Shown here piece by piece: positions 1-29,669 of a DNA stretch of 29,669 nucleotides. How positions within the stretch are numbered: the first letter of the stretch is position 1; each line of letters starts with the position of its first letter. The stretch covers positions 1 to 29,669 of the IMG/VR virus record IMGVR_UViG_3300009151_000267. One strand, 5' to 3'. Made by a program: the position numbers and the translations under genes. The notes beneath the pieces were generated by a model. That model saw only the letters and a list, made by a program, of their open reading frames with translations. It made no database searches and was not told the origin of the DNA. The DNA comes from a virus.

Positions 1-94
1 GTCGCGACCTCGGAAAAATGACGCAAAAACACTCACTTTTTCAAAAGGGACAAAAGTTTCCAAACCGAAATCGAAAAAAGGAAATCGAAAATAG
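1..94 (+). CDS. C-terminal end of the gene that starts at 29062 (wraps the window edge)
   Basis: Read in the frame that continues the open gene at the right edge (last two bases AA plus base 1 G give AAG), bases 2-91 encode 30 more residues and stop at TAG 92-94. This segment is strongly basic (Lys/Arg-rich, with PKSKKGNRK at the end). The stop lies 3 nt before the TerS ATG at 98, the tight spacing typical of this genome. On its own the fragment has no start codon that makes sense, so it is annotated as the tail of a roughly 233-residue protein. This depends on the molecule being circular or permuted, which is inferred. Confidence 0.65.
   Translation, partial: SRPRKNDAKTLTFSKGTKVSKPKSKKGNRK
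14..91. other. A-tract-rich segment with an 11-bp direct repeat upstream of TerS
   Basis: Runs of four to six A or T recur at about 14-18, 25-29, 37-41, 52-55, 74-79 and 88-91, roughly one to one and a half helical turns apart. GAAATCGAAAA occurs twice (67-77 and 81-91). The segment overlaps the basic C-terminus of the wrap-around gene and abuts the small terminase gene, where cos or pac sites often lie. It could be intrinsically bent DNA or a TerS site. It could equally be a by-product of Lys codons. Confidence 0.35.
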
Positions 95-97
95 TCT

Positions 98-757
98 ATG
101 TCGTTGACGCAGAAACAAATTGCAGAACATTTCGGTTTTTCTGTCAGTCGTGCATCTGCACTCATCAAAGAAGGAATGCCCCTTGAATCTATTGAGGCGG
201 CAGAGACTTGGCGAAATGCACGATTGTTGCGTGGTCAGCGTGGTGGTGTTGCCCAGCGAACCTCCATCCAAGTTGATTCATCACGCATCAATCCTGATGA
301 TGATTTTGAACAGACGGTGGAGCGTCACCGGGAGTTGAAGGAAGCGGCACGGCAAAGATATATGATTGCAAGAGACTCCAGCGATCCGCAGGAGAACAAA
401 CTCTACATCACATATCAGAACATTTTGAAAACTCTGGTGGCCGTGGAGCGTGAAGCACTTGCAAGAAGATTGGAAGCAAAGGAATTGATTAAAACTTCCC
501 ACGCACTCGAAAAGTTTCAGAAAGTTTTGTCAGAAGTGAAAGCGGATTTGTTGTCGCTTGGAATGGATGTGGCTACAACTGCCAACCCAGAGAACCCAGC
601 AACGGCATTGAAAGCGGTTGATGAACGTGTGAACAAACTTTTGGCGAAATGGTCACGCTCGGCAAGTGTCGCTGATGAGGATGTGATTGGTTCGCCAGCG
701 TCTGCCCAGCCACCTGACTTGTCTGACTTTGGAGGAAGTGAAGAAGATGTCGGATGA
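98..757 (+). CDS. terS: Terminase small subunit (TerS-like), 219 aa
   Basis: Probable DNA-recognition subunit of the packaging motor, binding the genome and delivering it to TerL. Residues about 5-30 (QKQIAEHFGFSVSRASALIK) form a helix-turn-helix like that in Nu1-type small terminases. Residues about 70-160 are charged and helical, suitable for oligomerisation. The C-terminus is acidic and Pro/Ser-rich (about 185-219), plausible for TerL contact. The gene lies directly before TerL, and the last 11 bp overlap the TerL start, which fits translational coupling. ATG 98 gives the full HTH and has no clear SD. Assignment rests on position, HTH and size rather than a diagnostic motif. Nothing looks broken. 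Confidence 0.8.
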   Translation: MSLTQKQIAEHFGFSVSRASALIKEGMPLESIEAAETWRNARLLRGQRGGVAQRTSIQVDSSRINPDDDFEQTVERHRELKEAARQRYMIARDSSDPQENKLYITYQNILKTLVAVEREALARRLEAKELIKTSHALEKFQKVLSEVKADLLSLGMDVATTANPENPATALKAVDERVNKLLAKWSRSASVADEDVIGSPASAQPPDLSDFGGSEEDVG

Positions 758-2585
758 CTTTACCCAGAAGTTGCGTGATGTCCTTGCCCCTGATCCGCAC
801 CGTGACCCGGTGGATTTCTTGGAATGGAACGTTCGGTCAATCCCCTATTCGCCACAATCTGGTTCGTTCAAGATAAGCAACTCACCGTGGTTGGCAGAAC
901 CATTGCGAGCGTTGACCGACCCAGAAGTTCAAGAGATTGGAGCGTTGGCAAATGTTCAGTCAGGGAAGTCGTGGTTGATTGAGGGTGCATCGCTTATCAT
1001 CCCAGCACTTGCTCCCGGCCCTACGCTCCTCCTAAATGATATAGACCGAAACGCAGATGATTGGTTGGCCACTCGACTTTCAATTCTCTGGCAGAGTGTT
1101 GCTATTGTTAAAAATCTTTTACCGCCAGAAGGTGTTCCAAAAAAAGGTGCAATTCAATTCCGTGGAAACACTTGTTGGGTGCTTGGTGCAAACAACGAAC
1201 GCAATTTGCAAAGACGCTCCATTCGCTATATTCTCGGAGATGAAGTCTGGCAATGGGGTGTAGGTTCGCTGAAAGAAGCGTTGGCACGAACGACTGCGTT
1301 CCGTTGGCAATCCAAAGTTGTGCTTGTGTCGCAAGGTGGTGTAGAGGGAGACGATTGGTCATCGTGGTGGAAAACTACAGATCAGCGTGTGTGGACGTTT
1401 GAATGTCCTGAATGCAAGAATCGGCAACCGTGGGAATGGGAGCAGATTAAATACCCACAAGAAGCAAAGCGGCCTAACGGAGATTGGGATTTGGATGCCG
1501 TGCGAAACGGAACAACCTATCAATGCAAATGTTGCAAGCATAGTTTCAAAGACTCAAATCGTGTTCGCACCGAATTGAACGCAACAGGTGCTTATGTTGT
1601 CACAAATCCGAACGCACCCAAGTCTCGCAGGGGTTATCATTGGAATGCACTCGCAATGCAATGGGGTCTGACGTGGGGGGATTTGGCCGTGGAGTGTATC
1701 GAAGCCAAGAGAAATTTTGAGGATGGTTCTGATACTTCACGCAGAGAATTTATTCAAAAGCGACTTGCCCAGACTTACCGGGAGCAAGCGGACGAAGTGA
1801 AGATTGAAGCACACATTGGAAACTACAAAATGGGTGAAGCGTGGAATGAGGAAGGTGGTTTTGTGAAAGGCAGACCAACACCGTTCAATTTACTCACGGA
1901 AGAAATGCGGAATGCACCAGACTTTGTTTCATTGCGTTTTATGGGTGTGGACGTGCAGAAAAATTCTTTCTATTGGGTCATCAGAATGTTCTCTGGAGAT
2001 GGTCGCTCACGGATGCACAGTTGCGGTTTCTGTTTTTCTTGGAACGAATTGGTGGACATTCACAAAAAGGCAGGGGTTCACCCAGCGAATGTCTTTGTGG
2101 ATTCTGGAAATGAAGTTGATGTCGTGTTGATGGCCTGTGCTACAAATGGCTGGTGTGCGACTCGTGGTGATCAGCGAAACGAATTTCCGTGGAAGATACG
2201 CACACCGATGGGAATGAAAACAGAGTTGCGGCCTTACTCGTCCCCGGTGATTGAATCGGTTGGGAGCAAACGGACAAAGCGTTTCTATTTCTCAAACTTG
2301 CGATTGAAAGATACCCTGTCGCTTTTGATTCGTAAGGGTCGAAACACCAAAGCAGATGATTCCCCTGCCGAATATGTTGCCCAGATGACTGCGGAACGAA
2401 GGGTAATTTCTGCTGGTGGCAAACCACTCTGGGAACAAATTGCGGATCGTGCAAATCACTTCTTTGACTGCGAAGTCATTTTGACGCTTCCAGCACTAGC
2501 GTGGAAACTTACCGGAAGGGTGGAACACCTGACGAACGAACCAGAACCACCAGCAACGGAGGAAGAAACTCCGACAGACTCTTGA
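747..2585 (+). CDS. terL: Terminase large subunit, GpA (lambda-type) family, 612 aa
   Basis: ATP-driven DNA packaging motor and nuclease acting at the procapsid portal. The ATPase domain shows a Walker A variant at residues 68-75 (ANVQSGKS) and Walker B at 161-166 (YILGDE). A zinc-ribbon pattern follows: CPEC at 220-223, then Cys 260, 262 and 263. The RNase H-like nuclease domain shows Asp402 in GVDVQ, Asp452 in VFVDSG and Asp574 in HFFDCE. These features and the roughly 610-residue length fit GpA terminases. The reading frame extends upstream to an ATG at 687, but ATG 747 is preferred because GGAGG lies at 731-735, one of the few good SD sites here, and because it overlaps the TerS stop by 11 bp. 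Confidence 0.95.
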   Translation: MSDDFTQKLRDVLAPDPHRDPVDFLEWNVRSIPYSPQSGSFKISNSPWLAEPLRALTDPEVQEIGALANVQSGKSWLIEGASLIIPALAPGPTLLLNDIDRNADDWLATRLSILWQSVAIVKNLLPPEGVPKKGAIQFRGNTCWVLGANNERNLQRRSIRYILGDEVWQWGVGSLKEALARTTAFRWQSKVVLVSQGGVEGDDWSSWWKTTDQRVWTFECPECKNRQPWEWEQIKYPQEAKRPNGDWDLDAVRNGTTYQCKCCKHSFKDSNRVRTELNATGAYVVTNPNAPKSRRGYHWNALAMQWGLTWGDLAVECIEAKRNFEDGSDTSRREFIQKRLAQTYREQADEVKIEAHIGNYKMGEAWNEEGGFVKGRPTPFNLLTEEMRNAPDFVSLRFMGVDVQKNSFYWVIRMFSGDGRSRMHSCGFCFSWNELVDIHKKAGVHPANVFVDSGNEVDVVLMACATNGWCATRGDQRNEFPWKIRTPMGMKTELRPYSSPVIESVGSKRTKRFYFSNLRLKDTLSLLIRKGRNTKADDSPAEYVAQMTAERRVISAGGKPLWEQIADRANHFFDCEVILTLPALAWKLTGRVEHLTNEPEPPATEEETPTDS

Positions 2586-2698
2586 CACGATGACTCACTT
2601 GGTCACACTTGATTTGCGTCTCTTTTTGATTCGGGCTATGGGTTGGGGGAGATGGCAACGCTTCATCCGCAAGGGTGTTGCGTCCTGCCTATGTGTTT
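2586..2698 (+). other. Gene-poor gap between terL and the gpW-like gene
   Basis: No convincing gene is visible here. An open frame from ATG 2590 runs to 2817 but overlaps the first 100 bp of the gpW-like gene and encodes an unlikely Cys/Trp-rich peptide. A 16-codon frame (ATG 2652) ends on the TGA inside the TTGACT of the element at 2699. The stretch may be an untranslated leader or the remnant of a lost small gene. Confidence 0.4.
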
Positions 2699-2713
2699 TT
2701 GACTCCTGCGTAG
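2699..2713 (+). promoter_or_regulatory. Late-gene element copy 1 (TTGACTCCTGCGTAG)
   Basis: Exact 15-bp element, preceded by a T run and ending 4 nt before the gpW-like ATG at 2718. Four other copies lie at 5846, 8173, 9892 and 14556, each just before a structural gene. TTGACT resembles a -35 box, but no -10 hexamer sits at 16-18 bp here, so a role in RNA (translation, processing or protein binding) is as likely as a promoter. Confidence 0.6.
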
Positions 2714-2717
2714 CGTT

Positions 2718-2984
2718 ATGGCACAAGCAACAGGATGTTTCCTCATTCTTTCCCAGCAACGTATTGAAGCGATTGCGGACAAAGCGGCATCATTATTGTT
2801 GGAGGGAAAAACAATGATGTCTTATTCCGACTCCGGAACATCCGTGAACAAACAATTTCCGATGGACATCCAAACCGTTTTGATTGAGGCACGCTATGCT
2901 CTCCAACTCAAAGCACCCGAAATCTACGGTTCGATTGACCGTGTTCGTGTTTATAATGGTTTGTGGAATTTCCGTGGGTTGTAA
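2718..2984 (+). CDS. gpW-like head-tail joining protein, 88 aa
   Basis: In lambda, gpW closes the filled head below the portal, and its gene lies between those for TerL and portal, exactly the position here. The protein has a predicted N-terminal helix (about residues 10-30), a polar beta-hairpin-like stretch with GKTMMSYSDSGTSVNKQF at about 30-47, then a second helix (about 50-65). This helix-hairpin-helix plan and Gly-containing hairpin match the gpW fold. At 88 aa it is slightly longer than lambda gpW (68). ATG 2718 follows the conserved upstream element, and the portal ATG follows 3 nt after the stop. Sequence identity to gpW is weak, so order and fold plan carry the call. Confidence 0.65.
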   Translation: MAQATGCFLILSQQRIEAIADKAASLLLEGKTMMSYSDSGTSVNKQFPMDIQTVLIEARYALQLKAPEIYGSIDRVRVYNGLWNFRGL

Positions 2985-2987
2985 TTT

Positions 2988-4565
2988 ATGCCAAAGAAAC
3001 CAAATCTGAAAAAGGCCGTTCGTCAGGCCGTCAATGATGTCAAAGCGTTCGCAAAGCGAAAAGGCTTGAAGGCACGCTCGGATGTTGGTGGTGGCGGTTC
3101 TGGTATCTTCTCGCAGTTTGAAGGTGCGAAGTATTCCAACAAGCGTTCGTGGATAAATACTCCGTGGCCAGCAGACGCAAAGCGAACGATGACTACGTTT
3201 GACCGTCAGGAATTAACACGCAAGATGCGTTGGTTGTCGGTGAACTCTGGTCTGATTCGTCAACTCATCAGCGATAACGTTCTTTATAGCATCGCAGACG
3301 GAATCCGTCACCAGCCAGCATCGGGTGACCACGAATGGGACAAGATTGCCTATGAATACTTTTTGAATTGGGCAAACAAACCTTGCGAGATTTCTGGTCG
3401 ATACAACTTCTGGGAGTGTCAGCAAATTGCCTGTCGCAAGGTGGATGTCGATGGTGAGATTTTCGTGTTGAAAACTTATTCCTCAAGCGGATCACCACTC
3501 ATTCAAATGATTGAGTCGCACCGTGTCGGAACATCCGCAAACGCTTCTGGTGTTCCTGACGGAATGTGGGACGGCATTATGTTCAATAAGTTTGGGGCGG
3601 TGGTTGGGTATAACGTTATCAAGTCAGACGGAACGACACGACTCATCCCATCAAATTCAATTTGTCACGTTTATCAACCAGAACAAGTTTCAGGTGCAAG
3701 GGCTTACTCTCCACTTCAGCATTCGATTAATAATTTAATCGACATATTAGAGATTCTTTCAATGGAAAAGTTGGCGGTCAAAACTGCGTCAGACATCACA
3801 CGCACAATCAGCAGAGAGAATCCACAGTTTGACGGAAGCACCGCAGACTTTGAAGCATTTGGAATGCGTCCGCAGGATTATCCTAATCAAGTTTATGACA
3901 ACCCAGAAACGGTTGGTTCATTTATTGGTGGAAAGATTCTCTCACTCGCCCCCGGTGAGAAGTTGGAAAGTTTCCAGAGTCAAAGACCCAACGACAGTTT
4001 TAACGGATTTATAGAACATCTAAATCGGGATTCCGCATCTGGATTTCTACCATTTGAATTTTCAAGCGACCCGACCAAAGCAGGCGGTGCGGCCGTGCGT
4101 CTTGTCGTGTCCAAAGCGGAGCGTTGTTTCGGTGCGAGACAACACATGTTTATGACTCGCTTCCTGACACCTGTGTATAATTACATTATTGGATCAGCAA
4201 TCGCCAACGGAGACATTCCAGCACCAAAGACAGACGATTGGAATCGTGTGAATTGGGTGACACCACGCAGAGTCACCGTTGACGCTGGCCGTGAATCGTC
4301 AGCAAATCAACGTGACATTGAGATGGGCCTCAAGACGCTCTCTGACCATTTCGCTGAACTTGGGATGAACCCGGTTGAGGAAGTCAGACGCAGGGCGGCT
4401 GATGCTCGTCTCTTAATCGACACCGCAAAAGAATTTAATGTTCCTGTGTCGATGCTTTACAAACCAACCAACACTCCATCCGCAGACATTGACCAAACCG
4501 CCACCGCTTACGGAGACGGAGCAATGCCGGCAGACAATGGATTCACACCACTCGACAACCCTTAA
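2988..4565 (+). CDS. Portal protein, lambda gpB-type family, 525 aa
   Basis: Dodecameric ring at one head vertex through which DNA enters and leaves. It nucleates assembly and docks the terminase. The N-terminus is basic (KKAVRQAVNDVKAFAKRK), followed by the family-like block DRQELTRKMRWLSVNSGLIR at about 71-90, where unmodified residues around the first helices contact neighbouring subunits. A central helical region (about 245-300) and a Pro/Asp-rich C-terminus follow. Length (525 aa) is close to lambda gpB (533). The gene lies between the gpW-like and protease genes, as in lambda. The start ATG follows AATTT with no SD. Lambda gpB is trimmed by proteolysis, and the adjacent S49 protease could do the same here (inference). 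Confidence 0.9.
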   Translation: MPKKPNLKKAVRQAVNDVKAFAKRKGLKARSDVGGGGSGIFSQFEGAKYSNKRSWINTPWPADAKRTMTTFDRQELTRKMRWLSVNSGLIRQLISDNVLYSIADGIRHQPASGDHEWDKIAYEYFLNWANKPCEISGRYNFWECQQIACRKVDVDGEIFVLKTYSSSGSPLIQMIESHRVGTSANASGVPDGMWDGIMFNKFGAVVGYNVIKSDGTTRLIPSNSICHVYQPEQVSGARAYSPLQHSINNLIDILEILSMEKLAVKTASDITRTISRENPQFDGSTADFEAFGMRPQDYPNQVYDNPETVGSFIGGKILSLAPGEKLESFQSQRPNDSFNGFIEHLNRDSASGFLPFEFSSDPTKAGGAAVRLVVSKAERCFGARQHMFMTRFLTPVYNYIIGSAIANGDIPAPKTDDWNRVNWVTPRRVTVDAGRESSANQRDIEMGLKTLSDHFAELGMNPVEEVRRRAADARLLIDTAKEFNVPVSMLYKPTNTPSADIDQTATAYGDGAMPADNGFTPLDNP

Positions 4566-4583
4566 TCAAAACAATTTAACAAA

Positions 4584-5849
4584 ATGAGAAACTTACTTAA
4601 AGACATCAAATCCAACAAACCGATTTTGATTCAGCCATCACAAGCAGAATCATATCTCGAACGTGCCTCATCGCTTGAAATCCCGATGGGTGCAAAGATG
4701 AGCGATATGGGCGAAATGCTGGAAGCAATCTTTGGTGCTAAAGCAACGCTCGAAAAATTTCCACCTTATGCAATCGTGCCTGTTCACGGAGTCATCTCAA
4801 AAAATATAAGTGAAATGGAATCTCTTTGTGGATGTTGCGACATTCAGGACATTGAAGAAATGCTGGAAGATTGTGAGCGTGATCCGTCAATCACCACCAT
4901 CATTCTCGACATTGATTCACCCGGTGGCACATCGGTTGGTGTTCCTGAATTAGCAAACCGAATCAAGAATTCTTCCAAGAAAGTGATTTCATTCACCAGC
5001 AATGAAGCGTGTTCGGCCGCCTATTGGATTGGGAGTCAGGCATCAGAATTTTATGCAACAGGTTCGGCCACCGTGGGAAGCGTGGGTGTGTATATCTGTT
5101 TTAACGATATATCCAAAATGTTTGAGATGGAAGGTGTCAAAGCGGAAGTCATTAAGTCTGGCATTTTCAAAGGTGCTGGAATTCAAGGAACATCGCTTGA
5201 CGAAAACCAACGCAAGATGTTGCAAGATGAAGTCATCGACATTCACAACGATTTCAAAGAAGCGGTGAAAGCGGTTCGTTCATTCGTGGAAGATTCCTCA
5301 ATGGAAGGTCAATGTTTCTCCGGCAAGCGTGGTGCAGAAGCAGGATTGGTCACAGGCCTCATCAATGGTTTCGATGAATTGATGGAATCGTTGAACAAAC
5401 AAGTTGCCGCACAAATGGAAGCGGATGAAGAAAACGATGAGCGTCAAGAAGTCTCCGAATTGGTTGGTGGGGAAGAACACGAAAAAGACGAATACGGAAT
5501 CAACAAAATGGCATCAGGCCGTGCATTGTCTGGAATCGCTTCTGCGGTTCTCAAGCGTGACCCTTCTGACCCTGATGATCCAGACTATGACCCAGACACC
5601 GACCCAGAATTGAAGGACACTCCAGATGACGAAAAGAAAGATGGAGTTGCACCCAATGAAAAATGCCCCACTTGCGGAAAGCCACACGATGAAAAGAAGT
5701 GCGAAGAAGAAGGCAAAGATGCCGAAGAATCTGACAAAGCAAAAGAGGACGCAAAAGAAGAATCTGATGCCGGGGACAAAGCCATTGAAACCGATTCCAA
5801 GCACGACAAATCGGGAACGGTTCGTCACAACGGTGGCAAGGTTGCTTGA
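4584..5849 (+). CDS. S49-family capsid protease (gpC-like) with long acidic C-terminal domain, 421 aa
   Basis: Head maturation protease of the SppA/S49 clan, expected inside the procapsid. The protease fold spans about residues 60-275. The SPGG turn is at 112-115, the probable nucleophile Ser144 lies in EACSAAYWIG, and the general-base Lys196 lies in SGIFKGAG, giving the Ser/Lys pair of S49 enzymes. After about residue 280 the protein becomes highly acidic and repetitive (DPSDPDDPDYDPDTD). It contains a Cys cluster (CPTCGKPH at 361-368 plus Cys373) that could bind zinc. This acidic part could act as a scaffold, as the C-terminal Nu3 part of lambda gpC does. The start follows AACAAA with no SD. 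The stop TGA lies inside the next upstream element. Confidence 0.88.
   Translation: MRNLLKDIKSNKPILIQPSQAESYLERASSLEIPMGAKMSDMGEMLEAIFGAKATLEKFPPYAIVPVHGVISKNISEMESLCGCCDIQDIEEMLEDCERDPSITTIILDIDSPGGTSVGVPELANRIKNSSKKVISFTSNEACSAAYWIGSQASEFYATGSATVGSVGVYICFNDISKMFEMEGVKAEVIKSGIFKGAGIQGTSLDENQRKMLQDEVIDIHNDFKEAVKAVRSFVEDSSMEGQCFSGKRGAEAGLVTGLINGFDELMESLNKQVAAQMEADEENDERQEVSELVGGEEHEKDEYGINKMASGRALSGIASAVLKRDPSDPDDPDYDPDTDPELKDTPDDEKKDGVAPNEKCPTCGKPHDEKKCEEEGKDAEESDKAKEDAKEESDAGDKAIETDSKHDKSGTVRHNGGKVA
5508..5849 (+). CDS. Possible nested scaffold product (Nu3-like) from internal ATG of the protease gene, 113 aa
   Basis: In lambda, the scaffold Nu3 is made from an in-frame start inside gene C. 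Here an in-frame ATG (residue 309 of the protease) is preceded by AACAAA, the same context that precedes the protease's own start (AACAAAATG at both). The product would comprise the acidic, Cys-cluster and Lys/Glu-rich C-terminal domain, a plausible scaffold composition. This is inference from context. The coiled-coil protein at 5876 is an alternative scaffold. Confidence 0.35.
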   Translation: MASGRALSGIASAVLKRDPSDPDDPDYDPDTDPELKDTPDDEKKDGVAPNEKCPTCGKPHDEKKCEEEGKDAEESDKAKEDAKEESDAGDKAIETDSKHDKSGTVRHNGGKVA

Positions 5850-5860
5850 CTCCTGCGTAG
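5846..5860 (+). promoter_or_regulatory. Late-gene element copy 2 (TTGACTCCTGCGTAG)
   Basis: Exact copy whose TGA is also the stop codon of the protease gene. It ends 15 nt before ATG 5876. Identity to copy 4 at 9892 extends on both sides to 24 bases, including GTTTCAAA after the core, and spacing to the ATG is the same in both. Confidence 0.6.
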
Positions 5861-5875
5861 TTTCAAATCTTAAAA

Positions 5876-6340
5876 ATGACTCTCGAAGAATCTCTCAAAG
5901 CGTTAAAATCTGCTTTCTCTGGTAAGTCTGCTGAAGCGGAAACATTCGCAAAAGAATTGTCCGAAGCCAAAGCAAAGAACGAAACCTTGTCCGCAGAATT
6001 TGAAGCGTTGAAAGAAAAGTTTGAAGCGACTTCTGCGATTGTTGTGGAGCGTGATTCCGCAATCGCCAAGATTGAAGAATTGACCAAAGCACTTGCCTCT
6101 GCGGAAACCGTAAAAGCGGAAGCAGTTTCACAAATCGAAACCGTTGCAAAGAAATCAGCAAGCATCGTGGCGGCCGCAGGTGTTGTCCCGGTAGAAATCT
6201 CATCCGCAGACAACGTTGCCCCTGCTAAATCGAACGAAGAAATCTGGACGGAGTATTGCGGTATCAAGAACCCAACTGAAAAAGTTGCCTTTTACAACAA
6301 AAACCGTTCTGCGATCATCAGTCACTTGGGTATCAAATAA
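5876..6340 (+). CDS. Coiled-coil head protein, candidate scaffold, 154 aa
   Basis: Residues about 2-105 are almost entirely Ala/Glu/Lys/Leu with heptad-like spacing, predicting one long alpha-helix or coiled coil. A short hinge rich in Ala, Val and Pro follows (about 105-120), then a compact C-terminal segment (EEIWTEYCGIKNPTEKVAFY). A long charged coiled coil directly before the major capsid gene is the usual design and position of scaffolding proteins. Lambda's decoration protein gpD occupies the same map position, but gpD is beta-rich, so it is a poor fit. The conserved element precedes the gene. No SD is visible. Function is inferred from architecture and position. Confidence 0.55.
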   Translation: MTLEESLKALKSAFSGKSAEAETFAKELSEAKAKNETLSAEFEALKEKFEATSAIVVERDSAIAKIEELTKALASAETVKAEAVSQIETVAKKSASIVAAAGVVPVEISSADNVAPAKSNEEIWTEYCGIKNPTEKVAFYNKNRSAIISHLGIK

Positions 6341-6370
6341 ATTTTCTCTAACTAATTATCCTAAAAAAAT

Positions 6371-7288
6371 ATGTCCACTAACTCCGTATTAAATCAAGGC
6401 CTCGCCCCACAATTCGTGGCGGCCGAAACCTTACGCACTCTTGTGCCTGTTCTCGCTCCTTTGAACAAAATCGTCACAACCGATTTCAGTTCTTATGTCG
6501 CTGAAAAAGGTCAAGTCGTTCACACTCGCTACGCTGATTCTTTCTCCGCTTCTGAATACGTCCGTGCAAACGGTTTCGTTGCCGCAGACGCAGTATCGAA
6601 CGATGTAGCAATCACTCTCGACAAACACAAATATGTGATGGCGAGTTTTGATGACACCGAGGTTGCAACCATTTCTCTCGATATGCTCCGCCGTGTGTTT
6701 ATCGCCCCTATGGCCAACGCAACTGTGAAGTCACTCTTTGATGCCGTTCTCGCAAAGACAACTGCCGCTAACTTCACGACTGCCGCTTACTCCGGTGTTA
6801 AGGCAGACTTCAATCGTGTTGCTATCGCTGGTGTTGCAACTTCACTCACCAAAGCAAACCTTCCTTTCGATGGTCGCTCGATGCTTCTCTCACCAGACGC
6901 TTTCGGTCAACTCTTACAAGATCCAACTGTTGCCCAATACTTATCGATTGGTGACACCAGCGTAATTCGTCAAGGTGTTGTAGGCCGTCTGCACGGAATC
7001 GACATTTACGAATATAACGGTTTCAATGCCGCACCTTCTGGGGAGCACTTGAATGGAATTTGTGGTTGCCGTGAGGGGCACGTCATCGTGACCCGTGTGC
7101 CGTCTGCACCTACCACAGGTGGTGGCGAACAAATCACCGTCAGCGACCCTGACTCTGGTTTCGCTTTCAGTCTCCGTTCTTGGTACGATTGGACGAAGGG
7201 CCTTTCCAACATTTCCGCATCTTGGATCACCGGAACTTCTGTTGGTAACCCTAACGGTGCACAACGCATTAAGATTACTGACCTGTAA
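6371..7288 (+). CDS. Major capsid protein, HK97-fold type, 305 aa
   Basis: Main shell subunit. It follows the portal, protease and scaffold-like genes and is followed by a strong terminator, as expected for the most abundant late protein. The sequence has a short helical N-arm (residues 1-35). An extended E-loop-like stretch with VAEKGQVVHTRYADSF follows (about 43-60), then alternating beta and helical segments. The motif DGRSMLLSPDAFGQLL (about 168-183) is typical of the P-domain/A-domain boundary in P22/gp5-like coat proteins. The C-terminal part repeats LRSWYDWTKGLS-type aromatic segments. The start follows A-rich sequence (CCTAAAAAAAT) without SD. No family signature is strict enough to name a subgroup. 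Confidence 0.85.
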   Translation: MSTNSVLNQGLAPQFVAAETLRTLVPVLAPLNKIVTTDFSSYVAEKGQVVHTRYADSFSASEYVRANGFVAADAVSNDVAITLDKHKYVMASFDDTEVATISLDMLRRVFIAPMANATVKSLFDAVLAKTTAANFTTAAYSGVKADFNRVAIAGVATSLTKANLPFDGRSMLLSPDAFGQLLQDPTVAQYLSIGDTSVIRQGVVGRLHGIDIYEYNGFNAAPSGEHLNGICGCREGHVIVTRVPSAPTTGGGEQITVSDPDSGFAFSLRSWYDWTKGLSNISASWITGTSVGNPNGAQRIKITDL

Positions 7289-7315
7289 TTCCTAACGGAA
7301 TAAGGTTGGTTTAGC

Positions 7316-7342
7316 AAAGCCCCCAGAGATGGGGGTTTTTTT
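7316..7342 (+). terminator. Intrinsic terminator after the major capsid gene
   Basis: CCCCCA (7320-7325) pairs with TGGGGG (7330-7335) around a GAGA tetraloop of the GNRA type. The upstream AAAG can extend the stem into the T run. Seven T residues follow (7336-7342). It separates the head block from the ligase gene. Confidence 0.93.
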
Positions 7343-7380
7343 GTGCTTGAAATTCTCCGGCAATCCTGCAATGTGATTGT

Positions 7381-8139
7381 ATGCAAGCAATGCTCGCCAC
7401 CACCTACGCTGGAACACTCCCGGCATCCTACGCAGTCGAACCCAAGTTTGATGGTGTGCGTGTGTTGGTGCATTGCAACGCAGTCACCGGGCAAGTCTCA
7501 TTCAAGTCTCGCAACGGAAAGTCATTCACATCGCTGACGCATCTTAAGTCACAGGTGCTGGCATTCATCGCTGGCAGTCGTGGTGATCTGACTCTCGATG
7601 CCGAGGCCGTAAGCGGAACATTCTTTGACACGGTTGGACAAATCCGTTCCAAGAAAACCAAAGCGTTGGACGCAACCCTCTGGGTGTTCGACATCATCAA
7701 GTTTGGTTCATACGCTGAACGCAGACAGACGCTCGAAAGAATGGCCGCACAAGAATCCGTCCGCAATGTTCCTGTCGCTTACAACATCGACATCAAGGAT
7801 GCGTTCCTGAAAGCGAAGTCTGACGGCCACGAAGGAATCATCATCAAGGATACCGGGAGCGATTATGAATCCAACGAACGCAACGGTGCTTGGCAGAAGG
7901 TCAAAGACCGTACGACTTACGATTGCAAGGTGATTGCCGTCACCAGCAAATCCTTGACCATCGACTTCAACGGTGTGCAAGTTTCTGTCGGGTGCGGTTT
8001 TACCCCTGCCGTTCACAACGCAATCTTCTCAAATCCGTCCGCAATGCTTGGACGCACAATCGAAGTCGCTTGCCAGAGTATCACCCCTGCTGGTTCGATG
8101 CGTCACCCCACCTTCCTGCGTCTCCGTCTGGACAAGTGA
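7381..8139 (+). CDS. ATP-dependent DNA ligase, minimal type, 252 aa
   Basis: Seals nicks in duplex DNA through a lysyl-AMP intermediate. Motif I is EPKFDGVR with the adenylated Lys22. Motif Ia is SRNGKSF (about 43-49). Motif III is DAEAV (about 73-77), motif IV is EGIIIKD (about 144-150) and motif V is WQKVKD. The OB domain ends with RHPTFLRLR, like T7-type ligases. At 252 aa it is much shorter than T7 ligase (359), with no extra N-terminal domain. All core motifs are present, so it should be active. It lies alone between the capsid terminator and the connector gene, away from the replication genes. The ATG at 7381 has no SD. An alternative start is ATG 7390. Confidence 0.93.
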   Translation: MQAMLATTYAGTLPASYAVEPKFDGVRVLVHCNAVTGQVSFKSRNGKSFTSLTHLKSQVLAFIAGSRGDLTLDAEAVSGTFFDTVGQIRSKKTKALDATLWVFDIIKFGSYAERRQTLERMAAQESVRNVPVAYNIDIKDAFLKAKSDGHEGIIIKDTGSDYESNERNGAWQKVKDRTTYDCKVIAVTSKSLTIDFNGVQVSVGCGFTPAVHNAIFSNPSAMLGRTIEVACQSITPAGSMRHPTFLRLRLDK

Positions 8140-8172
8140 TTTGACCCCTCTGGCTTGCATTCTGGGACGCTT

Positions 8173-8202
8173 TTGACTCCTGCGGAGGGGTATGGGTATA
8201 AT
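8173..8202 (+). promoter_or_regulatory. Late-gene element copy 3, variant (TTGACTCCTGCGGAG) with a possible sigma-70 promoter
   Basis: This copy differs from the others at one base (GGAG for GTAG), which creates an SD-like GGAGG before ATG 8192. CTCC can pair with GGAG over a 3-nt loop. Here alone, TTGACT (8173-8178) is followed after 18 bp by TATAAT (8197-8202). That would start transcription inside the gene, so SD function for read-through mRNA may be the more relevant reading. Confidence 0.5.
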
Positions 8203-8533
8203 CCAAGACGAATGGGCCTCTGATGCCACCGAGATTCTTTCCGAGATTCCGAAGTCGGTGACTGTCCGTAGGGGTGCTGGTTCGGCAACCGCATTTGAAG
8301 TGTTAGTGTCCCCACCTATGATCCAGCAGGATTTGGAGACAGGTGGCTTTATGTCATCGACATCCTATGACGTGAAATTCAAACGCACGGACACGGAAGC
8401 ACATCCCGGTGTTGTCATTTACGGAAACTTGATTCGCTACAACAACGGAGACTTCCGCATTGTCGCAATCAATGACCGTCCACCGTCCGCTTGGATTATG
8501 GTCAGGGTACAATCCAAAGGCGAACCAGCATAA
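8192..8533 (+). CDS. Head-tail connector protein (gpFII-like position), 113 aa
   Basis: Likely ring protein joining the filled head to the tail. It is 113 aa against 117 for lambda gpFII and lies between the capsid and gpZ-like genes. An N-terminal helix (about 5-20) is followed by beta-rich sequence ending in GDFRIVAINDRPPSAWIMVRV, typical of the small beta-barrel connector family. SD-like GGAGGGG sits just upstream of the ATG. The next gene overlaps by one base (TAATG). Sequence similarity to gpFII itself is not evident, so the call rests on size, fold pattern and order. Ad-type head-completion proteins are the alternative. Confidence 0.6.
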   Translation: MGIIQDEWASDATEILSEIPKSVTVRRGAGSATAFEVLVSPPMIQQDLETGGFMSSTSYDVKFKRTDTEAHPGVVIYGNLIRYNNGDFRIVAINDRPPSAWIMVRVQSKGEPA

Positions 8534-9444
8534 TGGCATCGCAGGGAAAAATAAACGTCAAGACATTGAGCGTTGATTCATCAATGTTGCAGAAGCATCT
8601 TTACGCTTATCAAAAAGTCTTGGGTGGAACGATTGGACAAATCTGCAAGCGTCAGGCCGCCTTGTTCTGCCAAGATATGATTTCATATTCTCGCCCATTC
8701 TCTGGAAGCAGTCCGGGCGATGGTGCAACCACATCGGCACAGGAACACGGTGAACAGAATGTCAAAAATTCAATTTACAAAATCTTTCGTCCAATAGATA
8801 AAGCAGGCCCAAACTCCATTGCCGATTTGGGAGACTATAACATTTTCAAAATGTGGATGCGTGAAAAGGGAAGCAGGGTGTCGAAACGCAAATGGCAGAA
8901 ATTCCAAACCAAGTATGCCAGAGGAAACACCTATAAATTTATCGACAAAGGTTCATCAAATTTTGCGTTTGAAGAAATCCATTCAGCGATGCGAACCGAT
9001 AACGGCCACGGATCATTGAAGTCGGTTGCACGCAGAGGAAACGGAAAGAAGAACGAACCTTTTGTGATTGTTCGTGATGATGCCCAGATTCAAAAATATG
9101 TTAAATACAAGCAACGCAATGTGGGAATGCTAAAGTCTGCCTATTGGTTTGCGGCCATTGGTCTTGGTGAAAAAATCAAATGCCCAGCGTGGGCGAAAAA
9201 ACCACAATCAAGTCGGAATGCCATTTCAATCAAGACAGGCGAGAACACCGCCAAACCAGAATTCACAGTTGGAAATACAATCGGTGGAAAAGCAGGAAAC
9301 GACAATTTTGTTCGTGTTGCAATCAATCACCGGGCTTATTCGATGCGTGTTCAGATGGCACAAAGATTGATGAAAGAAAAACAAAAACTTTGGCAAGCGT
9401 GTGCCGATGGTAGAATCACAGTAATTGCTCAAGGATTTGAATAA
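8533..9444 (+). CDS. Minor tail / tail-completion protein (gpZ-like position), 303 aa
   Basis: Soluble, basic, predominantly helical protein with no signal peptide or membrane segment. In lambda the gene after FII encodes gpZ, needed to position DNA and finish the tail top, and the order here is the same. Visible features are a Lys/Arg-rich central part (MREKGSRVSKRKWQKFQTKY, about 111-130) and a C-terminal helix (about 275-295). The open frame extends upstream to 8491, but ATG 8533 overlaps the previous stop by one base and is preferred. I recognise no catalytic motif. Function is positional inference. Confidence 0.5.
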   Translation: MASQGKINVKTLSVDSSMLQKHLYAYQKVLGGTIGQICKRQAALFCQDMISYSRPFSGSSPGDGATTSAQEHGEQNVKNSIYKIFRPIDKAGPNSIADLGDYNIFKMWMREKGSRVSKRKWQKFQTKYARGNTYKFIDKGSSNFAFEEIHSAMRTDNGHGSLKSVARRGNGKKNEPFVIVRDDAQIQKYVKYKQRNVGMLKSAYWFAAIGLGEKIKCPAWAKKPQSSRNAISIKTGENTAKPEFTVGNTIGGKAGNDNFVRVAINHRAYSMRVQMAQRLMKEKQKLWQACADGRITVIAQGFE

Positions 9445-9451
9445 ACATTTT

Positions 9452-9895
9452 ATGCCAACACCTACACTCTACGGAATCAGGACAATCACAGAACAGTCGC
9501 TTCTTGCGTTGTTCAGTAGTTATTCAACGTCACTTGCTGGAGTTCAAATCCACGCTGGTCAGACGGAGGAAATCAGATCCGTGCCAATTATCATTCTCCA
9601 CGCAGAGTCTGCAAATGCTCATCGTGATTTGGGTGCGTTCTGGTTGGGCAACTTTGAAATCACGGTCAAAATTTACATTTATTCGTCTGCCGATGATAAC
9701 ACCCTCTCCCAGCACCGGGAGCGTGTGGAAACTGTTCAAGGTATTATGCAAGATTTGGACGGCATCAAATCATCGTGGACGCAAGGCACATTATATGCTT
9801 CTTGGATGAATTCTGATGACGAAGGTGTGGCCGACAGACGCTTTGGAAATGTTCTGTCCTATACGCTGGTTGCGGTGTATCCACCCACGGCTTGA
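9452..9895 (+). CDS. Tail terminator protein (gpU-like), 147 aa
   Basis: gpU-type proteins cap the tail tube to stop polymerisation and bind the head. The sequence is an alpha/beta mix. It starts with a helix (ITEQSLLALFSSY), continues with beta strands (IRSVPIIILHAES; GNFEITVKIYIYSS), then a long helix (TLSQHRERVETVQGIMQDL) and ends with NVLSYTLVAVYP, the layout of gpU/terminator folds. Size (147 aa against 131) and position after the gpZ-like gene agree. The frame extends to 9425, but ATG 9452 follows ATTTT just after the previous stop and is chosen. The stop TGA lies in the next conserved element. Confidence 0.65.
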   Translation: MPTPTLYGIRTITEQSLLALFSSYSTSLAGVQIHAGQTEEIRSVPIIILHAESANAHRDLGAFWLGNFEITVKIYIYSSADDNTLSQHRERVETVQGIMQDLDGIKSSWTQGTLYASWMNSDDEGVADRRFGNVLSYTLVAVYPPTA

Positions 9896-9906
9896 CTCCT
9901 GCGTAG
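9892..9906 (+). promoter_or_regulatory. Late-gene element copy 4 (TTGACTCCTGCGTAG)
   Basis: Exact copy. Its TGA stops the tail-terminator gene, and the ATG at 9922 follows 15 nt after the core, as in copy 2. Identity to copy 2 spans 24 bases. No consensus -10 lies at the right distance. Confidence 0.6.
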
Positions 9907-9921
9907 TTTCAAAGAAATCCT

Positions 9922-10260
9922 ATGTCAGCACCTTACACTTACGGAGTCGCACACACCTATGGCCTTTATGACATTTCTGGTTTCGTCACCTTACAAAGTG
10001 ATGACATCGCAAAGCGTCCGGCATTAGATGTTGAAGTAATGGATGAGACAGGTCGAGTCATCACAGATCGTCTTGATGACATTCGCATTGAAACTTCAAT
10101 TTCTGGTGTGTTAAAAGCAAGTGCAAGCATTCCTCTCGCTGGTCAGCAACTGACCTATGACGAGATTCAATACATCATCAAGGACGTTACTGATAGCGGA
10201 ACAAATAACAACTTCCGCAAAGTGACTCTTAAATTGGTCAAGTACCAAGAGATTGCTTAA
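9922..10260 (+). CDS. Small beta-rich tail protein, candidate tail tube, 112 aa
   Basis: Lies where lambda has the tail tube gene V, between the terminator-like and chaperone-like genes. The sequence is beta-rich: DVEVMDETGRVITDRLDDIRI (about 35-55) and KVTLKLVKYQEI at the end, with a central helix (TYDEIQYIIKDV). At 112 aa it is short for a tube subunit, so it could instead be a neck or tube-associated protein. It has its own upstream element, suggesting a need for separate or strong expression, which would suit a tube subunit. No SD. The assignment is tentative. Confidence 0.4.
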   Translation: MSAPYTYGVAHTYGLYDISGFVTLQSDDIAKRPALDVEVMDETGRVITDRLDDIRIETSISGVLKASASIPLAGQQLTYDEIQYIIKDVTDSGTNNNFRKVTLKLVKYQEIA

Positions 10261-10273
10261 ACCCGAAAGGGTT
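10260..10273 (+). other. GNRA-capped hairpin between tail genes
   Basis: AACCC (10260-10264) and GGGTT (10269-10273) form a perfect 5-bp stem closed by a GAAA tetraloop, beginning at the stop codon of the preceding gene and ending 9 nt before ATG 10283. There is no T run, so it is not an intrinsic terminator. It could protect mRNA ends or modulate initiation at 10283. Confidence 0.55.
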
Positions 10274-10282
10274 CACCCACCG

Positions 10283-10876
10283 ATGGAAAACAGGTGGAAC
10301 AAGGCCGCAACTATTCTTGCACCTACGGTTGAAATCTGTGGTCGCAAGTTGTTGCCTTTTTGTCTTCGTCACCGGGTGGCATTGGAGGAAATTGATTCAC
10401 CACTTTTGAATCTTGAGAAGGCAATGACTGTAGATCAGTTGCTCGCAACCGTCAGAGTGTTATCAACGCACAGTTTTGAAGAAGTCAGGAAACCGATTTT
10501 GTGGCGAGAAATGTTGCTTGCAAAGAAGTTGTCCAAAAATCAAAAATTGTTCATTGAGCAATGTTACAACCTGTCACTTTATATGCAGGCCCAATCCTTG
10601 TGGCCTCGCTTCTGGGTAAAAGATAATGACGGCAACAAGTCATCATCTGTTGCGTGGACTCTGGCAATCGTTACATCTTTAATGCGAAATGGTTGCAGTT
10701 ATGAACAAGCGTGGACAATGCCGGAAAGCGAAGCGGTTTGGATGCACATCGCTCACAGTCGTGCGGAAGGTTCGAGCGTTGAAATAGTTTCCGACACCGA
10801 ATGGAATGCGATGGAAAAATACAAGCGTGAGCAAACAGAAAAACAAAACCAACAAACAACCAACACAACAAAATAA
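10283..10876 (+). CDS. Tail assembly chaperone-like protein (lambda gpG position), 197 aa
   Basis: Helical, soluble protein immediately upstream of the tape measure gene, the place of lambda G/GT, which wraps the tape measure during tail assembly. It begins with a short beta region (TILAPTVEICGRKLLPFCLR), then long helices (MTVDQLLATVRVLS; NLSLYMQAQSLW; VAWTLAIVTSLM) and ends in a polar Gln/Thr/Asn tail. No slippery heptamer is visible near the end and the next ATG follows the stop directly, so a G-T style frameshift is not supported. The frame could start at TTG 10253, but ATG 10283 is preferred. It lies after the hairpin and does not overlap the previous gene. Confidence 0.55.
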   Translation: MENRWNKAATILAPTVEICGRKLLPFCLRHRVALEEIDSPLLNLEKAMTVDQLLATVRVLSTHSFEEVRKPILWREMLLAKKLSKNQKLFIEQCYNLSLYMQAQSLWPRFWVKDNDGNKSSSVAWTLAIVTSLMRNGCSYEQAWTMPESEAVWMHIAHSRAEGSSVEIVSDTEWNAMEKYKREQTEKQNQQTTNTTK

Positions 10877-12121
10877 ATGGCTGATGACGTAAAAGTTAAA
10901 TTTGGCGGAGACTTCTCTGAAATCGACAAGGATGCAAAGTCTGCTTCAAATCGAATTGGAACGGCTTTGGGTGGCTGGGTTGATGAATACCAAAAAGAAG
11001 TTAAACACAAATTGAAAGAAGCGTTTTCACTTGGTAACATTGCTGAAAAGTTTTATGAAGGTGTAAAAGAGTATCTGCAAAAGTTTGAGGACATTGACAA
11101 CCTTGCAAAGAAGTTAGGTGTCACCAGAGTTGAATTGCAACAGTTTGGTCAGTTAGGAAAAGAGACCGGTGTTGATATGGAAACGATGGGGCAAGCAATC
11201 GCATTTGCAAACCGTCAACTTGGTGGAATGAAGGAGAATGACAAAATCAGAAAACTGATGTTGGATTTAGGTTTCAGCGTTGAACAAGTAACATCGGCAA
11301 ACATCAAATCACTTGATGTATTATACAAACTTGCAGACGCTTACGAAAAAACAAAACAAAAATCCGGTGAAGTTATTGCAAACAATGAATTGGCAAAAAA
11401 TTCTTCAGATTTGTTTGGTAGATCCGCTTACAACTTAAACGGAATTATTAAGGAAGGAACAACCGCATTGAAAGAGAGAATTGACACAATGAAACTGTTT
11501 AGCGAAACCGAAGTGAAAGCGGCCGCCAATGCCAGCAAGATGGTTAAACACGGAGAAGAAATGATAAAAGACAAAGTCTATGGTGGTTCTGTTTCCTTTT
11601 ATGCAAGACTTGCGGCCAATACCGATTTGGCTGGTTTTGCTGGTTCTGGTGGAATGATTGGAAAAACACTTGAAGAAACAAAAATGGGAAGTTTTGAAGA
11701 CGCAATGAAATCTCCAGAAATGATGAAGAAATTTGCAAAAGAATTATCAAGACAAGGAAAACGCAAAGGATATGAAAACGACACTTTGGTTGACCTTATA
11801 ACAACACGAATGGATTGGAGCGTTGGAATGTCCGGAGAAAAGAAAAAGTTTTATGAAGCATTACAAGGTCAATTAAAGTCTTTAGACGAAGAAGATAAGT
11901 TGGCACAAAAAACCGCAAGTGTTGGAATGCCACCAGCAGGCCAAACTTCCGTTATGGCGGCCTCATCACTCCAGCAAATTGGCGGTGGCGATGTCTCCAG
12001 CGTGATGGGTGTTTATAGTGTTGCAGACAACATTCGGATCACCGCAGAAAACACAACCAAGATGGCACAGAAAGACGAATCACTTCCAACCGCAAGAACC
12101 ATCACAAGCGTTGCAAAATAA
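10877..12121 (+). CDS. Tape measure protein, unusually short, 414 aa
   Basis: Sets tail length and is ejected with DNA. The N-terminal part has the usual helical opening (FSEIDKDAKSASNRIGTALG, about 14-33), then long amphipathic helices. The segment KKLGVTRVELQQFGQLGKETG (about 78-98) closely resembles the repeated helical block of many phage tape measures. A Gly/Ala-rich, partly hydrophobic stretch lies at about 240-260. Using the usual 0.15 nm per residue, 414 aa would give a tail of about 60 nm, short for a siphovirus. No zinc peptidase or transglycosylase domain is visible. ATG follows the previous stop with no gap (TAAATG). Confidence 0.75.
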   Translation: MADDVKVKFGGDFSEIDKDAKSASNRIGTALGGWVDEYQKEVKHKLKEAFSLGNIAEKFYEGVKEYLQKFEDIDNLAKKLGVTRVELQQFGQLGKETGVDMETMGQAIAFANRQLGGMKENDKIRKLMLDLGFSVEQVTSANIKSLDVLYKLADAYEKTKQKSGEVIANNELAKNSSDLFGRSAYNLNGIIKEGTTALKERIDTMKLFSETEVKAAANASKMVKHGEEMIKDKVYGGSVSFYARLAANTDLAGFAGSGGMIGKTLEETKMGSFEDAMKSPEMMKKFAKELSRQGKRKGYENDTLVDLITTRMDWSVGMSGEKKKFYEALQGQLKSLDEEDKLAQKTASVGMPPAGQTSVMAASSLQQIGGGDVSSVMGVYSVADNIRITAENTTKMAQKDESLPTARTITSVAK

Positions 12122-12124
12122 TTT

Positions 12125-12946
12125 ATGCCAAGCGATTCAATTATAAAATACGGAAACAACCTGACAAGTCTCACAGGTGTTCCACAACCCAATTCAACAC
12201 TTGTTTTTGATGCTTGTGGATTGGTTCAGGCACAAGTCACATTTGCAATCGACACTTCACTTTTATCGCAAGCAACGGAAATTTATGAAACAGGTGTTGA
12301 GTATCCATTCTCTTGCGGTGTTGGAATGTCATCATACAAATACCACGTCTCTTTGACCAAAGGTGATGTCTCAATGCTTACTGTTGATTATATGGGAATA
12401 CAAGGTGGGGAAAACACAAAATCACAAATTGTTGGTGTTTCAACAACCACGGCACAACCCATCGAGACACACCCAAAATTTCCAGATTTTGCCGGATACC
12501 CTGATGACCCAGCAAGTTGGGTTAACAATGCTACATTCACAAAAAAAGTCAGCACAGAGGACAATAGCATTCAATTCTCATTCAATGGTTTTGGTGTCGC
12601 TAAAAGCACCGATGGATTTGCTGGTGGTGTGAACATTAAAGCAGGGATTCGTCAGTACTTAAAACCACTTCAAAACATTCGTGGAACGATTATTTTTGAC
12701 GGCATTGGTAAATCAGGTGAAATGGCCGGAGGAATTGGGAAAACACTTTCTGACACAGGTTTTGATTTACTCATTAACAACACACAAGTCACAGGTGCAT
12801 TGAACGGAACTTACTGTTTGCTTTCTTCTGCCAATGTTGAAACCATTGGTGTTCCGACTGCTCCTGTTGCAACAAAGGTTGTTTATGACATTATGGTTTC
12901 AGGTGATGATCCGTGGGACGCTGACTTGTATGAGGAGGGGTTTTAA
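12125..12946 (+). CDS. Distal tail protein candidate, 273 aa
   Basis: Beta-rich, Gly/Thr/Ser-rich soluble protein directly after the tape measure, the usual place for a distal tail (Dit) or first baseplate component. Notable stretches are QAQVTFAIDTSLLSQ (about 36-50), KYHVSLTKGDVSMLTVDYMG (about 78-97) and NIRGTIIFDG (about 199-208). There are four scattered Cys. I recognise no defining motif. The length is close to that of typical Dit proteins. A tail-tube role is less likely because the gene lies after the tape measure. The start follows AATTT (no SD). The stop is 3 nt before the next gene. Confidence 0.4.
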   Translation: MPSDSIIKYGNNLTSLTGVPQPNSTLVFDACGLVQAQVTFAIDTSLLSQATEIYETGVEYPFSCGVGMSSYKYHVSLTKGDVSMLTVDYMGIQGGENTKSQIVGVSTTTAQPIETHPKFPDFAGYPDDPASWVNNATFTKKVSTEDNSIQFSFNGFGVAKSTDGFAGGVNIKAGIRQYLKPLQNIRGTIIFDGIGKSGEMAGGIGKTLSDTGFDLLINNTQVTGALNGTYCLLSSANVETIGVPTAPVATKVVYDIMVSGDDPWDADLYEEGF

Positions 12947-12949
12947 CAA

Positions 12950-14548
12950 ATGGATGACATTGGGTTCATCGGTTCTGGTTCTCGTTTCAATCCTCGCTTT
13001 GGTTCTGGTGACCAAGTAACCGCCAAGCAATTAAATGATTTAGCGACAGGAATTCAGAACGGTCTTTCAATGCCGTATCTTGGTGACGGCCCATCTATTT
13101 CTTTTACATCCGGTGGCACAATTATCACACCCATTGAAACATCGATTGGTGGTGATGGCGGTGGATTAAAACAATTTGATTGCTTCATTCAAAAATGGCA
13201 AGACCCAGAAAATCCAGAAGCAGACCCGGAGTATCGTCTCCGTTGCGTGCGTGGTTTAACATCATTTGAAAATTACAATGTTGACGAAAAAGGTTTTATC
13301 ACAGACGAAGTTTTTGTCTATAATCACAGATTAAACAAATGGAATGTTTGGATGACAGGTTCTTTTGAATATGATCCGAACGATGAAAGTAAGATTTATT
13401 TAGATGATGGATACATAAAACTTGAGAAGACAAAGAATTACAAAGTTTTCATTTATAAAGTAAATCCAACCGTTGATGCGTGGCCTGAAAGTCAATCCGC
13501 GCAAATTGCAATCATTGAAGAAGGTTCTCCTGCTGATGAAAATGTCATTCAGAAATATAACGGTGGCGGTTCAATGCAGGTTTATCTTGTAAGCAAAACG
13601 GAAAGCATTGAAAACATTGTCACGGCTGACCCGATGAACGGTTCGATTGCCAACTTCAACCCAGCCGAAATGTTGAACGATTACATCAACTTCGACCCAA
13701 GTTATTTAAGCGTCACAAGAGCAGTCGGAAATCCTCTTGACCCAAATGAGCGTCACCCAAATCTTTATCCATCAGGAATGTCGGATTGGCTTTCGTATGA
13801 AATCCCAGCATTTGCAAAACCTAGCACAAGTCAGTTTGCTCAAACTATTGACGGAATGATAATCGGTGGTGTTCCTAATGACTTTGCTGGTGATGGAATT
13901 TTAGGAAAAGTTTTAGGTTATCCTGTGAATGGTGTTGAATATGGTTATTCTGGTTACGCAGGAAACTATTTGCAAAACGATGTAGTCAAAGCGTGGGATG
14001 TTAATGAAAGATATGGTTTTACTTCAAACCCTTATGTTTCTGGTTTAATAAATCCTGCCGACTTTGAAATAATTATTTATAATGATTTGTCTGAAAATAC
14101 GGTTGTTAATTTTGACAACGCAGATTTAGACATCATCGCCAACACTCAAACTGCCGTTTCCTCAACGACACTTGAAATGGCAACAGGTGGTGCAGTCGGC
14201 AATGTTGGTTTCAAATACTTTGACTGTGCCAGAAAAGAAATTGCATACATTAAATGGATTGCAATTGATCCAGAAAAACCAGATGTAAAAGAACACTTTG
14301 ACATTTACCAAATCAACAACGGCCCGATTAACTTTAATTACAAACCAATCCTTCTTGATGTCAAAAAAGTCGAAACCGATGCAGACGCACATTGGGGAAC
14401 GGACAACGATTCTTGGGTTAGCCCTGACGTTGTTGAGATTTCTTCTTGGGGTGACTATGAAGACAATTTAATAAGCAATAAATACAAAGAGAACGATGCA
14501 AACATTGGTGGGTTCTTGCCAAACCATCCGACACGCTCAAGCGGATAA
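12950..14548 (+). CDS. Tail tip / baseplate protein, 532 aa
   Basis: Large structural protein between the Dit-like gene and the fibre genes. The N-terminus (NPRFGSGDQVTAKQLNDLAT, about 14-33) resembles the attachment segment of phage tip or fibre proteins in which a helix packs onto the baseplate. After it come strongly acidic, aromatic beta-rich domains. Examples are DDGYIKLEKTKNYKVFIYKV (about 149-168) and DNADLDIIANTQTAVSSTTL (about 386-405). No peptidase or glycosidase motif is seen. It may be a hub or receptor-binding protein. The base composition of the second half is slightly richer in T and A than its neighbours. Function is inferred from position and composition. Confidence 0.5.
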   Translation: MDDIGFIGSGSRFNPRFGSGDQVTAKQLNDLATGIQNGLSMPYLGDGPSISFTSGGTIITPIETSIGGDGGGLKQFDCFIQKWQDPENPEADPEYRLRCVRGLTSFENYNVDEKGFITDEVFVYNHRLNKWNVWMTGSFEYDPNDESKIYLDDGYIKLEKTKNYKVFIYKVNPTVDAWPESQSAQIAIIEEGSPADENVIQKYNGGGSMQVYLVSKTESIENIVTADPMNGSIANFNPAEMLNDYINFDPSYLSVTRAVGNPLDPNERHPNLYPSGMSDWLSYEIPAFAKPSTSQFAQTIDGMIIGGVPNDFAGDGILGKVLGYPVNGVEYGYSGYAGNYLQNDVVKAWDVNERYGFTSNPYVSGLINPADFEIIIYNDLSENTVVNFDNADLDIIANTQTAVSSTTLEMATGGAVGNVGFKYFDCARKEIAYIKWIAIDPEKPDVKEHFDIYQINNGPINFNYKPILLDVKKVETDADAHWGTDNDSWVSPDVVEISSWGDYEDNLISNKYKENDANIGGFLPNHPTRSSG

Positions 14549-14555
14549 CCCCCTT

Positions 14556-14570
14556 TTGACTCCTGCGTAG
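14556..14570 (+). promoter_or_regulatory. Late-gene element copy 5 (TTGACTCCTGCGTAG)
   Basis: Exact copy in the 27-bp gap before ATG 14576. The core ends 5 nt before the ATG. As in copies 1 and 3 it is preceded by a short T run (TTTTGACT). It marks the start of the fibre block. Confidence 0.6.
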
Positions 14571-14575
14571 ATACA

Positions 14576-14884
14576 ATGGCAACGGACATCATTCAATTTA
14601 AGCGTGGTTCGACATTTAGTGCGGCCGTGACCTACACCGCCAGCACAGGATCACCACCAGATTTGACCGGGTTGACCATCACTTCCGACATCCGTGACTC
14701 TGCTGGCAAACTATATTCTTGCACCGTTGTTGTAACGTCATCGACCACCTTCACGGTTTCATTTTCTGACACATCGAATTGGCACTTGGGTTCTGCGTAT
14801 TGGGACATCAGATTTTCAGACGGCATCATTTTCTTTTCAGAGACTGCCGTGCTTAACATCGTGAACAATGTCACCATCGCTTAA
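14576..14884 (+). CDS. Small Ig-like beta-sandwich fibre-adaptor protein, 102 aa
   Basis: The pattern IIQFKRGSTFSAAVTYTAST, followed by LTGLTITSDIRDSAGKLYSC and a closing FSETAVLNIVNNVTIA, is the all-beta layout of small baseplate upper or fibre-adaptor domains. In many phages these lie just upstream of a collagen-like fibre gene, as here. It probably links the fibre to the tip. Seven strands are apparent by eye and there are no membrane segments. The conserved 15-bp element precedes it. The fibre gene begins 7 nt after its stop. The exact family was not verified. Confidence 0.55.
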   Translation: MATDIIQFKRGSTFSAAVTYTASTGSPPDLTGLTITSDIRDSAGKLYSCTVVVTSSTTFTVSFSDTSNWHLGSAYWDIRFSDGIIFFSETAVLNIVNNVTIA

Positions 14885-14890
14885 TTCAAA

Positions 14891-17872
14891 ATGCCATTAT
14901 CAATCACGATACTCACGGAAGGAAGTCTGACTGCGAGCGTAGTCGGACAAGGAATCGTTGCGTCCATCGTTCCATCGCAAGCGTTGTTGGAAGTGAATGT
15001 CGGTGTTCCCGGTGCGTCTGCAACTGTTAGCGTAGGCACGACCACCACAGGGGACGCAGGAACAAATGCAAGCGTGGTCAATGTCGGAACAACCACGGCC
15101 GCCATTCTTGACTTCACCATTCCCAGAGGGGACAAGGGCGAACAAGGAAACGCTGGTGACTCCGCAACCGTTGACGCTGGCACGACCACGACACTTGAGC
15201 CGGGAAGCGATGCGACTGTTGAAAATGTAGGAACAACATCCAACGCAGTTTTCAATTTTGGAATTCCTGCTGGGGTTCGGGGCGAGCAGGGTGAGCGAGG
15301 TTATCAAGGGGAAAAAGGTGATCAAGGCGATGCGGCCGTCATCAATGTCGGAACGACTTCAACTCTCTCCGCAGGATCACCAGCAACCGTCACCAATTCA
15401 GGAACAGAACAAAATGCGGTTTTCAACTTTGGCATTCCGCAAGGTTATCAAGGTGTCAAGGGTGACACAGGAAGTCAGGGTGAGCCGGGGGTTGGTGTCC
15501 CAGCAGGGGGAACATTTGGACAAGGATTGATTAAGACCAGCAACACTTTCGATTATGAAACCGCTTGGGCAGGCCCATTCTTGAGTCGGGTTGATACAGG
15601 GTTGCAGGGGATTGCTGGAAGCATTCAGGTGCAGGGTTCGTTGGATATGGATGACGGTGCAATTCAAAATGTCGATTCCATTCAAGTCAACACGGTCAAT
15701 GTCACCTATGGCACATCACCAAAAATTCACTTTGGAAGCGGTGACCAAATAACTCCGTGGATTGAAGCACCGTCGGACGGATCAACTTACGGACGCAAAG
15801 ACGGAGCGTGGGAAATTGTTTCTGGTGGTGGAGGCGGTGGAACTTGGGGTTCAATCACAGGCACACTTTCAAACCAGACGGATTTGCAAAATGCTTTAGA
15901 CGCTAAACTCTCACTCACAGGTGGGACGATGTCAGGTGACATTACTTTCCCTGTCGATGTTAACGGCAATGATTCTTTAGTCGGTGCTTTTGGTTTTGGT
16001 GTTGAGAATTTAGACGCAGGACAATCGGCAAGTATTGAACCTAATCAAATTGGAATTACTACTGATGGTGTTGGTACATTTATTACTTCGGCTGGAATTA
16101 CAGGCCCTGCTTCTGGTGCTGATAATGCTTTCTCTCTTTCTAATGCTTCAATTTCTTGGAAAAATATAAATGTTTCTGGTGCTATGTTTGATGTGACCAA
16201 TGTTGGTCTTTCTGGAAAAGATGGTGGAGAAAACAATTATAGTTTAACTCCAGATAGTGTTAGTGGTTCTAATTCTGATACAGGATTGAGTTGGAGTTTT
16301 GGTGCTAGTGGTGCGACTTTTACTGACGCTACTGTTCAGACCACCGCCGCACTTCCGCTTACAGGTGGGACGGTTACTGGTAACGTTACTATTGACGGAG
16401 GAAATAATTTCACTGTCACAGGTGCTGATGGTAATGTATTCTCAACAGATTATAATACTAATTTAGTTAAAATTGGTTTAGGAACAACACCTGTTGAAAT
16501 CAGTAGCGATTGGATTAAAACAGAAAATAATGAAGGTTATATGTTATTTGGCAGAAATTATGATGGTGCTGATAATCTTGGTATTCTTTTCGCAAATAGT
16601 ACTTTCCAAAACACCGCTTGGCTGGGCTACAACGGAACGACCTCGCAATACATTCGTGGTGACGGCTCGCTTTATACGTTTCCACCAGTAGGTGATCGCT
16701 ACCTAACATCGTCCACTTCAACGCTCACAGTCGATAGCGGTAACGGAAAAACGATGACAGTCGGAACAGGTCTGTCTTACTCTCCGCAACAAGACATCAC
16801 GGTTTCCTATAACACGGCAAATCACATGCACGGCACGGTCTTAACTTATAACTCCGCAACAGGTGTTATGACTTGGGATAGCAACACGCACTCTGGTTCT
16901 GGAACTTACTCAAACTGGGAAGTTAATGTTGGCGGTGTGGCAGGGGCGGTTCTCCCGGTAGGTGGCACGGCATCACAGGTTCTGGCAAAGATTAACTCCA
17001 CAAACTTTAACACCGAATGGATCAGTCTCGGCACAATGGCTCAAGCCACGGCTACGGATTATTTGGCTAAAGCAGGAAACTTGTCAGGGTTATCATCAAC
17101 GGCAACGAGCAGAACCAATCTCGGTCTCGGTGCAGTCGCAACAGACGCTTACGCAACCAATCTACAGGCGGTTCAAAACACTTCGACAACAACCGTCTTA
17201 TCACCAGCAAATTCACGATTCGCTGGAATCTCCACAAATGTTTGGTCTGCTGGTGTAACAGGTTTATCATCGGCTACTTCTGGTCTTGGTGCTAACGCTG
17301 GATCGTCAGTCACATCTCTAAACGGTAATCTTATTTCATCAAATAGTTTAGTCGCTGGCTACGCAACGAGAGGATTTACTTTAGCATACCCCTCAAACTC
17401 CGTTAATAACGGTTACAACTACGGAACGGCAAGCGGACATTCGGTGCGTGTTTATTCAAGCACTTGGGCAACCGCAGTCACAGGTGTAAAAATGCGAGCA
17501 GTCTTTGGTCGTATGTTAGGAAGTTTGCCAACACCGGGTACGCTTGCTAGTCGTGGCTATGGTTGGGAATGGGATTTTAGTACTAAAGTTATTTCAATCA
17601 TTGCCCATAACGGTACATCACTAACAACGACTGCCCAGACTTGGACTCCTGTCAGTTTCCGTACTTATGCAATCACGGTTTATTCGGACGGTGCTGGAAC
17701 TATTTCATTATACATTGACGGCACGTTAATCGGCACAGGCACAGGTGGCCCAACGGACACAAGCGTAACGGCTCAAGTCTGGTGGCAAATGGAAATTGAA
17801 AATCAAGCCACCGCAGGAAGTCAGCAGACGATTACTTACTCCAACCCCAAAGTCATCACAACCAATGGTTAA
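14891..17872 (+). CDS. Tail fibre with collagen-like modules and C-terminal lectin-like domain, 993 aa
   Basis: Probable receptor-binding fibre. Residues about 43-200 hold three repeated modules. Each has two VGTT/NVGTT beta segments, an AxFxFxIPxG strand and a short Gly-X-Y run (GDKGEQGNAGD; GEQGERGYQGEKGDQGD; GVKGDTGSQGEPG). Two LTGGTxxGxxT segments near 342 and 490 are typical trimeric fibre-shaft repeats. The C-terminal region (about 855-990) contains VRVYSSTWATAV, YAITVYSDGAGTISLYIDGTL and a closing strand. This is the jelly-roll pattern of concanavalin A/LamG-like domains, suggesting glycan binding. Nucleotides about 15960-16620 are visibly richer in T and use different codons from both flanks, pointing to domain exchange. 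The start follows TTCAAA without SD. Confidence 0.88.
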   Translation: MPLSITILTEGSLTASVVGQGIVASIVPSQALLEVNVGVPGASATVSVGTTTTGDAGTNASVVNVGTTTAAILDFTIPRGDKGEQGNAGDSATVDAGTTTTLEPGSDATVENVGTTSNAVFNFGIPAGVRGEQGERGYQGEKGDQGDAAVINVGTTSTLSAGSPATVTNSGTEQNAVFNFGIPQGYQGVKGDTGSQGEPGVGVPAGGTFGQGLIKTSNTFDYETAWAGPFLSRVDTGLQGIAGSIQVQGSLDMDDGAIQNVDSIQVNTVNVTYGTSPKIHFGSGDQITPWIEAPSDGSTYGRKDGAWEIVSGGGGGGTWGSITGTLSNQTDLQNALDAKLSLTGGTMSGDITFPVDVNGNDSLVGAFGFGVENLDAGQSASIEPNQIGITTDGVGTFITSAGITGPASGADNAFSLSNASISWKNINVSGAMFDVTNVGLSGKDGGENNYSLTPDSVSGSNSDTGLSWSFGASGATFTDATVQTTAALPLTGGTVTGNVTIDGGNNFTVTGADGNVFSTDYNTNLVKIGLGTTPVEISSDWIKTENNEGYMLFGRNYDGADNLGILFANSTFQNTAWLGYNGTTSQYIRGDGSLYTFPPVGDRYLTSSTSTLTVDSGNGKTMTVGTGLSYSPQQDITVSYNTANHMHGTVLTYNSATGVMTWDSNTHSGSGTYSNWEVNVGGVAGAVLPVGGTASQVLAKINSTNFNTEWISLGTMAQATATDYLAKAGNLSGLSSTATSRTNLGLGAVATDAYATNLQAVQNTSTTTVLSPANSRFAGISTNVWSAGVTGLSSATSGLGANAGSSVTSLNGNLISSNSLVAGYATRGFTLAYPSNSVNNGYNYGTASGHSVRVYSSTWATAVTGVKMRAVFGRMLGSLPTPGTLASRGYGWEWDFSTKVISIIAHNGTSLTTTAQTWTPVSFRTYAITVYSDGAGTISLYIDGTLIGTGTGGPTDTSVTAQVWWQMEIENQATAGSQQTITYSNPKVITTNG

Positions 17873-18047
17873 ATATAAAATCACTTCCTTGCTTCTGATT
17901 GCTGACGGCCCAGCGTTACTGACTGCCGTGTTCCCTAATTGGAACGGTGAACCAGCGTGGTTTGACCAATCTGAAATCGTGGTGGAATTTAGTGAGTCAC
18001 AATCTGCGGTAAATCTTGGCCCACTTGTTCTGGTCGAACAAATCTAA
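17865..18047 (+). CDS. Small protein of unknown function overlapping the fibre stop, 60 aa
   Basis: Not recognised. It begins MVKYKITSLLLIADGPALLT and ends with an acidic segment followed by LGPLVLVEQI. The composition is mixed beta, without a real membrane span. The ATG lies 5 nt upstream of the fibre stop codon, so translation is probably coupled to the fibre. Small genes just after the fibre sometimes encode fibre chaperones or accessory tip proteins, but nothing in the sequence proves this. The open frame extends upstream to 17796 inside the fibre gene, but that start would be an out-of-frame overlap of 77 bp and is not favoured. Confidence 0.6.
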   Translation: MVKYKITSLLLIADGPALLTAVFPNWNGEPAWFDQSEIVVEFSESQSAVNLGPLVLVEQI

Positions 18048-18050
18048 TTT

Positions 18051-18194
18051 ATGATTACATATCTCATTACCATTGCCGCAACCCTCATTCTTGGATTCTT
18101 GGGTGGTGTTTTGTTTTACAGAAACAATAAAGAGAAAATCCAAGTCAAAGAAGATTCAGGCAAGAAACTCTTGGACGCACTCAAGGGTCGATAA
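18051..18194 (+). CDS. Single-pass small membrane protein, 47 aa (lysis module)
   Basis: MITYLITIAATLILGFLGGVLFY forms one hydrophobic span (residues 3-23), followed by a charged tail (RNNKEKIQVKEDSGKKLLDALKGR). Starting behind TAATTT and ending directly against the next ATG (TAAATG), it is packed like a real gene. A short N-in or N-out membrane anchor plus charged tail next to a lipoprotein candidate and a holin suggests a lysis role. It could be an inner-membrane spanin part, antiholin or pinholin-like. The tail is short for an i-spanin. Function is inferred. Confidence 0.6.
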   Translation: MITYLITIAATLILGFLGGVLFYRNNKEKIQVKEDSGKKLLDALKGR

Positions 18195-18587
18195 ATGTTC
18201 CGACTCATCGCCATCGCTTGTCTGTTGCTTGCATCCGGGTGCTTATCGTCCCCAGAACCGACCAGCGTGTTTGATGATGCAAGTTTCGATGACATATCCA
18301 GCGTGGTTCAGGACAATCTTGCCGTGGCCCAGACTTCACACACCACGCTTTACACTTACGCTGGGGTCGGGTTGTTTGTTCTTGGAAGCGTCTCAATGGC
18401 ATTCTTCAATCGCTCGGCAGGAATTCAACTGATGCTCGCTGGGGTTGTTGCCGGGAGCGTTCCGTTCGTGATTGCTTCCGAATACTTTAATTGGATTGCT
18501 GGTGCGACACTCTTGGCGGTTGCTGGGATTGGCATCTGGCATTTGTGGTTCAAGGTTAAGCACGCAGAGGATTCCGCAAATGTCTAA
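18195..18587 (+). CDS. Membrane protein with lipoprotein-like signal, 130 aa
   Basis: The N-terminus MFRLIAIACLLLASGC is a signal peptide with a lipobox-like site before Cys16. ASGC is imperfect because Leu is at -4 rather than -3. A polar stretch (about 17-50) follows, then three hydrophobic segments (about 53-71, 76-95, 99-118) and a charged tail. It lies between a 47-aa single-pass protein and an HExxH gene, upstream of the holin. An ordinary outer-membrane lipoprotein would not carry three spans, so the 'lipobox' may be only part of a first membrane helix. A lysis or envelope role is inferred from context. Confidence 0.6.
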   Translation: MFRLIAIACLLLASGCLSSPEPTSVFDDASFDDISSVVQDNLAVAQTSHTTLYTYAGVGLFVLGSVSMAFFNRSAGIQLMLAGVVAGSVPFVIASEYFNWIAGATLLAVAGIGIWHLWFKVKHAEDSANV

Positions 18588-18870
18588 AAGCAAGAAGCCG
18601 AAAGTCGTGTGGAAGAAGTTGGGACAATTCCGTGCGTGGGGTATGGCCACCCACGATCCAGCCAGACCATTGATTGAGATTGACCCTCGCTTGTCTCCTA
18701 AACGCACCCTTGAGGTTTTGTGCCACGAACAGTTACATTTAAGTTTGCCCGACTTGTCGGAAAGTAAAATTGACAGACTTGGGAAAGAATTATCACGCAC
18801 CCTCTGGGAGCAAAACTTTCGTCAGGTCAATCTTGGCAGACACACAACCCCTGTTCGGATCACCAAATGA
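18580..18870 (+). CDS. Small HExxH-motif protein, putative zinc metallopeptidase, 96 aa
   Basis: Contains HEQLH at residues 49-53 inside a predicted helix (LEVLCHEQLHLSLPDLSE), with acidic residues Asp58 and Glu61 downstream that could be the third zinc ligand. HExxH on a helix is the zinc-binding and catalytic core of many metallopeptidases. At 96 aa it is near the lower limit. The longer frame begins at 18472, but ATG 18580 overlaps the previous stop by 8 bp and suits the gene spacing. It could be a small protein processor or a lysis-related hydrolase. The motif is seen directly, whereas activity is inferred. Confidence 0.65.
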   Translation: MSKSKKPKVVWKKLGQFRAWGMATHDPARPLIEIDPRLSPKRTLEVLCHEQLHLSLPDLSESKIDRLGKELSRTLWEQNFRQVNLGRHTTPVRITK

Positions 18871-19208
18871 AACCACCAGCGTCAGAAGATTTTGTTGAAG
18901 GGTTCAAATCAGGAATCTTGGCGGTGTCCATCGGGATGATGGGAATGGTCATCAAACTTTTGTTGTCGAGTGAGAAGGTGGGATGGTGGAAAGCAATCCG
19001 TCACACTCTGGCCGCAGGGTTGGTTGCGTTCATCGTAGGTCAATTTTTGGAAAGCGTTCAAATCTCTAACGGTTTGAAAATGGCATTGCTTGGAATCTCC
19101 GGGGCATCCGCTTGCGAGATTCTCGACTTTGCCATTCGGTGGATAAAAAGCAGGGGCAAGAAGTTGGTTGGCAGTAAGTATAAGGCCAAGCAATCAAAGC
19201 GTCTCTAA
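18867..19208 (+). CDS. Holin-like protein with three membrane segments, 113 aa
   Basis: Three hydrophobic segments (about 14-34, 46-63, 68-90) separated by short charged loops, with a strongly basic C-terminus (RWIKSRGKKLVGSKYKAKQSKRL). This is class I holin topology and resembles LydA-type holins in the Gly-rich third span (ALLGISGASACEILD). It probably triggers release of muralytic activity and sets lysis timing. The ATGA overlap with the previous stop indicates coupled translation. It is the last gene before the terminator at 19265. The endolysin candidate lies 1.2 kb downstream in the next transcription block. Confidence 0.78.
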   Translation: MKPPASEDFVEGFKSGILAVSIGMMGMVIKLLLSSEKVGWWKAIRHTLAAGLVAFIVGQFLESVQISNGLKMALLGISGASACEILDFAIRWIKSRGKKLVGSKYKAKQSKRL

Positions 19209-19227
19209 ACCGCACGGAGAGGGGTCT

Positions 19228-19253
19228 ATTGGCGAACCCATAGGTGGGGCAAT
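19228..19253 (+). other. Hairpin in the late/early boundary region
   Basis: ATTG (19228-19231) pairs with CAAT (19250-19253), enclosing CCCA (19237-19240) paired with TGGG (19245-19248) over a TAGG loop. It is imperfect and short of T residues, so not itself a terminator. It may stabilise the 3' end of the late mRNA. Confidence 0.4.
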
Positions 19254-19264
19254 GTAGGGGTATC

Positions 19265-19286
19265 AGACCCAAAGTGGGGGTTTTTT
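19265..19286 (+). terminator. Probable intrinsic terminator after the holin gene
   Basis: AGACCC (19265-19270) can pair with GGGTTT (19278-19283, one G-T pair) over a 7-nt loop, with further T residues to 19286. CCC/GGG can also pair in other registers. Its position after the last lysis gene and before a promoter-like TATAAT supports the call. Confidence 0.6.
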
Positions 19287-19294
19287 GGTATAAT
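19286..19294 (+). promoter_or_regulatory. Extended -10 promoter candidate for the early block
   Basis: TGGTATAAT contains a perfect -10 hexamer (19289-19294) with the extended TGn. No -35 match lies at 16-18 bp, as is common for extended -10 promoters. It sits right after the terminator and 82 nt before ATG 19376. The predicted start point is near 19301. Confidence 0.6.
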
Positions 19295-19375
19295 CAACAA
19301 TCTTGCACATTGGGCCTTTACATCCGTTCAATGATGTTGCACGATGCTTGTATGAGTATCACACCCAACCAAACA

Positions 19376-19762
19376 ATGAAAACAAAACCACACACCACAT
19401 TCACCGTCAGCAAATGGACAATCCGAATTGTTGAAGTCGGTCAATCACACGGCCGGAACGATTGCCTGATCAACGACAAACAGACGCTTGTTGAATTTTA
19501 TGACAATACCCAATCCAAAAAAGACTTTGGCGAATTGGGACAAATGGTCAGCAGTTATTATCTCACAACCCTTGTGAACAACGATTCGTTCAACAATGTT
19601 TTGCAATTTGACAGAAAAAACTATGGCCTTGATTTGTGCGGATATGAACCATCGTGGAAAGCGTCTGCGGAAGAAATGGATTCCATCGTTGAAAATCTTG
19701 CATCAATCTCCGGTGCAAAGTATCTTGCCAAATACAAAAAACACAAAAAAACAAATTGGTAA
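19376..19762 (+). CDS. Early protein of unknown function, 128 aa
   Basis: First gene downstream of the early promoter candidate. The protein is soluble with an N-terminal beta region (TFTVSKWTIRIVEVGQ), a central mixed region and a Lys-rich C-terminus (KYKKHKKTNW). I recognise no motif. ATG 19376 follows the leader CACACCCAACCAAACA, which matches the A/C-rich leaders of later early genes. Upstream in-frame ATG codons at 19331 and 19352 would add 15 or 8 residues and cannot be excluded. First-expressed phage proteins often act on the host, but nothing here shows a target. Confidence 0.6.
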   Translation: MKTKPHTTFTVSKWTIRIVEVGQSHGRNDCLINDKQTLVEFYDNTQSKKDFGELGQMVSSYYLTTLVNNDSFNNVLQFDRKNYGLDLCGYEPSWKASAEEMDSIVENLASISGAKYLAKYKKHKKTNW

Positions 19763-19800
19763 GTTTTTAATTTCACCCAACCCAACAACACAACCCACCT

Positions 19801-20019
19801 ATGAAAGCCCACCACATCCAAGACGCATCAAGATTTCTGTTTGTTTATTCAAACGAAGTCATCGACATTATGAAATCCGTCCGTGACGCAAATTGCGATC
19901 CTTCCAAAATGACGGCCGCAGATGTCACCAAGATTGAGCAATCAATCAAGCAACTTGCACTTGCCCAATCCGCACTCCGCAAGGTTCGTGACATTGCCAC
20001 CACGTCCATCACTTGTTAA
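19801..20019 (+). CDS. Small helical protein of unknown function, 72 aa
   Basis: Almost wholly helical by composition, with a possible two-helix hairpin (SRFLFVYSNEVIDIMKSVRD and VTKIEQSIKQLALAQSALRK). There is no membrane span or catalytic motif. It is preceded by a 30-nt leader of almost only A and C ending CCACCT before the ATG. It lies between two other unknown early genes. The small size and helical hairpin suit a protein-binding or dimerising factor. The role is unknown. Confidence 0.6.
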   Translation: MKAHHIQDASRFLFVYSNEVIDIMKSVRDANCDPSKMTAADVTKIEQSIKQLALAQSALRKVRDIATTSITC

Positions 20020-20025
20020 TTTCCT

Positions 20026-20373
20026 ATGCCCAACAAACAACCCACCCAATCCACCCTGTTCGATTACTTCCCACGCTCCGAAAAAATGAAATTCAACGAC
20101 CACAAAATCATCACCGCCTTAATCTACGAAATCGGTTTCCTGAATGACCAAATCATCTTGGGGGACATTTCCCACATCAAGTTTGGTTTGAAGTTTGCCC
20201 AACGTAAAATTGACCAAGCAAAGAAAGACTTGGCGAAAGAAGGAATCACCGACTCATTCTTTGTCCTGTCTGAATTCGGTGGAATGATTGCATTGTCCTA
20301 CGAATACAAGTTTGACGATGGTTTCTCCGTCAAATGTTCACGGATCACTCCAACCGGACAATTAAGAAAATGA
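20026..20373 (+). CDS. Early protein with an N-terminal clamp-binding-like peptide, 115 aa
   Basis: Residues 8-15 read QSTLFDYF. This fits the PIP-box pattern Q-x-x-L-x-x-aromatic-aromatic, and its first five residues (QSTLF) match Q1, L4 and F5 of the bacterial beta-clamp-binding pentapeptide QLxLF. The motif is near a flexible N-terminus, where such peptides act. The rest is alpha/beta: a helical block about 24-70 and a strand-rich end (MIALSYEYKFDDGFSVKCSRI). The phage has no polymerase, so contacting the host sliding clamp would be useful for recruitment or takeover. Clamp binding is inferred from the motif alone. The stop overlaps the next start (ATGA). Confidence 0.6.
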   Translation: MPNKQPTQSTLFDYFPRSEKMKFNDHKIITALIYEIGFLNDQIILGDISHIKFGLKFAQRKIDQAKKDLAKEGITDSFFVLSEFGGMIALSYEYKFDDGFSVKCSRITPTGQLRK

Positions 20374-20801
20374 GAACCATCCTTGCCCTATTCTTGGCGG
20401 CCACGCTTTGCCACGCAGTCGATGACACCAAGTTGCTGAACGCAATCGCCCAAGTCGAGACAGGTGAAAACCGTCTGGCGATGAACGGTGGGGAGCGTGG
20501 TGCAGTCGGGATGTATCAAATGAGATGCCCGGCTTGGACGGACGCTAATGCCCAATTAAAGCGTGAGGGTAGCCCAACCCACCCACGATCCGAATGGCGG
20601 TCACCAGAGGCCCAAGACGCTATTGCAAATGCCTATCTCCGAGTCATCCGTGCCAGACTCTTGCAAATGGGTATCAGCGACCCTTCCCCAGAAATTATAG
20701 CCCTATGCTGGAATCAGGGTTGTGGCTACGCACGCAAACACAATTTCGTTCCCAATGATTATGCGGAGCGTGTTGGGAACCTTGCACGACTTACAAAATG
20801 A
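20370..20801 (+). CDS. Secreted lytic transglycosylase (endolysin candidate), 143 aa
   Basis: Cleaves peptidoglycan glycan strands. The N-terminus MRTILALFLAATLCHA is a classical Sec signal peptide with cleavage likely after Ala16. Glu30 in AQVETGENR and the following GAVGMYQM (about 44-51) are the catalytic glutamate and Gly-x-x-x-x-Q/M block of SLT/lysozyme-like folds. The end carries ALCWNQGCGYARKHN, typical of the domain's C-terminal helices. Being secreted, it may need the holin only for timing or activation. It lies inside the early block, not with the holin. ATG 20370 overlaps the preceding stop. A longer frame from 20334 would bury the signal peptide and is rejected. Confidence 0.85.
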   Translation: MRTILALFLAATLCHAVDDTKLLNAIAQVETGENRLAMNGGERGAVGMYQMRCPAWTDANAQLKREGSPTHPRSEWRSPEAQDAIANAYLRVIRARLLQMGISDPSPEIIALCWNQGCGYARKHNFVPNDYAERVGNLARLTK

Positions 20802-21322
20802 ATGTTGCACGAAAGCAGAACCTGTGCTTTGATAACCAAATGCCCGACACCGAACCTTCCTTTCTCACCATCGGTATTGATTGCGGAGTGAATGGCGGTG
20901 TCTGCTGGCATCACAATGGAGTCACAACTGCGATGCGTATGCCCCCGACTGACTTTGACGTGGTGGATCTGCTGGTTTCACTTTCCAAGAAATCACCGCT
21001 TGTTGAAATGTTCATCGAGTTGCCACCACTCTACGCTGGCCGAAACATTCCCGGTTCAGCGATTGGCAAACTGATGATGAACTATGGCATTTGCTACGGT
21101 GCAGGGGTAGCACTCAAATTCAAGATTCACCCGGTAAGACCCCAAGCGTGGCAGAAGTTTCACGCACTTGGAACGAAGGGGAAAGAACGCACCACGACCC
21201 AATGGAAAAACCACTTGAAGCAAAAGGCGGCAGAGTTGTATCCTGACATTGCGGTCACCCTCTGGTCGGCAGACGCTTTGCTTGTATTAAATGCTGGTCT
21301 TAATTCCAAGCAATCACTTTAA
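20798..21322 (+). CDS. RuvC-like Holliday junction resolvase, 174 aa
   Basis: RNase H-fold nuclease that would resolve recombination junctions or branched DNA before packaging. The first strand TIGIDCG carries Asp28, FIELPP carries Glu74, and SADALLVL near the C-terminus carries Asp159. The spacing matches the acidic triad of RuvC-type enzymes found in phages. A basic central region (KFKIHPVRPQAWQKFHALGT) could contact DNA. Length is close to RuvC (about 173). It sits upstream of ERF and exonuclease genes, consistent with a recombination cluster. The start overlaps the preceding stop. A second ATG lies at 20840 (residue 15), so the first residues are uncertain. Confidence 0.85.
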   Translation: MNVARKQNLCFDNQMPDTEPSFLTIGIDCGVNGGVCWHHNGVTTAMRMPPTDFDVVDLLVSLSKKSPLVEMFIELPPLYAGRNIPGSAIGKLMMNYGICYGAGVALKFKIHPVRPQAWQKFHALGTKGKERTTTQWKNHLKQKAAELYPDIAVTLWSADALLVLNAGLNSKQSL

Positions 21323-21337
21323 TCTTATCACACACCT

Positions 21338-21595
21338 ATGCAAAAGAAAATAACCAAACCAACATCCACCAAAGACATCACCACGATTGTCGGAACGAAG
21401 TATGTCATTCTGCCTGACAACACCGTTGCGAAACGATTGAAGTCACGAATTGTTCACGGAACGACTCGCTTCAATTTATGGATCAACAACAAATTCACGA
21501 CCATTGCGGCCGATGAATTGCGTGAATGGAACAACGCTCGAATCAAATCGCAATCCAGCGACTCCGACACCGGGGACACCAGCGACCAATCTTAA
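21338..21595 (+). CDS. Small early protein of unknown function, 85 aa
   Basis: Basic beta-rich core (TKYVILPDNTVAKRLKSRIV followed by FNLWINNKFTTIAADELREW, about 21-65) and an acidic Ser/Asp tail (SSDSDTGDTSDQS). The layout resembles a small nucleic-acid-binding domain with an acidic regulatory tail, but I recognise no family. It lies between resolvase and ERF genes. The start is preceded by CTTATCACACACCT, a G-free leader. Confidence 0.55.
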   Translation: MQKKITKPTSTKDITTIVGTKYVILPDNTVAKRLKSRIVHGTTRFNLWINNKFTTIAADELREWNNARIKSQSSDSDTGDTSDQS

Positions 21596-21613
21596 TCCAA
21601 ACACAACAACCCT

Positions 21614-22174
21614 ATGCCAAACAATATACCAGCAACCCCCACCGCAGACTTTGTCCAATTCCTGAACACCATCGGGAATGTCACCACGGACAAGGTTAAC
21701 CCACACTTCCGTTCCAAGTATTCTTCCCTTGCGGAGATTTTGGACACGGTAAAGGAACACGCACACAAACACAATCTGGCCGTTCGTCAGATGATTCAAA
21801 GCGAAGATGGTCGTGTGTCTGTCGTGACTTCATTCCTTCACGTCTCTGGACAAGAATTTGATGGTGGAAAATTGTCGTTCAAAACCGATGGCCTTGACCC
21901 CCAGAAACTTGGTTCAGCAATAACTTATCTCCGCAGGCAAAGCATTTCCACGGCCTGTATGTTGAGCCAGACTGACGATGACGGTGCGGCCGCAAGCACA
22001 CCAGCAAAATCAAAAGAGTATTGGTTCGCCTTCATTCCGTTGGATCAGCGTGCAAAGGCAACCGAGTATCTTGTATCGAAGAATTGGGCAAGCGACTTGG
22101 AATCTCTTCCGGCTGACAAAGTGGATTTAATTCTGTCGAACAAACCAGCGTTCATTAAAGCAATTTCAAAATGA
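21614..22174 (+). CDS. ERF-family single-strand annealing protein, 186 aa
   Basis: Promotes annealing of complementary single strands during phage recombination. Family-like landmarks are NPHFRSKYSSLAEILDTV (about 29-46), VTSFLHVSG (about 71-79), DPQKLGSAITYLRRQS (about 94-109) and SQTDDDGAAA (about 117-126). The C-terminal part (about 135-186) is helical and charged. The partner exonuclease at 23821 makes a two-component recombination system like RecE/RecT or Red. The leader TCCAAACACAACAACCCT is free of G and without SD. The stop overlaps the next start by ATGA. Confidence 0.9.
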   Translation: MPNNIPATPTADFVQFLNTIGNVTTDKVNPHFRSKYSSLAEILDTVKEHAHKHNLAVRQMIQSEDGRVSVVTSFLHVSGQEFDGGKLSFKTDGLDPQKLGSAITYLRRQSISTACMLSQTDDDGAAASTPAKSKEYWFAFIPLDQRAKATEYLVSKNWASDLESLPADKVDLILSNKPAFIKAISK

Positions 22175-22410
22175 AAGACATAGAAAAAAAAGGTTGGTTG
22201 CCCATTGAGATTTGCGATATGGCAATGATGGCAATGAAGAAAGAATCTGACGTGGCCATTCAGGAACAAGCGGAACGCATCAAAGCACTTGAGGAAGCCG
22301 GGAACAGACTCGCCCTATTGATGACCAATGGGACGATGTCAGAAATCCGTCAAGCCCTGTGGTCGTGGAGGGAATTGAATCCAAAGAAGAAGGATGACTC
22401 TAATGGATAA
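22171..22410 (+). CDS. Small helical protein of unknown function, 79 aa
   Basis: ATGA-coupled to the ERF gene. The sequence has a Met-rich helix (EICDMAMMAMKKESDVAIQE), continuing as a likely coiled coil to about residue 52, and a second helix with Trp (IRQALWSWRELN). The tail is charged. No motif is recognised. Tight coupling to ERF suggests co-translation and perhaps a partner role, but this is context only. Confidence 0.65.
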   Translation: MKDIEKKGWLPIEICDMAMMAMKKESDVAIQEQAERIKALEEAGNRLALLMTNGTMSEIRQALWSWRELNPKKKDDSNG

Positions 22411-22681
22411 AGTAGAAGCAATCACGCTCATTCACCAACTTGAATGTGAAGTGAACTATTGGAGAATTGAAGCACAGACGGATCACGACAGATGGTTGCG
22501 TGTGTTGGAAGAATTGGAGAAGTATCGTTGGCAACCGATTGCAACCGCACCATTCAAACAAAGAGTCATCGTCCTGTTTGGAAATGGTCAAGTTGGCACA
22601 ATGATTTTTGATGATGCAAGCGACTTTAAGACAACTTATTCAACGCATTGGATTCCATTGCCAACTTTGCAAAAACAATGA
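22403..22681 (+). CDS. DUF551-like small protein, 92 aa
   Basis: After a helical N-terminus (about 1-40) comes YRWQPIATAPFKQRVIVLFG (about 41-60), close to the Trp-x-Pro-Ile-x-x-x-Pro motif of DUF551-type phage and plasmid proteins, followed by a beta-rich end with HWIPLPTL. The family is widespread in phages but without established biochemical role. ATG 22403 is chosen because AAGGA lies about 9 nt upstream. ATG 22394 is in frame as an alternative. It overlaps the stop of the previous gene by 8 bp and the next start by ATGA. Confidence 0.7.
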   Translation: MDKVEAITLIHQLECEVNYWRIEAQTDHDRWLRVLEELEKYRWQPIATAPFKQRVIVLFGNGQVGTMIFDDASDFKTTYSTHWIPLPTLQKQ

Positions 22682-22764
22682 ATGATTTTGTTGAAAATGT
22701 TTTGCTGGTAACATTTGTAATTGTTTTCTATTCCTCACTTATATTTGTTTTATTTAAGTTATAA
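22678..22764 (+). CDS. 28-residue single-pass membrane micropeptide
   Basis: ATG overlaps the preceding stop (ATGA). The peptide is MNDFVE followed by a roughly 19-residue hydrophobic span (VLLVTFVIVFYSSLIFVLF) and Lys-Leu. It is T-rich, unlike its neighbours. Its open, coupled arrangement makes translation likely. It could insert in the host membrane, as some superinfection-exclusion or antiholin peptides do, but no function can be assigned. Confidence 0.5.
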   Translation: MNDFVENVLLVTFVIVFYSSLIFVLFKL

Positions 22765-22772
22765 ATCAAACA

Positions 22773-22904
22773 ATGAAAAAGGGACACAAACTTTCCAAGA
22801 AACGCTCATCGAAGTTTATGCAAGTGGTGACTGCTCGCTGGGTGGAAGTGTTTTCAGAAAACCAAAGACTCAAAGCGGAGATTGCTAAATTGAAAACAAA
22901 ATGA
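22773..22904 (+). CDS. Basic 43-residue protein of unknown function
   Basis: The N-terminal third is very basic (MKKGHKLSKKRSSK), followed by an amphipathic helix (VVTARWVEVFSENQRLKAEIAKLKTK) with Leu/Ile spacing that would allow dimerisation. It is preceded by AATCAAACA and coupled by ATGA to the next gene. A nucleic-acid-binding or small regulatory peptide is plausible. It has no recognised family. Confidence 0.55.
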   Translation: MKKGHKLSKKRSSKFMQVVTARWVEVFSENQRLKAEIAKLKTK

Positions 22905-23164
22905 GTGAACGATCCGAACGCTGGGCAACTGCACCGGAAGCGATGCGTGCAATGGCTTACAAAATGCCACGCAAATCACACGCAATATTCTTGGTCATTG
23001 ATGGTCGTGTTGAGAATCCTGAATTCGTGGTCTGGACGCTCAAAGGTTTCCGGGAAGAATTGTGGAAGTGGAAACGCAAAGACAATCGAGTTGCAGGAAA
23101 CCACATCGAGTATTGGGCCAAGCACGATGGGGACTTCTACAAATTCAACATCAACGAAAAATGA
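22901..23164 (+). CDS. Small protein of unknown function, 87 aa
   Basis: Alpha/beta protein with a helical start (SERSERWATAPEAMRAMAYKM), then a probable strand-turn-strand (SHAIFLVIDGRVENPEFVVWTL), a basic helix (FREELWKWKRKDN) and an aromatic end. Starts and stops are coupled to both neighbours by ATGA. There is no catalytic motif. It is one of a run of small genes of unknown role between ERF and the exonuclease. Confidence 0.65.
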   Translation: MSERSERWATAPEAMRAMAYKMPRKSHAIFLVIDGRVENPEFVVWTLKGFREELWKWKRKDNRVAGNHIEYWAKHDGDFYKFNINEK

Positions 23165-23424
23165 AACCAACCAAACAACAACCAGAAAAGCCCCCGGTGT
23201 GCATTACAAGACTTGCGTCATCGACCCCAGAACCTTATGCCTTGTTCATAATGCTGGACGGTGAACCCCATTGTGAGATTGCGGAAAAGAACCCCAGAGC
23301 GTTCCAGCGATCCATCGACACTTGGTGCAAGAAAACTTTACCGACCCTTGAGCGAAGTGTCGTGCGATACTTTATGCGTGGCCGCACCGATTCAGGACTC
23401 GACATCATCGAGTGCAGACCCTAA
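23161..23424 (+). CDS. Small protein of unknown function, 87 aa
   Basis: Mixed protein with Pro/Lys/Gln-rich N-terminus (MKPTKQQPEKPP), then strands (YALFIMLDGEPHCEI) and helices (RAFQRSIDTWCKKTLPTLER), ending IIECRP. Four Cys are spread out and do not form an obvious zinc site. ATG 23161 overlaps the preceding stop. The longer frame from 23062 lies inside the previous gene and is rejected. Unknown function. Confidence 0.65.
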   Translation: MKPTKQQPEKPPVCITRLASSTPEPYALFIMLDGEPHCEIAEKNPRAFQRSIDTWCKKTLPTLERSVVRYFMRGRTDSGLDIIECRP

Positions 23425-23439
23425 TTTCCCAACACACCA

Positions 23440-23784
23440 ATGACCAACCGAGAACAAATCCGCAGACGCTTAATGGAAATCCGTGAACACTTAATTGATT
23501 TGGAGTATTTAGCAGACACGGAAATTGTTGGTGAAGATGCTCGTCACTTGTTGAACGATGTTCACCGGGCGAAGGCCGAACAAATGCACGTCAATCCAGA
23601 CACCGTTGACGAACTGTATTTGGTAAAACCACTTTATGATCGCCTGAAATCAATTAAGTGTTCGCTACGTTGTTTGCAAGGAACGATTGAACGTGCAGAC
23701 GAAGCGATTGAAGAAGCGTTGGATGCTATGAATTACATTTCAAGCGAAATTGAAGATGCCAACGAAACTGATGACGATTTATAA
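23440..23784 (+). CDS. Helical protein of unknown function, 114 aa
   Basis: Two long helices: REQIRRRLMEIREHLIDLEY (about 4-23) and a coiled-coil-like region from about 65 to 100. An acidic tail ends in ETDDDL. The leader TTTCCCAACACACCA has no G. No membrane span or enzyme motif is seen. The acidic C-terminus and helical hairpin would suit a binding partner of the neighbouring recombination proteins or of a host DNA-binding protein (inference). Confidence 0.6.
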   Translation: MTNREQIRRRLMEIREHLIDLEYLADTEIVGEDARHLLNDVHRAKAEQMHVNPDTVDELYLVKPLYDRLKSIKCSLRCLQGTIERADEAIEEALDAMNYISSEIEDANETDDDL

Positions 23785-23820
23785 TTTGAACAAACCCAAA
23801 AACTAAACCAAAACAAACCA

Positions 23821-24627
23821 ATGCCCAACATAATCAAAACCCGCAAAGAATACGATGCACTCACAAACCACTTGAACTATTCAGGTGCGAAAATGTTGCT
23901 CGTTTCACCAGCCCATTATAAAAACTATTTAACGCAACCCAGAGAGGAAACCAAAGCGTTGCGTGTCGGATCACTAACTCACGCAAAGGTTCTTCAGCCA
24001 GAAATCGTTGATGAAACTTTCATTGTCTCGCCAGAGTTGGATAAGCGGACGAAGGACGGAAAGGCCGCCTTTGAATCATTCCTCGCCACGGCAGGAACAA
24101 AGATTGTGATTTCAAAAGACGAATGGCAACTGACAGAGGATGTCGCAAACACGATGAAGCAAATCATTGGCCGCATCGGTGTGACGTTCCTCAAGACAGA
24201 ATTTATGTTCACCGCAGAGTTGGGTGGTTGTCCGGTGAAGGTTGCGATTGATGCCCTAGGCGATGACGATTTCCTGTATGATCTCAAGACGTGCGAATCG
24301 GCATCTCCAAAAGATTTCCTCCGTTCGGTGATTCAATACCGTTACGCATTGCAACAATACTTCTACCGTTCAGCATTTGAATCAGCGTTCAAATCACGCT
24401 TGAAGGGTTTCAGATTTATAGCAGTCGAAAAAGAGGCCCCATTTGCAGGAGCAGTTTTTGAATTAGGGCCTGAAGTGATGACATCAGCGTCATTTGATTT
24501 TGAGAAGGTGTTGAAACTTTATAAATCTTGCACCGAGTTGGATGTGTGGCCGTCTTACCCAGAGGAAGTGCAAGTCATCGACATCAACGCAAAGCCCACC
24601 GCAACCACCCCGATTAACTTTGCTTAA
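23821..24627 (+). CDS. RecE/exonuclease VIII-type PD-(D/E)XK exonuclease, 268 aa
   Basis: Degrades one strand of duplex ends to supply 3' single strands to the ERF protein. The N-terminal block LNYSGAKMLLVSPAHYKNYL (about 18-37) and RVGSLTHAKVLQP (about 48-60) are characteristic of the PF12684-like exonuclease domain. They are followed by DKRTKDGKAAF. The nuclease core shows Glu127, Asp144 in KVAIDAL, then YDLKT with Asp154 and Lys156, the D-(D/E)xK signature. The downstream helix has QYRYALQQYFY (172-182), matching the QxxxY type motif. The leader is 36 nt of nearly only A and C. Immediate neighbours support a recombination module. Confidence 0.92.
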   Translation: MPNIIKTRKEYDALTNHLNYSGAKMLLVSPAHYKNYLTQPREETKALRVGSLTHAKVLQPEIVDETFIVSPELDKRTKDGKAAFESFLATAGTKIVISKDEWQLTEDVANTMKQIIGRIGVTFLKTEFMFTAELGGCPVKVAIDALGDDDFLYDLKTCESASPKDFLRSVIQYRYALQQYFYRSAFESAFKSRLKGFRFIAVEKEAPFAGAVFELGPEVMTSASFDFEKVLKLYKSCTELDVWPSYPEEVQVIDINAKPTATTPINFA

Positions 24628-24649
24628 TTTACCAACCAAAAACAAACCT

Positions 24650-25150
24650 ATGAACCCACCATCATCATTCCCAGAATTCAAAGCAATCGAAACTTCTGGA
24701 ACATACATTGTCAAAGTCAGCACCCCGAAAGAGGACAAGATTGAGAAGCACTATAAAAAGAACACCAACGGTTTTGCCACCGCACGGATCTATTTCAGCA
24801 CCGGAGACAACAAGACCGGGAGCGTTTATCTTTCAACTGAATGGGGCAAGTCGCTTGCAATCTTTGTTGGTAAATTCTCTGGCACATTTGCCAAAGACCC
24901 TTCTCCCAAAATGTCCGTTGAACAGTTAATCAAGTATGTCTCCCCAGCGTGGGGTCAGCGTGCGGAAGTTGAATTGGAAGTCACTCCAACAACAGAGTGG
25001 CAAGGCAAACCCCAATTCAAATACAAATTCAAAAAGATAACACGCTTGGACGGCCAGCAATCGACATTCAAAGCGTCAGCACCTTCAAAGGATTCATCCG
25101 AGTCGGCCGCACCATCACCTTCCGCACCAGAGTTTGACGCTCCATTCTAA
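24650..25150 (+). CDS. SSB-like protein with acidic C-terminal tip, 166 aa
   Basis: Probable single-stranded DNA-binding protein. Residues about 15-130 look like an OB fold: GTYIVKVSTPKED, ATARIYFSTGDNKTGSVYLS, RAEVELEVTP, FKYKFKKITRL. A flexible Ser/Ala/Pro/Lys linker (about 131-158) leads to EFDAPF at the very end. Bacterial SSBs end in a DDDIPF-like tip that recruits partner proteins, and this tip keeps Asp and the terminal Pro-Phe. It lies between exonuclease and kinase genes. The longer frame from 24542 lies in the exonuclease gene and is rejected. ATG 24650 follows AACAAACCT. Confidence 0.75.
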   Translation: MNPPSSFPEFKAIETSGTYIVKVSTPKEDKIEKHYKKNTNGFATARIYFSTGDNKTGSVYLSTEWGKSLAIFVGKFSGTFAKDPSPKMSVEQLIKYVSPAWGQRAEVELEVTPTTEWQGKPQFKYKFKKITRLDGQQSTFKASAPSKDSSESAAPSPSAPEFDAPF

Positions 25151-25758
25151 TGGAAACACCTGTCTCACTCCGCAAGACGCTCATTCTCATCACCGGGTTT
25201 GCACGTTCTGGAAAAACAACCCTTGCGGATGGGATTGTTGCTGGTGCTAAATCAGAAGTTTCTCACTTCAATTTTGCCGATGCGTTGAAGCAATCCTGCG
25301 ACACTTGGATGTCACTCTTGGACATCGGTGAAGCGGATTCGGAGAATTCATTTTACAACGAAGAATTCAAAGTGAAGCATCGTGGGTTTCTGGTAAGTGC
25401 TGGAGAGTTTGCACGCTCCATTGACCCAGACGTTTTCGCACGATCCGTCATCAGGCATTGCGATATGCGTGCAAGTTATTGTGCGGACGAAAACATTGAT
25501 TGCGTGGTCGTGTGTTCCGATTGGCGATACCCAAATGAATTCTACGCACCCTTTCTCGAACTGACGATGGATGGCTGGCAGATTGTCACCATTCACATTG
25601 AGTCAGTTGGTGTTCTCCCGGCTAATGAAGTTGAAGGATTGACCATCGGCCAAATCGTCAGGGACATTCCCATTTCCTATTCGTTCGTGTTCTCCCCTGA
25701 CTCCGCACAGGTTATTCGAGACGAAGGAAAACACATCGCTCGCCAACTTAACATTTGA
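25150..25758 (+). CDS. Deoxynucleoside monophosphate kinase-like P-loop protein, 202 aa
   Basis: Walker A GFARSGKT at 16-23, then the helix TLADGIV and FADALKQ, as in phage dNMP kinases (T4 gp1-like), which phosphorylate dNMPs from host DNA breakdown. DWRYPNEF (about 123-130) fits the substrate/lid region seen in this family. The end is Arg/Asp-rich (QVIRDEGKHIARQL). The ATG overlaps the previous stop (TAATG). It would supply dNTP precursors near the SSB and helicase genes. The family could also be read as a generic adenylate-kinase-like protein. Substrate is not shown by sequence. Confidence 0.75.
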   Translation: METPVSLRKTLILITGFARSGKTTLADGIVAGAKSEVSHFNFADALKQSCDTWMSLLDIGEADSENSFYNEEFKVKHRGFLVSAGEFARSIDPDVFARSVIRHCDMRASYCADENIDCVVVCSDWRYPNEFYAPFLELTMDGWQIVTIHIESVGVLPANEVEGLTIGQIVRDIPISYSFVFSPDSAQVIRDEGKHIARQLNI

Positions 25759-25763
25759 ACACA

Positions 25764-26108
25764 ATGGTCTGTTCATTTGAAAACCAAAGACGCTTGAACC
25801 TTGCCCAGCGTGCTTACGTTCTTGGTGTTGATTATGAGCGAGCAAAGTTTCTTGCAACCTGTTCGCACCACGACCCAGAGAACCCAGAACAAAGCATTCC
25901 GCACAACCCAATGAATCAACTGATGGAAGCAATCAGGATGGGAATCGGTTTGCGTGACACCGCTTTAATGATGAAGATGAAACAATGTGATTTGAAAGCG
26001 GTGGGTTTGCCGTTCAAGTGGAGATCTACGATGACACGTCCGTCTGGTAAAGGTGGATACAATCTTATGTCTCCTGTTGTGAACGACCCAATCAAATGCA
26101 ACCGATAA
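25764..26108 (+). CDS. Early protein of unknown function, 114 aa
   Basis: Soluble, partly helical and basic at the end. The motif CSHHDPENPEQ (about 34-44) is a Cys/His cluster without a clear partner. The segment MNQLMEAIRMGIGLRDTALMMKMKQCDL (about 53-80) looks helical with an HTH-like turn. No family is recognised. TTG 25755 is an alternative start three codons upstream, but ATG 25764 is preferred. Confidence 0.6.
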   Translation: MVCSFENQRRLNLAQRAYVLGVDYERAKFLATCSHHDPENPEQSIPHNPMNQLMEAIRMGIGLRDTALMMKMKQCDLKAVGLPFKWRSTMTRPSGKGGYNLMSPVVNDPIKCNR

Positions 26109-26115
26109 AAACTTT

Positions 26116-26883
26116 ATGAGCAAAACCAAACCCATCAAATTTATTTTCGCTTCTGACAGCCACGGTGATATGGCCTGTGAGGAAAGTCTTGCGGCCTTGT
26201 ATGCCTACTGCTCCGACTTTCGCCCTGACCTCCGCATAGCAGGGGGAGACCATTATGATCTGCGTTCACTCCGCAAGGGTGCAATGGGTGACAGAGAAGG
26301 TGCAGAGTCACTCAAAATGGATTTAGAAATGGGACACGACTTCCTCCGCAAGTTTCGCCCGACACACCTTTTGAAAGGCAATCACGAATTCCGTTTGCAA
26401 GCGATGGCACGCAACCATCCGTCAGGGCCTGTCCGTGATTACTGCCAAGACAAGGATGATGAAATCAATTCAGTCGCTCGCAAAGCAGGATGCAAAACAA
26501 TTCTAAATTACCACGGCAAATTGGGCTTGCTCCGCATCGGGCCTTTGTCGTTCCACCACGGCATTGGTAGCAATCTGCTCAAGATGGGTAAGCACTACAC
26601 GGCAGGCGGTGTCGCTGGTGGTGCGTTTTTCTGTGGTCACGGACACACCGGGCATCAGGTCAACTTGGATCAGTTTGGTGGCGGGGCGGCTTATATGTCA
26701 CCCTGCCTCGCACGCATTGATGATTTGGAGTATGCCCAGAATTATATGGGAACGGCAAAATGGAACAACGGTTTCATTGCTGGTTGGTATATGGGCAACG
26801 ATTGGAAAGCGTGGATCATACACCGCATCGGCAAACGCTGGTTGTGGCAAACGGAATTAAAAACTTGGGAACACAAGAAATGA
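26116..26883 (+). CDS. Calcineurin-like metallophosphoesterase, 255 aa
   Basis: Two-metal phosphoesterase. The motif set is complete: DSHG (Asp14, His16), GGDHYD (Asp45, Asp48), GNHE (Asn89, His90, Glu91), SFHHG (His147 or 148) and GHGHTG (His175, His177). Similar phage enzymes act on nucleotides, cyclic nucleotides or DNA/RNA ends, so substrates cannot be chosen from sequence. An insert of about 30 residues (DREGAESLKMDLEMGHDFLR) lies between motifs 2 and 3. The start follows AAAAACTTT without SD. The stop overlaps the next ATG. Confidence 0.92.
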   Translation: MSKTKPIKFIFASDSHGDMACEESLAALYAYCSDFRPDLRIAGGDHYDLRSLRKGAMGDREGAESLKMDLEMGHDFLRKFRPTHLLKGNHEFRLQAMARNHPSGPVRDYCQDKDDEINSVARKAGCKTILNYHGKLGLLRIGPLSFHHGIGSNLLKMGKHYTAGGVAGGAFFCGHGHTGHQVNLDQFGGGAAYMSPCLARIDDLEYAQNYMGTAKWNNGFIAGWYMGNDWKAWIIHRIGKRWLWQTELKTWEHKK

Positions 26884-27137
26884 AACAGAAAAAACCAGAC
26901 CCTGTGTTGCTGGCTATAATGTCGGACATAAACAAAACCGCACAGACTCCACCCGAAGGATTCAAAACTGTTCAGCAATGGGCAGACACTTGGGGATTTA
27001 AGCGTGATCGCACACTAGACTATTTAACCAGAGGAATGAAAAATGGAACGATTGAGAAGAAAATGTTCCGTGTTGCAATTAGCCAAAGACACATCATCAC
27101 ACCACTTCCTCACTACGGATTGAAAAAGAAAACTTAA
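26880..27137 (+). CDS. Small winged-helix/HTH-like protein, 85 aa
   Basis: Central segment TVQQWADTWGFKRDRTLDYLTRGMKNGTIEKKMFRV (about 28-63) has a helix-turn-helix layout followed by a wing-like strand. The Lys-rich C-terminus ends GLKKKT. It may be a small DNA-binding regulator or origin/loader factor before the helicase. ATGA overlap with the phosphoesterase gene indicates coupling. The longer frame from 26760 is inside that gene. Regulator versus loader cannot be separated by sequence. Confidence 0.6.
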   Translation: MKQKKPDPVLLAIMSDINKTAQTPPEGFKTVQQWADTWGFKRDRTLDYLTRGMKNGTIEKKMFRVAISQRHIITPLPHYGLKKKT

Positions 27138-27153
27138 ACCAAACAACAACCCA

Positions 27154-28461
27154 ATGCCCAACCAAACCAACACCGCCTCGCCCGAAGCGGAAAGATTCCT
27201 GCTGGGAGTGTGCTTGCGAGATTCGCTTCCACTTCCAAAAGGTTTAATCCCATCGGACTTCATTGAACCGACTCACCAAGAGATTGCGGCCACAATCCTG
27301 CAACTTGCGGACGAAGGAATCTCTGCCGATGAATTGACCGTCACCGTCCGTCTCCGGGAAAACAAATCCGCAGTCGATACTTTCTACGTTTCGTCACTCA
27401 CCACGGAAACAGGTTTCTCCGCATACAATTCTGCGTGGGGTGATTCCATCAAGCGTTATTCAATCCTCCGCACCATTTCCAACATCGCACGAAAGACGGC
27501 AGAGTTGGCAAACGACCCAGCAAACGACCCAGACAGAATTCTTGCCTATTACGAAGGGAGCATCAAAGCAATTCAGGGCCGTGAAGAAAAGAAAGGTTCG
27601 TTGGTTGAATTCAAGAAAGAGGATTTGCTGGCATTCGATAGACAGAACGATCCAAACTCCGTGCTTGGCAATCGCTGGCTATGCAAAGGCGGTTCGGCAC
27701 TCTGGGTGTCGCAATCGGGAGTCGGTAAATCTTCTTTGTGTATGCAGGCGGCAATCCGGTGGTCAGTCGGAAAAGATTTCTTTGGCATCAAACCAAAGCA
27801 CCCACTACGCATCGCCATTTTGCAAAAGGAAAACGATTTCGGAGACACCGGGGAGGCCTTCTCCGATGTGTTCAATGGTCTGATGCTTCACCCACCTGAA
27901 CAACGTTTGCTGGAGGACAACTTGGCAATCTTCCGTGACACCGTTTCGTTCGGTGCAGACTTCATCGCCACGCTCCGCAATCTCATTTCCACGCACCGGG
28001 CAGATTTGGTGTTCGTTGACCCTTTGCTTGCGTTCTCCGGCATTGACGTGGCCAACCAACAGGAAGCGTCAAAGTTTTGCCGTGTCGATTTGGACGGTGT
28101 GCTTGCGGAGACAGGTTGCGTGTTGATTGCGATGCACCACACCACCAAGCCACGATCCGCAAAGGACAAGGAAGGCCAGACGGTTGCAGATATGGCCTAC
28201 GCAGGAAGTGGGGCGGCCGAATTCACAAACTATTTTCGAGAAGTCGGTGTGCTGGTTCGTCAGTCAGGGGAAGAACCTGTGTTCAAGTTTGGATTCACCA
28301 AGCGTAGGGGTCGCACCGGGATGAAGGATTTGAACGGAGATTTTGCTGGGGAAATCCTCATTCGCCACGCTCGCCAGAAGGGTTGCATACGCTGGGAATA
28401 CGCAGACCCATCCGAAGTCGGCTCACAGACACCCTCTCAATCGCTCAAAAAGGGGTCGTAA
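27154..28461 (+). CDS. Replicative helicase, DnaB/RepA-type RecA ATPase, 435 aa
   Basis: Probably unwinds DNA at the phage fork. The N-terminal part (about 8-140) has PEAERFLLGVCL and HQEIAATILQLADEG, matching the DnaB N-terminal helical domain. A linker (about 140-170) leads to the RecA core: Walker A SQSGVGKSS (186-194), a hydrophobic strand into LVFVDP (Walker B Asp289), and MHHTTKPR (327-334), the motif H region of RepA/AAA_25 ATPases. The C-terminus is Lys/Arg-rich with a Ser tail. The leader AACCAAACAACAACCCA is free of G. It is the last gene of the early block, just upstream of the structured gene-free stretch. Confidence 0.9.
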   Translation: MPNQTNTASPEAERFLLGVCLRDSLPLPKGLIPSDFIEPTHQEIAATILQLADEGISADELTVTVRLRENKSAVDTFYVSSLTTETGFSAYNSAWGDSIKRYSILRTISNIARKTAELANDPANDPDRILAYYEGSIKAIQGREEKKGSLVEFKKEDLLAFDRQNDPNSVLGNRWLCKGGSALWVSQSGVGKSSLCMQAAIRWSVGKDFFGIKPKHPLRIAILQKENDFGDTGEAFSDVFNGLMLHPPEQRLLEDNLAIFRDTVSFGADFIATLRNLISTHRADLVFVDPLLAFSGIDVANQQEASKFCRVDLDGVLAETGCVLIAMHHTTKPRSAKDKEGQTVADMAYAGSGAAEFTNYFREVGVLVRQSGEEPVFKFGFTKRRGRTGMKDLNGDFAGEILIRHARQKGCIRWEYADPSEVGSQTPSQSLKKGS

Positions 28462-28695
28462 AGGCGATTTGATTTCAAAAGGGTATCAATACACCAATAC
28501 CGCTATAATGACCCACTTTGATTTAACCAATAGGATTGCACCTGTCGGGGGTATTTCAATCCATAATCCTCCTACGGAGGATAGAACACTCCACCTGTGG
28601 TGGTGTCGTGTTCTTGGGATACAGGTTTCTGTCAGCACGATACAGGCAGGACGCTTGGTGCGTCCCTGTATCTATCCATTTAGAGATACAATCAA
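28462..28695 (+). ncRNA. Multi-hairpin gene-free stretch: candidate structured leader RNA or replication origin
   Basis: No gene is seen on either strand. In order: an inverted repeat GGTAT/ATACC (28482-28501), TATAAT (28504-28509), a GGATTG/CAATCC stem (28533-28562), ATCCTCC-TAC-GGAGGAT (28566-28582), and AGAACAC/GTGTTCT enclosing CCACC-TGT-GGTGG (28583-28614). A 13-bp stem of GATACAG/CTGTATC and GGACGC/GCGTCC follows (28639-28672, 3-nt bulge). GTATCT (28668-28673) can alternatively pair with AGATAC (28684-28689), which excludes the previous stem. GATACA occurs three times directly and once inverted. The last alternative stem ends 6 nt before ATG 28696. There is no T run, so these are not intrinsic terminators. 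This reads as a leader RNA, a trans-acting RNA or an origin next to the helicase gene. Confidence 0.55.
28504..28509 (+). promoter_or_regulatory. TATAAT -10 candidate upstream of the hairpin region
   Basis: Perfect -10 hexamer. No consensus -35 lies at 16-18 bp and no TGn precedes it. A small GGTAT/ATACC inverted repeat ends 2 nt upstream and could be an operator. If used, transcription would start near 28516 and place all downstream hairpins in the RNA. Confidence 0.4.
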
Positions 28696-29046
28696 ATGAG
28701 AATGAATAGGAATCGTCTCCAAAGAATTAAGACACTTGCCCGGTGGAAGAAACGTTGGAGAGAAGAACCTGACGTTGCCGAGAAGGATCGTGCAAAGGGA
28801 ACATTGATTGCATCACGATGCAGGGCTTGGGAAAGAAAGACGATTGGCAAGTGGATGGAGAATTGGAAAGCGGAAATGACTCCCAAAGAATACGATGACA
28901 GAATTAAATTGTTAGCGTTGAACCTGAACAAGAAACCATCCGCAGTCAGGTTGCGAATCTGGAGATGGAAGATGACACGGTTCGATGCGGCCAAGAATGT
29001 CTGGACGGTGGTTGTAGCCACAAGTGTTGATGGTGTGAACAAGTGA
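28696..29046 (+). CDS. Basic protein of unknown function, 116 aa
   Basis: Very basic N-terminal two-thirds (MRMNRNRLQRIKTLARWKKR and a dense Trp/Arg/Lys pattern such as RCRAWERKTIGKWMENWK), then KKPSAVRLRIWRWKM and a short hydrophobic VWTVVVATS. Such composition suggests nucleic-acid binding. An HTH-like turn may be present at about 70-90. A second in-frame ATG lies at 28702. It lies after the hairpin region, which is its 5' leader if transcription starts near 28516. Two small DNA-binding candidates in a row precede packaging. No family is recognised. Confidence 0.6.
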   Translation: MRMNRNRLQRIKTLARWKKRWREEPDVAEKDRAKGTLIASRCRAWERKTIGKWMENWKAEMTPKEYDDRIKLLALNLNKKPSAVRLRIWRWKMTRFDAAKNVWTVVVATSVDGVNK

Positions 29047-29061
29047 TGGTAGGTTGTTGGT

Positions 29062-29669
29062 GTGACTGATTCGGCATCTGACCTTTCGAGAGAATACAAG
29101 CGTTGGTGGAAATCACTCCGACCAGAAGAAAAGCGTTCGTTGATTGAGTCGGGTGCGTTCCGTGCTGATGAACCGATGTCGGCAGAGTTAAGCCGGGAGC
29201 GTGTCAACGATGGTCACTTTGATTTCCAAGCGAACGAAGAAAAGTCTTTCAATCAGGAGTTGTATGGTCAGGCACGTGATGGTTCGTTCATCGGTGGCCA
29301 CGTCCGGTCAACGGTTGATGATGTGATGGAGCGTGAGTCGTTTGATGTTGCTGGTGCTGACTCACGATTGAAGCACCTTGAGTTGGCGAGCATCAGGTTG
29401 CGTGCGACACTTCACTTCTTGTTGGAAGCGTTGGATGGTTCGAGTGATGTCGAGATGAGACTGCACGCTGACATCATCCGCATTGTGGTGGGGGAGGGTA
29501 AGCCCCCGATGATGACCGTGCTTGCGAAGCGTCACAACATTAGCAAGGCGGCCGTGTCGTTGCGTTGTCGAAAGTTGTTAAGACGATTGGGTTTAGATCC
29601 GTCACACTTTATGCGACCATCCGGTGCGTGCAACACGATGTTCATCGCATCACTACTGCGTAAGGAAAA
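29062..29669 (+). CDS. HTH protein upstream of TerS, open at the right edge (202 codons here)
   Basis: Starts at GTG 29062, 15 nt after the previous stop, with no strong SD. In-frame stop TAG at 29050 limits the upstream extent. The first half is polar and mixed. Residues about 104-124 are helical (LKHLELASIRLRATLHFLLE), and MTVLAKRHNISKAAVSLRCR with RKLLRRLGL (about 151-178) looks like a helix-turn-helix of the sigma-region-4/resolvase kind. It continues past the edge, and joining to base 1 gives a basic tail ending at 94. Possible roles are a late-gene regulator, a replication/packaging switch or a second TerS-like recogniser. These are inferences from HTH and position. Confidence 0.65.
   Translation, partial: MTDSASDLSREYKRWWKSLRPEEKRSLIESGAFRADEPMSAELSRERVNDGHFDFQANEEKSFNQELYGQARDGSFIGGHVRSTVDDVMERESFDVAGADSRLKHLELASIRLRATLHFLLEALDGSSDVEMRLHADIIRIVVGEGKPPMMTVLAKRHNISKAAVSLRCRKLLRRLGLDPSHFMRPSGACNTMFIASLLRKE

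Follow-up and report, generated by a model that had tools for sequence, protein, structure and literature searches.

The origins of lambdoid phages carry O protein iterons near helicase-loading genes, and we know of no hairpins in the lambda origin model. In the plasmid pRN1, the origin is a stem-loop located just 3' of the replication gene, which encodes a protein with a helicase and a winged helix, and a similar stem-loop, kept in shape but not in its letters, has been proposed in phage BIP-1 (PMC4234260). The oriV of the IncQ plasmid RSF1010, with its ssiA and ssiB sites, combines initiator-recognised repeats and a separate helicase with short stem-loops exposed for priming, as outlined in the same source (PMC4234260). 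In phage N4, the early promoters are small DNA hairpins on the template strand of the next gene, and both a C:G closing pair and the loop bases 5'G and 3'A are required for hairpin extrusion from supercoiled DNA (PMC4496689).

The element described here lies in a 29,669-nt stretch of viral DNA (IMG/VR record IMGVR_UViG_3300009151_000267, positions 1 to 29,669; hereafter the window), between a helicase gene and the gene for a basic protein of 116 aa. As in pRN1 and BIP-1, its stem-loops stand directly 3' of a replication gene and retain their shape rather than their letters. However, the pRN1 origin is a single large stem-loop of 100 nt, lacks iterons and goes with a fused primase-polymerase, whereas the phage element consists of two or three small hairpins and 12-bp repeats and is accompanied by a DnaB-like helicase and a separate small protein predicted to contain a winged helix. 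Upstream of the element, in place of the prim-pol, SF3 helicase and winged-helix protein of the pRN1 type, we found a helicase composed of DnaB-N and AAA_25 domains. With RSF1010 the element has in common the repeats, the separate helicase and the short stem-loops, but the phage repeats are 12 bp long, the helicase profile matches DnaB structures and not RepA, and no relative of RepC or of a RepB'-type primase was found among the window proteins scanned. Since the defining proteins of both plasmids are absent, the element is a member of neither the RSF1010 nor the pRN1 type. It resembles lambdoid origins in having iterons near phage genes for helicase loading, and no O-like protein was found in the window. 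The likeness to the N4 early promoters resides in the small hairpins, the closing pair and the loop bases, given that the first hairpin of the window, P1, reads C(GTA)G on the minus strand, which is the template strand of the next gene. An earlier description of such an element was not found in the open-access text searched. On the basis of its position, its hairpins with paired changes, the 12-bp repeats of its relatives, the minus-strand loops and the turnover of the GC skew, we consider that this stretch is probably the replication origin of this lake phage and its group, composed of iterons and hairpins and functioning as DNA.

Genomic setting and hairpins of the window

The window represents a nearly complete phage genome of ~29.73 kb, which is deemed circularly permuted because contigs of the identical phage join its end to its start; two of them (L012, 5975-6034, and L017, 2524-2583) bridge the ~60 bases absent between positions 29669 and 1. 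Its genes encode terminase, portal, major head and tail proteins (the longest listed frame, of 993 aa, is tail-like). Beyond these, it codes for exonuclease VIII, a nucleotide kinase, an ERF annealing protein and a Holliday junction resolvase. The window proteins scanned include no recognisable primase or polymerase, and neither a partition ATPase nor an integrase was found among them; a comparison of the window DNA with cultured phages showed no similarity. The element separates the replication module from the packaging module, with the terminase genes downstream. Its features and those of the adjacent genes are the following.

26760-27137, plus strand: gene for a small basic protein upstream of the helicase, kept in relatives, without family match
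27154-28461, plus strand: gene for the replicative helicase, 435 aa, with a DnaB-like N-terminal domain (Pfam PF00772, 6.5e-9) and an AAA_25 ATPase domain (PF13481, 2e-18), matching DnaB structures by profile
28508-28699, plus strand: 63-codon open frame that spans the element and shares an ATGA with the start of the next gene; closed in L008, probably no gene
28544-28565, unstranded: left edge of the element (GTCGGGGGTATTTCAATCCATA), conserved in the alignment of the window clade, at the place where relatives hold 12-bp direct repeats and the window clade has no clear repeat
28566-28582, minus strand: hairpin P1, ATCCTCC-TAC-GGAGGAT, 7-bp stem and 3-nt loop; on the minus strand ATCCTCC-GTA-GGAGGAT, a C(GTA)G mini-hairpin
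28583-28614, unstranded: hairpin P2, AGAACAC/GTGTTCT around an inner CCACC/GGTGG (28591-28603); outer stem 100% paired in five sequences
28618-28625, plus strand: extra GATACAGG copy, a direct repeat and potential competitor for the 3' arm of P3; missing in L015, mismatched to the P3 arm in L007
28639-28672, unstranded: hairpin P3, GATACAG/CTGTATC plus GGACGC/GCGTCC, 13 bp with a GCA bulge (3 nt), found in the window clade; four compensatory pairs in helices 3 and 4
28684-28689, plus strand: AGATAC, an alternative pairing partner according to the preliminary description; not conserved
28696-29046, plus strand: gene for the basic 116-aa protein, directly after the element (AlphaFold2 mean pLDDT 88; no Pfam or PHROGs family)

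Of the strong packed stems reported in the preliminary description, which counted at least four, the 7-bp one (P1), the composite one (P2) and the bulged one (P3) were recovered at their places. For foldability, the element is the top-ranked 100-nt stretch of the window on either strand (rank 1 of 1479), with z scores of -2.7 (plus) and -4.3 (minus) under RNA energies and of -5.3 (plus) and -5.9 (minus) under DNA energies. Folding of the minus strand exceeds that of the plus strand in 12 of 12 genomes (GC-corrected z), and in several GC-rich relatives the element is no outlier in folding energy. Covariation, for which the preliminary description had suggested looking, is present in the five sequences of the window clade (the window, L005, L006, L007 and L015), where the 125 pair cells counted over P1, outer P2 and P3 include no non-standard pair and a single G-U, and five pairs are changed on both sides, a number that none of 500 shuffles reached. 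In P1, a T-A pair is replaced by C-G in two relatives. Since all cells are paired and five pairs have changed on both sides, the stems of the window clade are under selection; the hairpins are genuine features in excess of chance, kept up by compensatory change.

Relatives, direct repeats and minus-strand loops

Successive profile searches of IMG/VR with the helicase returned 8, 38, 363 and then more than 568 relatives, and no match was found in the species-genome collection (genome contigs). Cultured phages gave only partial helicase matches (23-29%), and in those with remote helicases, Hum25 and Pam4, the annotation after the helicase shows no such element followed by a basic gene; the group has no close cultured member. 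Synteny and hairpins were identified in 58 elements, 35 of them distinct. In the relatives with enough sequence past the helicase, a G-poor stretch comes first, direct repeats (usually two or three) follow, and P1 and P2 then lead up to the start of the basic gene; the stems are retained with entirely different letters between clades. L006, L007 and L015 have insertions of small genes that part the element from the helicase, and the element and the basic gene stay joined. These inserts (L006, 6405-7131; L007, 6136-6606; L015, 3995-4867), to which no function is assigned, differ among the three close relatives, in which an insertion hot spot adjoins the putative origin.

The direct repeats of the relatives, two or three in number, are 12 bp long, lie upstream of P1 and are in phase. 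The mean best self-match at lag 12 was 9.6 versus 4.1 in dinucleotide shuffles (z = 26), with no other lag above z = 5, and lag 12 was again prominent (z = 20) in ten distinct elements fetched later. The window clade has the hairpins and no clear 12-bp repeat. GATACA, for which the preliminary description had proposed the role of iteron, was rejected since it is not common to the family as a repeat: copies exist, but partial conservation is limited to the ones in P3 and at 28618, and the repeats of the family are other 12-bp units. As in the window, the interval from P2 to the basic gene contains GATACA-like words (GATACAAC, GATACAGGGATACA, AAAATACA) in distant clades, just before the gene start (L008, L088, L096, L108 and L111). 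L054 harbors, besides the repeats before P1, a second 12-bp repeat array (ACATACA...) at 242-290 of the gap after the helicase, beside the start of the basic gene.

Loops of 3-5 nt on perfect stems of at least 4 bp were counted in the 35 distinct elements. Thirteen are T-N-C or T-N-N-C loops closed by C-G, corresponding to C(GNA)G or C(GNNA)G on the minus strand (0.76 in shuffles, none on the opposite strand), and ten are C(TAAA)G loops, corresponding to C(TTTA)G on the minus strand (0.04 expected, one in the opposite orientation). Overall, 23 mini-hairpin loops were found where about 0.8 were expected, with one oppositely oriented, whereas such loops show no strand bias across the same genomes (59 versus 50). 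One of these loop types occurs in seven of the ten elements of the later set; the P1 loops of L030, L065 and L108 follow neither the GNA nor the TTTA rule. The middle letters of the loops vary and the end letters are fixed, which fits the requirement of a sheared G-A pair on the minus strand: the P1 loop interchanges among TTC, TAC and TCC in sister phages (alignment C), and the P2 apex changes from CGCTTACGC to CGCTACGC in L104. TTTA is a favourable loop in DNA. DNA mini-hairpins with GNA loops are known for their exceptional stability (Yoshizawa 1997 and Hirao 1994, as cited in PMC6479982).

These data bear on the proposal, made in the preliminary description, of a two-state riboregulator. 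If the element were a structured leader on the mRNA of the basic gene, the basic protein or a signal would switch translation via the hairpins, a role with which both the persistence of the element just before that gene in spite of the small genes inserted in L006, L007 and L015 and the compensatory changes in its stems agree. However, the competing fold, in which AGATAC at 28684-28689 takes part, is intact in the window only, its central pair being broken in four of the five sequences with no compensation. Far-diverged RNA would be expected to hold many G-U pairs, which are nearly absent here; the stems in 13 clade alignments comprise 1018 Watson-Crick, 8 G-T and 5 A-C cells, counts that support DNA and are not decisive given that the stem finder favours Watson-Crick pairs. 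The loop rule suits the minus strand as DNA, and an Rfam search gave no match in the window, the stretch or seven relatives. The TATAAT regarded as a promoter is part of TATAATGACC, together with the ATG at 28508, and is not conserved, since it corresponds to CAGAATGACC (CAGAAT) in L005, the nearest relative at 95%; a search for sigma-70-like sites found none. As a leader would, in addition, leave the 12-bp repeats and the GC-skew minimum unexplained, we regard it as unlikely. Instead, the nearly pure Watson-Crick stems, the minus-strand loop rule and the stronger folding of the minus strand indicate that the element acts as DNA, not as RNA.

Less probable still is that it serves solely as a single-strand promoter or priming site, of the N4 early promoter or plasmid ssi type, and not as the main origin. 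The loop chemistry and the template-strand orientation are indeed those of the N4 promoter hairpins, but the genome encodes no giant virion RNA polymerase, as judged from its longest listed frame, and the stem letters, which a promoter would need conserved, vary freely. Furthermore, unlike the N4 promoters, the element features repeats and a second hairpin, and its position and skew suggest replication; a promoter would account for neither the repeats nor the skew turnover.

GC skew and the proposed origin

The GC-skew analysis that the preliminary description had suggested for an origin was carried out on 16 genomes, and in 15 of them the detrended cumulative minimum, i.e., a compositional strand switch, lies at most 1,030 bp from the element; in the remaining one, G006, it is 2.8 kb off. 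In 11 of the first 12 genomes, the minimum falls within 920 bp of the helicase end, and in the four genomes added as a test it falls at -257, +99, +58 and +84 bp from the element centre. The combined p value according to Fisher is about 2e-8 for 12 less related genomes and is optimistic, as these are still related. The skew turns over at the element despite nearly all genes pointing in one direction, and most near-complete genomes have its maximum at a roughly opposite position, a pattern expected of a single origin with two forks. At four-fold degenerate sites, the skew rises across the element in only 9 of 12 genomes, and the purine-excess skew is less consistent than the GC skew; the skew could partly reflect gene content, the element being a module border. 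The origin next to the helicase envisaged in the preliminary description is thus upheld by the skew minima, the 12-bp repeats of the relatives and the mini-hairpin loops, though not with GATACA as its iterons.

Partition systems, too, commonly use short tandem repeats together with a small DNA-binding protein, and with the terminase genes downstream the hairpins might be imagined as a centromere, a pac/cos or a recombination site, with the repeats bound by the small basic protein. We consider a partition, packaging or recombination site improbable to a slightly greater degree than a promoter, since neither a partition ATPase nor an integrase is among the window proteins scanned, the identical contigs read straight across the site and the skew minimum favours an origin. 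Least probable of all is a short gene for a 63-aa product, coupled to the basic one: the stretch, presented as gene-free in the preliminary description, does contain this frame, open in the window clade and with its ATGA overlap, but amino-acid-altering changes dominate between the window and L005 and track base pairing rather than codons, and in L008 the frame is stopped six codons before the next gene, so that it was rejected as an unlikely gene.

According to the origin reading, a phage protein, most likely the neighbouring basic protein, would bind the repeat region, and upon supercoiling or melting the minus strand would snap into mini-hairpins, which would serve to mark the loading site of the phage helicase or to keep it open. 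The host primase would lay the first primers at the hairpin site, and forks would then depart both ways. Host priming enzymes are assumed here because of the lack of a recognisable primase or polymerase among the window proteins scanned.

The gene for the basic protein follows the element in the relatives long enough to show it. The AlphaFold2 model of the 116-aa protein displays long basic helices and a C-terminal winged helix. Searches of Pfam and PHROGs assigned it to no family and a profile search of the PDB returned no credible match, whereas a fold search of the PDB gave weak winged-helix-like matches only (best E 0.25) and the viral fold library yielded three uncharacterised phage proteins. 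Judging from the model, this protein is possibly an initiator, an origin-binding protein or a helicase loader, and the small basic protein encoded at 26760-27137 is a second possible DNA-binding partner in replication.

More tentatively, hundreds of uncultured freshwater phages may share an undescribed class of replicator, in which 12-bp iterons are followed by one-strand mini-hairpins (C(GNA)G, C(GNNA)G or C(TTTA)G), a new family of winged-helix initiators loads a DnaB-like helicase, and the shape of the hairpins, not their sequence, is the signal. Origins of uncultured phages are almost never located, while in this group, which counts 363 to more than 568 relatives in one collection, the putative origin can be read from anatomy alone. 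The strand-specific loop rule predicts that the loops function in single-stranded form on one of the DNA strands, and would join the biophysics of stable DNA mini-hairpins to the start of replication, with a family of small proteins named as candidate initiators.

Two further variations were observed in P1. In L059, L063, L065, L096, L102, L061, L095 and L043, the stem has, at a distance of a few pairs from the loop, either an unpaired A (or AG) on the plus-strand 3' arm or a mismatch of A with A, which may be a protein contact. In L108, L111, L144 and L154 and in L068, L077, L091 and L106, a long conserved loop (AAATACAAGATGCA or AAAGAATACA) replaces the mini-loop.
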